Part shown: one piece after another, positions 1 to 64,000 of the stretch
How positions within the stretch are numbered: position 1 is the first letter of the stretch
How the letters are laid out: the number at the start of each line of letters is the position of its first letter
From: Erythrobacter sp. JK5
GTDB lineage: Bacteria; Pseudomonadota; Alphaproteobacteria; Sphingomonadales; Sphingomonadaceae
Assembly: GCF_018205975.1 (NCBI RefSeq)
Contig: NZ_CP073577.1
Span: 1,302,001 to 1,366,000 of the forward strand
Length of the DNA: 64,000 bases
Direction of reading: 5' to 3'
Program-made: the position numbers and the translations under genes
The notes under the pieces: generated by a model
Databases searched by the model: none
What the model saw: the letters and a program-made list of their open reading frames with translations, nothing else
Told to the model about the DNA's origin: nothing

Positions 1-1183
1 GCCCTTCGACCCCGCCGAGCAGCGCATCACCGGCAACCGCAAAGCCATCGAAACCGAGCGCGTATTCCTTCATCCCGCGATAGCCGAGCACTTCGATCTC
101 GCTGCCATCGATGCCGGGATCGGGGAACGGCTCGGCATCGGTGCCGCGGGTCTTTTCGGCGAGCAGCATCGACAGCCCGCGATAGCCCGGTGCATCGGGA
201 TCGGTCCGCACCAGCAGGGTCATCAGGTCCGCACGCGCACCGTGGGTGATCCACGTTTTCGCCCCGTCGACCCGCCAGTCGCCCCCGTCGGTCCTGCGCG
301 CGCGAGTCCGGATCGATGCGAGATCCGAGCCGGTATCGGGCTCGGTGAACACCGCCGTCGGCAGCATGCTGCCATCGGCGATCCTGGGCAGCAGTGTCGC
401 CCGTTGCGCTTCGGTGCCGTTCTCGCCGATCAGCTCGCCCGCGATCTCGGACCGCGTTCCGAGCGAGCCTGCGCAGATCCATCCGCGCGAAAGCTCCTCC
501 GACACGATCGACATCGCCAGTTTGCCAAGGCCCAGTCCGCCGAAGCGCTCCTCGATGCAGATGCCGAACACACCCAGATCGGCCATCTCGGCTATCACCG
601 CATCGGGGATGAGTGCGTCGGCGAGGTGCCAGCCATGCGCATGCGGAGCGATCTTCGCCGAGGTGAAGCTGCGGAACTGGTCGCGGATCAGATCGAGCGT
701 GTCGTCGTCCAGGCTTTCGTCGGGCCGCGCGCCTTCGGCGAGCAAACGCGCCAGCTCGGCACGGTTTTGCGCGGTGCTGCCCTGTTTCAGCAATTTTGCC
801 ACGGCCGCTTCCGCTGCAAGTTGCCGTGCCGCCTCATGCGAACCGAACGCTTCGGGGCGCACGACTTCGCTCGCGCTCATCGGCACTCCATGGACGAGGT
901 GCGCCAGATACTCGCCGAAACCGATCCGCAGCACCAGTTCCTCGACCCGGCCGAACCGCCCGGCCGCGTTCGCGCGGGTGGCCCAATCGGCGGTCGCCTC
1001 GAGCGCGGCAAGCGTCGACGCGATCCAGGCAAAGCCGTGCAGCGCGTGCTGCTCCCGCGTCAGCTGTTCGGGATCGGGCACGCCGCCGGGTGCGAAACGG
1101 ATGCTCAGTCCCGCGCGTACTGTTTCGGAGTATTGCCGCGCCGCCGCAATCGCCACTTGCGCCAATTCGATCGCTGTTGCCAT
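1..1183 (-). CDS. mcd: (2S)-methylsuccinyl-CoA dehydrogenase, 3' end cut off by the window
   Basis: FAD-dependent acyl-CoA dehydrogenase that oxidises (2S)-methylsuccinyl-CoA to mesaconyl-CoA in the ethylmalonyl-CoA pathway of acetate assimilation; cytosolic. About 394 codons are open from the ATG at 1183, with no stop before the window edge. Unlike ordinary acyl-CoA dehydrogenases it has an N-terminal extension of about 170 residues containing EQHALHGFAWIA and RIGFGEYLAHLVHGVPMS, which I recognise from Mcd. After it come the usual family motifs: TAVFTEPDTGSDL, a TWITH block, and GYRGMKEYALGFDGF near the cut end. The family is about 550 residues, so roughly 70 percent is visible. It is divergent from the gene at 1291. 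A generic acyl-CoA dehydrogenase is the alternative, but the N-terminal extension argues against it. Confidence 0.85.
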   Translation of the reverse strand, partial: MATAIELAQVAIAAARQYSETVRAGLSIRFAPGGVPDPEQLTREQHALHGFAWIASTLAALEATADWATRANAAGRFGRVEELVLRIGFGEYLAHLVHGVPMSASEVVRPEAFGSHEAARQLAAEAAVAKLLKQGSTAQNRAELARLLAEGARPDESLDDDTLDLIRDQFRSFTSAKIAPHAHGWHLADALIPDAVIAEMADLGVFGICIEERFGGLGLGKLAMSIVSEELSRGWICAGSLGTRSEIAGELIGENGTEAQRATLLPRIADGSMLPTAVFTEPDTGSDLASIRTRARRTDGGDWRVDGAKTWITHGARADLMTLLVRTDPDAPGYRGLSMLLAEKTRGTDAEPFPDPGIDGSEIEVLGYRGMKEYALGFDGFAVAGDALLGGVEG

Positions 1184-1290
1184 GGCCGGTGCTCTAGCAG
1201 GATCGCCTCGCATTGCGCATCATCTTTAATCGCATCTGGGCACACGCGCGGTGGGTGCTAGGATGTTCGGCGGGAAGCGGGGAAAGTCAC

Positions 1291-1689
1291 GTGAGCGAAA
1301 GCGTCGCCTTTGCAGACGGCATGCTCGAGTTGCGCGGTCGCAGGAACCGGAAGGCGATTCCGAGCGAAGCGGTCAACACTGTGTGGATCTGCGCCCTGGA
1401 GGATTCGCTGCATCAGGGCGAAGAGGAATTTCACATCGTCATAACCGACGACGAATTCATCCTGATCGGTCCCTTTGTCGAAGGTGCGGATGGTGCGATC
1501 GCGGCCATGCTGGAGCATTCGCCTGCGATCCCCGTCGAACATCGCAACATCGGACGGATGCCGTTTCGCTTTCGCACATCGGGGCTTTTTGGGTTACGAT
1601 TGTTTCCGATCGCGGGGCTCAAAACAGGCAAGCTGGCTGAGCTTGACGATCTGATGGTTTCACGGAGGGAGCGCCACGATGGCCAGTAG
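1291..1689 (+). CDS. hypothetical protein, 132 aa
   Basis: Family not recognised. I chose the GTG at 1291 because GGGGAAAG lies 5-12 bases upstream; an ATG at 1213 in the same frame would add 26 residues that read like non-coding sequence. The protein is soluble, with an acidic middle (EEEFHIVITDDEF) and no signal peptide or membrane helix. Its stop overlaps the ATG of the next gene by 11 bases, so the two are probably co-translated. A small soluble protein coupled to a glycine-zipper membrane protein is compatible with an immunity role, but nothing in the sequence proves this. Confidence 0.6.
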   Translation: MSESVAFADGMLELRGRRNRKAIPSEAVNTVWICALEDSLHQGEEEFHIVITDDEFILIGPFVEGADGAIAAMLEHSPAIPVEHRNIGRMPFRFRTSGLFGLRLFPIAGLKTGKLAELDDLMVSRRERHDGQ

Positions 1690-2470
1690 ACCGCCCGATG
1701 CCGATGGCCAGGTATGCCGCGCGGACAGTGTCCTGCCCCAGATGTACAACCACCCCGGCGAAGTACGCTACACCCTGTCGCTCCCGATCGAGAGCGAGAA
1801 TCAGGCGCTGGAGTTCCTCGAGGGGATAGGCGGAGATGCCGCCGGCGCAGGTCGGGCCATGACCCGGATCGGGATCGACGCACCCCTGATCCGCGCGCAG
1901 TACAAGGCAGAGGTCGAAGGGCTCGCCCGGCAGATTGCCGAGCGGCTGGATCGCGGCGACTCGGTCGAGCAAACCGCGCGCTGGGCCTCCGAACAGCGGC
2001 GCCTGATCGTCAATCGCATGCGCGCGAAGTCGGGCGGCGTGTCGCAGGTGGTCTACGAAGTGCGCGACTGGCGGAAATACGGTTATGGGGGCCGCAGCTA
2101 TCCCAACATGGTGCGACACTATCAGGGACGCGGCGTGCCCCAGTCGCAAATCCCCGAGCGGATCCTGCGCGGCGCACAGCAATCCAACGAAGGCGTCAGC
2201 GCGGCGGTGCGCAACGCATCGTACCTGCGGCATGGCGGGCGCGTCGTGCTGGTCGTCGGAGTCGCGATCAGCGCGGCCCGCATCTGGAACGCCAGCGACG
2301 AGGAAATGCCGCGCGTCATCGGTGAGGAACTGGGCGGCTTCATCGGCGGCGGTCTGGGCGCGGGTGCAGGCGTGGGCATCTGCATCGTGTTCGGGATCGC
2401 GACAAGCGGCTGGGGCCTGCTCGCCTGCGGTGTCGTCGGCGGGGCTGCCGGGGGATCGGCGGGAGCATGA
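1679..2470 (+). CDS. hypothetical protein with C-terminal glycine-zipper membrane segment, 263 aa, probably frameshifted at its 3' end
   Basis: Family not recognised. Residues 1-190 are soluble and rich in Arg/Glu (QYKAEVEGLARQIAERL). A basic stretch RHGGRVVLVVGVAIS begins a hydrophobic part, followed by long Gly-rich segments (GEELGGFIGGGLGAGAGVG, CGVVGGAAGG) typical of glycine-zipper helices in pore-forming toxins and effector proteins. The reading stops at 2468-2470 in the middle of the Gly-rich pattern. The -1 frame continues it smoothly (GGSMIGGAAADGIFY), which suggests that one G was lost from the G5 run at 2450-2454. The start overlaps the preceding gene. A membrane-acting toxin or effector is a guess from composition only. 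Confidence 0.6.
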   Translation: MASRPPDADGQVCRADSVLPQMYNHPGEVRYTLSLPIESENQALEFLEGIGGDAAGAGRAMTRIGIDAPLIRAQYKAEVEGLARQIAERLDRGDSVEQTARWASEQRRLIVNRMRAKSGGVSQVVYEVRDWRKYGYGGRSYPNMVRHYQGRGVPQSQIPERILRGAQQSNEGVSAAVRNASYLRHGGRVVLVVGVAISAARIWNASDEEMPRVIGEELGGFIGGGLGAGAGVGICIVFGIATSGWGLLACGVVGGAAGGSAGA

Positions 2471-2613
2471 TCGGCGGCGCGGCGGCCGACGGGATCTTCT
2501 ATTCTGACGTCGACACGCCCGCAGACCAGATGGGCCAGATCGTCATCGAGATACCTGCCGACCGGCTGTATTCCGAGCCGCCGGAGAACATGTGCCTGCC
2601 ATCCGATTATTGA
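2467..2613 (+). CDS. short downstream frame, probably the real C-terminus of the preceding gene
   Basis: Forty-eight codons from an ATG at 2467 that overlaps the TGA of the previous frame. The start of the peptide (MIGGAAADGIFYSDVD) continues the glycine-zipper pattern of the upstream protein, and the rest (PADQMGQIVIEIPADRLY) looks coding. I see no separate Shine-Dalgarno sequence. The simplest reading is a single gene 1679-2613 with a one-base deletion in the G tract at 2450-2454; two overlapping genes coupled by ATGA are the alternative. Confidence 0.45.
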   Translation: MIGGAAADGIFYSDVDTPADQMGQIVIEIPADRLYSEPPENMCLPSDY

Positions 2614-2632
2614 AGCGCCGCGCGGCAGCCGG

Positions 2633-4897
2633 TCATTCGACCTGGTAGCGCACGGTCAGCGTATAATTGCCCCCGGCGGCAAACGTCCCACTGGGGCTTA
2701 CGCGGAAATTCGTCACCGCACTGTCGCAATCGTCGCCATCGGGCACCGGCGCGTAACTCCAAGTGCCGCCGTTGTCGGCGGAAAATTCCAGATCGTCGCC
2801 GGGGTCTGCGAGGTTGACGAAGCTGTAGGTGAGAGCCGAATTGTTCCCCGGATCGCCGGTGATTACCGGTCCTCCCGCGCGGCTGATCAGACACAGCTTT
2901 GCATCGGCCGGGCCATCGTCGGTGATTGCGAGCGACCCGTTATCGACCGCGTCGCTGCCGGTGTTGGTGATCGTGATGAGATACTCGATCGTCGCGCCGG
3001 GGATCGCTTTCGGATTGTTCGTCAGATTGACCGGGTCGAATATCACCGAGCTGGTCTTGGTTACGTTCAGCGTCGTGGTCGGGTTGCAGACGGTGATGTC
3101 GTGCAATCCGATCCCCTGTTGACCGGGATCGGCGGGCGCGGTCGAATGGTTGCCGTACCGCACCACCACGGTGTCGACGGCCTGGGTAAAGGTGACGACG
3201 ACATTGCCGAGCGCCTGATCGGAATTCGAAGCGCCATCGCCGAACGCCTGATTGCCGATCACGAAGTTGACGTTGCCGTTGGTAAGCGTGGGCGCGACAT
3301 TCGACCCTCCGCGCGTTCCCACCACCTCAACCCGGTCGGCGAACTGTCCCGAGGCGAAGTCGACGTCGAAGATCGAGAACTGGAGGCCAGTGAAGGCGCG
3401 CGGCAGAGTGATCGTGATCTCGACTTCGCCCGCTTGGTTGGGCTGGTTGGCGAGGACCGTCAGACTGTCCTGTGCGGGCACCAGACCGCCGGTGAATGCG
3501 TCGAAAACGGTCGGCGACTGGCCCCCGAAGGTGGCGTTGTTGATGTAGGCTCCGTCGTTGGTCAGCTGGAACCGCACGTTGCCGAAGGTGGCGAACGGAT
3601 ACGTGTTGTCCACCGACCCGGCAGTCCAGCCGGAAATCGTGTCCCAATCGAACACGGCCCGACCAGCGGGGCAGGCGAGCACCGGAGGAACACCGGGAGG
3701 GCGTCCGCTCTGCACGGTGAAGCTTGCGGTCGCGTAGTCGTCCTCGGTCGTCACGCCGTTGTTGACGGTCGAATCCGGATCGGCAGCGCTGCTTGAAATG
3801 ATTTCGGCGATGTTGGTGAGGGTCGTCCCCGCAGCGCTCGAAACGGTGCCGACCAGCGTGATCGTCGCGCTCTGGCCCGGTGCCAGCGTTCCTACCATCC
3901 AGTTTCCGTTGGCCGAATTGAAGGACCCGGCACCACTCGCGCTGGAAAAGGAAAACCCGCTCGGAAACGTGTCGCGCACGATCACGTTGTTGGTGCTGAG
4001 CGAAGAAAACGTATCGTTCGTGACCGTCAGCCGCCAGGTGGCCGTGCCGCCCTGGATCGGCGGCGACCCGACGAGCGACTTGGTCAGCGACAGGTCTGCA
4101 CCCAGCCCGGCATAGGTGAGGTCCGAGATCGCCAGAAACTGGCCGACCGGATCGCCCGTTCCGGTGTAACTGAAATAGACGATCCGGATCCGCCGGACCG
4201 CCGTGCCGTTGAAATCGAACGCGATCTCGCCATCTGCGGAGGCCGTGTCCGAATTCGCCGTGCCGCGCCAGCCGTTGACAGTCGCGTCATTGGTGCGGGT
4301 GACCGCCGGCCCGATGGTCCAGAGCGCACTGTTGGGCGCGGCGTTGGTGAAGCTGCCGGTGAGATCGTCATCATAAGAGACTTCGACCGCGTCTGCGAAA
4401 CTGCCGAGATCGATATCCTGCAGCGCGAAATTGAGGTCCAGCACCGACCGGCTCAGCACGATGGTGATCGTGACCTTGTCGCGGGGATCATAGGACGAGT
4501 TGTCGAAGCTCGCGAGCAGCGGAGATGCGCTCGTCCCGACCGTTCCGCTGAAATAGCTGAGATAGTCGCCCCCGAACGCCGGAGTGAAGGTGCCGGGGCC
4601 CTGCGTAGCCACGGTGCGGGTCACTGTCGCCGTCGTCCCGTCCGAGCCGGTAACCGTTGTGCCGCTTGGAAACGGGGTAAGGCTGGCCACACCGGCATTC
4701 TGCCAGTCGATCACCTGGCTCTGGGCGGACAATGTCGGGGTAAAGCAAAGACACAGGATTGCCGCAAAAAGCCTTGCAATCGCAGCGATTTTCGGTGTCG
4801 ACGCTGTGCCTTTCGCCCGGTGCATACCGCGCGGATAGCGCATCACGGTAAACAGCGCGTTTACCATGGCGGCCATCGCGTGGAGCGGCCCGCTCAT
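2633..4897 (-). CDS. secreted DUF11-type repeat protein, 754 aa
   Basis: Predicted exported, surface or secreted beta-sandwich protein of unknown function. A basic N-terminus leads into a hydrophobic segment (ARLFAAILCLCF) and a cleavage-like LSAQ. A methionine 24 residues downstream of the first ATG gives a more normal signal peptide. Two similar modules, about residues 60-265 and 395-610, each carry a beginning like IDW or FDW and an acidic FSIFDVD-type stretch. Each is followed by a DUF11-like domain (about 270-390 and 615-754) with the typical LTVTNDTF and YLITITNTG motifs. The ATG overlaps the stop of the 1742-residue gene (ATGA), so it is the last gene of a five-gene operon. Codon use is like that of its neighbours. 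Confidence 0.7.
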   Translation of the reverse strand: MSGPLHAMAAMVNALFTVMRYPRGMHRAKGTASTPKIAAIARLFAAILCLCFTPTLSAQSQVIDWQNAGVASLTPFPSGTTVTGSDGTTATVTRTVATQGPGTFTPAFGGDYLSYFSGTVGTSASPLLASFDNSSYDPRDKVTITIVLSRSVLDLNFALQDIDLGSFADAVEVSYDDDLTGSFTNAAPNSALWTIGPAVTRTNDATVNGWRGTANSDTASADGEIAFDFNGTAVRRIRIVYFSYTGTGDPVGQFLAISDLTYAGLGADLSLTKSLVGSPPIQGGTATWRLTVTNDTFSSLSTNNVIVRDTFPSGFSFSSASGAGSFNSANGNWMVGTLAPGQSATITLVGTVSSAAGTTLTNIAEIISSSAADPDSTVNNGVTTEDDYATASFTVQSGRPPGVPPVLACPAGRAVFDWDTISGWTAGSVDNTYPFATFGNVRFQLTNDGAYINNATFGGQSPTVFDAFTGGLVPAQDSLTVLANQPNQAGEVEITITLPRAFTGLQFSIFDVDFASGQFADRVEVVGTRGGSNVAPTLTNGNVNFVIGNQAFGDGASNSDQALGNVVVTFTQAVDTVVVRYGNHSTAPADPGQQGIGLHDITVCNPTTTLNVTKTSSVIFDPVNLTNNPKAIPGATIEYLITITNTGSDAVDNGSLAITDDGPADAKLCLISRAGGPVITGDPGNNSALTYSFVNLADPGDDLEFSADNGGTWSYAPVPDGDDCDSAVTNFRVSPSGTFAAGGNYTLTVRYQVE

Positions 4898-7800
4898 CGG
4901 CCCAACCCCAGGAAATCGAATGTGTCGGTATCGAACTTCATGCGGATCGCCGCGAACACGCCCTTGTCGGTGTTGCGTGCCTCGGCGAAGTCGCCATCGC
5001 GGAAACCTTCGACGTTGTAACCGAGGGTCAGCAGCATGCCCTCGACCGGCACGAAACCGACCGTCGGACCGTACGCGAAACTGGTGACATTGTCGTCGAG
5101 ATTGGTGCGAACAGTTCCGCTGGCCCCGATCTCGAAGCGTTCGCCGATGCCGAACCGCGCATCAAGCCCGGCGAGCACGGTGGTGCCGGAGAATTCGGTG
5201 CCCTCGAACTCGTCGAAATTGTAGCGCGCGCCAAGGAACAGGCTGTATTCGTCGCGACGGGTCTGATGCCGGATTCCGGCCTCGTCCTCGTCCCAGCCGC
5301 GCGGGCTCCAGTTGGTCGACCAGCTGCCGATCAGACGGCGCGATGTCGCATCGCCATCCACCACCAGCGCGGTGCGGCCGGCACCGCCCGCTTCGCCTGC
5401 AACGCCTCCGGTGATCCGGTCGCTGCGATATTCGAGCTTGCCCAGCATCGCGATCTCGGACGCATCCGGGCGATGCGCGAAGGCCAGGCTTGCATCGAGG
5501 ATCTCGGTCACCGCGCCGTTCGGCGTTTCGGCCCGCGTCCAGGTCGCACCCGAACCGACTATGCTGCCTTCGCCGAGCTGCCGGATCGCGCCGAAAGTCA
5601 CGCCCTGCCGGTCGGCTTCCTCGCCATCGCGATACTCGCCGCGCGCAGTCAGGCTCCAGCGGTCCTTGCGCCACGCAGCGCCGAGCGTGACCGCGGTGAA
5701 ATCCTCGAACAGGTTTGCGTCGGTCAACTGGCCGCCGCTGGCGATCGGCTGCGCAGGATTGACGACATCGCTGACATCGGGCGCACCGCCGAGTGTGCGG
5801 CTGCCGTCGAGCGTCGCGTCGAGCGTCAGCGTCGGGCTAACCTGCACCGTTTGCGACAGCCCGAACGCGGCGAAGGAGCGATTGCCGAATTCGTCGATGC
5901 TCTCCTGCCCCAGCGTGGTGATGATTTGTCCGCCCCGCCACGGAGCCACCTCGACCCCGCCGCGCAGGCTGCGCGCATCGATCTGCGCTCCGTCGGCGAT
6001 TTCGTAGGTGCCGACCAGCCGGATGTCGTCGGTAACCGCATAGCGCACGCCCAGCCGGTGCCGCGCGGGCAGATCCACGCTCTCGGCATCGTCGAGCGCG
6101 ATCGCCGTGGCTGCGCTCAGCTCAAGATCGTTATCGAACAGCCGCTGTGTCACGCCAGCCTCGAGCACGGTCGAGCTGTTGGTGGAGCCATCGGCGAGGC
6201 GATCGTTGAAATGCGCAAGGCCGAACCGCAGGTCGGTGCGCTGGCGGGTCAGCTGCAGTTGCGCCTGCGCGGCGCGGCGACGGATCGCGTCGGCCAGGCT
6301 GTCATCCTGCCACACGCTGCCCAGCAGGCTGAGGTGTTCATTGAGCAGGACCCGGCCATCGACGCCGAACTTGCGCCGACCGAGCTCGGCCCCGTTCTGC
6401 TGGCCGACCCCGTAATCGGCATCGAGCTGGCGGGCATAGGCGAGAATATCGAGCTTGCCGGTCTGATGCTGCGCCTCGACCATCCAGCCCGTGGCGGTCT
6501 CGCCTTCGCTGCGGCTGGCGCCGAATTCGGCGCGCAACTCGGTCGCATCGCCCAACTGTGCGCGCAGATCGAGCGCGCCGAGATCGGTCCGCGCACCCTC
6601 GCCCTTGTCAGTGATCGCGCTGGCCCCGATGCGGACCCGCCCGTCTGTGCTGGTCCAGTCGGTGCGCAGACCGGCGTTGAGTTCGGCCTCACCAAGTCCG
6701 TCCATTTCATAGGTTATTACAATGAATTGCGGGTTCAAGCTCTCATCGCGGCTCAGAACTGGTCGCGCAAAGGTGATGGTGCCCGACAGAAGGTCGATAT
6801 TGTAGTCGATAAAGCGTGTAAGTTCACGCGAACTAACAACAATCTCCGAACGGAAGCGGTCGCGCACCTCGATCGTCACGCGCTCGCTGTTCGCCAGTAT
6901 CCGGCGGCTACCGAGGTTGTAGGGGCCGCTGATGCCCTGCCCCTGGATTTCCTCGCGCCGCACGCGGCTCGAAATTTCTGCGGCAAAGCCCTGTGTCTTG
7001 ATCTGACCAAACCGGGCCTCGCCCTTCACCCCGGTCGCGGTGCGATCGTAGCGCGCCAGGCGGGTCTGGTCGAAGCCGGTCTCGAAATCGCCGTAGAGCG
7101 CGTAGAAGGTCGCGGTTTCGATGCGGACGTAGAGCTTTTCACGGCTGGCCGCGTCGAAGCGCCGCAACGAGCCGTCGCCGAAGACGGTGTAATAGGCCTG
7201 CGGATCGAGCGCACCGAGCACGCGCTGGTCCTCGCGCTGCTTCGCGCTATCGTAGGCGAGCGTGAGCAGATATTTCCCGAGCACGCGGCCCTTGGCATAA
7301 AGCGCCACACGCGCGTTATCGCCTAGATCGCTGTCGAAACGCCCCGCCCGCTCCATGTTGTCGGCGACTGATTTCGCTCCGATCGACCCCTCGACCAGGC
7401 CGATAATGGTCCATTCGATGTCGCCCGGCTCGATCCATGCTTCCAGTTCCTGCCGCCGCGCGATCTCTCCATCGTCGAAGGTGAAATCGAGCCGCAGCGA
7501 ACCGCTGACCATGGTGGGGGCGAGTTCGATCAACGCGATGCCTTCGCTCCCCTCGACCACCCAGCGGGCCGAGCTGGCGGCCAGACCGGTCAGCTGGTTC
7601 AATTGCTGGCGATCGAGCTGTTCGGCGCTCTCGTAGGGCGCGTTGAGCCGGAATTCGCCCGCGATCCCTTCGCGCAGCGGACGGTTGTTGCGGTCGAGCA
7701 CGCGGATCGCGACCACCGGTCGGGTGCGCCCGTCGGCGACGAGGTTCGAAAGCTCCGGCACCAGTTCGACCTTGGTCGGGGTGCTGGTGAAGAACACTTC

Positions 7801-10122
7801 GCGGGTCAGCGTCCGGCTCACTTCGCCGAACGAGTTGACGATATCGGCTTCGAGCACGGTGCGCTCGTTGGCGAGCGGTACGCCGCGCCAGGTGCTGACC
7901 GCGAAACCGCCTTTTTCGGGTTGCAGCACTCCGTCGAAAGCCAGCGGATCGACTCGTTTGCCGTCGACGCGCAGGACGATCTTCTGCCCCCGGCGATGGC
8001 GGATCGCGACGCGAATGGCCGGGGCGCGCGGATTGGCGTCGACCGACGGGGTGAGGAACCCATCGTCGCCGTCGCCCAGCGCGATCCAGTCGGTATCGGG
8101 CGCGGATGCGGCTGCGTTCCGGCCCGGTGCCGCAACGGTTGAAATCGGCGCCCCGCCGGCCTCTGCAAGGCCTTCGCCGGGACGGACCGGGATTTCCGCC
8201 GGGGCAGCGCCGGTCGCGATGGCATTGGCCCGGCGCGCGCCCGCGCCATTCGGGCGCGTTTCGGCAAACAGCGCGGCCTTGGCCAGTTCTGCGGCGGGCA
8301 CGGTCGCGTGGAAATCGGCCACAACGAGGCTGCCCCCCTGCCCGATAACGAACCGGGAACTGGCACTTCCCGCATTGCGGGTCGAGCGGATACAGTCAAC
8401 GAATTCAGAACCTTCAGGCAAGGTCATGCGAGACGCCTGAACCACGTGCGTGCCCGGTACGACCCCTTCGAAGTGGTAGCGCCCGTTGGCATCGGTGATG
8501 GCGTAGCTCCCGTCCTCCAGCATCACGCGCACGCCGGGAATGCCGCGACGCTCGGTGTCCTCGAGCCAGCATGGTCCCGCGGTGACGCGCCCGATGATCG
8601 TCATCCGGTCGGCGATGCTCCCGCGTTCGATGTCGATTGCCGCGCTGGCCCGCGCGATCCTTCCGAGCGAGTCGGTGATCTGCGCCTCGTTGACGGCGCG
8701 ACCGGGCGCTGCGTCGGGACGCACGGACATCGCATAGGTAATGCGCGAAGACGCGCCACCGGCCAGGTCGCCGAGATCGATCGTCAGGGAGCGTCCATCT
8801 GCCGCGATTGTCACCGCGTCGGAATTTTCAGCGCCGTTGATGCGTACGCTGCTGGGCCGGAGGCGCAGATCCGAGGCGGGCGTGTCGGAGATGACCACGT
8901 CGCGCTTGACCCGCGACGGGTCGGAATTCGTCGCGGTGAGCGTGTAGAAAACCACGTCGCCGGGCACCGCGCGCTGGCGCGAGGCGGTCTTCGTCAGTCC
9001 CAGTTCGAGGCTCGGCCGGTCGAGCGGAATGTCGACCTGGACCGGCGTAGGATCGTCGAGCACGAACGCCTCGCCATAGGATGCGTCGAGAATGACAAAG
9101 GGTCGCCCGTCGGGGCGCGAAATCTGTGCGATACTGGCGGGGGAAACGACCGATGGCGCCGTATAGGGATCGGGTGGCTCGATAACGAGCCGATACCGCC
9201 CCAGCAGGGTCAGCGGGAACCAGAACTCGCCGGGCCCGAGCAGGGTCGTTCGCCCCGCTCCGTCGGTCACGGCTTGCCCTGAAATTATGGTTGATGGCCA
9301 GGATGTTACGGCATCCTCGGCAAAGACGGTGGCCGGCAGGCCGGTCGCATCGTCGATCAGCGTCACCACCGCGCCGTTCACCGGCTCGCCGGTTTCGCTG
9401 TCGAACACCACGCCGAACGGATCGGCGAGCACCTCGACATCGGTGCGCACGATCACAGTGTTCTGACCCGGCAACGAGGCGGCGATCTCGATCGAGGCGC
9501 CGTCGACGATGCTCAGCCGGCAATCGCCCTGCACCGGCGCAGGCGGCATCCGCAAGGTATCGAACCGGCCGACGAAAACGCCGCTGTCCGGTGCCGTCTC
9601 GAAGATCGTCGCCGTTTCACGATCACCGGTGGAGGTGGTGACCACGACGTCGAGCGAATCTATGGCCGCGCTGTCGGAATTGGCCGCGAGCGCGGTGATC
9701 TCGAACAGCAGTGTCTGGCCCGCACGCAGGACGCGGGTCTGTTCGACCCGGGCGTTGAGCGGCTGCGCATTGGCGCTGGATGGGCCGGAGGCCGATGCTG
9801 CGGATTGCGAGGCTTGCCCCGCCACCGCGCAGAACGGGGCGCGGAAGCTGAGCTGGAAGCCGCCTTGCGGCGTGGGGCGCAAGGCCCGGATTTCGGGCGA
9901 CGGAAGCGTGACGTCGATCGTGACCGGGTTCGACGTCGTGCTCGCCGCAGTACCGCGAAAGCGCCAGTTCGCCTCCGCGATATTCGTAATGGTGCCAATG
10001 ACTTGCGGGCCTTCGCCCGTCGTCGCATCCTGCGCGCTCGCCCCCTCTCCGGGCACGGCAAAGGGCAGCAGCACCAAAAGGAGTGCTGCTGCCCAGTGCC
10101 TCAGAGAGGAGGGGACACGCAA
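4894..10122 (-). CDS. giant DUF11/carboxypeptidase-like-domain protein with putative outer-membrane barrel, 1742 aa
   Basis: Exported protein of unknown function. A signal peptide (HWAAALLLVLLPFAVPGEGASA) is followed by beta-sandwich domains: a Cna-B-like piece with GEPVNGAVVTL (about residues 245-320), a DUF11 domain with PGDVVFYTLTATNSD (about 375-500), and a carboxypeptidase-regulatory-like domain with DGSYAITDANGRYHFEGVVPG (about 530-600). An invasin-like piece (LVADGRTRPVVAIRVLD) precedes about 800 residues of alternating polar/hydrophobic strands rich in Tyr, Arg and Asp, such as ALYGDFETGFDQTRL and YSLFLGARYNF. The last part looks like a large outer-membrane barrel. It sits inside the DUF11 operon and may anchor or export the smaller members. 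Barrel topology is inferred by eye. Confidence 0.7.
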   Translation of the reverse strand: MRVPSSLRHWAAALLLVLLPFAVPGEGASAQDATTGEGPQVIGTITNIAEANWRFRGTAASTTSNPVTIDVTLPSPEIRALRPTPQGGFQLSFRAPFCAVAGQASQSAASASGPSSANAQPLNARVEQTRVLRAGQTLLFEITALAANSDSAAIDSLDVVVTTSTGDRETATIFETAPDSGVFVGRFDTLRMPPAPVQGDCRLSIVDGASIEIAASLPGQNTVIVRTDVEVLADPFGVVFDSETGEPVNGAVVTLIDDATGLPATVFAEDAVTSWPSTIISGQAVTDGAGRTTLLGPGEFWFPLTLLGRYRLVIEPPDPYTAPSVVSPASIAQISRPDGRPFVILDASYGEAFVLDDPTPVQVDIPLDRPSLELGLTKTASRQRAVPGDVVFYTLTATNSDPSRVKRDVVISDTPASDLRLRPSSVRINGAENSDAVTIAADGRSLTIDLGDLAGGASSRITYAMSVRPDAAPGRAVNEAQITDSLGRIARASAAIDIERGSIADRMTIIGRVTAGPCWLEDTERRGIPGVRVMLEDGSYAITDANGRYHFEGVVPGTHVVQASRMTLPEGSEFVDCIRSTRNAGSASSRFVIGQGGSLVVADFHATVPAAELAKAALFAETRPNGAGARRANAIATGAAPAEIPVRPGEGLAEAGGAPISTVAAPGRNAAASAPDTDWIALGDGDDGFLTPSVDANPRAPAIRVAIRHRRGQKIVLRVDGKRVDPLAFDGVLQPEKGGFAVSTWRGVPLANERTVLEADIVNSFGEVSRTLTREVFFTSTPTKVELVPELSNLVADGRTRPVVAIRVLDRNNRPLREGIAGEFRLNAPYESAEQLDRQQLNQLTGLAASSARWVVEGSEGIALIELAPTMVSGSLRLDFTFDDGEIARRQELEAWIEPGDIEWTIIGLVEGSIGAKSVADNMERAGRFDSDLGDNARVALYAKGRVLGKYLLTLAYDSAKQREDQRVLGALDPQAYYTVFGDGSLRRFDAASREKLYVRIETATFYALYGDFETGFDQTRLARYDRTATGVKGEARFGQIKTQGFAAEISSRVRREEIQGQGISGPYNLGSRRILANSERVTIEVRDRFRSEIVVSSRELTRFIDYNIDLLSGTITFARPVLSRDESLNPQFIVITYEMDGLGEAELNAGLRTDWTSTDGRVRIGASAITDKGEGARTDLGALDLRAQLGDATELRAEFGASRSEGETATGWMVEAQHQTGKLDILAYARQLDADYGVGQQNGAELGRRKFGVDGRVLLNEHLSLLGSVWQDDSLADAIRRRAAQAQLQLTRQRTDLRFGLAHFNDRLADGSTNSSTVLEAGVTQRLFDNDLELSAATAIALDDAESVDLPARHRLGVRYAVTDDIRLVGTYEIADGAQIDARSLRGGVEVAPWRGGQIITTLGQESIDEFGNRSFAAFGLSQTVQVSPTLTLDATLDGSRTLGGAPDVSDVVNPAQPIASGGQLTDANLFEDFTAVTLGAAWRKDRWSLTARGEYRDGEEADRQGVTFGAIRQLGEGSIVGSGATWTRAETPNGAVTEILDASLAFAHRPDASEIAMLGKLEYRSDRITGGVAGEAGGAGRTALVVDGDATSRRLIGSWSTNWSPRGWDEDEAGIRHQTRRDEYSLFLGARYNFDEFEGTEFSGTTVLAGLDARFGIGERFEIGASGTVRTNLDDNVTSFAYGPTVGFVPVEGMLLTLGYNVEGFRDGDFAEARNTDKGVFAAIRMKFDTDTFDFLGLGR

Positions 10123-10141
10123 AGTCTAGTTCCAGGCGATC

Positions 10142-11251
10142 TTAGTTGATCGTCACACGGAAATAGAGCGCGCGCGTCACGCCCGCCGCGATGTCGCTCA
10201 GGCCACCACTGACCTGGTCTTCACCGCCCGAACCGGTTCCGGCGCTGAAGCTGCCCCCGGCAACGCCATCGGCGGCACAGGTTGCAATATCATCGCTCGG
10301 ATCGGCCGGCGTCGAGTTGTCATCGACCGTTGCCGTGCCATCGACAAAAATGCCGAAGGCCGACAGGTACGAGACGTCGAACGGCAGATCGTCGACCACG
10401 TTGACCGCCGTGGCGGTCGCGCCGCCCGAAGCGTTCGTCACCGCGATGCAATATTCGATCACGGCTTCCGGAATGGCCTTCGGATTGGTCGTTCCGTTGA
10501 CCGGATCGCTGACGATACGGCTCGACTTGACTACCGATACCTGCGCGCCGGAGACGAAGAAGTCGCCGGTGTCGGAATCGTCGCCCTGGTTGGCCCCGTC
10601 GGTCGCGCCCGCCCCGTCGAACAGCACGGTGTCCACCCCGGCGGTGTTGGCACCGGCGGTTGCGGTCAGTTCCGCGCCGAGACCCGCTGCACCGGCAGCA
10701 TGCGCATCGGCGGTCAGGGTCACGTCGAACGTATCGCCGTTGACGGCGCCGACATCGATGTCGCCGACCACGATGACTTCGATCGTCTGGGTTCCGGTAC
10801 CGTCATCCGCCAGGACTTCGTCGAGGAAGGTGATCGGACCAGCGGCGAGTTCGGCCGCGCTCAGCGTGCGGTCGCCATCGGCATCGAGATAGATCTCGAT
10901 ATTGCTGATATTGGCCGCCGTACCGCCGGTCAGAGCGGTCGACAGGTCAAGGTCGATCGTGTCGTTCGACAGGTTGGTGACGTCGAACGCCAGTTCCGCC
11001 TGGTTTTCGCCGGGCGAAACCGACACGGTGCCGCCGACAAAGGTCACATCCACGTTGACGCGGCGGTCAACGGTGAAGGTGTCGCTGTCGGTGACATCGG
11101 TTTGTGCAATCCCGCCAACTTCGTAGCTGACGGTGACGTTGTTGGTGATGGAATCGCCGGCTGTGGTGCCGACGGCCATCGCCGGTGTGCTGGACATGAC
11201 GATCAGCGCCGTAGCGCTCACCGTCCCCAGCCACTGCGTGGTAGGCCTCAT
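10142..11251 (-). CDS. secreted DUF11-type protein, 369 aa
   Basis: Predicted exported protein with a signal peptide ending near ATALIVMSSTPAMAVG. Residue 35 onward shows the pattern of bacterial surface proteins of the DUF11 group: TNNVTVSYEVGG, an acidic EIYLDADGDRTLSAAELAAG segment that resembles a calcium-binding loop, and a C-terminal DUF11-like domain with DPVNGTTNPKAIPEAVIEY. The last motif is nearly the same as VNLTNNPKAIPGATIEY in the 754-residue protein, so these operon members are related to each other. It is the fourth gene from the promoter side counted back from 2633, with only 20 bases to the giant gene. The substrate or partner is unknown. Confidence 0.7.
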   Translation of the reverse strand: MRPTTQWLGTVSATALIVMSSTPAMAVGTTAGDSITNNVTVSYEVGGIAQTDVTDSDTFTVDRRVNVDVTFVGGTVSVSPGENQAELAFDVTNLSNDTIDLDLSTALTGGTAANISNIEIYLDADGDRTLSAAELAAGPITFLDEVLADDGTGTQTIEVIVVGDIDVGAVNGDTFDVTLTADAHAAGAAGLGAELTATAGANTAGVDTVLFDGAGATDGANQGDDSDTGDFFVSGAQVSVVKSSRIVSDPVNGTTNPKAIPEAVIEYCIAVTNASGGATATAVNVVDDLPFDVSYLSAFGIFVDGTATVDDNSTPADPSDDIATCAADGVAGGSFSAGTGSGGEDQVSGGLSDIAAGVTRALYFRVTIN

Positions 11252-11323
11252 TGTTGTGGTCCTTTGCGTGTGCCCCGCGACTGATCAAACCGCCCGCAGG
11301 ACGTGGCGGTTACCGTCCGCCCC

Positions 11324-11797
11324 TCAGCGGATGATTGCTGGATATTCGAGCCGTCCGCCCTCGCCCGGCGCAATGGACGCGAGCGTCCAGCGCACATGGG
11401 TGACATCGGCGTGCGTTGCCGTGCGGGCCGCGCCGTCTTCATCGATGACGGTGAGCGTATCGAGCGTGCCCCAGGTCGCGCCCCCGTCGACCGAGACGGT
11501 CAGCGCCGGGTCGGCATCGGGCGCGAGCCGAACGGCGGCGGGCAGCGGGTTGGTGACCACGAAATCGGTCACGGCTTCCGCGCCGTTGTTGGCATAATCG
11601 GTGCCGAAGACTAGGCGGTCGCCCGGAACGATCAGTTCGGGTTCGACAAGTTCGGTGCGTACTTCGCCCGTCTCGTCGATCACGGTCTTTACCGCTTTCA
11701 CGTCGCCCGACAGGGAGACCGGATTCTGCGCCAGGGCGGGAACCGCCGGAAGCGAGAATGCAAGCAGCGCTATGACCAGTTTTGCAATGATGTTCAT
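11324..11797 (-). CDS. small secreted protein of the DUF11 operon, 157 aa
   Basis: Signal peptide (KLVIALLAFSLPAVPALAQ) followed by a single beta-sandwich domain. The motifs LIVPGDRLVFGTDYANNG and VVTNPLPAAVRLAPD match the core of a DUF11-like domain without repeats. It lies between two larger DUF11 genes, 72 bases before one and 29 bases after the other, so co-transcription is likely. It may be a pilin-like or linker component of the same surface structure, but that is inference from size and context. Confidence 0.65.
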   Translation of the reverse strand: MNIIAKLVIALLAFSLPAVPALAQNPVSLSGDVKAVKTVIDETGEVRTELVEPELIVPGDRLVFGTDYANNGAEAVTDFVVTNPLPAAVRLAPDADPALTVSVDGGATWGTLDTLTVIDEDGAARTATHADVTHVRWTLASIAPGEGGRLEYPAIIR

Positions 11798-11826
11798 TGT
11801 CTTAATTCCTCAACTTCAAATTCTTC

Positions 11827-12804
11827 TCAATCGATCGTCACAGCGAATGTGACCGAACGGCTGGTTCCACCCGCGACCGTTCCGAGATCGACGCTGATTC
11901 CGGCAGCATCGGCCTCGCCGGCATCGTCGCCGCTCGCATCGGTGAGCGGTGCGCCGTCGAGCGCGAGCGTTCCGGCGGTGTAGGAGGTGCCTGTCGGGAT
12001 CGCGTCGGTGACGATCAGGTCGTCAACCGAGCCGCTGCCCGCGACATTGGCGGTGATGGTGAAGGTCACGACCGATCCCGGCACGGCGCTGGTTCCGCCG
12101 AACGGGTCGGCGATGGTGGCGCTCTTGATGAGATCGACCGAAGTGATGCCGACCTGCAGCGCGCCGGTGGCGATCGCGGAGGCACCGGTGGTTCCGGCGA
12201 TCGCATCGCCGCCGCCCACACCCTGCCCGGCAAAGGTGGTGCCGGGTGCCCCGGTTCCGGTGACGGCGTTCGCGGTCAGCTCGACGGTGCTTTGCTGCGT
12301 ATCTGTCACGCCGGTGGGTACCGTCACCAGCACGAACAGAGTCAGCCGCTCGTCGGCGGCAAGCACCGCCGTGGTCTGCGGGGCGGTAAGGATCTCGTCG
12401 ACGCCGGGATCGTAAGTCCCGTTGCCGTTGGTATCGACCGCGACATCGTCGACCGTCACATCGAAATCGTTGCCGGTTACGGTTGGGTTGGTGACCAGTT
12501 CGAACGCTTCCGGGCCGTTGCCCTGGTTGGTCAGTTCGAAGGTCAGCACGGCGTCGCCCGGGACAGCGGCGACCGCGCCCGAATTCAGCGAGGTCACGGT
12601 CACGTCGAGCAATTCGTCGACGCGCAGGGTGACGGTGTTGGAATCGACCGACTTGGGCCCGTCGCCGTCGTCATAGGTTGCCGTCGCGGTGTTTTCGATC
12701 AGCGTGCCCGCGCTCACCCCCTCGGCCAGCGCCGGGTTGCCATGCACGAAAAGAGCCGCCAGTCCGGCGACGTACAGCGATCGGGTGATAGGCCTCGTAT
12801 CCAT
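11827..12804 (-). CDS. secreted DUF11-type protein, first gene of the operon, 325 aa
   Basis: Exported protein with a signal peptide (LYVAGLAALFVHGNPALAEG). The first domain has the TATATYDDGDGPKSVDSNTV pattern also seen in the 369-residue protein. In the middle lies DTNGNGTYDPGVDEIL, which looks like an EF-hand or dockerin-type calcium loop with Asp/Asn at alternate positions. A C-terminal DUF11-like domain has PGSVVTFTITANV and VTDAIPTGTSYTAGTL. It is the promoter-proximal gene of the minus-strand cluster; the 205 bases upstream to the DUF202 gene must hold the operon promoter, but I see no clear consensus there. Confidence 0.7.
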   Translation of the reverse strand: MDTRPITRSLYVAGLAALFVHGNPALAEGVSAGTLIENTATATYDDGDGPKSVDSNTVTLRVDELLDVTVTSLNSGAVAAVPGDAVLTFELTNQGNGPEAFELVTNPTVTGNDFDVTVDDVAVDTNGNGTYDPGVDEILTAPQTTAVLAADERLTLFVLVTVPTGVTDTQQSTVELTANAVTGTGAPGTTFAGQGVGGGDAIAGTTGASAIATGALQVGITSVDLIKSATIADPFGGTSAVPGSVVTFTITANVAGSGSVDDLIVTDAIPTGTSYTAGTLALDGAPLTDASGDDAGEADAAGISVDLGTVAGGTSRSVTFAVTID

Positions 12805-13009
12805 ACGTAGGCCGGATACCGGGGAATGGTTAGCAACCCGTTAGTGGCTTGCGCCAAAAACGCCGGAAACCCGCGCTTTTCTGGGAAGATCGGCGTTTAG
12901 GCGTTGGGTTAATTCGAACATAATCAGAGGGCTAGTCGGATGGCGTTCCTGCGCCCCGCCGTTTCGGCAACCGATCGCCGCAGCCCCGCCCGGCCCGCGA
13001 TGATCCGGA

Positions 13010-13408
13010 TCAGTTGTCCATGAACCAGATGCTGACCGCAAGCGACGCACTGCCAAGCGCCATCGCTCCCGAGATCAGCTTGATGTTCATGGCTGCAACC
13101 GGCTCGGCCTCGTGCGCATCAAGGCGGTCTTTCACCCGGCAGCCGTTGCGCTGCGCCGCCCAGAAAATGAAGATCCCGATGACAATGAACAGGGTGGCGA
13201 TGGTCTTGGGCAACCAAACGGGGTCAAGTTTGCCAAACAAAGCATTGAAACCAAGACCAATTCCAGCAGCAGCAAGACCGGTCCGCATCCACCCGGCAAA
13301 GGTCCGCTCGTTGGCCATCAGGGTCCGGTCTTCGGCCCAGTCGGTGCGGTTCTCCGCCATCGAGGTCCGCTCTTCGGCAAGGTCCTGGTTGTCTTGTTCC
13401 GCGCTCAT
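13010..13408 (-). CDS. DUF202 family inner-membrane protein, 132 aa
   Basis: Small inner-membrane protein of the DUF202/YidH type. Residues 25-45 carry the family signature: TLMANERTFAGWMRTGLAAAGIGLGFNALF, given here as the ordered pieces LMANERTFAGWMRTG and GIGLGFNALF. Three hydrophobic segments follow, at about residues 43-58, 68-85 and 108-128. The N-terminus is an unusual soluble lead of about 30 residues with an AEERT/AENRT/AEDRT near-repeat (a heptad-like run of charged residues). It is 47 bases downstream of proS on the same strand, so the two may share a transcript. The function of the family is unknown. Confidence 0.75.
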   Translation of the reverse strand: MSAEQDNQDLAEERTSMAENRTDWAEDRTLMANERTFAGWMRTGLAAAGIGLGFNALFGKLDPVWLPKTIATLFIVIGIFIFWAAQRNGCRVKDRLDAHEAEPVAAMNIKLISGAMALGSASLAVSIWFMDN

Positions 13409-13455
13409 GTTCGCGTCCTCCGCCTCTGTGTGGAGCGCCGGAGCCAGCGCTCCCG

Positions 13456-14772
13456 CTACTTCGTGAAGCGCGCGATCACATCATCCACCGGCAATTCCTC
13501 GCGCTCGCCCGTCGCCCTGTTCTTGAGCTCGACGACGCCTTTCTCGATGCCCTTCGGGCCGATAATTACCTGCCATGGCAGGCCGATCAGGTCCATGGTC
13601 GCAAACTTGGCCCCGCCGCGCTCGTCGCGGTCGTCGTAGAGCACGTCGACGCCGGCCTCGCCGAGCCGCGCGTAGAGCGTTTCCGCAGCCGCATCGCATT
13701 CGGGATGTCCGGCGCGCACGGTGATGATCCCCACCCGGAATGGGGCAATCGCTTCGGGCCAGACTATGCCATTCTCGTCATGGCAGGCCTCGATCACGGC
13801 ACCGACCAGCCGCGACACGCCGATCCCGTAGCTGCCCATTTGCGGCACGAACACGCCACCGTCGCTGCCCTGCGCCTTCAGCCCCATCGAGCCCGAATAC
13901 TTGTCCCCGAAATAGAAGATGTGGCCGACTTCGATCCCGCGTGCGGTGCGCAGATCGTCGCCCAGTTCGGCTTCGCGTGTGTCGTCGCGCATCTCGTCGG
14001 TCGCGGCATAGTAGTGCGTCTGCTCGGACACGAAGCGATCGATCGTATCGTCATCGGAGAAGTCGGGGATGGCATCGGCTACTCCTTCCTCCCAGTGGCG
14101 GTGATAGAACACGTCGCTTTCGCCGCTGCTGGCGAGGATCACGAATTCGTGGCTCATGTCGCCGCCGATCGGGCCGGGATCCGCCTGCGCCGGGATCGCG
14201 CGCAATCCCATCCGCGCGAAGGTGCGCAGATAGGCGACATACATCCGGTTGTAGCTGCGCCGTGCGGCCTCCTGGTCGATGTCGAACGAATAGGCATCCT
14301 TCATCAGGAATTCGCGCCCGCGCATCACGCCAAAACGCGGGCGGATCTCGTCGCGGAATTTCCACTGGATGTGATAGAGATTGAGCGGCAGATCGCGGTA
14401 GCTGTTGATGCTGCCGCGGACGAGCGACGTGACCAGCTCTTCGCAGGTCGGCCCGTAGAGCAGCTCGCGATCGTGGCGGTCCGTGATCCGCAGCATTTCG
14501 GGACCATACGCGTCGTAGCGGCCGGATTCGCGCCACAGATCGGAAGGCTGGATCGTCGGCATCAGGATCTGGATTGCGCCCGCGCGGTCCTGTTCCTCGC
14601 GCACGATCCGCTCGATCTTGGCGAGCACGCGGTAACCGAGGGGGAGCCACGAATAGATCCCGGCGGCCGCTTGCCTGACGAGCCCCGCCCGCAGCATCAG
14701 GCGGTGGCTGACGATCTGTGCATCGCCCGAATCCTCGCGCAGGACGGGAAGCAGGTATTTCGACAGACGCAT
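13456..14772 (-). CDS. proS: prolyl-tRNA synthetase, short alphaproteobacterial form, 438 aa
   Basis: Class II aminoacyl-tRNA synthetase that charges tRNA-Pro with proline in the cytosol. The N-terminus [15 protein letters not shown] and the block [25 protein letters not shown] are diagnostic. Motif 2 is seen at [24 protein letters not shown], given here as [13 protein letters not shown] and [13 protein letters not shown], and motif 3 at [13 protein letters not shown]. The C-terminal anticodon-binding domain begins near PFRVGIITV. The length of 438 residues, instead of about 570, reflects the lack of the editing insertion, which is usual in Alphaproteobacteria. The ATG at 14772 has GAGGAGAAATTC upstream. 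Confidence 0.95.
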
Positions 14773-15375
14773 GAATTTCTCCTCGCTGCTGCGCAGCCGA
14801 CGCTCGCAGCGCGCAAGGCAAGTATGTCAGCCCCCCGCCTTTGGCAACCGAAGTTTCCGGCGGCGACACTGCTCCTGGCAGGGCACACAAATACGGCACG
14901 CGGACCTAGAATCGATGTAGTATTGCGATCTCAAATTATTGCTTAGATTGATGTTTGTGATACTCGATCAATCGAGCCCCAGGCGGTGCATACTATCGGG
15001 GGTGCAGCGCGGCAGCAACCGAGATTGCGCGCATCGGCGCTGGCTTTGTGACGCGGTGACGTCATCGATCCCAGCCACGGCTGGAGAGAATCGAGTCGCG
15101 TGGGCCCCGTTTTCCGAACCGCACGGCTTAATTTTTCAATGGACGAAAATTTCATCCGAAATCGGCAGCCAGGCTCGATTTACCCGGTCTTTACCTTTCC
15201 TAACCCGCGATTCCGCGATTTCCGCCAATTCAACCCGATTTCTGCGGTTCGCAAGGAGCTGCCAAACTTCTTAAAATCTTAACCAATCGCATCAACCGGG
15301 TTCCAATCGGACCAAGTTAGACGGGTGTTGTTCGAAGTCGGCTTTCGGCTTCACCCATTGAGAATTGGTGCGACC
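14773..15375. other. 603-base intergenic region upstream of the S8 protease gene
   Basis: No supported gene. The sequence is more AT-rich than its neighbours, particularly 14,915-14,965 and 15,120-15,290. Short frames in it (for example 14943-15155 on the minus strand) have no recognisable content or ribosome site. It should hold the promoter of proS on one side and a long leader for the protease gene on the other. TTAAAATCTTAACC at 15,272-15,285 is a conspicuous AT-rich block, but I cannot assign it to a regulator. Confidence 0.5.
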
Positions 15376-18300
15376 ATGTTGAAGACACTCTCGTTCGGAA
15401 CTGCTGGAATCGCCATCGCGGCGTCCTTGGCAGGAACAGCGCATGCAGAGGAAAGCCTTGCCCTACCGCTTGTCGCGGAAGAGGAAGCGCGCATCGTGCT
15501 TGCGATCGAAGCGGACGATACGGGCGACGAGCAGTCCGAAAAGGACGCGGGCCAGGAGACGATCGAGCCGATCTCGGTCGCGGTGGACACCGCCGCATGG
15601 GCGATCCCTGCGGACCTGCTGTTGGCGAACGCGCGACTCGATGCCAATTCTGCCCCGCTCGGTCCGGTTCGCGCCGGTATCGCTGCGCAGACCGTGCCGG
15701 CGACCACCGTTGCGATCGACAGCGCCGCATCCGGAGTGGTCACGCCGCAGGGCATCGATACTTTCTACGGGCACATCAATCCGTTCTACGGCAACATCAA
15801 TCCGTTCTATGGCGACATCGATGCGTTCTGGGGCAACATCAACCCGTTCTATGGCGACATCGATGCGTTCTGGGGCCACATCAATCCGTTCTACGGCCAC
15901 ATCAACCCCTTCTACGGCGACATTGACGCGTTCTGGGGCGATATCGATGCGTTCTACGGTGACATCGGCGCATTCGACGCCGCCCACCTGAACTCGCTCG
16001 GCAATTTCTGGACCGCCGCCGGGGCGCAGATCAAGACCACCGAGACCAGCTGGTCCAGCCTGAAATTCACGACCAGCTCTTCGGGAGCGGTCACCGTCAC
16101 ATTCGACGGCACGCCGAACAAGGTCCGGACTTCGCTCGAAACGCTGATCGCGCAGGCCGATGCGCAGTTCGGCGCGGCCTACACGGCCAAGACCGGCAAG
16201 AATTTCCGCACCGGTCTGGTCGCCGAGATTCTCGCGCGGCACGGTCTGGACCTTGGAGACAGCGGCACCGCCAAGACCACGCTGGCGAAAACGGACGCCC
16301 AGCGCGCCGCCTTCTACCTCGACTGGCACGATAGCCTGATGCAGTACGCCGGCATCGACCAGATCGACCACTGGATGGCCGCGACCAACTGGACGCCTGC
16401 GGTTACCCAGATTCAGGGCGAAGGTGCAGACTCGGTCATTGGAATCATCGACGGAAGCTTCTCGACCGACACTGATCTCGCCAACAATATCGTCTGGGCC
16501 GGAGGCAGCAGCAACAGCCTCAACGGGCACGGGGCCGGTGTGGCAAGCCTGATCGCCGGCGCGCATGACGGCGTGGGCGTCATGGGGATCGCCCCGCGTG
16601 TTCACATCGCCACCTACAACCCGTTCGGCACGGACGGCACATCGTCCTGGGATGCGGTGGCTAACGGCATTCAGCAGCTGCAATATGCCTACGTTCGCGG
16701 CGTCAACGAAACCGGCTATGTCAGCATCATCAACCTTTCGCTCGGCGAAAAGGGTTGGACTCTGTCGCAGGGTCTCGCCGATGTTCTGGCCCGTCCCGGT
16801 ATCGCGCAATGGCACGACGAAAACGTCTTCGTCGTCGCCGCCGGCAACGATGGCATCACTCAGACGACCAACATCAACTGGGATTTCAGCAGGGATGCCC
16901 CGCTGATCCTGGTCGGGTCGATCAACCCGCTGGGCGAAATCTCGAACTTCTCGAACCGTCCGGGCAACGCGTGTCTGCTCGACAATGGCGTGTGCCATGC
17001 GGGCAACGAAATCTTCAACCGCTTCGTGGTTGCTCCCGGCGAGCTGCTGCTCGTGTCCGACGGGCACAACGGGGTCGTCCGCCGGTCGGGAACGTCGTTT
17101 GCGGCACCGCTCGTATCGGGCGCGATCTCGCTGCTGCACGATCGGTGGCCGTGGCTTGTCCGTCACTCGTACGAGACGACCGAGATCATTTTCCGGTCGG
17201 CGCGCGATCTGGGGGCTCCCGGCGTGGACCCGGTCTACGGTCACGGCCTGCTCGATGTCACCGCATCGCAGTCGCCGCTCGATTTCAACGCGATGACCTT
17301 CCGCTCCTATCAGAAGATCGGCTTGAGCTGGGTGCAGCGCGACGTTTCGACGCTCGACCTCCTGGCGGGCGGGATCCCGGCCTGGTGGAACACGAGCGAG
17401 CTGTTCTTCACGATGTTCGAGAATATCGGCGACACCTACCGTGATTTCTCGGTGCCGGTGTCGGCGCTGACCTTCGGGACCAGCACCAACGTGCTCGGCC
17501 GCGGAAGCGAACGCCTGCAGGACTTCGTCAGCGCGCGCTTCGCCCGCTGGATCAATTCCAACGGAGCCGACTCCAACGGCGACGGTGCGCCCGGCTTCAG
17601 CGAGGTTCGCTCGAACGGTTCGCAGCTGCCCGGCGATTGGTCGCTGCGCTACGACGCGATCATGCCGAGCCTGTCGCAGGACGGAGCATGGACCCCGACC
17701 CACGGCGCCGCGACGCTGACCAATCCGAACGGCTCGATGTCGTTCACCATCGGCCACGGACAGGGCTCGATGGCGCTGTCGGGCTACCGCTTCGGCGTGA
17801 TCAGCGATCACGATCCGTTCACCGGCGGGGTCAACCCGGTGCTCGGCCTGGCCTCCGGCGACGTGTTCGCCGCTGCGGCCTACCAGATCGCGCCGGGCAC
17901 GACTGTCCGCGTCGGCTACAGCGAAAACCGCGAACGCTGGGATGATATCGCCAATGTCGATCCGCAGACGCTGATGGTCCGCCAGCAGCTCGGCGACCGT
18001 CCGGCCAGCGCAGTGACGCTCGATCTCGAGCAGCAAGTCACCGACCGCATCTCGCTCGGCGCGCAATACACCAGGCTGCGCGAGGTCAACGCGATCCTCG
18101 GCACGCAGACCGCGGTCAATGCGCTGCTGGGCAACGGCTCGCACACCGAAGCGATGAGCGTCTCGGCCACGATCGATGCCGGCAACGGCTTGAGCTTCGA
18201 CCTGTCGGCCACCGGTGCCCGCACCGAGACCGCCGGAGGCCAGCTGCTTTCCAACAGCGGCAAGATCTGGAGCACCGCAGGACAGTTCACCGCCACTAAG

Positions 18301-18600
18301 CGCGGGGTGCTGGCAGGCAACGACACGCTTCGGCTGTCGGTCGCCCAGCCGCTGCAGATCGAACAGGGCGAGCTCCAGTTGCGCAGCGACCAGGTGGTCG
18401 ATCGCGTGACCGGCGAAACCGCCCCTGTAACCCAGACGTTCGGGATCCAGACCCGCAAGCGCATCACCGGCGAAGCTGTCTATGCCTTGCCGCTGTCGAA
18501 CCGGTCGGAATTCGGAGCGTTCGCCCGCTATGTCAGCGCTGGAGAGCTTGGCGACGAGGAAAGCGTCGTTGCCGGTGCGACCTTCAGCGTGCGGTTCTAA
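15376..18600 (+). CDS. S8 (subtilisin-like) serine protease with FYG/FWG repeats and C-terminal beta-barrel, 1074 aa
   Basis: Predicted exported serine protease, probably an autotransporter-like surface enzyme. The ATG at 15376 gives a clean signal peptide (FGTAGIAIAASLAGTAHA); an upstream ATG at 15325 would hide it behind 17 extra residues. Residues 127-196 are ten exact 7-residue repeats (see the repeat entry). The catalytic triad is visible as Asp359 in GIIDGSF, His385 in NGHGAGVASL and Ser574 in SGTSFAAP. About 380 C-terminal residues show amphipathic strands and end in FSVRF with a terminal Phe, as in outer-membrane barrels. The TPR gene follows 21 bases after the stop. The target protein is unknown. 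Confidence 0.85.
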   Translation: MLKTLSFGTAGIAIAASLAGTAHAEESLALPLVAEEEARIVLAIEADDTGDEQSEKDAGQETIEPISVAVDTAAWAIPADLLLANARLDANSAPLGPVRAGIAAQTVPATTVAIDSAASGVVTPQGIDTFYGHINPFYGNINPFYGDIDAFWGNINPFYGDIDAFWGHINPFYGHINPFYGDIDAFWGDIDAFYGDIGAFDAAHLNSLGNFWTAAGAQIKTTETSWSSLKFTTSSSGAVTVTFDGTPNKVRTSLETLIAQADAQFGAAYTAKTGKNFRTGLVAEILARHGLDLGDSGTAKTTLAKTDAQRAAFYLDWHDSLMQYAGIDQIDHWMAATNWTPAVTQIQGEGADSVIGIIDGSFSTDTDLANNIVWAGGSSNSLNGHGAGVASLIAGAHDGVGVMGIAPRVHIATYNPFGTDGTSSWDAVANGIQQLQYAYVRGVNETGYVSIINLSLGEKGWTLSQGLADVLARPGIAQWHDENVFVVAAGNDGITQTTNINWDFSRDAPLILVGSINPLGEISNFSNRPGNACLLDNGVCHAGNEIFNRFVVAPGELLLVSDGHNGVVRRSGTSFAAPLVSGAISLLHDRWPWLVRHSYETTEIIFRSARDLGAPGVDPVYGHGLLDVTASQSPLDFNAMTFRSYQKIGLSWVQRDVSTLDLLAGGIPAWWNTSELFFTMFENIGDTYRDFSVPVSALTFGTSTNVLGRGSERLQDFVSARFARWINSNGADSNGDGAPGFSEVRSNGSQLPGDWSLRYDAIMPSLSQDGAWTPTHGAATLTNPNGSMSFTIGHGQGSMALSGYRFGVISDHDPFTGGVNPVLGLASGDVFAAAAYQIAPGTTVRVGYSENRERWDDIANVDPQTLMVRQQLGDRPASAVTLDLEQQVTDRISLGAQYTRLREVNAILGTQTAVNALLGNGSHTEAMSVSATIDAGNGLSFDLSATGARTETAGGQLLSNSGKIWSTAGQFTATKRGVLAGNDTLRLSVAQPLQIEQGELQLRSDQVVDRVTGETAPVTQTFGIQTRKRITGEAVYALPLSNRSEFGAFARYVSAGELGDEESVVAGATFSVRF
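15754..15963 (+). repeat. ten tandem 21-bp repeats inside the S8 protease gene
   Basis: Exactly 210 bases encode ten units of the form I-D/N-x-F-Y/W-G-D/N/H: IDTFYGH, INPFYGN, INPFYGD, IDAFWGN, INPFYGD, IDAFWGH, INPFYGH, INPFYGD, IDAFWGD and IDAFYGD. A decayed eleventh unit (IGAFDAA) follows. INP units carry FYG while IDA units mostly carry FWG, so two unit types alternate. The DNA copies differ by synonymous changes, so the array is selected at protein level. Asp/Asn at fixed spacing suggests a stacked turn structure, possibly calcium-binding; this is inference. Confidence 0.9.
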
Positions 18601-18621
18601 TCGGGAAGGAGGGTCAAGATC

Positions 18622-19680
18622 ATGTTCTACGCAGCAACCACATCGTTCAAGGCGCTCTCAGCCGGTGTTCTCCTTGCCATCGCTTCGCCGGCTCTGGCCG
18701 GGGGCGAGGTACAGCCCCAGGGCTTCGAAGCGGCGATCGGACGGGCCAAGTCGCTGATGATGGCAGACTCGGCTGCGGCGCTTGAACTGGCGCGCCAGGC
18801 CAAATCGCTGGTCCGCAACGAGAATGGCGCCGCGGCGAAGGATCGCCTGACCGCGCAATGGCTCGAAGGCGAAGCCCTGATGCGGCTGAACCGCGGCGAC
18901 GAGGCGGCCAGCGCGATCGAATCCGCGCTCGCCCTCGCGTCGAAGGAATTCCAGGAAGACAAGATCCACGCGGACCTGCTGCGTTCGGCCGCCTCGCTGA
19001 AGGCGCGCGCGGGCAAGTTCGGCGAAGCCCGGTCGTTCTTCTCGATGGCCTACGACCGCTATGAGCGGCTCGGTGACGGACGCAGCCAGGCAATCGTGCT
19101 GCAGAATATCGGTTCGCTTTACTCGCACGCCCGCGATTTCGAACAGGTCCTGCATCATTATCGCAAGGCGGAAGAGGTCTATTCGGGCGACGTGGCGCTG
19201 TCGCTTTCGGCGCACAATAACATCGGCAATGCCCTCAAGGAGCTCGGCCGGTTCGAAGAGGCCGAAGCGGAAATGACCGCGGCGCTGACGCTGGCGGGCA
19301 AGATGGGGAGCCCGATGCTCGAGGCTCGCATCCTCACCAATCTCGCCTCGACCCAGTATCTGCGCGGTGCCGATCAGGAAGCGGAGCAGACCGCAAACCG
19401 GGCCATGGCGATCGCAGACGAACACGCTGCCGACTGGACGCCGTTCATCCACGGGGTCCTCGCGCAGATCAAGCTCGGTCAGGACAACCTGGACGACGCC
19501 GCGAACCACATCGCGCTGACCTTCGCCAACCAGACGCTCAACCAGACCAACGCACTGTTCCGCGATTTTCACATCACCGCGTCGGAGATTTTCGCCCGCA
19601 CCGGGAACGCGGAACTGGCCGCGATGCACGCCGCCGCGCTCGAACGCATCGACGGCAAGGCAAAGGAACTGCGCCTCTAG
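18622..19680 (+). CDS. exported tetratricopeptide-repeat protein, 352 aa
   Basis: Protein of probable scaffold or adaptor function in the periplasm. The signal peptide is FKALSAGVLLAIASPALAGG. From about residue 40 to 340 the sequence consists of helical TPR-like pairs: AQWLEGEALMRLNRGDEAASAIESAL, given here as MRLNRGDEAASAIESAL, then QNIGSLYSHARDFEQVLHHY and NNIGNALKELGRFEEAEAEM. The last two are clear TPR consensus (small residues at positions 8, 20 and 27). It starts 21 bases after the S8 protease stop with GGGAAGGAGGG upstream, so it is almost certainly in one operon with the protease and may serve its secretion or regulation. Confidence 0.75.
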   Translation: MFYAATTSFKALSAGVLLAIASPALAGGEVQPQGFEAAIGRAKSLMMADSAAALELARQAKSLVRNENGAAAKDRLTAQWLEGEALMRLNRGDEAASAIESALALASKEFQEDKIHADLLRSAASLKARAGKFGEARSFFSMAYDRYERLGDGRSQAIVLQNIGSLYSHARDFEQVLHHYRKAEEVYSGDVALSLSAHNNIGNALKELGRFEEAEAEMTAALTLAGKMGSPMLEARILTNLASTQYLRGADQEAEQTANRAMAIADEHAADWTPFIHGVLAQIKLGQDNLDDAANHIALTFANQTLNQTNALFRDFHITASEIFARTGNAELAAMHAAALERIDGKAKELRL

Positions 19681-19938
19681 TCACTGCCCGGATCGCTTTC
19701 TCGGCGACATGATCCGACCCTGGATACATCGCCAGAGCCAGCGACCGGGTCGCGATCGACAACGAACGCCCCGGGACTGACGGTCGCCGGAGCGCACTTC
19801 GAGAGAACACGCTTCTTTGCAGATAGTCCCGTCTCGTTTGCGGCAAGTCTCCCAATTTCCCATCGGTATTGCAGAAGGTCTCACCTCGATCATGTGATGG
19901 CTGCGCCGAACTGTGGCGCGGCTTAACGAGGAAAGACT

Positions 19939-20553
19939 ATGACCACCCGACTTTGCGTGTGCCTCAGCCTGCTGGCTTCGGCCATGGCTGCTGCAGCCCC
20001 CGCGCACGCGGAAAATTTCGAAGGCCCGTTCGTGGGCGCCGCGATCGGCTACTCGCGCGACGACATCGGACCCGATCTCGGCGACGGCGACACGATCGAT
20101 GCCGAGCTGGACAGGGATGCCGTCTATTTCCAGGCCTTCGCGGGATACGACCACGCGATCACGGAAAAGGCCCGTATCGGCTTCGAGGCAGCGTTCGGAA
20201 TCGGTGCGGAAGATGATCTGAGCCTCAGCGATGCGACCGGCTCGATCGAGCTGGATCCGGAATACACGTTCGAATTCACGGGGCGTGCGGGCTATCTCGT
20301 TGCTCCCAACGCCCTGCTCTATGCCCGTGGCGGATACCAGAACAGCCGGGTCGAGGTGCGGCTCGAGGAGGCCGGTTCGCCAGTCTTCCGAGACAAGGAC
20401 AATGTCGATGGCTGGCTCGTCGGCGGTGGCCTCGAATACGCCTTCGGCAGCAATCTTCGTAGCCGGATCGAATACCGCTATTCCGATCTGGGCAACGATG
20501 GTGCGGAGTGGGACCGTCATCAGGTTCTGGCGGGCGTCCTCTGGAACTTCTAG
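19939..20553 (+). CDS. small outer-membrane beta-barrel protein (Omp25/OmpA-like porin family), 204 aa
   Basis: Predicted 8-strand outer-membrane protein. A signal peptide (LCVCLSLLASAMAAAAPAHA) is followed by ENFEGPFVGAAIGYSRDDIG, the usual first strand of this family. Alternating strands follow (YFQAFAGYDHAI, ARIGFEAAFGIG, LLYARGGYQNSRVEVRL, NLRSRIEYRYSDLG), and the chain ends in VLAGVLWNF with a terminal aromatic residue. GAGGAAAG lies 6-13 bases before the ATG. A small GC hairpin (GCGCC-N7-GGCGC at about 19,902-19,918) stands just ahead of it. It is followed by a stem-loop at 20,561. The role of such proteins is structural; no ligand can be inferred. Confidence 0.8.
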   Translation: MTTRLCVCLSLLASAMAAAAPAHAENFEGPFVGAAIGYSRDDIGPDLGDGDTIDAELDRDAVYFQAFAGYDHAITEKARIGFEAAFGIGAEDDLSLSDATGSIELDPEYTFEFTGRAGYLVAPNALLYARGGYQNSRVEVRLEEAGSPVFRDKDNVDGWLVGGGLEYAFGSNLRSRIEYRYSDLGNDGAEWDRHQVLAGVLWNF

Positions 20554-20560
20554 GTTGCGA

Positions 20561-20586
20561 ACGGGGCCGGCCCTGGCTGGCCCCGT
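20561..20586 (+). terminator. GC-rich stem-loop after the outer-membrane protein gene
   Basis: ACGGGGCC pairs perfectly with GGCCCCGT, with inner pairing around a short CCTG loop. It lies 8 bases after the stop at 20,553. No T-run follows, so it is at best a weak intrinsic terminator or an mRNA 3' end stabiliser. Confidence 0.45.
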
Positions 20587-20616
20587 CCGTTGCTAGCGAC
20601 AAACGGGAGCAGAAAA

Positions 20617-21546
20617 GTGGATTTGCTAAGTGACATTCTGGATTCGCTCTCCTTGCAGGGGCAATTCTATTTCAGCACCTGTTTCAGTGGCCCCTGGTCG
20701 ATCGGTGTACCCACGCACCCTGCAGCGATCAGGTTTCACTATGCGTTGCAGGGTGAATGTTACGTCAGGGCCGGAGACGCCCGGCCCGTGCATCTGCGCC
20801 AGGGGGATATGGTCCTTATCCCGGCCGGCGCTTCGCACGCCATTTCCGATACGCCGGAGCGTAAGCCGGTCGAGCTCGAGACGGTGCTGCAGGATGCGGG
20901 CTATACCGGCACCGGAACGTTGATCATCGGCGAAGGTTGCGAGCATGCCGCGACACAGCTCATGTGCGGGCACTTCAGTTTCGCGGATGGAAGCGACCAT
21001 CCGCTTCTGCGATCGCTGCCCGACATCATTCATGTCAGCGCCAGCCTTCGCAGCTCGACCTTCTGGCTGGACGAGGCGCTCAGGCTGATGGCCAGGCAAA
21101 TGGCCGATGCCAATCCGGGATCGATGGCTGTGGTGCGGAGAATGTCCGAAATCATCTTCATCGAAACGGTCCGGTCCTCCGCCTCGCAATCGCCGGAACT
21201 GGCCGGGCTCATGGAGGCGCTCAGCGACCCCAGGATTTCGCGCGCCATCGCAGCGATGCACCGCGATGTCGCCTCCCACTGGACGGTCGAAGCGCTGGCG
21301 AGCGAAGCGGCGATGTCGCGCAGCCGGTTTGCCGCGCGGTTCCAGGAACTGGTTGGCTGTGGCCCCCTCACTTATCTTGCCGAATGGCGGCTGCAAAAGG
21401 CACGCGGGATGCTGCGCGAAGGGCGGATTTCGGTGCAGGAAGTCGCCGGACGAATCGGCTACCAGTCACCCGCCGCATTCACGCGGGCCTTTGCCAACAT
21501 GTTCGGCGAGTCGCCGTCCAGTTTTCGTGCCCGGCCTGCGGCATGA
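20617..21546 (+). CDS. AraC-family transcriptional regulator with N-terminal cupin domain, 309 aa
   Basis: DNA-binding activator. Residues 25-120 form an AraC_E_set/cupin-like ligand domain (RFHYALQGECYVRAG, HLRQGDMVLIPAGASHAI). The C-terminal 100 residues hold the two helix-turn-helix motifs: WTVEALASEAAMSRSRFAARF and ISVQEVAGRIGYQSPAAFTRAF, the latter followed by GESPSSFR. I chose the GTG at 20617, with GGGAGC seven bases upstream, over an ATG at 20590 that would overlap the stem-loop. It ends 116 bases before the CMD gene, whose expression it may control; members of this group often regulate adjacent CMD or oxidoreductase genes. The inducer is unknown. Confidence 0.85.
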   Translation: MDLLSDILDSLSLQGQFYFSTCFSGPWSIGVPTHPAAIRFHYALQGECYVRAGDARPVHLRQGDMVLIPAGASHAISDTPERKPVELETVLQDAGYTGTGTLIIGEGCEHAATQLMCGHFSFADGSDHPLLRSLPDIIHVSASLRSSTFWLDEALRLMARQMADANPGSMAVVRRMSEIIFIETVRSSASQSPELAGLMEALSDPRISRAIAAMHRDVASHWTVEALASEAAMSRSRFAARFQELVGCGPLTYLAEWRLQKARGMLREGRISVQEVAGRIGYQSPAAFTRAFANMFGESPSSFRARPAA

Positions 21547-21662
21547 ATTTGCAGATCGTCCAAAGCACTTACCCGGAAATCCCAATCTAGGCCCGATACA
21601 TTGCCCAAAGGTCTCATCCAGCGCATCTCCTCTGTGTCACAACGACAAACAAGGAGATACCA

Positions 21663-22208
21663 ATGCAACGCATCGAGGCCCTCTCTCTCGAGACATCGAA
21701 CGACGAACTGAACGAGCTTTTCGGCGCCATCCGCCAGAAGATGGGCGGTGTGCCGAACATCCTGCGGACAATGGCGCAATCGCCCGCAGCCCTGAAAGCC
21801 TATCTCGGCTTCAGCGCCGCGATCGAGACCGGCCGCTTCACCGGCCAGCAGCGCGAGCTCGCCGCGCTCGCCGCGGCGAGCGAAAACAGCTGCGATTACT
21901 GCGCTTCCGCGCACACCGCAGTGGGCCAGATGGTCGGGCTCGACCAGGCCGACATGCAACAGGTCGTCGCGGGCGGTGATCTGGCCGGCAAAGACGGCGC
22001 GATCGTCGCCCTGACGCGCAAGATCGTGAACCAACGCGGCGTTCTCAGCGACGCCGACATTCAGGCCTTCCGCGATGCCGGGTTCGATGATGGCCATCTG
22101 GTGGAACTGGTGGCGCTGTCGGCGCACAACATTTTCACGAACTATTTCAACCATATCGCCGCGACCGAGATCGACTTCCCGGTCGTCCCGACCAAAGTCG
22201 CCGCATGA
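21663..22208 (+). CDS. carboxymuconolactone decarboxylase/AhpD-like peroxidase-related protein, 181 aa
   Basis: All-helical protein of the CMD family. Residues 73-84 carry the AhpD-like redox motif ENSCDYCASAHT, where the two Cys and the His are the catalytic triad of alkylhydroperoxidase-type members. The N-terminal part (FGAIRQKMGGVPNILRTMAQSPA) and the C-terminal ELVALSAHNIFTNYFNHIA are typical of the YciW/peroxidase-related branch. A good ribosome site (AAGGAGATACC) precedes the ATG. It probably detoxifies peroxides or serves as a disulfide reductant; the actual electron donor is unknown. Confidence 0.8.
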   Translation: MQRIEALSLETSNDELNELFGAIRQKMGGVPNILRTMAQSPAALKAYLGFSAAIETGRFTGQQRELAALAAASENSCDYCASAHTAVGQMVGLDQADMQQVVAGGDLAGKDGAIVALTRKIVNQRGVLSDADIQAFRDAGFDDGHLVELVALSAHNIFTNYFNHIAATEIDFPVVPTKVAA

Positions 22209-22298
22209 GCGAAGACGTCGGCATGGCGTTTCGGGAAGTTGAAGCCGGCGCAGCCGCCCAAGCCGAAACCGCCTGACGCCAGGTCTGCATCACACCGG

Positions 22299-22395
22299 CG
22301 GCCGAACTGCAAACGGCCGTCCGGACGGCGGTGTTCCTTGAGGCTTGACCCCCGCCTCGCACCTTACCCTGTCCAGGTGAGGAACACCGTCGTCC
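22299..22395 (+). promoter_or_regulatory. strongly structured leader: hairpin plus three-way junction before the VOC gene
   Basis: Hairpin P0 is CGGCCG (22299-22304) with CGGCCG (22314-22319) around a 9-base loop. Three bases later a long stem P1 pairs 22323-22338 with 22380-22395: sixteen pairs, one of them G-U. The tip of P1 holds two 5-bp hairpins, GAGGC/GCCTC (22340-22358) and CACCT/AGGTG (22360-22379), separated by single bases, i.e. a compact three-way junction. The ribosome site AGGAG and the ATG of the VOC gene follow at 22,404-22,418. A 12-base palindrome CCGTCCGGACGG (22317-22328) competes with the 5' side of P1. No known RNA family recognised. Confidence 0.5.
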
Positions 22396-22417
22396 ACATT
22401 CTTCAGGAGTAACACCC

Positions 22418-22807
22418 ATGAATGTTCTCGATCACGTCAGTCTCGGCGTTACCACGATTGACGACGCCCGACGCTTCTACGATCCCGCTATGGCCGAACT
22501 CGGCCTCAGCTGCCTTGCCGCAAACGAAGCGTTCGCCGCCTACGGCACCGACACCGTCCAGTTCCTCGTCATGGTGCCTGCCGACGGGCAGAAATTCACG
22601 CGTGGCAACGGTACGCACATCGCCTTTCGCGCCGACAGCGCCGATCATGTGGAAGAGTTCTACGCCGCTGCCCTCGATCACGGCGGAACGTGTTCGGGCA
22701 AGCCGGGACCGCGTCCCGAATACCCGGCCAACGATGTATTCGCCGCCTTCGTGATAGACCCGTTCGGGCACAAGCTCGAAGCGATCCATAATGGCTTCAA
22801 CGGGTGA
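22418..22807 (+). CDS. VOC-family (glyoxalase/bleomycin-resistance fold) protein, 129 aa
   Basis: Metal-dependent small-molecule enzyme or binding protein of the vicinal-oxygen-chelate superfamily. It begins MNVLDHVSLGVTTIDDARRFYD, given here as LDHVSLGVTTIDDARRFYD, and ends in DPFGHKLEAI, the two ends of the usual beta-alpha-beta-beta-beta repeats. His6, His68 (in NGTHIAFRA) and Glu121 are candidate metal ligands. The ribosome site AGGAG is 10 bases upstream, just after the structured leader described at 22,299. Substrate unknown. The MAPEG gene follows after 10 bases, pointing to a small detoxification operon. Confidence 0.8.
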   Translation: MNVLDHVSLGVTTIDDARRFYDPAMAELGLSCLAANEAFAAYGTDTVQFLVMVPADGQKFTRGNGTHIAFRADSADHVEEFYAAALDHGGTCSGKPGPRPEYPANDVFAAFVIDPFGHKLEAIHNGFNG

Positions 22808-22817
22808 GGATTGACCG

Positions 22818-23225
22818 ATGAGCCAGGCTTACCATTTTCTCGCCCTCGCAGGCATCGCGACCGTATTGATGTGGGTGCCCTACATCGTCGCGCGGCTGTT
22901 CGTGTGGGGTCCGCTCAATTTCCTCAGCAATTACCCGGCGGGGTTTCCGGCGACCGAACCCGACCCGCCGATGTGGGCACAACGGGCGAAGCGGGCACAT
23001 CTCAATATGGTCGAAACGATGCCGGCTTTCGTCGCGGTCGTTGCGGCCGCCGCGTTCCTGCCCGGCGAGACCGACGGCGAGGTGATCGGATTCTGGGCAA
23101 TGGTCTTTTTCAACGCCCGCATCGTGCACTACGCGGTCTATACGCTGGGAGTGCCCTATCTGAGGACTCCGGTTTATCTGGTGTCCTGGGCGGCGATCCT
23201 GATGATCGGAATTCAGGCAATCTGA
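22818..23225 (+). CDS. MAPEG-family membrane protein, 135 aa
   Basis: Four-helix inner-membrane protein of the MAPEG group (membrane-associated proteins in eicosanoid and glutathione metabolism). Hydrophobic helices lie at about residues 5-28, 68-87, 90-108 and 115-135. RAKRAHLNMVETMPAFVAVV and NARIVHYAVYTLGVPYLRT are the family's conserved loop and helix motifs, including the Glu-x-x-Pro-x-Phe turn. Bacterial members may have glutathione-related detoxification activity, which fits the VOC neighbour. It overlaps nothing and is followed after 35 bases by the uracil-DNA-glycosylase-like gene. Confidence 0.8.
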   Translation: MSQAYHFLALAGIATVLMWVPYIVARLFVWGPLNFLSNYPAGFPATEPDPPMWAQRAKRAHLNMVETMPAFVAVVAAAAFLPGETDGEVIGFWAMVFFNARIVHYAVYTLGVPYLRTPVYLVSWAAILMIGIQAI

Positions 23226-23260
23226 CTGCGGTGGCTCCTGCGAAACCGAGGGATGCGAAC

Positions 23261-23860
23261 ATGGCCGAACGCGATGCGAGGGACGATGCGGAACTGGAAC
23301 TGTCGATCCGGCAGTGCCAGCTTTGCACCACGTTGCCGCTCGGCCCGCGCCCCATCTTTCAGTGGGACCGGAAGGCTCCGATCCTGATCGCCGGCCAGGC
23401 TCCCGGTCAGCGGACGCATCAGGTCGGGGTGCCGTTTCACGATCCCTCGGGCGATCGGTTGCGGGATTGGCTGGGTGTCGACGAACCGACCTTCTACAAC
23501 CCCGAATTGTTCGCGATCGTACCGATGGCGTTCTGCTTTCCGGGCACGGCAGCGCGGGGGGATCTGCCGCCACCCCCGATCTGCGCGGAAACCTGGCGTG
23601 AGCGGCTGCTCGGCCGGATGGAAAACCTCCGGCTCACGATCATCGTTGGGAAATACGCTGCCGCATGGCACCTCGACCATACGGCTCCGACCTTGACCGA
23701 ACACGCGGCCCAGTGGCGCGAGACGTTGCCCCACGCGATCGTGCTGCCCCACCCAAGCCCCAGAAACAGGATGTGGCTCAAGCGCAATCCCTGGTTCGAA
23801 ACCGAAACGCTCGTGGCGTTGAGGGCCCGGGTTCGCGAGATCGTTTCGGGAGAGGACTGA
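23261..23860 (+). CDS. uracil-DNA glycosylase family protein, 199 aa
   Basis: DNA-repair-type glycosylase fold. The ATG at 23261 has GAGGGA nine bases upstream; a GTG at 23231 is possible. The N-terminal SIRQCQLCTTLPLGPRPI has a CxxC and resembles the Fe-S-cluster families 4 and 5. GQAPGQRTHQVGVPFHDPSGDRL, given here as GQAPG and VGVPFHDPSGDRLRDWLG, corresponds to motif 1 and the LPHPSPRN segment to the C-terminal motif with the conserved His. Two more Cys (FCFPG and PICAETW) could complete the cluster. Cytosolic; the precise uracil activity is not proven. Confidence 0.75.
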   Translation: MAERDARDDAELELSIRQCQLCTTLPLGPRPIFQWDRKAPILIAGQAPGQRTHQVGVPFHDPSGDRLRDWLGVDEPTFYNPELFAIVPMAFCFPGTAARGDLPPPPICAETWRERLLGRMENLRLTIIVGKYAAAWHLDHTAPTLTEHAAQWRETLPHAIVLPHPSPRNRMWLKRNPWFETETLVALRARVREIVSGED

Positions 23861-24259
23861 GTCAGCCACCCGGGCGAACCCGGCGATCCGTAGCCCGTGC
23901 GGCCAATCGACCGGATTGCGCAAATCGCATTACCGGCTTGGGGAGAACAGCCGAGAACCGGATGTCGAGAAACATGTCGGCCGACGCGCGGTTGGCAGGT
24001 CCCAGGTTCTGTTTGCGGAGGAGGGACGCCAACTTATGCGGATTCGGCATTGGTAGCGGAGGAGGGAAATACAGGGAGCCTATAACATGTTGATTTACCT
24101 AATCAATTTTTTGAATCACCTTGCAAATACCCCCATCAATACCCCCAAAATCGGACAGATGAGATAAAGCGCCTTTGGCAAACGACGACATGTTATTCGT
24201 AGTGACAGGTGAAAGGAGCGTCGGCCGTTTTCGGGCCGATCAGAAGGCGAAACGCCAGG
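23861..24259. other. gene-free 399 bases with the candidate left end of the integrated element
   Basis: No supported gene. The composition changes from chromosome-like to AT-rich at about 24,085. GCGGAGGAGGGA occurs twice, at 24015-24026 and 24056-24067. The second copy follows TGGTA; read on the minus strand this gives TCCCTCCTCCGCTACCA, which resembles the 3' end (T-arm, acceptor stem, CCA) of a tRNA, the usual target of phage-type integrases. ATACCCCC occurs twice, at 24127-24134 and 24139-24146, like integrase arm-binding repeats. TCGGCC and GGCCGA at about 24,223-24,240 form a small hairpin. No complete tRNA can be folded here. Confidence 0.45.
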
Positions 24260-24670
24260 TCATGAACCATCCGCCCGATCGTACATCGAGGACATGTCAT
24301 GGTCTGGCATGGACGGCATATTGTGGCCCGCATGCGGATCGGGTGTGTCGCTAGGCTTCGCATTCATCGGCGGGGGAGTGGCCGCAGGTGACGGCGCTAC
24401 TACCGGAGTGCTCGCCGGTCGGTCTGGTTGCCTACCGGCAGTCACAGCTTCACCCGACCGGTTCGTGTTGGCCTCTCCAACGGGAGAGGCAGCGTTGTCT
24501 CTTTCGCCTTCGCCAGGACCTGTGCTCTCGGTCGACGGGGCCGTATACAGTGGCAAGGCTTCAGCTTCTGATGAAGTGTCCTGCGTCTGATCACATGCAG
24601 CGAGCCCTAGCCCCAGTGCCGCCGCAGCAAGGGGGGCAACAAACCCGTTCCGATTCGATCTGCGCATCAT
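24260..24670 (-). CDS. His/Met-rich lipoprotein of the copper island, 136 aa
   Basis: Predicted lipoprotein. The ATG at 24670 has GGAAGG seven bases upstream, and a second ATG follows directly. The signal peptide ends in LGLGLAAC, a lipobox. The rest is a low-complexity Ser/Thr/Pro/Glu-rich linker and a C-terminal metal-binding tail (DPHAGHNMPSMPDHDMSSM) of alternating His, Met and Asp, the same composition as in CopA/CopB linkers. It probably binds Cu(I) or Cu(II) in the periplasm. It lies 14 bases after the DUF2231 gene and is the last gene of the minus-strand copper block. Confidence 0.6.
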   Translation of the reverse strand: MMRRSNRNGFVAPLAAAALGLGLAACDQTQDTSSEAEALPLYTAPSTESTGPGEGERDNAASPVGEANTNRSGEAVTAGRQPDRPASTPVVAPSPAATPPPMNAKPSDTPDPHAGHNMPSMPDHDMSSMYDRADGS

Positions 24671-24684
24671 TCTATCCTTCCAAG

Positions 24685-25350
24685 CTAGGAGATACCAAGA
24701 TGATTGGCACCGTGCGCAAGCTCGCCGCCCAGAAATCCCTGCACCAGCACTAGAGCGGCCATGGCAAAGATTGCGGCGCGAAGCGCGGTCCGGCTCGCGG
24801 AAGCACGGCTCGCCAGATAGGCCATCGCCAGACCGAGGACCGCGATCAGCATCCCGTTCCATCGATGGACCTGCATGACGGCATCGCCGCCGAACCAAAG
24901 GCCGGTGTGGATCCATCCGAACAGGACTGCGACGACTGCGCCGATTGCTCCGCCGTAGACGAGTACGCGCACCGCGCTCTCAAGCCCTGCATCTTTCCGG
25001 CGCATGACGAACAACTCGGTGGCAGCAGCCATGAGAAACAGGGCGATCGGGAAGTGGATGGTCGCCGGATGCAGTTTTTTCAGGACGGCGATGACGCCGG
25101 AATCGCCCTCATCAGCATGGCCACCAGCGTCGTCATGGCCTCCACTTGCTTCGTCGTGCCCGGCTGAGGGCTCGCCAACCGCTCCGCCGTCGCCCATCTG
25201 CGCCATGGCCGCCTGGTCGTGCGCATCGCCATTCGCGGCGGCAGGCGCGGCGCTCGTCTCTTCGCCGTGCTTTTCGTCGCCATGAGCCTGAACTGGTCCG
25301 ACGAAGAGCAAGCTGGCGGCCACGATAGCCATGAATTGTATTCGTTTCAT
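24685..25350 (-). CDS. DUF2231-domain membrane protein with His-rich N-terminus, 221 aa
   Basis: Inner-membrane protein. A signal-like N-terminus is followed by an extracytoplasmic, His/Asp/Glu-rich region (HGDEKHGEE, GHDEASGGHDDAGGHADEGD; about residues 23-85) likely to bind metal. Residues 90-221 are the DUF2231 domain, starting at LKKLHPATIHFPIALFLM, where the LHPxxxHFPIAL motif is diagnostic, with four transmembrane helices. Such proteins are common next to copper genes and may bind heme or metals. It is transcribed toward the lipoprotein 14 bases away. There are 215 bases upstream without a clear promoter. Confidence 0.75.
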   Translation of the reverse strand: MKRIQFMAIVAASLLFVGPVQAHGDEKHGEETSAAPAAANGDAHDQAAMAQMGDGGAVGEPSAGHDEASGGHDDAGGHADEGDSGVIAVLKKLHPATIHFPIALFLMAAATELFVMRRKDAGLESAVRVLVYGGAIGAVVAVLFGWIHTGLWFGGDAVMQVHRWNGMLIAVLGLAMAYLASRASASRTALRAAIFAMAALVLVQGFLGGELAHGANHLGIS

Positions 25351-25565
25351 TCTTTACGGGCTCCGGTCTTGGCGATGGTCGTGCAACCTATTGTGTCTGT
25401 AATGCTCTGCGAACCTTCATCTCTTGCGGTGATAGAGCGCGGCGATCGTCGACGCGTGAGGGTTCAAATTTTACTCACGAGATGGTCGGGCCTCCTGCCT
25501 TGCACCGCGCCCTGGTAAGAGTGTGGCCAGGCTCAGGCACAAAGCGAGAGCCCGGCCACCGCCTC

Positions 25566-25955
25566 CTAATCGTCTTGCGCCATGTTCTCGTGAGCCGCCA
25601 TCTGCTCCATCATGTCATGCATCATCATCATGTGCTGGTGACAGGCCGCCATCATATCGGCGTTGTCCCCCTGCATCATGCCCGCCATGTGTTCCTGCAT
25701 TTTTGCACGATGTTCGGCCATAAGCCTTTGGCGTTCGGCAAGATCGCTCGCCGCGTGGGCCTGCTGCAACAGCGCGCGCATTTCAGCCATCTTCTCGCGG
25801 TGGGCCGTCATGGCCGCCGAATCCTGCATCATATGGCCAGCGTGTGACTGCTGCTGCGCCGCCGCTTGATCCCCGTGGTCATGCTGTTGCCGGGCCATTG
25901 CCGGGGTGGTTGCCAGGCCGGTGGCGAGCGCGAAAGCTAGAACTGTCAGTTTCAT
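25566..25955 (-). CDS. periplasmic His/Met-rich protein, 129 aa
   Basis: Predicted exported metal-binding protein. The ATG at 25955, with AAGGAAATCG upstream, gives a signal peptide LAFALATGLATTPAMARQ. The mature part has QHDHGDQAAA, a helical Arg/Glu-rich centre (LAERQRLMAEHRAKMQEHM) and a Met/His-rich tail (HMMMMHDMMEQMAAHENM). The helical centre and the metal ligands resemble Spy/CnrX-type periplasmic proteins or copper chaperones, but no exact family is certain. One of the five TTTGAGGG-N16-CGTA promoters stands 55 bases upstream, so it is probably under the island's ECF sigma factor. Confidence 0.65.
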   Translation of the reverse strand: MKLTVLAFALATGLATTPAMARQQHDHGDQAAAQQQSHAGHMMQDSAAMTAHREKMAEMRALLQQAHAASDLAERQRLMAEHRAKMQEHMAGMMQGDNADMMAACHQHMMMMHDMMEQMAAHENMAQDD

Positions 25956-26009
25956 GGTCGATTTCCTTTCGTCGGTCTTCCGGTGGATGCTGTGTTCATT
26001 CATCCTCTT

Positions 26010-26037
26010 TACGCAGCCGCCATCTCTTCCCCTCAAA
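26010..26037 (-). promoter_or_regulatory. candidate ECF-sigma promoter of the His/Met-rich protein gene
   Basis: On the minus strand TTTGAGGG (TGAGGG at 26030-26035) is followed by exactly 16 bases and CGTA (26010-26013), then AAG. The -10 element lies 55 bases from the ATG at 25955. Same motif and spacing as at 31344, 32698, 32733 and 34421. Confidence 0.65.
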
Positions 26038-26178
26038 CAATCCGCAGCAGCGGTGGGGCTGGTGGGCCGAAGCACGGCCGGTTGCAGCGGTGCTGTTTTT
26101 CGGCCACCTTTTTGAGAGAAGCCGATAACGACGAATGGGGAGTATCATGGTGCCAGCAGAGCCGTCGGAGAAGCAGTC

Positions 26179-26466
26179 GTGAGCACGGTCAATGAGAACG
26201 GTAGCTGGGATATCCCGGAGCCCGATCATGCCGATCTGGTGCAAATGCGCATTCGCCTCATTACTCTCGAGAACATAGTTCTTGGCCTTTTGTCCGGGGC
26301 GAGCGATGAACAGATCGAACAGATTAGGAAACGTGCGGACATGATCGAACCGCGCCCCGATGCGAGCCGGCACCCGCTTACCGAACTGGCAGCAGGTGAC
26401 ATGCGGAAATTTCTCAAACGCGCTGCTCGCATGGCCGAGTCGGAGGGCCGCGAAAATCATGACTGA
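26179..26466 (+). CDS. conserved hypothetical protein, 95 aa
   Basis: Family not recognised. It starts at a GTG at 26179 with GGAG eight bases upstream. The protein is soluble and mainly helical (MRIRLITLENIVLGLLSGAS, EQIEQIRKRADMI) and has no Cys; a regulator- or adaptor-like role is possible. It is the first of two plus-strand genes between two minus-strand blocks. Coordinates and codon use look real, since the frame avoids stops and has normal GC3. Confidence 0.5.
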   Translation: MSTVNENGSWDIPEPDHADLVQMRIRLITLENIVLGLLSGASDEQIEQIRKRADMIEPRPDASRHPLTELAAGDMRKFLKRAARMAESEGRENHD

Positions 26467-26559
26467 TCCAGGCTTTGGGGCAGCGAAGGCGCTATGCAGG
26501 AAGTGGAAATCCGGCCGCTTGCTATTTGCTGGCGCAGATTATTCCGGCGTACCTGCAGC

Positions 26560-27000
26560 ATGACCAGAACCCATTGGCTGATCCTTATTTGCGGGAGCCT
26601 GGTCGCGTTCGTCTGGGAGATTTTCCAGATGCCATTCTTCGAACCGGGTGATCTCGAACCCTTCGAGCGGACCATTCGCTGCGGCATTGCAAGCCTGGGC
26701 GATGGCGTGATCCTGCTGACAGGTTATAGCCTTGCAGCACTACGTGGCGGGCACGCATGGCTCTGGCAAGCCGCCAAAATGCCCTATGCGGTCTATTTCG
26801 GCTTCGGGCTTGTCGTCGCAATCGCCGTCGAAATGATCGCCACATCGCTTCCGGCAAACAGTTTCCTGAGCTGGCGCTACAGCGAGTTGATGCCGCACGA
26901 GCCAGTGACGGGACTAGCGCTGATCCCGATCGCGATGTGGACGGTCGTGCCGGCGCTAACGATCCTTCTGGTCCGCTTTGCCCGAGCCGAACCTGATTAA
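26560..27000 (+). CDS. small multi-spanning membrane protein, 146 aa
   Basis: Family not recognised. Four hydrophobic segments lie at about residues 5-20, 40-65, 72-95 and 118-140. Motifs are WEIFQMPFFEPGDLEPFERTIRC, given here as EIFQMPFFEPGDLEPFER, and SFLSWRYSELMPH. The start is uncertain: the ATG at 26560 gives a proper first helix, whereas one at 26494 adds 22 basic residues. It lies 33 bases after the coding frame of the previous gene allowing the later start, and shares no obvious operon partner downstream. The role in the metal island is unknown. Confidence 0.5.
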   Translation: MTRTHWLILICGSLVAFVWEIFQMPFFEPGDLEPFERTIRCGIASLGDGVILLTGYSLAALRGGHAWLWQAAKMPYAVYFGFGLVVAIAVEMIATSLPANSFLSWRYSELMPHEPVTGLALIPIAMWTVVPALTILLVRFARAEPD

Positions 27001-27013
27001 ACTGGGAGCGGCT

Positions 27014-27748
27014 TCAGGGTGCATTCGGCACATGTTTCGCCCGCCGCCTGATCCTGGGAAACCGGTTGGCAAGCAGCACGAAGCCCGAAACCGCGATGAT
27101 TGTCCCGCCGATCCCGAACAGTAGCAGCCACCAGCTGTTGATCCGGTCGCGCTGCGTCCAGTCCATGATATGCAGCCCCCAGACAAAGTCAAACAAGCGC
27201 CAGGTGTCGCTGCGGGCAGCGAGCACCGAGCCGCTCGATGCATCGATGTAGACGCGGGTATTATCCTCATCGCCGTAAGTGATTTGCCACGCCGGGAACG
27301 GACCGCGGAATTCGGTCCCGACTGCGTCTTCCACGAAAAGTGTTTTCGCTATGGTGGTTCGCGGCCCGGTCCAGGCACGTCGGGCGATGGCCTGTGCGCT
27401 CGCAGCGGGAAGAGGCGAGAGGAGCATGCCGCTTTCCGGATCGCGGAGCGTGACGCTTCCATCTTCCCGACGGACCTCGGTCACGGCCCTGCCGCCGACC
27501 GCGCGCGTCGCAAGGGAAACCACCCCCTCGCTGCTATCGAGCCATTGGGGCATGACAGCATCAGCGGGCAGGACCTCCGGCGCGCGCGAAACGACATGTT
27601 CGGACCGAACCTCTTCGATGTCGAGGAACGACATCAGCGCCCCGGTGGCCATCCATAGTAGCACCTGGACGCCGACAAAGATCGCCAGCCATTTGTGAAA
27701 CTTGCTGCCCAGCACATGCAGACGCAGCTTGAAAGAGCGAGTCGCCAA
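27014..27748 (-). CDS. PepSY-domain membrane protein, 244 aa
   Basis: PepSY-associated inner-membrane protein. It starts at a TTG at 27748 with GGGGGAAC upstream. Helices lie near residues 18-40 (LAIFVGVQVLLWMATGALM) and 200-228 (WWLLLFGIGGTIIAVSGFVLLA). Between them is a periplasmic region with RVYIDASSGSVLAARSD, the PepSY core. It follows the DUF4440-type gene by 20 bases in the copB operon. Related proteins occur with iron/copper uptake or reduction; a role in moving electrons or metal across the membrane is only suggested. Confidence 0.7.
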   Translation of the reverse strand: MATRSFKLRLHVLGSKFHKWLAIFVGVQVLLWMATGALMSFLDIEEVRSEHVVSRAPEVLPADAVMPQWLDSSEGVVSLATRAVGGRAVTEVRREDGSVTLRDPESGMLLSPLPAASAQAIARRAWTGPRTTIAKTLFVEDAVGTEFRGPFPAWQITYGDEDNTRVYIDASSGSVLAARSDTWRLFDFVWGLHIMDWTQRDRINSWWLLLFGIGGTIIAVSGFVLLANRFPRIRRRAKHVPNAP

Positions 27749-27768
27749 TCGGTGTTCCCCCGATCAAA

Positions 27769-28329
27769 TCAGTTGTTACGCGGCGCTCGTGACGACGAAT
27801 GGTACTGAACGATCTTCCAGCCATCCGCATCATGGGCGAGCACCGAGGTCGCAACGCCTTCGCGGTCGATCACGCGGCCGTCGGCAAGTTCGATCCGATA
27901 GGTGTACGTTTCGCGGCCATAAGCCATATGTCCCATCCGGGTGACTGCGAGCGTCGGTTCGCCGAAGGTGAAGCTGGTTATTGCGTCAAGTTCCGGTCCC
28001 AGGTGATGCTCCATGTAATGCGTGAAGCTGCCTTCCGCCTTGCCGTTTTCGTAAACGAAGGATTCCTCGGCAAACAGCGCGGCCATCGCCTCTGCATCGC
28101 GCGCTGTAAGGGCATCGCGATATGAGGTCAGAACCGCCTCGGCTCCCGTAACGTCATCGTTCATCGCAGCCATATGTTCGGCATGGTTCATGTCCTGGCC
28201 CGAATGGTCCATCGGCATCGCCTCGGAATGTTCCGAATGCGCCGAATGGTCCATGGATTGTGCCACGGCGGGAGTGGCACCCGCGGCCAAGGCCAGGGCG
28301 ACCGCGCTTAGAGATAGTCTCGTTCTCAT
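27769..28329 (-). CDS. exported SnoaL/DUF4440-like protein with His/Met N-terminus, 186 aa
   Basis: Predicted periplasmic protein. After a signal peptide (SLSAVALALAAGATPAVAQS) comes a metal-binding stretch (DHSAHSEHSEAMPMDHSGQDMNHAEHM). From about residue 60 the sequence is an NTF2-like domain: VLTSYRDALTARDAEAMAALFAEES and VATSVLAHDADGWKIVQYHSS are typical DUF4440 ends. It lies 16 bases downstream of copB. The N-terminal stretch suggests copper binding; the catalytic role of the NTF2-like part, if any, is unknown. Confidence 0.7.
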   Translation of the reverse strand: MRTRLSLSAVALALAAGATPAVAQSMDHSAHSEHSEAMPMDHSGQDMNHAEHMAAMNDDVTGAEAVLTSYRDALTARDAEAMAALFAEESFVYENGKAEGSFTHYMEHHLGPELDAITSFTFGEPTLAVTRMGHMAYGRETYTYRIELADGRVIDREGVATSVLAHDADGWKIVQYHSSSRAPRNN

Positions 28330-28345
28330 TGTATATTTCCTTCTC

Positions 28346-29503
28346 TTAAAACCAGAATCGCAAGCCCACGATGTAATTCGTCACGCTCGGGTCTTCACCT
28401 GCAGCGCGTGCAAAATCGGCGCTCTGACCGATCCGCCATTCCTGCGAAACGCCGACATAGGGCGCGAATTCGCGTGCGAACTCGTAGCGAAGACGCAGAC
28501 CTGCCTCGATCCGGTCGAGGCCAGCGCCAATGCCGAGTTCGGGAATATCCTGAGCGGAAAGTGCGATTTCGGCACGCGGTTGAAGGATCAGCCGCTGCGT
28601 GATGCGCTGATCAAGCTCGCCCTCAAAACGCGCCGTCACATCGCCTTTGTTCGATACGAACGCTGCAACGTCTACCTCGAACTGGTAGGGAGCAATGCCC
28701 TGTATGCCAATGACCGCATGGGTCCGCTCGGGCCCTGTCAGATCCTTGCGGACACCGGCTTGGAAATCGAAGAAGGGCGCGATGGCGCGGCTCCAGAGCG
28801 CCTGGACCTCGGCGCCCTCGACTGGCTCACCGAAGCTGCCTTCACCTTCGGACTTGAACCAGAACTTGTCGATATCACCGCCATAATATCCCTGGATATC
28901 CCAAAGATATCCATCAGCTCCTTCGCGTGCGCGATACTCAAGCCGGTCGCCCTGAAACCAGAAGCGCATCCCGCCGTCGGTCTCGCGGACAAGTTCGCGC
29001 CGCGCTTCGTTCATGGCTTCCTCGCCCCAGATCGCAACCGCCGCGCGCGCGGGACCGCTCCCGGCTTCGGGAGGAGGCGGCAGCAGCGGGATATCGTCGT
29101 TCGAGCCCATCTGCATCGCCGAATGGTCCATGCCCTGCATGTCCTGCGATCCCGTCTGCCGATGGTTCATCTGGCTGTGATCCATCTGCCCATGGTCTGT
29201 CGACGAGCTGCTGGCTTCCGCCTGCCCCATGTCGCCGTGATTCATCTGCGAATGATCCATCGTCGAATGGTCCATCGCAGCTTCAGGCTGGGCAGTACGT
29301 TCGCACGCCCCCTCTGTTACCGGATGCCCCATCGCACGATGGCGCGCGGCTTCCTCCTCGCACTTTACCTTGGCGTCAGCCTGCGCCTGGGCGCTCTGCT
29401 GCGGCTCCGCCGGCGAGTGACCGGCATGCTGGGCTGCGGCGGGCGAAGCGAGGACTGCACCTGCTGCGACGGAGGCGAGGAAGCTGAAATTGAAAGTCTT
29501 CAT
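28346..29503 (-). CDS. copB: copper resistance protein B (outer membrane), 385 aa
   Basis: Outer-membrane copper-resistance protein, partner of CopA. Signal peptide (FSFLASVAAGAVLASPAAAQ), then a long Met/His-rich copper-binding segment with repeated DHSQMNH/DHSTMDH units (about residues 75-130), and a beta-barrel of about 230 residues from ARAAVAIWGEEAMNEARRE onward, with GDRLEYR and DIQGYYGGDIDKFWFKSEG, both diagnostic of CopB. It ends in VGLRFWF with a terminal Phe. The ATG overlaps the copA stop (ATGA). The length is as usual for the long form of the family. Confidence 0.9.
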   Translation of the reverse strand: MKTFNFSFLASVAAGAVLASPAAAQHAGHSPAEPQQSAQAQADAKVKCEEEAARHRAMGHPVTEGACERTAQPEAAMDHSTMDHSQMNHGDMGQAEASSSSTDHGQMDHSQMNHRQTGSQDMQGMDHSAMQMGSNDDIPLLPPPPEAGSGPARAAVAIWGEEAMNEARRELVRETDGGMRFWFQGDRLEYRAREGADGYLWDIQGYYGGDIDKFWFKSEGEGSFGEPVEGAEVQALWSRAIAPFFDFQAGVRKDLTGPERTHAVIGIQGIAPYQFEVDVAAFVSNKGDVTARFEGELDQRITQRLILQPRAEIALSAQDIPELGIGAGLDRIEAGLRLRYEFAREFAPYVGVSQEWRIGQSADFARAAGEDPSVTNYIVGLRFWF

Positions 29504-31311
29504 GCTTCGCTCCCGTCCGGATTGGCAACCGTGACGATCTGAAACATCCCGGCATGCATGTGGTAGAGAAGGTGGCAGTGGAAGGCCCAGTCGCCCGGCT
29601 CGTCCGCCGTCAGGTCGAACTGCGCGCTGCCACCCGGCTGCAGGATAACTGTGTGCTTGAGCGGTTGACGGTCGGCCGGGGCGCCATTGACCAGCTCGAA
29701 GAAGTGCCCGTGCAGATGGATCGGGTGCGCCATCATCGTGTCGTTGATGAGCTTCACGCGCACGCGCTCGTTATAGGCGAAACGGATCGGCTCGTCGGAG
29801 ACGGCGGAAAACTTCTTGCCGTCAAACGACCACATGTAGCGTTCCATGTTCCCGGTGAGATGGATTTCCATCCGCCGCGAGGGAGTCCGGCCCTCCCGAT
29901 GAGGTGTCAGCGAGCGGAGCTTGCGATAGTCGAGCGTGCGGTGAGGGACATCGGCGAGGCCGATGCCGGGATCGCCCATTCGGTCGACCGGGTTCATCGA
30001 GACCATGTCTAGCCCGGGTCCGACCTTCACATCGGGAGGCAAGCGCGAGATATCACGCATCTGCATGCCTCCCGCCATTCCGGCCATGCCCGCCATATCC
30101 GAATCGCCGGACGAACCATGGTCCATTCCCGCCATGTCACCGCCACTGCTGTGGTCCATTCCGGTCATGCCGGCATCGCCGCCGGAGCCATGGTCCATGC
30201 CGCTCATGCCCATATCGGCCATGGTCAGCAGCGGGGGATCGCGCAGCGGAGGTATGGCGGCGCGCGCGCCGGGTGTGCTCGCAAGTGTGGCAATACCCAT
30301 GCCGGAGCGGTCCATGGACTCTGCCACCAGCGTGTAAGCCTGTTGCTCGCCCGGCGTCACGACGACATCGTAGGTTTCGGCAACGCCGATCTGGAACTCG
30401 TCGACCTCGACCGGTTCGACATCCTTCCCGTCCGCCTGCACGACAGTCATCGGCAAGCCGGGAATACGGATATTGAAGAAGGTCATGGCTCCGGCATTGA
30501 TGAAGCGCAGGCGTACGCGCTCGCCGGGGCGGAAGAGATATTCCAGGTTGTCGAGCGGGCCGTGACCATTGAGGAGGTAAGTGTAGGCAGCGCTCGACAC
30601 ATCGAGGATGTCGGTCGGCATCATGCGCATCCTGGCCCACATCCGGCGGTCCTCGCCCGAAAGCGAATAGTCGTCGGTCCAGGTGCTCTGGTTGTAGTTG
30701 AAGTAGCCTTCGCCCTTCTTGAGCTTGTCGAAGATCGTGTGGGGCGACATATCGCTGAATTCGCTCAGCACCACGATATATTCGCGGTCGGCCCGCACCG
30801 GATCGGGTCCGGCGGGATCGACCACGATAGCGCCGTAGTGCCCGGCCTGTTCCTGCAACCCGCTATGCGAGTGCCACCAATAAGTTCCTGCCTGCCGCAC
30901 GGGAAATTCCGCTGTGAATGTCTCGCCTGGTTTGACGCCGGGAAAGCTCACGCCGGGTACACCGTCCAGTTGGAACGGCACGAGCAGACCGTGCCAGTGA
31001 ATTGAGGTATCTTCCTCGAGCTGATTATGAACGTTCAACCGCACGGTCGTGCCCTCTTGCAAACGCAACAGCGGACCGGGGATCGTGCCGTTGACGGCGA
31101 TGGCGCCGCCGCGCCTGTTACCCGTCGCGAAGGCAGAACGTGCGACGGTGAGGTCGATATTCGGCCCCGCTACCTCGTCCAATCCTTTCCTAGCGTTACC
31201 CGCCAGGATGTCCGCACCGCGCGCCCAGGCCGGCATGGCACCGGAGAGACCAAGCAGGCCCAGCCCGCTAGCACTTGTTCCAAGGAATTTTCGGCGATTG
31301 AGGGCAGGCAT
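29500..31311 (-). CDS. copA: multicopper oxidase CopA, Tat-exported copper resistance protein, 603 aa
   Basis: Periplasmic multicopper oxidase that oxidises Cu(I) and sequesters copper. A Tat signal is visible (NRRKFLGTSASGLGLLGLSG). Copper ligands are H105 and H107 in IHWHG, H147 and H149 in WWHSHSG, H529 onward in HPIHLHGHFF, and the HCHLLYHMHAGMFQ motif at about 578-591. A Met/His-rich insert (about 370-415) has repeats such as GMDHGSGGD and MAGMAGM. It is the first gene of the copA-copB-DUF4440-PepSY operon. Its own TTTGAGGG-N16-CGTA promoter overlaps the end of the sigma-factor gene. CopA of this operon is not the same as the CopA-type P-type ATPase at 40364. Confidence 0.95.
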   Translation of the reverse strand: MPALNRRKFLGTSASGLGLLGLSGAMPAWARGADILAGNARKGLDEVAGPNIDLTVARSAFATGNRRGGAIAVNGTIPGPLLRLQEGTTVRLNVHNQLEEDTSIHWHGLLVPFQLDGVPGVSFPGVKPGETFTAEFPVRQAGTYWWHSHSGLQEQAGHYGAIVVDPAGPDPVRADREYIVVLSEFSDMSPHTIFDKLKKGEGYFNYNQSTWTDDYSLSGEDRRMWARMRMMPTDILDVSSAAYTYLLNGHGPLDNLEYLFRPGERVRLRFINAGAMTFFNIRIPGLPMTVVQADGKDVEPVEVDEFQIGVAETYDVVVTPGEQQAYTLVAESMDRSGMGIATLASTPGARAAIPPLRDPPLLTMADMGMSGMDHGSGGDAGMTGMDHSSGGDMAGMDHGSSGDSDMAGMAGMAGGMQMRDISRLPPDVKVGPGLDMVSMNPVDRMGDPGIGLADVPHRTLDYRKLRSLTPHREGRTPSRRMEIHLTGNMERYMWSFDGKKFSAVSDEPIRFAYNERVRVKLINDTMMAHPIHLHGHFFELVNGAPADRQPLKHTVILQPGGSAQFDLTADEPGDWAFHCHLLYHMHAGMFQIVTVANPDGSEA

Positions 31312-31343
31312 AGGGGGCTCCTGAAAATGCGTATACCGTCACA

Positions 31344-31371
31344 TACGCGGTCAGCTGCCCTACCCCTCAAA
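31344..31371 (-). promoter_or_regulatory. candidate ECF-sigma promoter of copA, inside the 3' end of the sigma gene
   Basis: On the minus strand TTTGAGGG (TGAGGG at 31364-31369) is followed by exactly 16 bases and CGTA (31344-31347), then TG. The -35 element is formed by the last codons (Phe-Glu-Gly) of the sigma-factor gene, whose stop is at 31360-31362. The ATG of copA is 33 bases from the -10 element. Confidence 0.7.
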
Positions 31372-31926
31372 CTTTTCGAACCGCTCCTTCAGCCGGTTGC
31401 GCGCACGATAGATGCGCGTCTCGACGGCTTTCTCGGTGGTGCCGAGCAGCTCGGCAGCCTCGGCCTGGCTGTACCCCTCGACAGTGACCAGCACGAGCGC
31501 CTCTTGTAGGCGCACCGGCAAGCGCCCGATTTCGGCCTGGACCAGCCGCAGCTGTTCGCGGGCTCCGGCAACATTTTCGGGATTAGGGGCATCGTCGGCA
31601 ACGGCGTCGGCTTCCCGGCCGCTCGGCAAGCCAAGGAAGCCCGCAACTTTCCTCCGGCGAAGCTTGTCGCGGCACTTGTTGAGAACGATTGTCGTCAAAT
31701 AGGGACCGATGGGCTTGCTCGGGTCGAGGCGATGCCGTGTCAGCCAGACCGAAGCGAGACCGTCCTGGACGACATCTTCGGCCAGCGATGGTGAACCCAG
31801 CATACGCGTGGCAAGCGCGATCAACCGGGCGATCTCATGTTCGACGAGAGTTGTGAACGCCCGCTTGTCACCGGCTATTGCCCGCCCGATCAGCGCTGCG
31901 TTCGAAGTGTCATCCACCGCTGCCAA
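31360..31926 (-). CDS. ECF-type RNA polymerase sigma factor, CnrH-like, 188 aa
   Basis: Extracytoplasmic-function sigma factor of the sigma-70 group. Region 2 lies at about residues 25-90 (AFTTLVEHEIARLIALATRML, ending in the DVVQDGLASVW and KCRDKLRRRK stretches), and region 4 at about 130-185 (LPVRLQEALVLVTVEGYSQ, LLGTTEKAVETRIYRARNRL). It is the third gene of a Y-X-H set like cnrYXH, 6 bases after the sensor. A TTG start at 31926 is used, with a GTG at 31917 as alternative. It should be held by the anti-sigma protein encoded at 32371 and released when metal binds the sensor. A candidate promoter for it stands before the anti-sigma gene, giving autoregulation. Confidence 0.85.
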   Translation of the reverse strand: MAAVDDTSNAALIGRAIAGDKRAFTTLVEHEIARLIALATRMLGSPSLAEDVVQDGLASVWLTRHRLDPSKPIGPYLTTIVLNKCRDKLRRRKVAGFLGLPSGREADAVADDAPNPENVAGAREQLRLVQAEIGRLPVRLQEALVLVTVEGYSQAEAAELLGTTEKAVETRIYRARNRLKERFEKFEG

Positions 31927-31932
31927 GGCTGA

Positions 31933-32367
31933 TCAGTCACGCGGATCGCGCGTGAGGGCCGCGGACACTTTCCGGTCGAACTGGAGCTGCTGATCGGGAT
32001 CGAGAATTTCCCGCATATCGAAGACGTGCCGCACGGTCGCTTTCTGCAATTCGCCCATGCGCGCATGCACCTCGTCGATCGCGGCACTGACTTCGGGTCC
32101 GTATTCGTGCTCGGTTTCCATTGCCTGGGCGAGCTGTGCGTTGGCTGCGCGCGCAGAGGCTTCGAGCCTTGCCTGTTCTACCGCGAAACGCGCTTCGAGC
32201 GCATCGAGCCGCTCCTCCTGGTCAGCCGTGAGCGAGAGTTCATCGTGCACGAACTGGTGCAGGCTGTCCTCCGCATCGTCGTTGGACCAGCGATCGGCGG
32301 CAAGCGCTCCGAGGCATCCGGCGAGCGCCGCCAGCAGAACCGCGAGGACAAGGTGAAACTTCTTCAA
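31933..32367 (-). CDS. CnrX-like periplasmic metal sensor, 144 aa
   Basis: Membrane-anchored periplasmic metal sensor of the CnrX/Spy (CpxP-like) helical fold. After a signal anchor (HLVLAVLLAALAGCLGALAA) it has SLHQFVHDELSLTADQEERL, the CnrX-type HxxxH-(D/E)-L-LT-Q motif, and VRHVFDMREILDPDQQLQF near the C-terminus. The five CnrX metal ligands (H42, H46, E63, H119, M123) line up without a gap as H37, H41, E58, H114 and M118. The gene sits between the anti-sigma and the sigma genes as in cnrYXH. It should bind metal and relieve the anti-sigma protein. It is classed as nickel/cobalt by ligands, but the neighbours are copper genes. Confidence 0.85.
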   Translation of the reverse strand: MKKFHLVLAVLLAALAGCLGALAADRWSNDDAEDSLHQFVHDELSLTADQEERLDALEARFAVEQARLEASARAANAQLAQAMETEHEYGPEVSAAIDEVHARMGELQKATVRHVFDMREILDPDQQLQFDRKVSAALTRDPRD

Positions 32368-32370
32368 CGC

Positions 32371-32667
32371 CTATGATCCCACATGAAGCAAAGCAGCGGG
32401 TGACAGGGATTCTCCGCCAACGAGGCTCTCGCCAACAATTTCTGTAGGAGCGCCATATTCGGAAGGCCATCCGCTGGTCCCTGCGCCAGCTGCCAGCCCG
32501 ACGACAAACAGACCGGCGAACAAGGCCATTCTGCGTCGCTGATCGACAATTTCGCCAAGCTGTCCCGCGCGCTGCCAGACGCCGTTCATGAAGTCGGGCG
32601 GCACGTCGCCAGCCTTCTGCGAGGCCATGGTGCCGAGCATCGCATCGAGTGTCTGATTTTCACGCAT
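32371..32667 (-). CDS. CnrY-like anti-sigma factor, 98 aa
   Basis: Short inner-membrane anti-sigma protein. The cytosolic part (residues 1-45) has LDAMLGTMASQKAGDVPPDF and an amphipathic helix (FMNGVWQRAGQLGEIVDQRRR, given here as VWQRAGQLGEIVDQRRR). One transmembrane helix (MALFAGLFVVGLAAGAG) and a short periplasmic tail follow. Size, topology and position (first of three, before sensor and sigma) match CnrY/NccY. It is co-transcribed with the two following genes and 3 bases apart from the sensor. The family is too short to be sure by sequence alone. Confidence 0.75.
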   Translation of the reverse strand: MRENQTLDAMLGTMASQKAGDVPPDFMNGVWQRAGQLGEIVDQRRRMALFAGLFVVGLAAGAGTSGWPSEYGAPTEIVGESLVGGESLSPAALLHVGS

Positions 32668-32697
32668 CCCTTGCTCCTGTCGGTTGCACGGTTCCTA

Positions 32698-32725
32698 TAC
32701 GCGACACTTCGCGCAAACCCTCAAG
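32698..32725 (-). promoter_or_regulatory. candidate ECF-sigma promoter of the Y-X-H operon
   Basis: Minus strand: CTTGAGGG (TGAGGG at 32718-32723), exactly 16 bases, then CGTA (32698-32701) and TA. The anti-sigma ATG at 32667 is about 30 bases downstream. It is back to back with the plus-strand copy at 32733. Confidence 0.7.
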
Positions 32726-32732
32726 TTTCTTT

Positions 32733-32760
32733 TTTGAGGGCTGCGGGTTGGCGACGCGTA
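32733..32760 (+). promoter_or_regulatory. candidate ECF-sigma promoter of the methyltransferase-DUF411 operon
   Basis: Plus strand: TTTGAGGG (TGAGGG at 32735-32740), exactly 16 bases, then CGTA (32757-32760) and AG. The start codon at 32817 is 57 bases downstream. Its -35 box and that of the divergent Y-X-H promoter form an inverted repeat, CCCTCA-N11-TGAGGG (32718-32740). Confidence 0.7.
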
Positions 32761-32816
32761 AGAGGAGATATCTGTAGCAACAGCGGTATGTACCAGCGTC
32801 GAATGGGAGCCATGGC

Positions 32817-33503
32817 ATGAAAAGCGCGGCAGTTCCGTCAAAAGAACGCGAGTTCACTCCGCCGCTTGGCAAAAGCTGGCTCACGCCGCTCTATGATGGC
32901 GCGATCGCATTTTTTACGCGCGAGAGCCGGTGGCGCCGCGCAATCGTCGAGGAGGCCGCATTGGTGCCCGGCGACAAGGTCATTGATGTCGGGTGCGGCA
33001 CCGGGACCTTGCTAAGGGCGCTGATGGCCAACTGCCCCGAAGCCGGCTTCATCGGCGTTGAGCCAGACCCCGCAGCGCTGGCGATCGCGCAGCGCAAATT
33101 CGGTGCCGGAGTCGATATGGTCCGGTGGCACAACGGCTTTCTTGACAGTCTCGAGCTTTCCGACGGCTGGCAACCAGATAAGATCGTCAGCAGTCTCGTC
33201 CTTCACCAGGTGCCCGTTTCGCAAAAACGCGCGATCCTCGAGCAGATCGAGAACCTGCTGGCCCCAGGGGGCATGGCGCTGATTGCCGACTATATGGGGC
33301 AGGATGCTCCACTCATGCGCGCGCTGTTCCGTTCGAGCGTTCAGCTACTCGACGGCGTGAAGGACACCCAGCCGAGCGCCGACGGAGCCGTCGAGAAATT
33401 GCTCGCCGAGATTTTCGCGGACACCGAATTGCTCGATCGTATCCATACCGCGACCGGAACCATTTCTCTCTGGCGCGGCATCAAGAAAGGCAATGTTCAA
33501 TGA
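32817..33503 (+). CDS. class I SAM-dependent methyltransferase, 228 aa
   Basis: Cytosolic methyltransferase of the UbiE-like class. Motif I is KVIDVGCGTGTLLRAL (about residues 59-74), preceded by an N-terminal helix region (SWLTPLYDGAIAFFTRESRW). GVEPDPAALAIAQRKFG is the following strand/helix, and LAPGGMALIADYMG the post-motif III part. The substrate is unknown; a similar gene sits in the czc operon at 58943. It is the first gene of a plus-strand operon with DUF411 (ATGA overlap) and DUF5676-like genes, behind an ECF-type promoter. Possible roles are quinone, lipid or metalloid methylation. Confidence 0.8.
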   Translation: MKSAAVPSKEREFTPPLGKSWLTPLYDGAIAFFTRESRWRRAIVEEAALVPGDKVIDVGCGTGTLLRALMANCPEAGFIGVEPDPAALAIAQRKFGAGVDMVRWHNGFLDSLELSDGWQPDKIVSSLVLHQVPVSQKRAILEQIENLLAPGGMALIADYMGQDAPLMRALFRSSVQLLDGVKDTQPSADGAVEKLLAEIFADTELLDRIHTATGTISLWRGIKKGNVQ

Positions 33504-33967
33504 ACCTCATGAAAGACTCGAGACCGCTGCGCCGTTCGCTGGCGGCCTCGCTCCTCCTCGCCCTTGCAGCCTGCTCGAATGCAGCCCAGGCCGCGACCTA
33601 CACCATGTACCGCGACGCAGGATGCGGCTGCTGTCTCAACTGGGCCGGTCACGTCGAACATGGGCTCGAAGCAGAGGTCGCCTCGGTCGACACCGACGAC
33701 ATGGCTGCGCTCAAGACAGCCAGGGGTGTGCCGCAGGATCTGTGGTCGTGTCACACGATGGAAGTCGATGGCTATATCATCGAAGGCCACGTGCCCGCCG
33801 ATGCCGTCGCGAAGCTATTGCGCGAACGCCCTGAGGGCGTTGCCGGTCTGGCCGTGCCCGGAATGCCGCTTGGCTCGCCCGGAATGGAAGTCGGGTACCA
33901 AGTGCAGCCTTATGACGTCATCGCCTTCGGTCCAGGCGGGCGGAGCGTGTTCGCATCCTACCCGTGA
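33500..33967 (+). CDS. DUF411 family periplasmic metal-binding protein, 155 aa
   Basis: Exported protein of the DUF411 family, usual in copper-resistance clusters. A signal region (LRRSLAASLLLALAACSNAAQA), which also has a lipobox-like LALAAC, is followed by TMYRDAGCGCCLNWAGHV, the family's conserved Cys cluster. Other conserved parts are VPQDLWSCHTMEVDGYIIEGHVP, given here as LWSCHTMEVDGYIIEGHVP, and GLAVPGMPLGSPGME. The Cys/His/Met residues probably bind Cu(I). Its start overlaps the methyltransferase stop (ATGA). Confidence 0.85.
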   Translation: MNLMKDSRPLRRSLAASLLLALAACSNAAQAATYTMYRDAGCGCCLNWAGHVEHGLEAEVASVDTDDMAALKTARGVPQDLWSCHTMEVDGYIIEGHVPADAVAKLLRERPEGVAGLAVPGMPLGSPGMEVGYQVQPYDVIAFGPGGRSVFASYP

Positions 33968-34011
33968 CTATGGACGAGCCAGTTTCGTGCCAACTCTAAA
34001 GGAGGACCATC

Positions 34012-34287
34012 ATGTCGGACTATTCGGTCAAAACTTCAATACTGATCTGGGGCTGGACGCTCAGTCTCTTCCTGCTTTTCAGCTACCTAATCTGCATCGG
34101 TTTCGGCCTGCTCGCGCCCGAACAGGCGCACATGCACGAAGCGTGGGCGCCGCTGCTTCCCGGTTTCGAATGGCTGACCCTTTCGGGCTTTCTGGCAGGC
34201 GCTCTCGGCAGCTTTCTGTACGGCTGGTACATCGCGGTCATTGGGGTGCCACTGCTGCGATTTTTCCGAAACCGGTTCAGGACGTAG
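34012..34287 (+). CDS. two-helix membrane protein, DUF5676-like, 91 aa
   Basis: Small inner-membrane protein with helices at about residues 8-32 and 52-82. Start ATG with a strong AAAGGAGG site 7 bases upstream. LLAPEQAHMHEAWAPLLPGFEWLTL, given here as PEQAHMHEAWAPLLPGF, lies in the loop and could bind metal (His, Met, Glu). The pattern fits the DUF5676 family, small 2TM proteins found next to heavy-metal genes. It follows the DUF411 gene after 44 bases. No known activity. Confidence 0.6.
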   Translation: MSDYSVKTSILIWGWTLSLFLLFSYLICIGFGLLAPEQAHMHEAWAPLLPGFEWLTLSGFLAGALGSFLYGWYIAVIGVPLLRFFRNRFRT

Positions 34288-34420
34288 TAAATCGGCGGCG
34301 ATGGACGCGTGCCTTGACACTAGCGGAGCGTTTTTCGGTCGCGAAGGCCGTCCGCTTTAGGCCGCAATTTGCTCGAACGCCCCAAGCAAAACGCGACCCT
34401 CCAGCTTTGTCTTGAAAAAT

Positions 34421-34448
34421 TTTGAGGGATGAGCTCCGGCTGAACGTA
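34421..34448 (+). promoter_or_regulatory. candidate ECF-sigma promoter before the APC permease
   Basis: Plus strand: TTTTGAGGG (TGAGGG at 34423-34428), exactly 16 bases, then CGTA (34445-34448) and CT. The permease coding frame begins 24 (ATG) or 51 (TTG) bases later. Confidence 0.65.
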
Positions 34449-34471
34449 CTGTTCGGCATGATCTTTCTTGG

Positions 34472-35851
34472 ATGGGAGGACATCGACAGGGGAAAGTCTT
34501 GCAAGACCATGAGCACGAGAATCAAAGCGAGGCAGCTGGCTCGATAACCCTGCTGGGCGGCGTGGCGATGGGAACCGGCGTCATGATCGGTGCCGGCATA
34601 TTCGCGCTGACCGGGCAGATCGCCGAGCTCGCCGGTCCGCTCTTCCCCTTATCCTTCATCGCCGGCGCGCTGGTAACTTCGCTGGCGGCCTACAGCTATA
34701 TCAAGATGTCGAACAAATGGCCGTCTTCGGGCGGCATCGCGATGATCTTGCAGAAAGCATACGGACCCGGCGTCATTGCCGCGTCGGCATCGCTCCTGAT
34801 GGCTCTGTCGATGGTCATCAATGAAAGCCTCGTGGCCCGCACCTTTGCGACTTACGCGCTGCGCCCGTTCGGCCTCGAAAGCAGCGGGTGGCTCGTTTCT
34901 CTCGCAGCGCTTGCCCTCATCATCTTCGCCTATCTCGTCAATGCAGCGGGCAACAAATCGGTAAGCGGCTTCTCGCTCATCATGTCGGCCATCAAGATCG
35001 GCGGCATCGCGCTATTCGCAGTCGCGGCGATCTGGGCCAGCGGTTTTTCATCAGGCGCGTTTTCGCAGCCCGTTTCGCTGACCAACGCAGAAGCCCTGAT
35101 TGCCTCGGTTGCTTTCTCGATCCTCGCCTTCAAGGGCTTCACCACGATTACCAATAGCGGCGGCGAAATCGTCGACCCGCACAAGAATGTCGGTCGGACC
35201 ATCATGATCTCGATCGCGGTCTGCATCGTGATCTATCTGCTCGTCGCAGTGGCGGTGGGTTCGAGCCTGAGCATATCCGAGATCGTCGAGGCGCGCGATT
35301 ATTCGCTCGCGGCAGCGGCGCGTCCGGCGCTGGGTGAGCTGGGCTTCTATTTCACCGTCGCGATCGCGATCGCCGCAACGACTTCGGGCGTGATCGCGAG
35401 CGTATTTGCTGTGTCGCGCATGCTTGCGATGCTGACCGACATGAAGATGATCCCGCACAGCCATTTCGGCATGAGCGGCGGAATTCGCAGCCACATGCTG
35501 GTCTATACGGTGGTCATTGCCGGGACGCTTGCCGTCCTGTTCGATCTGTCGCGGATCGCCTCGCTGGGCGCCTTCTTCTACCTCGTCATGGATATGCTGG
35601 TGCATTGGGGCGTCCTGCGTCACCTGCGCAAGGAAGTCGGCGCGCGCGCAACAATACTTCTTACAGCACTCGCGGCAGATGGCGTGGTCCTTGCAGCTTT
35701 TACCGCGGCCAAATTGCGCAGCGATCCTGCCGTTGTCGCCTATGCGGCGATCGGCATCGTCGCAGTCTTCATGGGAGAATGGATTTACCTTTCGCACAAT
35801 TCCGAAGCGCCCGCTTCTCACAAAGATGATCGGTCAGGAGAGAAGAGTTGA
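34472..35851 (+). CDS. APC-superfamily amino acid/polyamine permease, 459 aa
   Basis: Multi-spanning inner-membrane transporter. The first membrane segments (GGVAMGTGVMIGAGIFALTGQIA, given here as MGTGVMIGAGIFALTGQIA, and FIAGALVTSLAAYSYIKM) contain the conserved GxxxGAGIF motif of the APC family. About 12 hydrophobic segments follow. The N-terminus has two possible starts: the ATG at 34472 and a TTG at 34499 with AGGGGAAAG upstream, the latter being better placed. The gene is close to an ECF-sigma promoter and so is part of the metal-induced set. The substrate is unknown; similar genes occur in copper islands. Confidence 0.8.
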   Translation: MGGHRQGKVLQDHEHENQSEAAGSITLLGGVAMGTGVMIGAGIFALTGQIAELAGPLFPLSFIAGALVTSLAAYSYIKMSNKWPSSGGIAMILQKAYGPGVIAASASLLMALSMVINESLVARTFATYALRPFGLESSGWLVSLAALALIIFAYLVNAAGNKSVSGFSLIMSAIKIGGIALFAVAAIWASGFSSGAFSQPVSLTNAEALIASVAFSILAFKGFTTITNSGGEIVDPHKNVGRTIMISIAVCIVIYLLVAVAVGSSLSISEIVEARDYSLAAAARPALGELGFYFTVAIAIAATTSGVIASVFAVSRMLAMLTDMKMIPHSHFGMSGGIRSHMLVYTVVIAGTLAVLFDLSRIASLGAFFYLVMDMLVHWGVLRHLRKEVGARATILLTALAADGVVLAAFTAAKLRSDPAVVAYAAIGIVAVFMGEWIYLSHNSEAPASHKDDRSGEKS

Positions 35852-35962
35852 TGGCAACTTTTCGCTGGGCCTTGAGGCTCTTGCAGCGGGGTTTTTCGAA
35901 ACCGTTCACCGAAAACCGGCGTTGAGCACGAGACACGTCAGGCAAAACAGATGGAGCGATTC

Positions 35963-36712
35963 ATGACGACCCGAACAGCGGCGGTCTACCGCATGGTAAT
36001 GGAGGACCATGTCTGTCCCTATGGCATCAAGACGGTCGATCTTCTCAAGCGGCAAGGTTTCGAGGTCGACGATCATCACCTGACCAGCAGGGAGGAAACC
36101 GACGCATTCAAGGACAAGCACGGCGTCGAGACCACCCCGCAGACCTTTATCGAAGACAAGCGCATTGGCGGCTATGACGATGTCCGCGAGTTCTTCGGCA
36201 AGAGCCGTTCGCAGCCAGAGGAAGGCGAGACCAGTTATCAGCCGGTCATTGCGATTTTCGCGGTCGCGCTTCTGCTCGCGCTCGGACTGAGCTGGGCTTT
36301 TTTTGATAACCTCTTCACTGTCCGGGCCGCCGAATGGTTCGTGAGCCTATCGATGACCCTGCTCGCCGTTCAGAAGCTTCAGGACGTGCGCAGTTTCTCG
36401 ACGATGTTCCTCAACTACGACCTACTCGCACGGCGCTGGGTGCCCTATGGCTTCGTCTACCCGTTCGGCGAAGCCGCTGCCGGCATTCTCATGACCGCGG
36501 GCGCGCTGACGTGGCTTTCTGCTCCGTTGGCATTGTTCATCGGCACCGTCGGCGCTGTCAGCGTCTTCAAAGCTGTCTACATCGACAAGCGTGAGCTCAA
36601 ATGCGCCTGCGTGGGCGGCAGCAGCAATGTGCCGCTCGGCTTCGTCTCGCTGACCGAAAATCTGTTCATGATCGGAATGGGTCTGTGGATGGGCGCGAAG
36701 CTTCTCGCATGA
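35963..36712 (+). CDS. glutaredoxin-MauE/DoxX fusion membrane protein, 249 aa
   Basis: Fusion of a glutaredoxin-like domain (residues 1-80) and a four-helix MauE-like membrane domain (about 90-249). The first has AVYRMVMEDHVCPYGIKTVDLL with a CPYG active site (one Cys, monothiol-type) and GVETTPQTFIEDKRIGGYDD, the glutathione-binding loop with cis-Pro. The second has FGEAAAGILMTAGALTWLS and KCACVGGSSNVPLGFVSLTEN, the Cys-x-Cys and SxVPLGxxSLxEN block of MauE-type redox proteins. The ATG at 35963 has GGAG upstream; an ATG at 35951 is possible. The ATGA overlap with the ion channel gene shows an operon. It likely moves reducing power to the periplasm. Confidence 0.8.
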   Translation: MTTRTAAVYRMVMEDHVCPYGIKTVDLLKRQGFEVDDHHLTSREETDAFKDKHGVETTPQTFIEDKRIGGYDDVREFFGKSRSQPEEGETSYQPVIAIFAVALLLALGLSWAFFDNLFTVRAAEWFVSLSMTLLAVQKLQDVRSFSTMFLNYDLLARRWVPYGFVYPFGEAAAGILMTAGALTWLSAPLALFIGTVGAVSVFKAVYIDKRELKCACVGGSSNVPLGFVSLTENLFMIGMGLWMGAKLLA

Positions 36713-37121
36713 TCACCGCGCTCCTTCTCGCCGTCCTTCTGTTCCTCTCGGCTGTCGCTTCGCACCTTGCCATTCTGGGTGTCGGTCACCGGCTTCTCGA
36801 CCGGCGCCGCGATACGCTGGCAAAGCTTGCCGTTTCGCTGCTCGTGCTCGCGTCGCATTTTCTGGTCGCGATCCTTTTTGCAGCAGGTTTCTGGCTGGGC
36901 GCGCAATGGGCCTGGGAGGTTTCGACAAGGCGCCTTCCATGGACTGGATGGACTACTTCTATTTCTCGCTCATCAACGTGACCACACTGGGCCTGGGCGA
37001 CATTTATCCGACCGAGCACCTGAGAGTTCTCGCCGGCGTCGAGGCCCTCACCGGCTTCGCTCTCATCAGCTGCTCGGCGCAGCTATTCTGGACCATGATG
37101 CAAAAAGGAGAAAAAGCATGA
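36709..37121 (+). pseudogene. two-helix potassium-channel-like gene, frameshifted
   Basis: Ion-channel (two-pore-segment, Ion_trans_2-like) gene in two frames. The first frame (36709-36906) has a hydrophobic N-terminus and an amphipathic second segment (ASHFLVAILFAAGFWLGAQ). Frame 3 from 36906 continues with MGLGGFDKAPSMDWMDYFYF, then SLINVTTLGLGDIYPTEH, which contains the filter-like TTLGLGDIYP sequence, and a last helix. The joint needs one extra base near GCAATGGG (36903-36910), as if AA should be AAA. Either a mutation or a homopolymer read error. The start overlaps the glutaredoxin-MauE gene; the downstream frame runs into the DUF305 gene. Confidence 0.65.
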
Positions 37122-37173
37122 CTGAAAAGACGACCCACTCGGACAAGGGAGGGGCGGCAGCTACTGGCGATTC

Positions 37174-37644
37174 ATGGCCATGGTGTCGACCTCGACCGTG
37201 ATCATGTTCTTCCTGATGTATGCCAACACCTTTACCGTCGATGATCTTTTCTGGAGCGAAACGCGCTTCTGGATGATGTTTGTCATGGGCGCGATGATGA
37301 TGGTTGTCATGCTGCTCTTCATGTGGGGCATGTACAAGGACCGGACCAAGAACTTCATTATTCTGGGCGTCGGCGCCTTCGTGTTCGCCCTCGCGCTGTG
37401 GCTGGTGCGCAGCCAGACCACCGTCGACGATACCGAATATATGGCAGCGATGATCCCGCACCACTCGATCGCGATCATGACCAGCGAACGCGCGAGCCTG
37501 AAGGATCCTCGCGTGCGCGAACTCGCTCAGGCCATCATCGTCGCCCAGCGCCGCGAAATCGCCGAGATGAAATATCTCATCGACGATATCGAACAGAACG
37601 GTCCTCGGACCGAAGAACGCCTGCCCGAGGAGATGCAGCCATGA
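37174..37644 (+). CDS. DUF305-domain membrane protein, 156 aa, N-terminus probably frameshifted
   Basis: Inner-membrane protein with three helices at about residues 4-20, 31-50 and 57-76, and a C-terminal DUF305 domain: AAMIPHHSIAIMTSERASL (the HH motif) and AQAIIVAQRREIAEMKYLI. The domain is ferritin-like and suspected to bind copper. The upstream frame at 37118 (MTEKTTHSDKGGAAA) would join this frame as KGGGGSYWRFMAMV if one G were added to the run at 37151-37154, giving a more normal N-terminus. So the true gene is probably 37118-37644. It overlaps the lipoprotein gene (ATGA). Confidence 0.75.
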   Translation: MAMVSTSTVIMFFLMYANTFTVDDLFWSETRFWMMFVMGAMMMVVMLLFMWGMYKDRTKNFIILGVGAFVFALALWLVRSQTTVDDTEYMAAMIPHHSIAIMTSERASLKDPRVRELAQAIIVAQRREIAEMKYLIDDIEQNGPRTEERLPEEMQP

Positions 37645-38129
37645 ACAAGATAGCTTTCACGGCGCTCATCGCGCTACCGCTTGCCGCCTGCAATTCGAAC
37701 ACCGCTCCGGGCAACGACCGCGAAGCCCAGCTCGACCCGCCTGCCACTGCCGCGCCGATCGAGGATGCGGCCAGTGCACTGGCAAATGTTGACCCGGGCC
37801 TCATGCTTCCCGGGACCATGAATGACGCGGACCTTGCTGCTCTGGGCGCAGGACAGGCCTGCCAGTTCCGCCTGACCGAAGTGGCCTTTCCCTCATTTGT
37901 CTATGACGGTGACGGGAGCGGAGCGATCAAGATCAATGGCAAATTGATCCCCGTCGCTTCTGATGGTCCCGGTAGCTATTCGAATGGCGAGCTTCGGATC
38001 AAAACCCGTATGTTGGATGGTGAAGGCGATGCGGGCTTGCAAATGCAGGAGATGATCGTCGCAGCGCCAAGAGCCAAGGATGAATTCGGCTTTTGGGGCT
38101 ATACCACCTGTCCGGCTGAAGGAGCCTGA
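37641..38129 (+). CDS. lipoprotein of unknown function, 162 aa
   Basis: Predicted lipoprotein with lipobox LPLAAC (Cys17). The mature part is a single beta-rich domain containing GQACQFRLTEVAFPSFVYDGDG, given here as GQACQFRLTEVAFPSFVYD, and FGFWGYTTCPAEG. The two Cys (about 74 and 158) could form a disulfide. It resembles proteins found in sphingomonad metal islands but I cannot name a family. The ATG overlaps the DUF305 stop (ATGA), so it belongs to the redox operon. Confidence 0.6.
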   Translation: MNKIAFTALIALPLAACNSNTAPGNDREAQLDPPATAAPIEDAASALANVDPGLMLPGTMNDADLAALGAGQACQFRLTEVAFPSFVYDGDGSGAIKINGKLIPVASDGPGSYSNGELRIKTRMLDGEGDAGLQMQEMIVAAPRAKDEFGFWGYTTCPAEGA

Positions 38130-38222
38130 AACTGGCAGGGCGCACGGGCGGGCCACCGGCTACCCCATGCGCCCGCGCCTCCTCCGTTCGTCGCCCCCGC
38201 CAGTTTTAACAGGAACAAGCAG

Positions 38223-38927
38223 ATGACTGATACGAGGCCCATCGCTGTCTTCGGGGCGGGCGGGAAGACCGGCACCGAGCTATTGAGGCGTGCCCTTGCC
38301 TCGGACATACCGATCCGCGCCTTCGAACACACAGTGCCTGGATCAGACGAGCGGGTGGGCGACTTCGAATATATCGAATGCGATGTGCTGTCGGACGATT
38401 TCGCGGGCGATCTCGATGGCTGCCGCGCGGCTATCTCGACGCTCGGTGTCGCTTTCGGTCCGGGCAATGCGATGGATCCACCGCCGCTCTATACCGATGG
38501 CACGCGCAACCTGCTCGAGGCGATGGCACAGACGAAGATCGACCGCATTGCCGTGATCTCCGCTGCCTTCGTCGAACATCAGTCGAGCGTCCCAACGTGG
38601 TTTGAACTCACCGCCAAGCCTGCGTTGTTCAATATACTCGAGCAGATGCGCGCCATGGAAGCGATGCTCAGCGACGCCCAAGGCATCAAATGGACGGCCG
38701 CACGACCGGGCTGGCTGCTGGATGAGCCTTACACCGGCGATGCCGTCATTACGGACGAACGCTTGGCAGAAGGCTGTTTCCGCTGCCGTCATGCTGATCT
38801 CGCGGCGAGCCTGCTCGATTTCGTGTGCGAAGATACCTGGATCAACGCAAAGCCTGCCATCGGCAGGCCCGAAGCCGAACATTTCGAAAGTCCCGCCGCC
38901 ATCAAGGCCGAACTCGGGATCGATTGA
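38223..38927 (+). CDS. NAD(P)-binding atypical short-chain dehydrogenase (NmrA-like), 234 aa
   Basis: Rossmann-fold oxidoreductase or sensor of the NAD(P)-binding (NmrA/HSCARG-like) group. The nucleotide motif is AVFGAGGKTGTELLRRAL near residue 10. Other family features are GCRAAISTLG, RIAVISAAFV and KWTAARPGWLLDEPYTG. Start ATG with AGGAAC upstream. It is the last but one gene of the plus-strand redox block. Function and substrate are unknown; proteins of this kind often react to redox stress. Confidence 0.75.
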   Translation: MTDTRPIAVFGAGGKTGTELLRRALASDIPIRAFEHTVPGSDERVGDFEYIECDVLSDDFAGDLDGCRAAISTLGVAFGPGNAMDPPPLYTDGTRNLLEAMAQTKIDRIAVISAAFVEHQSSVPTWFELTAKPALFNILEQMRAMEAMLSDAQGIKWTAARPGWLLDEPYTGDAVITDERLAEGCFRCRHADLAASLLDFVCEDTWINAKPAIGRPEAEHFESPAAIKAELGID

Positions 38928-38998
38928 GCGCCGTATAATTTTGCGATTTGTGACAGGCCCGCACGTTGCAAGTTGTGAGCAACAGACAAGGAAATCGT

Positions 38999-40348
38999 AT
39001 GTTTCTGGAGAAAATTAAAACCCCTGGCCTCTCGCACCTTTCCTACATCATCGGCTCGGGCGGACAGGCAGCGGTCATCGATCCGCGCCGGGACTGCGAG
39101 ATCTATGTCGAAAAGGCCCGGGCCGAAGGACTGGAGATAACGCACATCTTCGAAACCCATCGCAATGAGGATCTGATCAGCGGCTCGCCGATCTTGGCCG
39201 ATTTGACAGGAGCCAAGGTCTATCACGGGCCCAACGCGGCAGGCGAGATCGTTTTTGCCAATACCGCACGCGAGGGCGATTGTTTCGAGCTGGGTCAATT
39301 GCGGATCGAGGTGCTGGAAACACCTGGACACACCGACGATCATCTCGCTTTCGTCATCCATGACGGCGAATATTCCGAGGGACCGGTCGGCGTCTTTACC
39401 GGCGATGCCCTGTTTGTCGGCGATGTCGGGCGCACCGATTTCTATCCCGAGCGCAAGGAAGAGGTCGCAGGCCTTCTGTTCGACTCACTGCAGAAACTTT
39501 GCGGCCTCGGCGATCAGGCGATTATCTACCCGGCGCATGGTGCGGGCTCGGTCTGCGGGTCGGGAATGGCGGATCGGGAATTCTCGACAATCGGCCACGA
39601 GCGACGCAACAACCCTCGCCTGCGCATCTCCGACCGCGACGAGTTCATCAAGGCGAAGGTGGCAGAACACCACCACCAACCTCCCTATTTCCGGCTGATG
39701 GAACGGCTTAACCTCGAAGGGGCCGATGCCGCGCCGCGGGTCATACGACCAAGGCGCTTAGGGCTGGGAGAGCTTGACGAGATCGAAGCCGATCACTTGG
39801 TCGATGTGCGCGAGCCGCTCGCCTACGCTGCCGGCCATCTGCCGGGTGCCATGTGCCTTCCGGTGGGAATGATACCGGCCTTTGCCGGATGGTTTCTCAG
39901 TGAAGGCGACAGGATCGCCCTCATCGCTTCCGAGGAAGACCAGCTAGCCCAGGCCATGGCCCATCTGGTGCGTATCGGTCTCGATAATGTTGTCGGCGGC
40001 TATGTCGGCGTGGTTCCAGCTGCCGCACAGGGCAAAGCGATGCGCAGCATTCCCATGATCGGCACAAAAGAAATCGCGCGCAGGCTCGATCAAGACAGCG
40101 GCGAGTGGACCTTGCTCGACGTGCGCGACGCGGACGAACGGCAAGTAGCAAGGATCGACGGGTCAGCACATATCTATGTCGGTGAGCTCAACACGCGGTG
40201 GGAAGATCTCGACCGCGACCGCCATTACACGCTGATGTGCGCGAGCGGTATGCGGGCGAGCGTTGCTGCGGGCTGGCTGGCAAGCCAGGGCTTCAAGCGC
40301 CTCGACATCTATCTCGGCTCCATGGGCGCTTGGAAAAAACGCGTATAG
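38999..40348 (+). CDS. metallo-beta-lactamase fold hydrolase with two rhodanese domains (persulfide dioxygenase-like), 449 aa
   Basis: Cytosolic sulfur enzyme. Residues 1-235 are the glyoxalase II-like MBL domain with FETHRNEDLISGS in place of the usual HxHxDH; H54, D58, H111, H115 and D136 are candidate iron ligands (ETPGHTDDHL, GDALFVGDVGRTD). Residues 255-345 are a rhodanese domain without catalytic Cys (LIASEEDQL), and residues 355-449 a second one with CASGMR, an active-site Cys. Start ATG at 38999 with AAGGAAATCG. The architecture is that of CstB-like persulfide dioxygenases, which oxidise glutathione or low-molecular-weight persulfides. It ends the plus-strand block. Confidence 0.85.
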   Translation: MFLEKIKTPGLSHLSYIIGSGGQAAVIDPRRDCEIYVEKARAEGLEITHIFETHRNEDLISGSPILADLTGAKVYHGPNAAGEIVFANTAREGDCFELGQLRIEVLETPGHTDDHLAFVIHDGEYSEGPVGVFTGDALFVGDVGRTDFYPERKEEVAGLLFDSLQKLCGLGDQAIIYPAHGAGSVCGSGMADREFSTIGHERRNNPRLRISDRDEFIKAKVAEHHHQPPYFRLMERLNLEGADAAPRVIRPRRLGLGELDEIEADHLVDVREPLAYAAGHLPGAMCLPVGMIPAFAGWFLSEGDRIALIASEEDQLAQAMAHLVRIGLDNVVGGYVGVVPAAAQGKAMRSIPMIGTKEIARRLDQDSGEWTLLDVRDADERQVARIDGSAHIYVGELNTRWEDLDRDRHYTLMCASGMRASVAAGWLASQGFKRLDIYLGSMGAWKKRV

Positions 40349-40363
40349 CTGAAGTTTGGCCTC

Positions 40364-42694
40364 TCAGACTTCGAGGCGCAGACCCCGCAGCCGCAGCGCA
40401 TTGCCTATCACCGATACGGAAGAGAGGCTCATGGCTGCGGCCGCAATCATCGGGCTGAGCAGCACTCCGAAGAAGGGATACAGCACGCCTGCCGCGACCG
40501 GGATGCCGAGTGTGTTGTAAGCGAAGGCGAAAAACAGGTTCTGCCGGATGTTGCGCATCGTCCCACGCGACAGCACGATGGCCTGCACCACTCCTGTCAG
40601 GTCGCCGCGAACCAGCGTCACGCCGGCGCTTTCGATTGCGACATCGGTGCCGGTGCCCATGGCAATGCCGACATCGGCGGCGGCCAGTGCAGGCGCATCG
40701 TTGATCCCGTCCCCTGCCATGCCGACGCGGCGACCTTGCGCTTTCAGCTCTTCGATCTTGCGGTGCTTGTCTTCGGGCGAGACATTCGCATGCACTTCAT
40801 CGATTTTCATTTCGCGCGCGACCGCTTCGGCAGTGCTGCGGCTGTCGCCCGTCAGCATAACGACCCGGATGTCGCGCTTGTGCAGCGCCGCAATAGCCGC
40901 TGCGCTGGTAGGCTTGATCGGATCGGCCACCGCGATAAGGCCTGCCGGCCGGCCATCGAACGCAACGAACATCACCGTCTGACCCTGCTTGCGACCATTT
41001 TCGGCCGAGCCCAGCCAGGCCTCGTCATTGATCCCGACGCGCCGCATCATCTTCTCATTTCCGATCGCAACACGGCGGTCCTGGACGTTGGCTTCAACGC
41101 CTTCCCCAGTCGTCGAAGCGATATCCGTGGCATTGGCAGGAGAAACGCCGCGCGTCCGCGCGCCCTCGACAATGGCATGGGCCAGCGGATGTTCGCTCCC
41201 CATTTCGACACCTGCCACCGCAGCCAGGAAATCGCTTTCCTTGATGTCATCTGCCGGCGTCACCGCCACCAAATCGGGTTTGCCCATCGTCAGCGTGCCG
41301 GTCTTGTCGACCACCAGCGTATCGATTTTCTCGAGTGTCTCCAGCGCCTCGGCATTGCGGATCAGAATCCCGTGCTGGGCACCCTTGCCTGTGCCCGTCA
41401 TGATCGACATCGGCGTAGCGAGACCGAGCGCACAGGGACAGGCGATGATCAGGACTGCAATGGCATTGACCAGCGCATAGGCAAGCGCTGGTGCGGGCCC
41501 CCAGATTCCCCATACCACGAAGGTGGCGATGGCTATCACCACCACCGCAGGCACGAACCAGCCCGCCACCTGATCTGCCAGTCGCTGGATCGGTGCGCGG
41601 CTGCGCTGCGCCTCGGCCACCATCTGGACGATCTTGGACAGCATCGTGTCTTTGCCCACACCGGTCGCGCGCATGACGAACCCGCCAGTCTGGTTGACCG
41701 TGCCGCCAATGACTGTGTCGCCAGCCTGTTTGGCGACCGGCAGCGGTTCGCCGCTGATCATGGATTCGTCGATGGCGCTCGATCCCTCTTCGATCTCGCC
41801 ATCGACCGGAACCTTATCGCCCGGTCGAACGCGCAGACGATCGCCTGTGGCCAGCTGGTCGAGCGGCACCTCGCGCTCATCGCCGGAGCCGAAGATCTTG
41901 ACCGCGCTGGGCGGCGCCAATTCGAGCAATGCGCGCAAAGCGCTCGAGGTCGAGCCTCTTGCCTTGAGCTCGAGGACCTGTCCGAGCAAAACGAGTGTGG
42001 TTATGACCGCTGCCGCCTCGAAATAGATCCCGACCCGTCCCGAATGGTCGCGGAACGCCGCAGGGAACAGATCGGGCGCGACCGTCGCCACCACGCTGAA
42101 CAGATAGGCGATGGCAACGCCAAACCCGATCAGCGTGAACATGTTGAGATTGCGCGTCTTGAGCGACTGGACGGCCCGAACGAAGAACGGCCAGGCTCCC
42201 CAAAGAACAACCGGTGTGGCAAGGGCAAACTGCGCCCATTGCGCCCAGGCAGGTTCGATCAGCCGGTCGAAACTGAGCCCCGGTGCCATGTCGCTCATCG
42301 CGTAGACGAACAAAGGCAGCGTGAGCAGCGCGCTCCACCCGAACCTACGCCGCATGTCGACCAGTTCGGGATCGGGGCCATCGTCTAGCGAAACCGTTTC
42401 CGGTTCGAGCGCCATGCCGCAAATCGGGCATGAACCCGGCCCGGGCTGGCGGATTTCAGGGTGCATCGGGCAGGTGTAGATCGTGCCTTCGGGCACATCC
42501 TCGACCGCGTCGAGATGCGCGCCCGAGAGATAGAGCTCGGGATCGGTGACGAACTTGTCGTGACATCGCGGCGAACAAAAATAGTGCTCGGCCCCCGCAT
42601 GCTTCGCGATATGCTCTGCTCCGTCGATCGCTACGCTCATGCCGCAGACGGGATCGATGGCGGTGCCTTCGAGCAAGCTTGCGTCCGTGCTCAT
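40364..42694 (-). CDS. copA: copper-translocating P-type ATPase (P1B-1), 776 aa
   Basis: Exports Cu(I) from the cytosol with ATP hydrolysis. The N-terminus has a YHS-type domain ([24 protein letters not shown]; residues 14-50) and a heavy-metal-binding domain ([22 protein letters not shown]; residues 73-94, given here as [15 protein letters not shown] and SCPICGM). The membrane part carries CPC at residues 419-421. [14 protein letters not shown] (about residue 461) and [16 protein letters not shown] complete the catalytic core. The start has AGGAAGAGCG upstream. It is the terminal minus-strand gene, 139 bases after the CusF-like gene. The same symbol copA is used for the multicopper oxidase at 29500, so the name should be read with care. 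Confidence 0.95.
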
Positions 42695-42833
42695 CGCTCT
42701 TCCTTTCTCACTCTACAGCAGACCTCTTACAGCCTTGTGCCGAATACCTTCGAATTGCCGTCACGATACCAGATTCCGGTCGCCCCGCATCTCATTGGGC
42801 GGCACCAGGTTTGCCAGGCACCACCCAACCGAC

Positions 42834-43214
42834 TCACTGCTTCGTGATCGACGTGATCACATTGCCTTCAGAACCAGTACGAAATTCAAAGGCAATTCCC
42901 TCACCGACGCTTACTTCGCTGCGCAGTTGTTCATCGGCTCCAAAAGCCATGGTCATCGCAGGCCATTCGATCGCCGGGACCGGACCGTGGTCGACGGTTA
43001 TCGTGCCCGCTTCGGCATCGATTGCAGTGACCGTGCCTTCTGCGTTGGCGGTTTGCATTCCGCTGCCAGGTTCCATCATCGGCATATCTTCGCCGTCCAT
43101 CATTTCATTCTCTGCCATCGGCATGTCGTTCATCTGGGCAGTGTCCTGGCCAGAATCGCAGGCCGCCATCGCCAGCGGAAGGGCCAGTAGGCTCATGAGG
43201 GTTGTGGTACGCAT
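42834..43214 (-). CDS. CusF-like periplasmic copper-binding lipoprotein, 126 aa
   Basis: Periplasmic Cu(I) chaperone for the Cus efflux pump. Lipobox LPLAMAAC (Cys19), then a Met/Asp/Glu-rich stretch ([20 protein letters not shown]), and the CusF domain from about residue 58: [31 protein letters not shown], given here as [18 protein letters not shown], in which the His, Trp and two Met correspond to the CusF copper-binding residues. It overlaps the end of cusA by about 20 bases and is the last gene of the cusCBAF operon. Confidence 0.9.
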
Positions 43215-46200
43215 TCTTCTTCTCCTTGGGGTTGGGTTGGCCGTTCGGGCCGGGGGCGCCGCATCAACAAATATGCGGCGGGGATAACGAACATCGAAAG
43301 CAGCGGTGCGGTGATCATGCCGCCCACCATCGGCGCGGCGATGCGGCTCATGACCTCCGAACCTGCGCCGGTTCCAATGAGGATAGGGAAGAGACCGGCA
43401 AGAATGACGGCCACGGTCATCGCCTTGGGACGCACGCGCAGAAGAGCACCCTCCCTGATGGCTTCGCCCACGCCGTCCGCATCGAGGGCACCGCTGCGCC
43501 GGGCCAGCGCAGACTTGAGGTAGATCAGCATGATGACGCCGAACTCGGCAGACACACCGGCAAGCGCAATAAAACCCACCGATGTCGCAACAGACTGGTT
43601 GTAGCCCATCAGATAGAGCAGCCAGAAGCCGCCGGTGAGGGCAAAGGGCAGTGTGCCCATAACAAGTAGCGCTTCGTCGAAGCGGCGGAAGATCAGGTAC
43701 AGCAAAACGAAGATGATGCCGAGCGTCGCGGGAACGACGACCTGCAACCGCTCATTGGCGCGGGTGAGATATTCAAACTGGCCCGCGTAAGAGATGCTCA
43801 CACCGGCAGGCAGATCGACGCCCTCTGACACCGCCTCCTGAAGATCGCTTACGACCGAAGTAAGATCGCGCCCGCGCGTGTCGACATAGACCACGCTGAT
43901 AAGACGGCCCTGCTCATTCTTGAGCATGGGGGGCCATCGCTGACGCTCACCTGCGCTACGGTGCCGAGCGTAATTTGCTGGCCAGAGGGGGTTAGCAAAG
44001 GCAGCGCGCGCAGTTCTCCGAGACTGTCGCGGATCTCGCGCGGATAGCGGACATTGATAGGATATCGCGCCAATCCTTCGACTGTCCGTCCGATATTCGC
44101 GCCGCCGATCGCGCCTGACACAATTTGCTGAACATCGGCGATATTCAGCCCGAAACGCGCCGCAGCGACCCGGTCGATGTCCACATCGACATAGCGGCCT
44201 CCCGAAAGACGCTCTGCCAATGCGGAGCTGACGCCAGGAACCTGTTTTGCGACATTCTCGACCTGCAAAGCTACGCGCTCGATTTCGGCAAGGTCCTCGC
44301 CGGACACTTTCACGCCGATCGGGCTTTTGATACCGGTCGCGAGCATATCGATGCGGTTGCGGATCGGGGGCACCCAGACATTGGCGAGTCCCGGCACCTG
44401 CACAGCACGATCGAGCTCGTCGACGAGCTTCTCTGGCGTCATGCCCGGCCGCCAGTCTTCGCGCGGCTTGAACCGGATGGTTGTCTCGAACATCGTGAGC
44501 GGCGCGGGGTCGGTCGCTGTATCGGCCCGCCCCGCTTTTCCGAAAACGGTGTCGACTTCCGGTACGGATTTGATCAGTCGGTCCGTCCGCTGAAGCAATG
44601 CGGACGCTTCACCAGGAGACAGGCCAGGCAGAGCGCTCGGCATGTAGAGGAGATCGCCTTCATCGAGCGGGGGAAGAAATTCTCCTCCAAGACGGGTGAA
44701 CGGGATCAGCGCTGTAAGGAATACCAGTCCGGCCACAACCAAAGTGGTTTTCGGTCGGCGCATTACCCAATCAAGACCGGGCCGGTAGGCGTTGGTCAGC
44801 AAGCGATTGAGGACGTTGGTGTCCTCCTTGGGTATCTTCCCGCGGATCAGCCAGCCCATCAGAACGGGAACCAGCGTCACCGACAGAATGGCGGCCGCCG
44901 CCATGGCATAGGTCTTGGTAAAGGCCAGTGGGGAGAAGAGCCGCCCTTCCTGCGCCTGCAGAGTAAACACCGGCAGGAACGATAGGGTTATGATCAGGAG
45001 GCTGAAAAACAGCGCTGGCCCCACCTCTTTCGATGCGTCCGCAATCAGTTTCCAGCGCTCATCGTTGGACATCTTCTCGTCGGGATGGTCCTCTTCCCAA
45101 TGCTCGATATGCTTGTGCGCGTTCTCGATCATGACGATGGCAGCGTCGACCATCGCGCCGATTGCGATGGCGATGCCGCCCAAGGACATGATGTTCGCAT
45201 CGACCCCCTGGAACCGCATCACGATAAAGGCCGCCAGCACCCCCAATGGAAGCGTGACGATCGCCACCAATGCTGATCGCACATACCACAGGAACAGCGC
45301 GCAAACGATCGCGACGATGATAAATTCGGCGATGAGTTTTCCGGTCAGGTTTTCGATCGAGGCGTCGATCAGCTTCGAACGATCATAGGTCGTGACAATC
45401 TCGACCCCTTCAGGAAGACTGGCCTGGAGCACGTCGAGCTTCTCTTCGACAGCCGCGATCGTTGCCCGCGCATCCTCGCCTTGTCTAAGCACAACAATAC
45501 CGCCTGCGACTTCGCCTTCGCCATTGAGTTCGGCGATTCCTCGCCGCATTTCGGGGCCAAGCTGGATCGTGGCGATATCGGATAGAGTAACCGGTATACC
45601 GTTCCCGACTGATTTGAGAGGGATCTGCCGGAAGTCGTCGAGAGACGTGAGATAGCCTGAAGCGCGGACCATAAACTCGGCCTCGCCCATTTCGACCACC
45701 GATCCGCCAGCCTCTTGATTGGAAGCTTGTATGGCGCGCACGACATCGCTGTAAGTGACGCCAAGCGAAGCCATGCGATAAGGCTCCAGGACGACCTGGT
45801 ATTGCTTGACCATGCCGCCGACGCTGGCGACCTCTGCGATGCCCGGAATGGTCTGCAGCTCATAGCGCAAGAACCAGTCCTGAAGGCTCCGAAGGCCAGC
45901 AAGGTCGCTGTTCCCCGTTCGGTCAACCAGCGCATATTCGTAAATCCAGCCTACGCCCGTCGCGTCCGGCCCGAGCGAGCTGGTCACTCCGTCGGGCAAT
46001 TCGTTTTGCACCTGGTTGAGATATTCGAGCACGCGCGAACGCGCCCAGTAGAGGTCCGTCCCATCCTCGAAGATCACGTAGACGAAGCTGTCGCCGAACA
46101 TCGAATAGCCGCGCACTGTTTCCGCGCCCGGCACCGAGAGCATCGTCGTTGCGAGCGGATAGGTGACCTGGTCCTCGACGATGCGCGGAGCTTGCCCCGG

Positions 46201-46359
46201 ATAATTCGACCGCACCACGACCTGCACATCAGACAGATCTGGGATCGCATCGACAGACGTTGCGCGCACCGCCCAGAAGCCGGCGAGCGCGACCGCGAAG
46301 GCCGCCAGAACGATGAAAAACCGATTGGCGATCGAGGCATCGATTATGCGCGCGATCAT
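43193..46359 (-). pseudogene. cusA: Cu(I)/Ag(I) efflux RND pump CusA, one-base frameshift
   Basis: Inner-membrane RND transporter for monovalent copper/silver. Frame 46359-43928 gives about 810 residues: a long N-terminus with [31 protein letters not shown], and the HME-RND signature [21 protein letters not shown], whose Met is a CusA copper site. At a C6 run (43928-43933) the frame changes: GPP is followed by CSRMSR in frame, but by [15 protein letters not shown] in the next frame, which runs to 43193 and contains the last membrane helices. One more C would restore a 1054-residue CusA. Either a real mutation, which would inactivate the pump, or a read error. The overlap with cusB is 4 bases. 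Confidence 0.85.
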
Positions 46360-47846
46360 CGGTCGGTCTTCCGAATGGATTCGATGCGCGGACCGGTGTC
46401 GTGCTGCGAGAAGGTAAACTCGACCTTGTCGCCCGGTTCAATACCGTCAACTAGAGCGGCGTCGGCGAGGGCGAAGGGCATGACCATGCTTGGCCATTCG
46501 AGGGCGGGAACCGGCGCGTGGTTGAGAGTGATCGAAGCACCAGCGATTTTCGTCACTCTTCCCGTAGCGGTGTATGCCCTCATCTTTGGCGAGCCGTCCG
46601 ACGCCATGCTCATGGTCCCATCGATCGACCTGACGTCGATCCCGCCAAGACTTGCTTCGGAGTCGATCAGGAACTGACCTGAAGTGACGACCTGCTCGCC
46701 CTCCGCAAGGCCTGCGAGTATCTCTGTCCTGCCATTCGCTTCGCGCCCGATTTCGACCTCGGCAGGCAGGAACGCGCCTTCATCCTGCTTGAGCATCACG
46801 AGATTTCGGCGTCCGGTTCGAATGACCGCCTCCGACGGTACCAGCAAGGCTCGCCGTGTGTCGGGTGAAAGCGACACCTGCGCGAACATCCCTGGTTTCA
46901 ACCTGCTGCGCGGATTGGGTAGCTCAGCCCGGACGGTGATGGTTCGGCTCGCGGCATCGGCGCTTGGAAGGATGGCAACAATCCGTCCCGCAAATCGCTG
47001 ATCCGGATACGCTGCCAGGGTCGCACTGATGGGCTGGCCCTGCCGGATATTTGCGGCCTGGGCTTCAGGAACCGAAGCTTCAAGCCATATCGGCGAAAAG
47101 CCCGTAATCTCGGCCAAAGTCTGACCTTCCATTACAGTCATGCCGGAGCGCACCCCAAGCATTGTTACGGCACCGCCCACCGGAGCCGTGACGGTGATCG
47201 TGTTTTGGGCTCTGCGTGTGCGTTCGACCGATGCGATCATTGCGTCGTTCATTCCAAGCAATCGCATGCGCTGCCGCATCGCATCTGCCAGCGCCCGATC
47301 GCCAGTATTGAGCACAGCAATGTACTCGCGCTGCGCGCCGCCCCAATCAGGGACCAAAATATCGACGATCGGAGCGCCGCGACTGACGACATCGTCCTGC
47401 GTAAGGCCATAGGTGCGTTGGACGTAGCCCCCCGCGCGCGGCTGGACGATAGCTATATCCCTGCTGTTGTATGCGAGGACACCCGTAACGGTGATCTCCG
47501 GTTCGAGAACGCCGAACTCGGCTGCTGCGGTGCGAATTCCGAAATTCTGCACAAGGCCGGGATCAATCCGGACGCCCGCTTCCGCAGCTTCTCCGGCGCA
47601 CTTGGGAACCAGCATCATGTCCATGAAGGGCGACTTACCGGGCTCGTCAAAACGTTGTCCGGGCACCATCGGATCGTACCAATAAAGCACATCCTCACAG
47701 TCAGTATCCGTCGGCGAGCCAGCTCCGCTGCTCTCGCCGCCGAGCATGTGAAGACCGTAGCCAGCAGCCAGGCTGACAAGGGCAATACCTAGCCCAGCCG
47801 CAAACATGCGTCGGCGCTGCGTAAATCGTTCGAGCACGGAGTTCAT
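46356..47846 (-). CDS. cusB: CusB-type membrane fusion protein with C-terminal CusF-like domain, 496 aa
   Basis: Periplasmic adaptor of the Cus tripartite pump, anchored by an N-terminal helix ([19 protein letters not shown]). The heavy-metal-binding part is [33 protein letters not shown], given here as [12 protein letters not shown] and [12 protein letters not shown]. The hairpin and barrel domains follow ([22 protein letters not shown]), then [17 protein letters not shown]. The last 80 residues are a CusF-like domain ([19 protein letters not shown]), so the adaptor carries its own chaperone. Its start overlaps cusC, and cusA overlaps its end. Confidence 0.9.
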
Positions 47847-49078
47847 GGCCTGCCCTCCCCGTATGTGAGTTGTAGCTCGACCGCCGCCTGCACGGCCGCC
47901 TGTTCGCGTTCGAGAATTTCCAGCTCGAGCAAGGCAAGTGCGGATTTCGCCGCAATCACATCGACGAGATCGGCACGCCCGGCCGCAAAGCTGGCTGTCT
48001 CGAGGTCAACGCGGTCACGCGCGAGCGGAAGAAGTTCATCACGCGCGCGGCGCCATTGGCGCATAGTGCTGCGCCAAGTGGCGAGATCGGCTTCGAAATC
48101 CGCGACCAGCGCGCGTCTGCGATCCTCGCGTTCGGCCAAAGCGGCAGCGGCATCGGCTTCGGCGGCGGCGATGCGCGGATTCTGCCGCCGGTCGGTGAAG
48201 ATCGGAAGAGTAATCGACCCCATGACCGACACCGCATCGCCAAACGCCTGGTCGCGACGACCATAGTTGACGCTCACCCCAAAATCCGGCCTCTTTTCAG
48301 CGCGAGCGAGCGCGACACCGGCTTCGGCCCGGTCTCGTTCCGCATCGGCCAGAATGAGTTCGGGATTCCCTTCCAGTTCGAAGCGAAGCTGGTTTTCATC
48401 CAGAGCCGCCGTGGGAGCCTCACCCAAGGCAACCGGGTCAGGGAACGGTATGTATCGGGAAAGCTGCGCTTGCGCCGTCTCGCGCTCGGCCTCGATCGAC
48501 GTCGCTGCATCCTCGATCCCAAGCAATTCGCGCCGTATCACGAGGCTTTCGGCCGGGCGGGCCGAGCCCGACGCAACTGCGCTATTGGCAACAGGGATGA
48601 AGGCTCGCAGCTCATCGAGCGCTGTGCTGGCGAGATCGAGGCGTTCTTGCGCGTAGAACAAGCTGACCCAAGCGGTTCCAGCGCTTGCGAGAAGATTGCG
48701 CTCCGCCATACCGAGCCGTGCTTCCGCCACCCGAACTTCGGAACTGGCAACGCCATACCTCGCCCGTCGCCGCGCAAGATTGGGTATCTCCTGCTCGATA
48801 CCGATGGCGACTTGCGTAGGAAGTTGCCGGTCAAGCTCGAACGCCGCGGGTCCGCTTACCGGAAGGTTCATAACCCCTGCGCGTAAACGCGGGTCGGGAA
48901 GCTCGTCCGCCGCTTCCGCAGCCTCGCGCCGTGATTGTACACGCAGCGCGCCAGCTTCCAAAACGGGTTGCTCGCCCCGCACCGCTGCAAGTGCTTCCTC
49001 GTATCCGACAGACTGCGCTTGCGCAGCTTGCGCGGCGAGCAGTGCCGAAAACGGCACCCAGCCAATTCGCCAATCCAT
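47843..49078 (-). CDS. cusC: TolC-family outer-membrane efflux protein CusC-like, 411 aa
   Basis: Outer-membrane channel of the Cus pump. The ATG at 49078 is preceded by GAGTGAG; a GTG at 49087 is possible. A short signal (PFSALLAAQAAQAQ) and the two TolC repeats follow, with helices of the type ERNLLASAGTAWVSLFYAQERL and RADLVDVIAAKSALALLELEI. NPRIAAAEADAAAALAEREDRR is the second-repeat coiled helix. The next gene cusB begins inside its last codons. The length is typical for the CusC/CzcC group. Confidence 0.85.
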   Translation of the reverse strand: MDWRIGWVPFSALLAAQAAQAQSVGYEEALAAVRGEQPVLEAGALRVQSRREAAEAADELPDPRLRAGVMNLPVSGPAAFELDRQLPTQVAIGIEQEIPNLARRRARYGVASSEVRVAEARLGMAERNLLASAGTAWVSLFYAQERLDLASTALDELRAFIPVANSAVASGSARPAESLVIRRELLGIEDAATSIEAERETAQAQLSRYIPFPDPVALGEAPTAALDENQLRFELEGNPELILADAERDRAEAGVALARAEKRPDFGVSVNYGRRDQAFGDAVSVMGSITLPIFTDRRQNPRIAAAEADAAAALAEREDRRRALVADFEADLATWRSTMRQWRRARDELLPLARDRVDLETASFAAGRADLVDVIAAKSALALLELEILEREQAAVQAAVELQLTYGEGRP

Positions 49079-49199
49079 AATTCTCACTCTTTCAAAGCGA
49101 ACTGGCCGGGAACGACTTCGGCGTACGCGTCAATCGACACGGCGCAAGTCAAGTAATCCGTCAAGCTCGCAAACGGCGCAGAGCACCGCCCGGGAAATG

Positions 49200-49601
49200 C
49201 TAGATGGTGAGTTCGGTTTGTGGAGGCGGAGATTCCGGCGGTCGAGGCTGGCTGTCGAGCCTGTTGGCGCTAGCGGCCAGATACGTAGGCGCAACAGGAA
49301 ACGGTCCTGCATGCGCCAGTCCCGGACCCGCAAGCGCCAGCGGTGGCAGGCAATTCATGGCTACGAGACAATCGAGGCTCATCTCGCAGCATGAGCCATG
49401 CTGTTCGGCCGGGTCCGTTTCGGAAACCATCTGTTCGGGCATCGCGTGTTCAGACATGCCGTGCTCGGCCATGCCTTGCGCCATTTCAGCACAATCAGCC
49501 GACCCAGCCATTTCGCTCTGCGGAACGGCCGCCTGCGCAGCAACCTGCACAAGCAGTCCAAAGCTGAAGCAAATCAGGGTCAAGGCGCGAACAAATTTCA
49601 C
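49200..49601 (-). CDS. small secreted Cys/Met-rich protein, 133 aa
   Basis: Family not recognised. The most likely start is the GTG at 49601, giving a signal peptide VRALTLICFSFGLLVQVAAQA; there is no good ribosome site. The mature protein has a Met/His/Glu-rich stretch (SADCAEMAQGMAEHGMSEHAM), then GSCCEMSLDCLVAMNCLPPLAL with paired Cys, and a Pro-rich tail. This pattern is usual in small periplasmic proteins of czc/cus islands and may bind Cu(I), Zn or Cd. It lies between the czc operon and cusC, 122 bases upstream of cusC's start. Confidence 0.5.
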   Translation of the reverse strand: MKFVRALTLICFSFGLLVQVAAQAAVPQSEMAGSADCAEMAQGMAEHGMSEHAMPEQMVSETDPAEQHGSCCEMSLDCLVAMNCLPPLALAGPGLAHAGPFPVAPTYLAASANRLDSQPRPPESPPPQTELTI

Positions 49602-49665
49602 GAAGCTGCGATAGTCTGAATAAGGAGCCGAGGCAATCCAGCGGCCAAAATGCAAAATTCGAGCA

Positions 49666-50304
49666 TCATCTTCGGAATTCGTCGCCTTTGATATGTTGGG
49701 TGCCCGCTTCCTCATGCTTATCCCTGTGCGCATCGCGAAGGATATCGATCCCGCCATACAGGGCGATGCCAGCAACCGCGATCCCAACCACGAGATCCGG
49801 CCAATTTGCGCCTGTAAGCATAACGATGATCCCGGCGACGATGATACCGCCGTTCGATATGAAATCGTTAAAGCTAAACGTGGTCGCTGCGCGCAGATTG
49901 ACATCCTTTTGCTGAAGCTTCTGGAGCATGCGCAGGCATATGAGGTTCACCACCGCCGCGATGCCCGCCATGGCGATCATCATCAGGCCGCCCGGCTCGG
50001 AGCCTTCGATGAAACGCCTGACGGCATCGGCGATAACGCCTCCGGCGAAGACTAGGAGCATAATGCCTGAGAAACGCGCGGCCCCTCGTTTCCAGGATTG
50101 CGAACGGGTGAGAGCCAGAAGACTGAGCGCGTAGACAAATGCATCGGATGAATTGTCGAGCCCGTTGGCCAAGAGCGCGTTCGAGTCCGCAAAATAGGCA
50201 ACGACAAAGAAACCAACCGCGATTGCGACGTTGAGCCACAATACGATCCACAATGTGCGTCGCTTGTCCGCCGAATCCAGATCGAAGTCATCGTTGCAGC
50301 TCAT
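49666..50304 (-). CDS. cation diffusion facilitator family protein, 212 aa
   Basis: Inner-membrane metal/proton exchanger of the CDF family (Zn, Co, Cd). Six helices are suggested. The family motif is seen in helix 2 (NALLANGLDNSSDAFVYALSLLAL), where DNSSD replaces the usual HxxxD arrangement, and helix 5 (TTFSFNDFISNGGIIVAGI). The C-terminal cytosolic domain is absent, so it is a short form; a tail KHEEAGTQHIKGDEFRR ends it. The ATGA overlap with the P-type ATPase gene shows translational coupling. It is the last gene of the czc operon. Confidence 0.8.
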   Translation of the reverse strand: MSCNDDFDLDSADKRRTLWIVLWLNVAIAVGFFVVAYFADSNALLANGLDNSSDAFVYALSLLALTRSQSWKRGAARFSGIMLLVFAGGVIADAVRRFIEGSEPGGLMMIAMAGIAAVVNLICLRMLQKLQQKDVNLRAATTFSFNDFISNGGIIVAGIIVMLTGANWPDLVVGIAVAGIALYGGIDILRDAHRDKHEEAGTQHIKGDEFRR

Positions 50305-52793
50305 ACTGGCTTCCCCGTTCTCTCTTTTGTGCCGCCCTTCTCCTTATACGCCAGCAGCCGGAGCGCGTTGGCGACCACGATCAGTGTCGATCCTTCGTGA
50401 ACCGCGACAGCGGGGCCTATCCCGAGACCGAAAATGGTTGCCGGGATGAGCACGACGACAATTCCGAGACTGACGATCATATTCTGCCGGATGATCGACC
50501 GGGTCTGTCGGCTCAGATCGACGGCGAAAGGCAGTCGGGCGAGATCATCGGCCATCAGCGCGACATCGGCTGTCTCCAATGCAACGTCCGATCCGGCAGC
50601 CCCCATTGCTATTCCGACCGTTGCGTTCGCCATGGCCGGAGCGTCATTGACCCCGTCTCCGACCATCGCAACCTTGTCCTGGCCGGCAAGCTTGCGGATG
50701 GCCTTGACCTTGTCGTCGGGCATGAGATTGCCCCAGGCCTCGTCGAGGCCGACTTCCTTTCCAACCGCATCGGCCACTCTTTGGTCGTCGCCCGAGATCA
50801 TGATCATTCGGGTGATCCCGAGGCCGCGCAACGCTTCGAGCGTCGCCTTTGCCGCCGCACGCGGCGTGTCGAGCAAGCCGATCGCTCCGAGATCGCGCGT
50901 TTCCGAGCGAACGCCCATCGTCGTCCGCCCGCGCTCGCGCATGGACTCTATAGCATCCGACAGTTCGGCACTGAGCGGAGGGACCCCATCTTGCCCGAAC
51001 ATTTCGAGCTTTCCGATCCACACCCGCTCACCGCCGACAAGCGCGGTGATGCCCTTGCCTGTGAAGCTTTCGAGATCGGTTGCTTCGGGCAGAGTCTCAT
51101 CGCCAAGCCGCTGCTTGCCGTCCCTGACAATCGCCTGTGCCAGGGGATGATCGCTCAGATTTTCAGCCGCCGAAGCAATCGCAAGCAGTTCGTTTTCAGA
51201 TACACCCTGCGCGGGTTCGACATCGGTAATGCGGGGTTCGCCTTCGGTAAGAGTACCGGTCTTGTCGAACGCGATGGCCTTGAGCGCACCGAGATCCTCG
51301 AGCGGCGCGCCGCCCTTTACCAGAATGCCGCTGCGCGCTGCTCTGGCCACTCCGGACAAGACCGCGCTCGGGGTCGCGATCGCCAAAGCGCAGGGGCTGG
51401 CAGCCACAAGCACCGCCATCGCCCGGTAGAAACTGTCGCGGAAGGGTTCGTCGATGACGACCCATGCGAAAAGGAGCAGGCCGGCCAGAGCGAGCACGGC
51501 AGGCACGAAAATTCGCTCGAAGCGCTGCGTGAAGCGCTGGGTAGGAGATTGCTGAGCCTCGGCTTCGCTCACCATTTGGACGACCTTGGCTAGGGTCGTA
51601 TCGCTCGATCGCCGGGTCACTTCCACTTCGAGTGCGCCCGATCCGTTGATCGTCCCCGCGAAGACGCGATTGTCATCCGCAAGATTGTCAGGATTGGCGC
51701 GCGCAGAAGCGACATCCGAAACCGCGCTCTTGTCGACCGGCACGCTTTCGCCGGTCACCGGAGCCTGATTGATGGCACTGACGCCGTCCAGGATGAAGCC
51801 ATCAGCCGGAAGGCGTTCGTTCGGACGCACGATTACCACGTCGCCTAGCGCAAGCTCCTCGACCGGGATCTCAACTACGTCAGTTCCGCGCTTTACCCGT
51901 GCGGTGTCCGGGGCAAGCCCGGCGAGCGCTTCGATAGCTTTCTTCGCGCGCCCCATCGCGTAGTGTTCGAGCGCGTGGCCGAAACTGAACAGGAACAGCA
52001 GTAGCGCGCCTTCGGCCCATTCCCCGAGAAAGGCGGCGCCCGCAGCGGCGACAAGCATGAGGCTGTCGATTTCGAACCGGCGGAGGCGCAAATTGTCCCA
52101 CGCCTCTCGGAGAGTGAAGAAGCCTCCGAAGAAATATGCCACTATATAACAAGCGAACGGCAGCCAGACCGGATGCCCGTCCCATAGCTTCTCGATCCCG
52201 AAGCCGATGGCGAGAAATGCGCCCGAAGCGAGCGAGAAAAAGAGTTCAGTATTAGCGCCGAAGATGCCGCCGTGACTGTGCCCGGAATGATCTTTATCGT
52301 CATGGCGGTGTTCTTCAGCATCTCTGGCATTTGCGGCGATTTTGTCGGCCTTGATTGAAACCCCCAGTTCTTGCAGCGCATTGGCAATCGCGGTCTCATC
52401 GGTACGCCGGCGGTCGAACTCGGCGACCAGCTTTCCGCTCGCATCGGCATTTGCTTCAAGTACGCCGGATTCGCGGGCTACCAGATCTGCGACCGTCTGC
52501 GCCCGGCGCACCGAATTAATGCCCTCGGTTTGCCACACAACATGCCCGTAGCGCCCGGAAATTTCCGCTCCTGCTACGTGCGCAAGTTCTCTGATCCGCG
52601 CGATCGTGAGACGATCGGGATCGTAAGATATTGCAAGCTGGGCAGGTGCACTGTTCGATCCTTCAACGACCTCGACCCCATGCACACCTGCCCGCGAACT
52701 GAGCAACGACTGCAGCCGAGCGATACATCTGTCGGTGTCGCTCGGAATGTCCGGGAGAAGCGACGATAGTTCGAGTTCGATATTCCGTGTCAC
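50301..52793 (-). CDS. heavy-metal-translocating P-type ATPase with SPC motif (P1B-4-like), 830 aa
   Basis: Exports divalent metal (Co, Zn, Cd or similar) from the cytosol. The N-terminus contains HMA-like segments (SLLSSRAGVHGVEVVEGSN, then a second near residues 60-150) and a His-rich stretch (HRHDDKDHSGHSHGG). The membrane part carries SPC (residues 466-468, AASPCALAIATPS) instead of CPC, and HEGST near residue 798, the P1B-4 pair of motifs. [16 protein letters not shown] (about residue 508) and GDGVNDAPAMA are the usual catalytic parts. It begins with a GTG overlapping the czcA stop. ZntA/CadA-type names fit by context but the SPC motif argues for a cobalt/broad type. Confidence 0.85.
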   Translation of the reverse strand: MTRNIELELSSLLPDIPSDTDRCIARLQSLLSSRAGVHGVEVVEGSNSAPAQLAISYDPDRLTIARIRELAHVAGAEISGRYGHVVWQTEGINSVRRAQTVADLVARESGVLEANADASGKLVAEFDRRRTDETAIANALQELGVSIKADKIAANARDAEEHRHDDKDHSGHSHGGIFGANTELFFSLASGAFLAIGFGIEKLWDGHPVWLPFACYIVAYFFGGFFTLREAWDNLRLRRFEIDSLMLVAAAGAAFLGEWAEGALLLFLFSFGHALEHYAMGRAKKAIEALAGLAPDTARVKRGTDVVEIPVEELALGDVVIVRPNERLPADGFILDGVSAINQAPVTGESVPVDKSAVSDVASARANPDNLADDNRVFAGTINGSGALEVEVTRRSSDTTLAKVVQMVSEAEAQQSPTQRFTQRFERIFVPAVLALAGLLLFAWVVIDEPFRDSFYRAMAVLVAASPCALAIATPSAVLSGVARAARSGILVKGGAPLEDLGALKAIAFDKTGTLTEGEPRITDVEPAQGVSENELLAIASAAENLSDHPLAQAIVRDGKQRLGDETLPEATDLESFTGKGITALVGGERVWIGKLEMFGQDGVPPLSAELSDAIESMRERGRTTMGVRSETRDLGAIGLLDTPRAAAKATLEALRGLGITRMIMISGDDQRVADAVGKEVGLDEAWGNLMPDDKVKAIRKLAGQDKVAMVGDGVNDAPAMANATVGIAMGAAGSDVALETADVALMADDLARLPFAVDLSRQTRSIIRQNMIVSLGIVVVLIPATIFGLGIGPAVAVHEGSTLIVVANALRLLAYKEKGGTKERTGKPV

Positions 52794-55700
52794 TAGCTGT
52801 CGCTCCTCGCTGCTGCTGATGTCTCAACCTGGGTCGCGCGCGGTTTTCTCGCGAAGATCAGGCTTACAATGGCAGGCAATACGAACAGGGTGAGCGCGGT
52901 GGCGGTGATCAACCCACCAATGACAACCGTAGCCAATGGACGTTGCACTTCGGCCCCGGTTCCCGTCGCAAGCGCCATCGGAACAAAGCCGAGCGATGCA
53001 ACTAGCGCTGTCATCAACACCGGCCGCAGCCGCGCGATCGCGCCCTCGATGATCGCGTCGCCCAGTTCCAAGCCTTGCTCGAGACGCTGCTTGATCGCTG
53101 TGATCATGACGAGGCCGTTCAGCGTCGCAACTCCGGAGAGAGCAATGAACCCCACCGCTGCCGAGATGGAAAAAGGCATGCCGCGCAGAGCCAGGAAAAA
53201 GACCCCGCCAGCCAGTGCCATAGGGATTGCGCTGAACACCGCCAGCGCAGGGACCCAACCGCCGACCGCCAAATACAGGAGCAACAAGATGACGCCGAAG
53301 GCGAGCGGAACCACGATCAGCAGACGCTGCTGAGCCTGTTGCAGGTTCTGGTACTGACCGCCCCATTCGATGAACGATGCGGACGGCAAATCAACATTCG
53401 CGGCAACCTCGGACTGTGCCTGCTCGACGAATGACCCAAGATCACGTTCACGAACGTTGGCGGACACAATCACCAGCCGGCGACCCTGCTCGCGCCGGAC
53501 CTCGGCCAAGCCATCGATCACCTGAAACTTTGCCACTGCGCGCAACGGCACGGTTCCTCCATTGGGAAGCACGATCGGCAATGATCCGAGCTGGTCGAAG
53601 TCATTGCGATTTGCATCCGATAGCCTGACCACGACATCGAAACGTCGATCGCCTTCGAACACCAGCCCTGCGTTTCGACCTCCAAGCGCTATGGCAACGG
53701 ACTGCGCCACGTCTTCGACCGTGAGGCCGTAGCGCGCAATCGTTGGCCTATCGAAGGCTATATCGAGCGTCGGAAAACCCGAAACCTGCTGGACCTTCAC
53801 ATCGGCCGCGCCCTCGACACCGCGGAGCACGACCGCGACCTGGTTTGCAGCCGCAGTCATGGCCGTGAGATCATCGCCGTAGAGTTTGATCGCGACATCG
53901 CCGCGAACGCCTGCGATAAGCTCGTTAAAGCGCAGCTCGATGGGCTGGCTGAATTCATAGAGATTGCCAACGAGATTGCCGAGCGCCTCTTCCATCTCGC
54001 TTACAAGTTGATCCTTAGACAGCGAGGGGTCAGGCCATTCTTCGCGCGGTTTGAGGATAACATAGGCATCCGAGATGTTCGGCGGCATGGGGTCGGTCGC
54101 GACCTCTGCCGTGCCGGTGCGCGAAAATACCAGCTCAACCTGCGGGAATTGCTTCAATCGCGCTTCAACCTGGCGCTGCATTGTAAGCGACTGCTCCAGT
54201 GGGGTGGAAGGAATACGCAATGACTGGACAGCCAGATCACGCTCGTCGAGCTGCGGTGTAAATTCGCTGCCGATGAAGCTGAAGACAAGCGCCGCGAGCG
54301 CGAACACGCCGACTCCGGTACCGATGACAGGCCATGGACGGGCAAGCGCTCTGCGCAGCAGCGGACCATAGCGCTCCTTTGTCATTCGGATGGGCTTTGC
54401 TTCCTGTTCGTTGATTTTCTTGTTCAGCAAGAGAGCGATCATCGCGGGGACGAACGTGAGCGAGAGGATGAATGCCGAGGCAAGTGCCAGCATCACCGTG
54501 ATGGCCATGGGCGAAAATGTCTTGCCCTCAACCCCGGTGAAGGTGAGGAGTGGCGCAAAAACCAGAAAGATGATCGCCTGGCCATACACCGTTGGCTTGA
54601 TCATCTCATGCGCCGCTGCCCGCGTCTCGGCAAGGCGTTCGCGCAGTGTGAGCAAACGTCCCTCGTGCTCCTGCCTTGCGGCGAGGCGCGCGATGCTGTT
54701 TTCGACGATGATTACAGCGCCATCGACAATCAGGCCGAAATCAAGCGCACCAAGACTCATCAGATTGCCAGATACGCCAAGCCGGTTCATGCCAATAGCT
54801 GCCATCAGCATCGACAAAGGGATGACCAGAGCTGCAATGATCGCGGCGCGGATGTTTCCAAGCAGCAAGAACAAAATAACGATGACGAGAAGCGCGCCCT
54901 CGACAAGGTTGTTGCGTACCGTCACGATGGTCGCATCGACGAGTGTCGAACGGTTGTAGACGATCTCCGCCTCAACTCCTGCTGGAAGCGACGACCGTAC
55001 CTCGTCGAGCCTGTCGGCAGCACCCGCAGCTACGGTGCGGCTGTTTTCGCCTGCGCGCATCAGCACAGTACCCACGACGGCTTCCTCGCCATTCAGCGAG
55101 GCTGCACCAGTGCGGAGATCGCCGCCAATCTCGACCGTTGCCACGTCGCCGACGCGGATCGGCACACCTTCGCGCGTTGCCACCACTGCCTGCGCAATGT
55201 CTTCTACGGAATTCAGCCGGGAATCGACCCGTGCAAGAAGAGCTTCGCCAGCCCTTTCGACAAAGTTGGCGCCTTCGGCTTGGTTCGCCGCTTCGAGCGC
55301 GGTAATCAGCTGGTCGAGCGAAACGCCGTAGCCGTTGAGGCGGTCGGGGTCTGGCTGCACCAGGTACTGCTTCTCAAAGCCACCGATCGAGTCCACGCCC
55401 GCCACGCCGTCGGCCGTACGCATCAGCGGCGCGACAACCCAATCCTGTACCGTGCGCAGATAGGCGGCTCTTGCCACCGCCGTGTCCAATCGCTCGCCCC
55501 GGTCCGTGAGAAAGCTGCCGTCCTTCTGCCAGCCAACAGCACCACCCTTGGGCGCATCGGTTCCACCCGGATGCTCGAATTCGATGGTATACATCAACAC
55601 CTCGCCGAGACCGGTTGCAATCGGACCCATTGACGGCTCCGCACCTGCAGGAAGCGAAGAGGCCAGGTTGGCGATCCTCTCTTCGACCTGCGACCGGGCA

Positions 55701-56071
55701 AAGTAGATGTCGGTGCCTTCTTCGAAGATCGCGGTGACCTGGCTGAAGCCGTTACGCGAGATCGAGCGGGTCATCTCAAGTCCCTCGATACCGGCTAGTC
55801 CGGTTTCGACAGGGAAGGTTACCTGCGTTTCGATCTGCGAGGGCGAGAGGGCCGGTGCCTCGGTGTTTATCTGCACCTGAACATTGGTGATGTCCGGCAC
55901 CGCATCAATCGGCAGTTTTGCTAGATTGAACGCGCCCCAAATGGCAACACCTAGGGCAAGGGCTACGACCGCCCAGCGATTGCGCACCGACCAGTCAAGG
56001 ACGCCGCCAATCAGGCCATCATGGCTGCTGCGCTCCTCCTCGAAACCGCTTTCAGACCGATCAATGTCCAT
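52793..56071 (-). CDS. czcA: heavy-metal efflux RND pump CzcA, 1092 aa
   Basis: Inner-membrane HME-RND transporter for Zn/Cd/Co, proton-driven. The start chosen is the ATG at 56071 with GAGGAGG upstream; an earlier start at 56140 would overlap czcB by 80 bases. N-terminal motif: NRWAVVALALGVAIWGAFNL. The conserved acidic helix-4 motif is LDFGLIVDGAVIIVENS, and FTPQLDERDLAVQSLRIPSTPLEQS, given here as FTPQLDERDLAVQSLRI, is the CzcA-type substrate region, lacking the Met of CusA. It ends with FVLPAIVSLIFARK. The gene overlaps czcB by 11 bases and is followed directly by the P-type ATPase. Confidence 0.9.
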   Translation of the reverse strand: MDIDRSESGFEEERSSHDGLIGGVLDWSVRNRWAVVALALGVAIWGAFNLAKLPIDAVPDITNVQVQINTEAPALSPSQIETQVTFPVETGLAGIEGLEMTRSISRNGFSQVTAIFEEGTDIYFARSQVEERIANLASSLPAGAEPSMGPIATGLGEVLMYTIEFEHPGGTDAPKGGAVGWQKDGSFLTDRGERLDTAVARAAYLRTVQDWVVAPLMRTADGVAGVDSIGGFEKQYLVQPDPDRLNGYGVSLDQLITALEAANQAEGANFVERAGEALLARVDSRLNSVEDIAQAVVATREGVPIRVGDVATVEIGGDLRTGAASLNGEEAVVGTVLMRAGENSRTVAAGAADRLDEVRSSLPAGVEAEIVYNRSTLVDATIVTVRNNLVEGALLVIVILFLLLGNIRAAIIAALVIPLSMLMAAIGMNRLGVSGNLMSLGALDFGLIVDGAVIIVENSIARLAARQEHEGRLLTLRERLAETRAAAHEMIKPTVYGQAIIFLVFAPLLTFTGVEGKTFSPMAITVMLALASAFILSLTFVPAMIALLLNKKINEQEAKPIRMTKERYGPLLRRALARPWPVIGTGVGVFALAALVFSFIGSEFTPQLDERDLAVQSLRIPSTPLEQSLTMQRQVEARLKQFPQVELVFSRTGTAEVATDPMPPNISDAYVILKPREEWPDPSLSKDQLVSEMEEALGNLVGNLYEFSQPIELRFNELIAGVRGDVAIKLYGDDLTAMTAAANQVAVVLRGVEGAADVKVQQVSGFPTLDIAFDRPTIARYGLTVEDVAQSVAIALGGRNAGLVFEGDRRFDVVVRLSDANRNDFDQLGSLPIVLPNGGTVPLRAVAKFQVIDGLAEVRREQGRRLVIVSANVRERDLGSFVEQAQSEVAANVDLPSASFIEWGGQYQNLQQAQQRLLIVVPLAFGVILLLLYLAVGGWVPALAVFSAIPMALAGGVFFLALRGMPFSISAAVGFIALSGVATLNGLVMITAIKQRLEQGLELGDAIIEGAIARLRPVLMTALVASLGFVPMALATGTGAEVQRPLATVVIGGLITATALTLFVLPAIVSLIFARKPRATQVETSAAARSDS

Positions 56072-57212
56072 GTTCGGCCTCCTCTTTTCCGAGTTCGGCT
56101 TTGAGTAGGAAGGCGTTTTCGGTCGCGATCCGCTGGCCATTCTGCAATCCGGACTCGATCACGATGCGCCCTCCCGAGCGCGATCCCGTCACGACAGGCA
56201 TCGCCCGAAACCCGGTACGCGTGCGAACGAACACGACTTCACGGCCTTCGACCATCTGAACTGCGGATTCAGGCACCGAGATCGAGGTCGCATCGGTTTC
56301 ACCTGAGGGTCGGATGCGCGCCTGCAAGAATGCGCCTGGCTGCAATCCAGGGACCGCTCCGGCGAGTGAGATTATCGCTGTCGCGCTACGGCTTTCCGGA
56401 TCGAGTGCCGGGGTCACCGAGCGCACACGTCCGCCGATCTCCCGGTCCTGCCCGAGCTCCAACGTAGCTTCATCGCCCGGCCGAATTCTCGCAGCATCGC
56501 TGGCAGGCAAGGCGACCTGCACCTGCAAGCCGCTCGCGTTCACGATCTGGAACATCTCTTCACCGGCGGAGACGTAGGAGCCAAGCACGATCGGCGCGCT
56601 GGTGATCTGCCCTGAAATCGGACTCGTCACGGCCAGCGAACGCCCATCCCCGCTGACACCAGCAGCAGCGGATGCGGCTTGTGCGCGTGACAGCTCCGAT
56701 CTTGCCACTTGCAGATTGGCCTGCGCCGCTTCGAGATCCTGCCGGGCCGTCACATTGGCCTCGAACAGCCGCTTTTCGCGGTCGTAGAGCGCAGACAGTT
56801 CATTGACCCGCGCACGCGCGGCAGCGACCTGCGCAGCCAGTCCGGCAGCATCAGCGCTCTCGATCCGCGCGATCACCTCCCCCTGCCTGACATAATCGCC
56901 AAGCATCTTGTTCACGCTCTTCACCACACCGGATGCACGCGCATCGATCCGTGCGCTGGCATTCGGCGCCGCGGCGACGGTCGCTGGGAATACAAGCTCC
57001 GTTGCTGCGCCGAATTGGACAGCTTCGATTTCTATCGACGAAGCTGCGATCTGCTTCTCGTCGATCAGCAGAACGCCTTCGGGGACTTCGCTCTTTTCAA
57101 CTTGTTCCGCTTGCTGGTCGGGTCCGTTTGAGTCAGCGGGCCAGAAGACCGAGGCCAAGGCGGCCAGCAAGATCAGGACGCCGCTTACGGCGATCAAATG
57201 GCTACGTTCCAT
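56061..57212 (-). CDS. czcB: CzcB-type membrane fusion protein, 383 aa
   Basis: Periplasmic adaptor of the Czc tripartite pump. The N-terminal anchor is HLIAVSGVLILLAALASVFW; the lipoyl and hairpin domains have ARASGVVKSVNKMLGDYVRQGEVI, given here as SGVVKSVNKMLGDYVRQGEV, and LYDREKRLFEANVTARQDLE. The barrel region ISGQITSAPIVLGSYVSAGE follows. The ATG at 57212 has GAGG nine bases upstream; a GTG at 57227 overlapping czcC is the alternative. The C-terminus EEAEHGH could bind metal. It lies between czcC and czcA. Confidence 0.9.
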   Translation of the reverse strand: MERSHLIAVSGVLILLAALASVFWPADSNGPDQQAEQVEKSEVPEGVLLIDEKQIAASSIEIEAVQFGAATELVFPATVAAAPNASARIDARASGVVKSVNKMLGDYVRQGEVIARIESADAAGLAAQVAAARARVNELSALYDREKRLFEANVTARQDLEAAQANLQVARSELSRAQAASAAAGVSGDGRSLAVTSPISGQITSAPIVLGSYVSAGEEMFQIVNASGLQVQVALPASDAARIRPGDEATLELGQDREIGGRVRSVTPALDPESRSATAIISLAGAVPGLQPGAFLQARIRPSGETDATSISVPESAVQMVEGREVVFVRTRTGFRAMPVVTGSRSGGRIVIESGLQNGQRIATENAFLLKAELGKEEAEHGH

Positions 57213-57223
57213 GGAAATGGGCC

Positions 57224-58462
57224 TCACTGTGCGTTGAGCCAGATGAGCCGCGCCGCGAGCAGGCCGCGGGTCTCTTCTGCCTGAATCAGATTTTCACGAA
57301 TGGCGTCGCGCGCTTCGGCAGCCGCCAGAACTTCGATCAGCGGAAATCTGCCATTGCGGTAGCCGATTTCGACGAGCCTGAGCGCTTCCTCAGCCTGCGG
57401 CAGGGATGCGCTGGAGAGGGTCTCCACACGCGTTTCGGCGGCCAGATAAAGCGTTCGCGTCCGCTCGAACTCCACGCGGTAGTCCGCCTCGGCTATCGCC
57501 TCGCTCGCGCTTGCCGCGCGGTATTGCGCCTCGGCGGCTGCGATGTTGCCCTGGTTGCGGTTGCGAAAGGGAAGCGGAATGGAAATCCCGACGATGAACG
57601 CTTGATCGTTGCTTTCCTCAAAACGGCGCACGCCTGCCGACAGCGTTGGGTCGGGAACGCCAAGCGAGCGCTCACGCGCAATTTCGGCTTCAGCAAAGCT
57701 GGTTCGAGCGCCCGCAATGCGCAGTTGCAACGGATTTTCGGAAACCGGCGGTGCAAGGGGCGGCGATAAGTCAGGAAAGACGTTCGATACTGCGGGATTG
57801 GGCTGTCCGGATACCCAGAGAGCCGCGAGCGCCTGACGTGCTGCTAAATCGTCTGCTTGTGCAGCCTGCAATTCGGCCTCCGCCTCGGCAAGCGTAGCTT
57901 GTGCACGCATAGCTCGAAGAGGCGGCTCCCGCCCGACCTCTACAAGCACGTTGGCGATCCGCGTCAGTTCACGGTTTCGCTCGACGATTTCCCGCGCGAG
58001 AACGAGGCGTTGGCCTGCGGCGACAGCCTGCACATAACGCTCGCGCACCCCCAAAGCGAGTTGCGACAAGGCAAATTCGCTCTGCAAGCCGGCGAAATCG
58101 GACGATGCGCGTGCGCTCGCGATGCGTGCGCTTCGCTTGCCGCCGAGTTCGAGCGGCTGACCGATCGCTAGGGTATATTCGGTCGACCGCAGCCCGGAGA
58201 AAGCGCCGGAGCCCGCGATGTTCTCGGCCTCGAGCGATAGCTCGGGATTGGGTCGGAGGCGTGCTTGGTCGATAGCCGCACGCGCGGCTTCGGCCTCCGC
58301 CTGAGGGCCGTAAACCCGGGGATTGCTGGAAGGGTCATCTTCCCCTTCAATGCCGACGCCCGCTCGAGCGAGCGCTTCCTCGAGTGTAACTGTTTCCTGT
58401 GCCAATACTGGCGAACCCGTGGACACGGCAATCAAGGCCGCGGCCAGTGCAAAGCACCGCAT
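57224..58462 (-). CDS. czcC: CzcC-type outer-membrane efflux protein, 412 aa
   Basis: Outer-membrane channel of the Czc pump, TolC family. A signal peptide (FALAAALIAVSTGSPVLAQ) is followed by two coiled repeats with EAEAARAAIDQARLRPNPELSLEAEN, given here as AIDQARLRPNPELSLEAEN, and DPTLSAGVRRFEESNDQAF. IPLPFRNRNQGNIAAAEAQYR and EEALRLVEIGYRNGRFPLIEVL are typical of the CzcC/CnrC branch. The next gene czcB overlaps its end. The gene is transcribed with the small His-rich protein upstream. Confidence 0.9.
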   Translation of the reverse strand: MRCFALAAALIAVSTGSPVLAQETVTLEEALARAGVGIEGEDDPSSNPRVYGPQAEAEAARAAIDQARLRPNPELSLEAENIAGSGAFSGLRSTEYTLAIGQPLELGGKRSARIASARASSDFAGLQSEFALSQLALGVRERYVQAVAAGQRLVLAREIVERNRELTRIANVLVEVGREPPLRAMRAQATLAEAEAELQAAQADDLAARQALAALWVSGQPNPAVSNVFPDLSPPLAPPVSENPLQLRIAGARTSFAEAEIARERSLGVPDPTLSAGVRRFEESNDQAFIVGISIPLPFRNRNQGNIAAAEAQYRAASASEAIAEADYRVEFERTRTLYLAAETRVETLSSASLPQAEEALRLVEIGYRNGRFPLIEVLAAAEARDAIRENLIQAEETRGLLAARLIWLNAQ

Positions 58463-58526
58463 TATTGTATCTCCTGACTGAAACCAATCGAGCGCACGCG
58501 CAGGCGCACTCGCACATGATTTGCTG

Positions 58527-58871
58527 TCAGGCTTTGGGAGGTTGGATCAGAACCGGCGGCGCGCGCGAGGTGAGCATCGAAGTCGCCAGCGGACCCTTCA
58601 GGCTATTCGTGCGCGCAAAGGGCGACCCCAGGAACACTCCACTATCGGCGAGGCTGAAGCTGCAATTGTGATGATGCGTTGCCGAATGGTCCTGACCATC
58701 ATGGTCCGGCTCGGGATCATTGCTATCGAAGTGGTCCGCCCCATGCGCATAAACGTGATCGGCCGCATGAACGAAGCTTTCGCCTTCTGAAGCATGCGCG
58801 TCAGGTAACGATAGGACACTACCGAAAAGAATGGCGATGATCGCAAGGAAGGGGAACACAAGACGCGGCAT
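58527..58871 (-). CDS. His-rich small secreted protein, 114 aa
   Basis: Family not recognised. Signal peptide (LVFPFLAIIAILFGSVLSLPDAHA). The mature part carries a His/Asp/Glu-rich stretch (FVHAADHVYAHGADHFDSND, then DGQDHSATHHHNC), which would bind Zn, Cd or Co in the periplasm. The start is the ATG at 58871. It lies between a methyltransferase gene and czcC, in the czc operon. Such CzcI/CzcN-like small proteins are often the regulators or metal buffers of czc; the relation is inferred from position only. Confidence 0.6.
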   Translation of the reverse strand: MPRLVFPFLAIIAILFGSVLSLPDAHASEGESFVHAADHVYAHGADHFDSNDPEPDHDGQDHSATHHHNCSFSLADSGVFLGSPFARTNSLKGPLATSMLTSRAPPVLIQPPKA

Positions 58872-58942
58872 GTTACTCAACCCTTTAGGAGCCTTGCAAA
58901 GCTTGCGCAACCACGGCTGTCTGAGCGCTTGTCTTTTCATGA

Positions 58943-59587
58943 TCACGATTTGGCACCGACGAATTCATACGCACAACCGGCCAGAAACTCGCGGAAATGA
59001 ACTTCGCGCAAAACTTTGCGTGCTGGAAGCCAAGGGCGGAACTCTTCATATTCCCGCGCCACACCAAATGGTTTGGTCAGCACTATGCCGATTTCAATCA
59101 GCCATCGCGGCCAGCGCTCGGGGTGCTTCAGGCCAAGCAGGGCCATCCGGCCACCCGTCGGGAGAGCAGCTGAGGCGCGCTCGATGATCGCGGCGTAGTC
59201 AGGTGGCATTTCCAGTCCAAAGGTGCTGATGACTGCGCTGGTCTCGCTCGGAAAGCGGAAGGCGGCTACGTCTGACTGCACAAATTCGACATTGCTAGCT
59301 CGCAGGCGCTTCGCTCGTCGACGGGCTTGGTCGAGCATGCCTTGCGAAAGGTCGACCAGCGTCACCTTGCCGCTTGGTCCTACTCTCTCAAGCAGAAACG
59401 CGAGGTTTGCGCCGGTGCCAGCACATAGATCGATCACATGGTCACCGGCGTTGAGTTCAAGCCGGTTAACCAGATCGCGTCGCCAGCGACCAAGACCGGC
59501 CCACCGAAACCCCGACACCAATCGGTCATAGATTCCCGCGGTCTTGTCGTAGAGACGTTCAACCTGTTCGTTGGATAGAATTGCCAT
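58943..59587 (-). CDS. class I SAM-dependent methyltransferase of the czc operon, 214 aa
   Basis: Cytosolic methyltransferase. VERLYDKTAGIYDRLVSGFRW and HVIDLCAGTGANLAFLLERV (motif I) are like UbiE/COQ5-type enzymes. VTLVDLSQGMLDQARRRAKRL is motif II. The substrate is unknown. It lies 8 bases downstream of the DUF3703 gene and 71 bases upstream of the His-rich protein. The same kind of enzyme is linked with the DUF411 gene at 32817, so methyltransferases occur in both halves of this island. Confidence 0.75.
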   Translation of the reverse strand: MAILSNEQVERLYDKTAGIYDRLVSGFRWAGLGRWRRDLVNRLELNAGDHVIDLCAGTGANLAFLLERVGPSGKVTLVDLSQGMLDQARRRAKRLRASNVEFVQSDVAAFRFPSETSAVISTFGLEMPPDYAAIIERASAALPTGGRMALLGLKHPERWPRWLIEIGIVLTKPFGVAREYEEFRPWLPARKVLREVHFREFLAGCAYEFVGAKS

Positions 59588-59595
59588 GGCGCGTG

Positions 59596-59958
59596 CTAGC
59601 GAACCTCGTCCGAAGAGATGGTGAAAACCTCCGCGAGGTCGTCCGGGTATGGCATTGGCGCGAATGCGCTCACGTTTGCGCGTCCGGTATTGCCCCAGGG
59701 GAGCCGTCCGGTGAGATTGCCAAGGGGAGCGAGCGCAAGACGTATGACCTGCCCCAGAACTTCGCGGCCATCGCGGGTTTCAACTGCATAGCCCAGCATC
59801 GTCATATGTGAACGAAGGTGCGGCCCGAAGAAGCCCTGGCCCAGAATATGTTCCCGCTCGAGCGCGGTCCAAGCCAAAGCCCGGTCACCAGACTGCCTGG
59901 CGGCACGGAAAACGCACCGCTCAGCTTCGATAAGTTCAATAATGTCCTTCTTTGCCAC
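59596..59958 (-). CDS. DUF3703 family protein, 120 aa
   Basis: Small cytosolic helical protein of the DUF3703 family, which is found next to MerR regulators and czc or mer genes. Motifs are RVFRAARQSGDRALAWTALEREHILGQ (here read as AWTALEREHILGQGFFGPHL) and the C-terminal LGNLTGRLPWGNTGRANVSAF. The start is the ATG at 59958 (59956-59958). It is the first gene of the czc operon, transcribed away from the MerR gene; a MerR-type promoter (59994-60024) stands 36 bases upstream. Function unknown. Confidence 0.75.
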   Translation of the reverse strand: MAKKDIIELIEAERCVFRAARQSGDRALAWTALEREHILGQGFFGPHLRSHMTMLGYAVETRDGREVLGQVIRLALAPLGNLTGRLPWGNTGRANVSAFAPMPYPDDLAEVFTISSDEVR

Positions 59959-59993
59959 AGGATTTTACCGTTCTGCTTGCATCTTCGAATCGT

Positions 59994-60024
59994 CTTATGC
60001 ACCTTGTAGTGGCTACAAGGTCAA
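59994..60024 (-). promoter_or_regulatory. MerR-type promoter and operator between the DUF3703-czc operon and the MerR gene
   Basis: The perfect dyad ACCTTGTAGTGGCTACAAGGT (positions 60001-60021; one central base) is typical for CadR/PbrR/ZntR operators. On the minus strand TTGACC (60019-60024) and CATAAG (59994-59999) are separated by 19 bases, the distorted spacing repaired by metal-bound MerR proteins. The promoter points to the DUF3703-czc operon. Confidence 0.85.
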
Positions 60025-60040
60025 GCATTGCGAGAAACCC

Positions 60041-60427
60041 ATGAAGATTGGTGCCCTGGCGCGGAAGACCGGCACGACCGCCGAAACGATCCGCTACTAC
60101 GAACGGACCGGATTGCTGGAGGAACCACCACGCACCGCCGGAAACTACCGGGACTATGGTTCGACCGAATTGGCCAGATTGCGGTTTATCCGCCGCGCAC
60201 GCGACCTTGGCTTCACCATGGCGGAGGTGCGCCAATTGCTTTCTTTGTCGGATGATCCATCGCAATCGTGCGAAGCCGTGGACTCTATTGCCAGCCTCCA
60301 CCTACGCGAAGTGGATCGGAAGCTTGGTGACTTGCGAAAACTGCGAACCGAACTGCGCCATATGGTCGACGACTGCCAGCACGGAGCGGTTGGCGAATGC
60401 CGGATAATCGAAGTGCTTTCCGGCTAG
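60041..60427 (+). CDS. MerR-family metal-responsive regulator, CadR/PbrR-like, 128 aa
   Basis: Metal-sensing activator. The N-terminal winged helix is MKIGALARKTGTTAETIRYYE followed by RTAGNYRDYG; a long dimer helix ends at HMVDDC. Three Cys (C77, C112, C120) match the cysteine positions of CadR/PbrR-type Cd/Pb/Zn sensors. The start at 60041 is preceded by GAGAAACCC; the frame extends upstream to 59942 but would read through the operator. It probably represses and activates the divergent czc operon through the dyad at 60001. The true metal (Cd, Zn, Pb or Co) cannot be decided from the sequence. Confidence 0.85.
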   Translation: MKIGALARKTGTTAETIRYYERTGLLEEPPRTAGNYRDYGSTELARLRFIRRARDLGFTMAEVRQLLSLSDDPSQSCEAVDSIASLHLREVDRKLGDLRKLRTELRHMVDDCQHGAVGECRIIEVLSG

Positions 60428-60474
60428 CGGGACAGCGCGCGTTTATTCGAGCGGTGACGGGACGCAAACCATGA

Positions 60475-60765
60475 TCATCTCGAAATTCGGGGCGTGTTCT
60501 GACATATCTCGTCGGTGCGTTCGACAACAGAACCAATCCAGTCATCGATCTCGGCTTCGACCCAAACCGTGCAACGGGGACCGAGCGAACGCGACTTTGG
60601 AAAACGGCCTTCGCGCATCCGCTGATAGATTGCCGTTCGGCGCAGGCCCACGCGCGCCATGACCTCGGGAAGACGAATGAGCCGGTCTGGCGTTGGCTCG
60701 ACAGGAACGGCTTCCGCGTCCGTTTCGATACCAGTCGTCATTTCAGAGAGCGAAGCTTTGTTCAT
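60475..60765 (-). CDS. AlpA-family/excisionase-like DNA-binding protein, 96 aa
   Basis: Small helix-turn-helix protein of the phage-type AlpA group, about residues 30-75: LIRLPEVMARVGLRRTAIYQRM followed by REGRFPKSRSLGPRCTVWVEAEID, given here as GRFPKSRSLGPRCTVW. Such regulators control integrase or transfer genes in mobile elements. The start overlaps the end of the neighbouring regulator gene, so the two are probably one transcript. It stands between the cargo and the tra operon, which supports a conjugative-element identity. Confidence 0.75.
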   Translation of the reverse strand: MNKASLSEMTTGIETDAEAVPVEPTPDRLIRLPEVMARVGLRRTAIYQRMREGRFPKSRSLGPRCTVWVEAEIDDWIGSVVERTDEICQNTPRISR

Positions 60766-61204
60766 CCTGCCGCTCCAGTTGCGCGAGGTGATCCGACAGG
60801 AGACCGGCGGTGCGGTGCGCGGTCCCCTTTGCCCAGCGCGGTCTCACATCGAGCAGCCTCTGGCCCAGCGCTTGATCCAAAGCAGACGGCAACTCGCTTA
60901 TGAAGGTTTCAAGAAATTCCAGCACGCCGCTATTCTGCCAATCCTTGCTACGCTGCGAGTACCCCGCGAGTGCCAGCATCAGGGAGGTGCGCGGCGCGTG
61001 TCCGCTCGCGTCAAGGATGGCCAGCGCCTCTGGCAGTGTGGCTGACCTTGTCCCGGCGAGGATGCGTCGGAGCGCGTCCTTGTTGATATTCGTCTGTGCG
61101 GCAATCGTCCGCCGGGACTTGCCACTTTCGTCCACGGCATGGTCGAGGAAAGCGGCGACTCCTCGCGATAGTTCTTCCCATTTGTCGTTTGTGTTTCGCG
61201 CCAT
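60743..61204 (-). CDS. helix-turn-helix regulatory protein, 153 aa
   Basis: Likely cytosolic regulator. A helix-turn-helix near residues 27-50 is seen in SRRTIAAQTNINKDALRRIL, with a ARNTNDKWEELSRGVAAFL helix before it. The C-terminal half (VLEFLETFISELPSALDQAL) is helical and may dimerise. It is divergent from the tra operon across 363 bases containing GTAGGAAA repeats, so it may control tra expression. Family not named with certainty (XRE-like). Confidence 0.6.
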   Translation of the reverse strand: MARNTNDKWEELSRGVAAFLDHAVDESGKSRRTIAAQTNINKDALRRILAGTRSATLPEALAILDASGHAPRTSLMLALAGYSQRSKDWQNSGVLEFLETFISELPSALDQALGQRLLDVRPRWAKGTAHRTAGLLSDHLAQLERQDEQSFAL

Positions 61205-61567
61205 TGTTCCTGCTTCCGGTGATCTTCAGCGAATCACCAACAGGCTAGGCGACGCGTCAAACTGTAGGAAAGGAAAAAGAACAAATAAGGAACACGTAGG
61301 AAACTGGCTCATCGTCACACGATTTGATTCGCGCAGATTCCGGTCCCTCGATCTCAGACTTCGGTATGGGTGGCGCAATGATCGGTATTCTTGGCCGCAA
61401 TGTCTGCACCGGTCGCGCAAAGCCTGGTCAGATTGCCCAGAATCGACGATTTCTCTTGGTCGGAATGCCGCGTGCGTCAGTTTCCGTTTTCCTACACCCT
61501 GCCTTCCAATCGAGGAAAGAACATACAGCGAACGCATCGCTGCCAATGTTCGAAACGGAGTTCCTCG
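61205..61567. promoter_or_regulatory. 363-base control region between the regulator genes and traA
   Basis: No supported gene. GTAGGAAA occurs at 61264-61271 and 61296-61303, and inverted (TTTCCTAC) at 61488-61495. They are embedded in an A/G-rich stretch (AGGAAAGGAAAAAGAAC). These could be operator sites of the divergent regulator or part of a transfer control region. The promoter for tra lies probably here, but I see no consensus -35/-10 pair. A frame beginning at 61391 is only an upstream extension of traA. Confidence 0.4.
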
Positions 61568-61894
61568 ATGAACAATGCAATCACCCTTCCCCGCCCATCC
61601 GTTAAAGGCATTCGTGCCCGCGACTATATTCTTCCGGCCGCGATTGCGCTCGCCTGCGCCGGTGCCGCCTATGCCGGTGCCGACACGACCTTTGATCCGG
61701 CGCTGCAGAAGTTCACTGACTTCCTCGAAGGTTCGGGCGGCAAGATCATCACCGTCCTCAGCCTTGCCGGCGGTTTGATCGCGCTCGCCTCGGGCCGCTT
61801 CGCCCTTGGGCAGGTCGCGGTCCCGGTCGGTGTCGGAATTGGCGTCGGCACAGGCGTGCCGATCGTCACCTCGGTCGTGACCGCAACCATTTGA
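61568..61894 (+). CDS. traA: conjugative pilin TraA, F-type, 108 aa
   Basis: Pilin precursor of the F-type type IV secretion system. The leader is long (MNNAITLPRPSVKGIRARDY) and ends in LACAGAAYAGADTTF, a probable cleavage site. The mature part has LQKFTDFLEGSGGKIITVLSLAGGLIALA, given here as FLEGSGGKIITVLSLAGG, then FALGQVAVPVGVGIGVGTGVP, giving two hydrophobic helices like F pilin. It is followed by traL after 26 bases. The ATG at 61568 has GGAGTTCC upstream. Confidence 0.85.
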   Translation: MNNAITLPRPSVKGIRARDYILPAAIALACAGAAYAGADTTFDPALQKFTDFLEGSGGKIITVLSLAGGLIALASGRFALGQVAVPVGVGIGVGTGVPIVTSVVTATI

Positions 61895-61920
61895 TCGCGG
61901 TCTAACGACGGGAGGGCGGC

Positions 61921-62208
61921 ATGGCCGACAGATACCTCGTTCCACGGCGGCTCGACGACCCGGAGCTCATCGGCTTCTGGACCATCGACGAGTTTGCGGG
62001 ACTGCTCGTCCCCTTCGCGTGGGGCATCCTTTCGCAGCACATCCTCATCGGCACAGCCCTGTCCGGGCTCACCTGGTTCGCCCTTCGAAAGGCGAAGGCG
62101 TCAGGTGCCGGGTCGAAACTGGTCCATGCTGCCTACTGGTATCTGCCGGGGAGCTTCCTCGGTCTTAAAGCCACGCCGCCCTCCCACTGCCGCCTGCTTG
62201 CAGGCTGA
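61921..62208 (+). CDS. traL: T4SS assembly protein TraL, 95 aa
   Basis: Small inner-membrane protein of F-type T4SS pilus assembly. VPRRLDDPELIGFWTIDEFA is the conserved N-terminal motif of the family, followed by a hydrophobic helix (LLVPFAWGILSQHILIGTA) and a second segment near residue 50. Start ATG with GGGAGGGCGGC upstream. It sits between traA and traE, the canonical order. Confidence 0.85.
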   Translation: MADRYLVPRRLDDPELIGFWTIDEFAGLLVPFAWGILSQHILIGTALSGLTWFALRKAKASGAGSKLVHAAYWYLPGSFLGLKATPPSHCRLLAG

Positions 62209-62219
62209 GGGAGGAACCC

Positions 62220-62789
62220 ATGAGACACGAATTCGCCTATGAGGAAGCGCAGCGTCACCTCAAACAGCGCAACCGCTTCGCCGCGCTGTCAGCCGTGCTG
62301 GGCCTTACCAGCCTGCTGGCGGTCGGCGCGGCGGCGACGCGCGAGGAAAGCGTCATTTTGGTGCCTGTCACGACCGAGCGCCTGACGCTCGGGAGCGGCG
62401 GTACCGATGCGCACTACCTCGAACTCGTAACCCGCGACACCGCGCTCATGCTGCTCAATCGCGCACCCGAGAGCCTCGACTACTGGATGGAACAGGTCCT
62501 CAAGGTGGCAGATCCGTCAGCGCACGGGAGCCTCAAGGCCGAGCTCGTCAAGATCGTCGACGAGCAGCGCGGTTCGGACATCAGCCAGGCCTTCGTCATC
62601 TCGCGGATGGAGGTCGACGCGCAGGCGCTCACCGCTGTCGTCACCGGCACGCTCAAGACCTTCGTCGGTGCGCAGGTGATCGCAAGCCAAGAGCGCAGCT
62701 TCGAATTCAGCTGGAACCGCCGCGGCCTCAGTCTCGGCCTTACCGGCTTCCGCCAGCTCCCAACCGAAAACGAGGAGGAGAACCCATGA
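62220..62789 (+). CDS. traE: T4SS protein TraE, 189 aa
   Basis: VirB5/VirB8-like inner-membrane protein of the F-type T4SS. The single anchor helix is FAALSAVLGLTSLLAVGAAA near the N-terminus, and the periplasmic part holds YLELVTRDTALMLLNRAPES and RRGLSLGLTGFRQLP. Start ATG with GAGGGAGG upstream. Its end overlaps traK by four bases (ATGA). The length is typical for the family. Confidence 0.85.
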   Translation: MRHEFAYEEAQRHLKQRNRFAALSAVLGLTSLLAVGAAATREESVILVPVTTERLTLGSGGTDAHYLELVTRDTALMLLNRAPESLDYWMEQVLKVADPSAHGSLKAELVKIVDEQRGSDISQAFVISRMEVDAQALTAVVTGTLKTFVGAQVIASQERSFEFSWNRRGLSLGLTGFRQLPTENEEENP

Positions 62790-63541
62790 CACTCCTATCC
62801 CGCCCCTTCCCCGCCGCGCTGACCGGCGTTGCGCTGGCAATCGCCACGGCCGCCTACGCTTCACCGGCACATGCCGACCAGTTCGTCGAGGCCGCTGATG
62901 GCGCCGCGATCGACTGCGTGCTCGCACGCGGCGCGCTGACCCGTATCGCCCTCATCGAGGACGGTTTCGGCAATGTCTCGAAGATGGCGAGCGGCTATCC
63001 CTACAACGATTTCGAGGTGACCCACGAGCCGGTGCGCGGCGACATCTATGTCTCGGTGCCGCTGCAATATGCGAGCGCAAGGGTCAGCTTCTTCGCGACG
63101 AGCAGCGCGGGCTATGTCTACAAGTTCACCTGCCGCGTCGAAGGCGAGGAAGCGAGCCAGCTCTTCGTCACCAATCCCGCGCTCGCCAAATCCCAGGCGA
63201 GCGAGTGGGAAGGCCAAGCCCCGACCCGCGACGAGGCCGCGATCCGGCTGATCGAGGCGATGGCGAGCGACGGGGTTCTGCCGGGCTTCCGGGCCCGCAC
63301 CGAACTCTCTCGACCACGCCGAACCGACAGTCTCGAAGTGCAGCAGGTCGCCGAATACGAAGGTGCCGAGCTGATCGGTCAGGCCTTTACTCTACGCAAT
63401 CTCGGCCCGATGCCCGTCGACCTTGCCGGTGAACGCGAGGCGCCCGCCGGGGCGCTGGCCTTTGCCTATGGCCGAGACAGCCTCCAGCCCGGCGAGAGCA
63501 CGCAGGCCTTCCTCGTCTTTACAAAGGGAGGGCTCGAATAA
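62786..63541 (+). CDS. traK: T4SS secretin-like protein TraK, 251 aa
   Basis: Periplasmic/outer-membrane-associated protein of the F-type T4SS core, like VirB9. A signal peptide (ALTGVALAIATAAYASPAHA) is followed by a beta-rich protein with GAAIDCVLARGALTRIALIED, given here as DCVLARGALTRIALIED, and a C-terminal domain with AYEGAELIGQAFTLRNLG-type motif (YEGAELIGQAFTLRNLG). The TAATG junction with traB shows tight coupling. Confidence 0.85.
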   Translation: MTLLSRPFPAALTGVALAIATAAYASPAHADQFVEAADGAAIDCVLARGALTRIALIEDGFGNVSKMASGYPYNDFEVTHEPVRGDIYVSVPLQYASARVSFFATSSAGYVYKFTCRVEGEEASQLFVTNPALAKSQASEWEGQAPTRDEAAIRLIEAMASDGVLPGFRARTELSRPRRTDSLEVQQVAEYEGAELIGQAFTLRNLGPMPVDLAGEREAPAGALAFAYGRDSLQPGESTQAFLVFTKGGLE

Positions 63542-64000
63542 TGGCCGATCCCGACACACGCGATACGCCCGCGGCAGCGCCCAAGGACGAGACGCGCGGC
63601 GAAGCCCGGCGCAATCTCAACCGCACGGTGGCGCAGAAGCAGAAGCTGCTGCTCGCCGGGATCGGCGGGGTGGCACTCATCGCCGGTTCGATGTTCATCT
63701 TCGGTGGTGAGGATGAAGCGAGCGCCGACGGCGCGGGCGCGACCACGATCGAGACCGGCGCGCTGGTCAATCGCAATCTCTCGCAGCGCGAATTCGTCGC
63801 CACTTACGGCAACCGCCTCGATGCGCAGGGCAAGGCGATCAAGGACCTGCAGGAGAGCCAGCTTCCCAAGGCTTCTATCGAGCAGGAGCTCGAAGCGCTG
63901 CGCGGCGAAAACGCGCGGATGCTGAGCGACGGCCAGGCGGCGATCGATGCGATCTCGGCGGAGAACGCCGCCTTGCGCTCAGAACTCGAAACCGTCCGCG
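63541..64000 (+). CDS. traB: T4SS protein TraB, 5' part only
   Basis: VirB10-like core protein of the F-type T4SS, cut by the window end (153 codons seen). N-terminal soluble part (PDTRDTPAAAPKDETRGEAR), a membrane anchor (KLLLAGIGGVALIAGSMFIF), then a coiled-coil-like periplasmic region (LEALRGENARMLSDGQAAID, ISAENAALRSELETV). The start overlaps the traK stop (TAATG). The order traA-L-E-K-B is canonical for F-type transfer systems. Confidence 0.85.
   Translation, partial: MADPDTRDTPAAAPKDETRGEARRNLNRTVAQKQKLLLAGIGGVALIAGSMFIFGGEDEASADGAGATTIETGALVNRNLSQREFVATYGNRLDAQGKAIKDLQESQLPKASIEQELEALRGENARMLSDGQAAIDAISAENAALRSELETVR

Follow-up and report, generated by a model that had tools for sequence, protein, structure and literature searches.

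Five matching promoters predicted for a CnrH-type ECF sigma factor encoded in a copper-resistance gene cluster

The window, the 64-kb stretch of DNA analysed here, carries several identical copies of a two-box motif, and the question is which regulator reads them. A pattern scan found five exact copies of TTGAGGG-N16-CGTA within 8.4 kb, where 0.04 copies were expected in the window by chance, and five were reached in none of 100 shuffles. The initial annotation had reported five sites with identical spacing, and on rescan all five were exact. Its positions 26010, 31344 and 32698 were correct, whereas 32733 and 34421 had taken in one extra 5' T and should read 32734 and 34422. The cluster also encodes a CnrH-type ECF sigma factor and, as judged from the sequence, the five sites are very likely its promoters. 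This sigma factor would belong to a CnrYXH-type module wired to copper genes. We conclude that they form a predicted five-promoter regulon inside the cluster (Table 1).

Table 1. Genes of the cluster and predicted promoters P1 to P5 (window positions)
Feature	Position	Strand	Basis
ECF sigma factor, CnrH-like, 188 aa	31360..31926	-	Pfam sigma regions 2 and 4; 4cxf
CnrX-like periplasmic metal sensor, 144 aa	31933..32367	-	PF13801; NccX/CnrX matches; CnrX fold match
Candidate CnrY-like anti-sigma, 98 aa	32371..32667	-	Gene order Y-X-sigma; family alignment
copA, copper-resistance multicopper oxidase	29500..31311	-	TIGR01480 E 4e-233
copB, 3' of copA	28346..29503	-	PF05275 E 5e-86
SnoaL-like protein, presumed copA operon	27769..28329	-	PF13474 E 5e-12
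PepSY-type membrane protein, presumed copA operon	27014..27748	-	PF03929 E 7e-12
His/Met-rich protein, signal-peptide-like start, predicted P4 target	25566..25955	-	Translation
Class I methyltransferase, predicted P2 target	32817..33503	+	PF13649 E 1e-15
DUF411 protein	33500..33967	+	PF04214 E 1.5e-26
91-aa membrane protein	34012..34287	+	ORF; present in 57 scored loci
APC-type permease, predicted P5 target	34499..35851	+	PF13520 E 3e-27
P1	32698..32724	-	Exact motif; before anti-sigma/X/sigma operon; predicted autoregulatory
P2	32734..32760	+	Exact motif; before methyltransferase-DUF411-91 aa operon
P3	31344..31370	-	Exact motif; before copA
P4	26010..26036	-	Exact motif; before His/Met-rich protein gene
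P5	34422..34448	+	Exact motif; before APC permease

The 3.34-Mb genome holds six exact matches, five of which are the window sites, and the reversed pattern gave one match in the genome-wide scan. The sixth match (C1:1852660) was considered as a distant target and ruled out, as the ATG of a 163-aa ORF lies inside the motif; it is very probably a chance occurrence. No TTAAGGG sites were found as a further class in a scan of the same genome. The related sequence GTGAGGG-N16-CGTA occurs at 42878 on the minus strand, upstream of a 776-aa ORF encoding a candidate metal ATPase. It is a weak candidate for a further site, being contained in a 126-aa reading frame (42834-43214) and separated by 183 bases from the start of the 776-aa ORF.

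Each promoter would consist of an A/T tract, a -35 box TTGAGGG, a 16-base spacer and a -10 box CGTA. The -35 boxes of P1 and P2 stand back to back with 9 bp between them, a pairing kept in 71 of 81 loci, and the -35 box of P3 extends into the 3' end of the sigma coding sequence. The sites had been described as lying 24-57 bases before a start codon. Measured from CGTA, the distance is 30 bases for the anti-sigma gene (P1), 56 for the methyltransferase gene (P2) and 32 for copA (P3). For P4 and P5 it depends on the start codon: 54 bases if the His/Met-rich gene starts at 25955 and 6 from an earlier ATG at 26003; 50 bases from the permease TTG at 34499 and 23 from the ATG at 34472. ATG 26003 is too near P4 and lies ahead of the predicted transcript start, and for this reason 25955 is taken as the start. 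For the permease the TTG, with GGGGAAAG 5' of it, is the preferred start. The P1 transcript is predicted to begin near 32689, a position scaled from the CnrH promoters.

The initial annotation had proposed scanning the genome and related islands, with the motif expected to be commoner at metal genes than at random. The genome-wide scan did not contradict this, and across 80 related loci sites stand before the same gene families. A spacing scan of these loci, many of which are recent copies of each other, gave 225 matches with N16 and none with N13-15 or N17-24. In gene-anchored counts, for which genes were found independently of the motif and the first T of the site was left free, 74 of 79 anti-sigma genes, 75 of 76 copA genes and all 22 His/Met-rich genes have a site upstream. 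The permease has a site in 56 of 71 loci (15 without) and the methyltransferase in 44 of 56 (12 without), while a DUF2231-like gene is without one in 32 of 61. Seven other cluster genes have no site upstream (0 of 45-80 loci each). Eleven DUF411 genes have a site of their own, and none of the loci concerned yielded a methyltransferase. When a site carries one change, it is altered solely at the first T or from G3 to A in 102 of 111 cases.

In a family sample of 298 genomes, a close anti-sigma is encoded in 49, and the number of sites follows the presence of the module, with 3.8 sites per genome in anti-sigma-positive genomes and 0.8 in the remaining ones. On the other hand, the TTRAGGG site is absent from four of the 49, and 25 of the 249 anti-sigma-negative genomes have at least three (29 of 249 in the reversed control). 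The gene-anchored counts and the link between site number and module support the earlier suggestion that the motif is the recognition sequence of this sigma factor, which would bind it, and further support comes from diverged clusters retrieved with the motif and from the boxes of the CnrH promoters. In a phylum-wide sample, 19 of 22 X loci have RAGGG-N16/17-CGTA where a promoter would be expected, against 0 of 22 in the reversed control.

The best match of the sigma factor among solved structures is CnrH (4cxf, E 2e-37). The protein consists of regions 2 and 4, with nothing C-terminal to region 4, and contains one Cys. The sensor matches NccX and CnrX (E 2e-20 and 2e-18); the nearest solved sensor sequences are 4clv and 3zg1, and its predicted structure matches the CnrX fold. 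CnrX structure entries include an E63Q mutant. The 98-aa candidate anti-sigma has a conserved hydrophobic stretch in the family alignment, and gave no Pfam match and no sequence match among PDB chains, CnrY included. The Pfam scan of the His/Met-rich protein was likewise without a match.

If the system works like CnrYXH, the 98-aa membrane protein would tether the sigma factor to the membrane until metal, presumably copper, binds to the sensor in the periplasm. Binding would free the sigma factor, which may then direct transcription of its own operon, copA-copB-SnoaL-PepSY, the methyltransferase-DUF411 operon, the His/Met-rich protein and the APC permease together.

The motif could instead be bound by a different regulator, such as one of the MerR or CopR kind, or be a variant of a sigma-70-type promoter, with the sigma factor incidental. 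Copper operons are commonly run by CueR or CopR, and one Caulobacter plasmid has a cueR-like gene close to the module. We nevertheless consider this highly improbable: the element has two boxes at fixed spacing, is oriented toward the gene, stands also before the sigma operon itself and matches the boxes of CnrH promoters. Motif-led regions that turned out to be clusters have sigma, X and CopA in common, and the mean number of sites in anti-sigma-negative genomes does not exceed that of the reversed control. Still less credit can be given to the idea that conservation is only apparent, reflecting a recent horizontal spread of the island with few independent sites. In 18 loci from about nine named genera the sigma proteins are indeed 94-98% identical, but diverged copies whose sigma factors share no more than 32-41% identity still have the motif. 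Among 42 site clusters that diverge by 30% or more outside the boxes, flanks and spacer have decayed, the spacer to near-absence of conservation; decay of the boxes as fast as the spacer was not seen in diverged copies.

A sensor of nickel or cobalt like CnrX, with the cop genes part of a mixed-metal response, is unlikely, though the more serious alternative. In its favour, the five CnrX ligand positions (His/His/Glu/His/Met) are kept in all 79 X proteins. Met123 is required for CnrX signalling according to a published study. On the other side, the genes driven are copper genes, and H87, H101 and M104 of X are almost invariant in this group and replaced in CnrX. CnrX itself was crystallised with copper (3epv, by its title), so the ligands alone do not decide the metal. 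In the predicted secondary structure H87 lies next to a hairpin turn and H101/M104 farther along the next helix, and one joint metal site is therefore doubtful. M83 was dropped from an extra metal site, since Ile replaces it in 16 of 18 diverged copies.

The module occurs on sphingomonad chromosomes and plasmids, Erythrobacter sp. NAP1 being one relative with the island, and sensor relatives are found in 79 plasmid records, six of them from Cupriavidus. With the sites read as promoters of the CnrH-type sigma factor, the promoter code is precise for copper-linked control and would let the poorly understood APC permease, DUF411 protein and methyltransferase be assigned to the regulon by sequence. 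Otherwise matching boxes with a one-base spacer difference offer a natural test of how ECF sigma factors measure spacing. Tentatively, RAGGG-N16/17-CGTA may be a common promoter code of the CnrYXH family phylum-wide, a large alphaproteobacterial branch having turned the nickel/cobalt module into a copper sensor with a His/Met site added to X; at the shared A/T core between two back-to-back -35 boxes, a single polymerase at any one time would choose brake or defence. Among the matches listed in literature searches, titles and abstract starts named no CnrH-type sigma driving copA in sphingomonads, and none with the letters TTGAGGG was on the subject by title. A prediction may already have been published, for instance in the 2021 ECF re-classification, the 2019 metal-ECF review or the 2000 cnr paper.

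Copper-linked ECF systems of other kinds are described in three papers. Like the window sigma, the copper-responsive CorE of Myxococcus xanthus is linked to a multicopper oxidase, but its activity is governed by a Cys-rich extension at the C-terminus and not by an anti-sigma (PMC10141476), and the 188-aa window sigma has no such extension. SigF/NrsF of Caulobacter, with its gig-like cluster, is a copper-induced ECF regulon in an alphaproteobacterium, with the anti-sigma NrsF and DUF692/DUF2282/DoxX targets (PMC8224329); none of these four was found among the scanned window proteins. The copper-active SigAb of Acinetobacter baumannii has two in-operon genes with anti-sigma activity, promoter boxes GTCAAC and CGTT, for which spacings of 16-18 were searched, and a direct regulon of itself, relA and a small RNA (PMC12153292).

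The closest known system is CnrYXH of Cupriavidus metallidurans pMOL28, which shares the gene order Y-X-sigma and, as predicted here, a promoter before Y and another just past the sigma gene. Its membrane anti-sigma wraps the sigma factor with two helices (PMC7406223). The window sites and CnrH promoters have in common -35 RAGGG and -10 CGTA, and on pMOL28 these boxes lie 9 bases ahead of the listed transcript starts, although a cnrY start is labelled RpoD-type in the data of two papers. The spacer is 17 at cnrY and cnrC and 16 in the window; both lengths occur across relatives, and spacer length is therefore not treated as a defining trait of the module. NccX of strain 31A is, next to CnrX, a close relative of the window sensor. 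In contrast, the window sigma is only 35% identical to CnrH, its X has the extra near-invariant His/Met, and the back-to-back divergent promoter is unlike CnrYXH. CnrYXH drives the nickel/cobalt RND efflux pump CnrCBA, which is not among the genes behind the window sites; these precede copA/copB, methyltransferase-DUF411, the permease and the His/Met-rich protein, and the module is hence a variant of CnrYXH, not a cnr determinant.

The initial annotation described five promoter-like sites of the form TKGAGGG-N16-CGTA. The pattern indeed matches five times in the 64-kb window, each time as TTGAGGG, compared with a mean of 0.04 matches in dinucleotide shuffles, none of which (0/100) reached five. 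The genome-wide scan proposed with that description gave six exact matches in the organism's own genome (3,340,457 bases, one contig), five of them the sites of the cluster, and one for the reversed pattern. In the sixth match, the ATG of a 163-aa ORF sits within the motif. When up to one mismatch was allowed, there were 18 genomic sites and 21 for the reversed control, so only exact matches stand out; the regulon seems to be confined to the cluster in this genome. A GTGAGGG-N16-CGTA sequence within a 126-aa reading frame, 183 bases upstream of the start codon of a 776-aa ORF whose translation resembles a metal ATPase, is possibly a sixth site or a chance occurrence.

Features of the window discussed in the text
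Feature	Position	Strand	Remark
Sigma factor gene	31360-31926	-	Downstream of the sensor and candidate anti-sigma genes
CnrX-like sensor gene (X)	31933-32367		
Candidate anti-sigma gene (Y)	32371-32667		98 aa
Facing -35 boxes of the divergent promoters	32718-32740		
APC-type permease gene	34499-35851		
GTGAGGG-N16-CGTA	42878-42904	-	

Downstream of the sigma gene are copA and copB, and the methyltransferase-DUF411 operon is in the opposite orientation. Among solved structures, the nearest to the family profile of the sigma factor is CnrH (4cxf, E 2e-37), and the nearest to the sensor are NccX (E 2e-20) and CnrX (E 2e-18). The predicted sensor model (mean pLDDT 84.8, pTM 0.67) has 15 PDB matches at E ≤0.001, all to CnrX or NccX chains. 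The 98-aa protein matched nothing in Pfam or the PDB; gene order and a conserved hydrophobic stretch read from the alignment make it a candidate anti-sigma factor.

Four of the CnrX positions used in the sensor alignment are ones that we take to be metal ligands. The fifth, Met123, is a ligand according to PMC7689651. All five aligned positions are conserved in 79/79 X proteins of the related loci (47 distinct sequences, the window's included) and in 18/18 diverged X proteins. His-101 and Met-104 are equally invariant, and His-87 nearly so (77/79 related, 17/18 diverged), but the residues of CnrX at these three positions are Glu, Ala, and Pro. As a lead from the sequence, these three residues may form an extra, copper-specific soft-metal site. 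In CnrYXH, metal bound to X loosens Y and the sigma factor is released (PMC7689651); by analogy, metal on the X studied here would loosen Y and free the sigma factor. Because the controlled genes are copper genes, we infer that copper is the signal.

Related loci were gathered with a 28-sequence sigma alignment, and the best 80 of 450 confirmed matches (1.54 Mb in total, with mostly Erythrobacteraceae and sphingomonad titles) contain 225 matches to TTGAGGG-N16-CGTA. In the same sequence, spacers of 9–11, 13–15, and 17–24 bases gave no match, and spacers of 8, 12, and 25 gave 1, 2, and 9. Because many loci are close copies, 230 sites, including the window's, were grouped at <30% difference outside the boxes into 42 clusters. 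These are T/A-rich upstream of the -35 box, almost unconserved in the spacer, and weakly biased 3' of CGTA; as the sites were chosen by their boxes, the comparison informs solely on decay outside them. Allowing one change at N16 spacing added 111 sites, in which the first T was altered (51), G3 was changed to A (51), or another change occurred (9). Where the sigma factor is ~72% identical, the anti-sigma promoter has the form TTAAGGG, which is used elsewhere as well. In loci L019-L036, which come from about nine named genera, the sigma proteins are 94–98% identical, suggesting that the island has moved recently.

To avoid picking sites by motif, the genes were first placed in each locus by their best tblastn hit, and NTRAGGG-N16-CGTA was then sought from 220 bases upstream to 30 bases inside; genes whose alignment began late or that had <120 upstream bases were left out.

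Sites found upstream of independently located genes
Gene	With site	First T present
Anti-sigma	74/79	69
copA	75/76	59
His/Met-rich gene	22/22	22
Methyltransferase	44/56	44
APC permease	56/71	56
DUF2231-like gene	29/61	5
DUF411 gene	11/72	6

No site preceded X (0/79), sigma (0/80), copB (0/67), SnoaL (0/67), PepSY (0/63), the 91-aa gene (0/57), or glutaredoxin-MauE (0/45), and the reversed motif scored 0 for every family. The five anti-sigma genes lacking a site have TTGCGGG (3) or TTGAGTG (2) with the spacer unchanged. All 11 site-bearing DUF411 genes are in loci where the methyltransferase was not found, and in the 12 loci whose methyltransferase has no site, the divergent promoter instead precedes another His/Met-rich protein of 222–245 aa. 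By these counts, the APC-type permease belongs to the conserved part of the predicted copper regulon.

The promoters of the anti-sigma and methyltransferase-DUF411 operons are divergent, with 9 A/T-rich bases between their back-to-back -35 boxes. Similar pairs with gaps of 4–11 bases are found in 71/81 loci, close copies counted separately. Two polymerases could hardly bind both promoters together, which may put the brake and the effector operon in competition. The -35 box of copA overlaps the final codons of the sigma gene, and coding constraint therefore accounts for part of its conservation; the -10 box is beyond the stop codon.

Among the matches listed, TTRAGGG-N16-CGTA occurs at least once in at least 49 of the 50 genomes reached via 50 of the 80 loci. 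Across a set of 298 genomes from the window's family, the mean number of sites is 3.82 (reversed control 1.55) for the 49 that carry the anti-sigma gene and 0.83 (control 1.14) for the remaining 249, a difference with p 2e-19 if the kinship of the genomes is ignored. However, the reversed control is also somewhat higher in the positive group (p 0.007), 4/49 positive genomes carry no site, and 25/249 negative genomes carry at least three (control 29). Twenty regions of negative genomes were taken by motif among the matches listed, several of the genomes having a common genus label. All six regions with at least two sites within 7 kb (five genomes) contain a sigma factor (36–40% identical), X, and CopA, as do 5/14 single-site regions (sigma 32–41%). 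The other nine do not; one, L107, has a 31% sigma match and neither X nor CopA.

An X homologue at E ≤1e-8 is present in 17/398 genomes of the phylum. In 22 X loci, which exclude the window's and of which two are contained in earlier loci (L127 in L096, L131 in L100), RAGGG-N16/N17-CGTA is at the expected Y-promoter place in 19 (reversed control 0/22), and over their whole length there are 52 sites compared with 0 reversed. The Y-promoter spacer is 17 in 4/19 (L128, L130, L142, and L143); L142 is from outside the window's class, and L143 has a 16-base spacer at its other site. One genome, G684, has five sensor homologues (L129, L143, and L146-L148), three without a recognizable Y promoter. Sphingomonad plasmids carry the same boxes with spacer 16 upstream of Y, CopA, or copC. 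On a Caulobacter plasmid, a single site was found, which has spacer 17 and precedes a gene for a copper-binding protein; Y has no site upstream there. Of 79 plasmid records with a sensor relative, 40 are typed conjugative.

On pMOL28 of Cupriavidus metallidurans, the CnrH promoters of cnrY (TCAAGGG-N17-CGTA) and cnrC (CCGAGGG-N17-CGTA) have a spacer of 17, in contrast to 16 in the window. The transcript starts TSS_53286 and TSS_54660, as given in PMC9045368, both lie 9 bases 3' of the final A of CGTA. That study treats cnrYp and cnrCp as CnrH-dependent and also claims a strong RpoD-type promoter upstream of cnrY; PMC11647585 labels TSS_53286 RpoD, and there metals take its signal from 2,918 to a printed "2,8233" (probably 28,233). 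The five-site finding is correct, and the proposal that the sites are the recognition sequence of the sigma factor encoded at 31360 is well supported. In the literature searched, no description was found of the wiring to copper genes, of a 16-base spacer together with a regulon bound to the cluster, or of a family-wide promoter code; the kind of system is a known one, that of CnrYXH.
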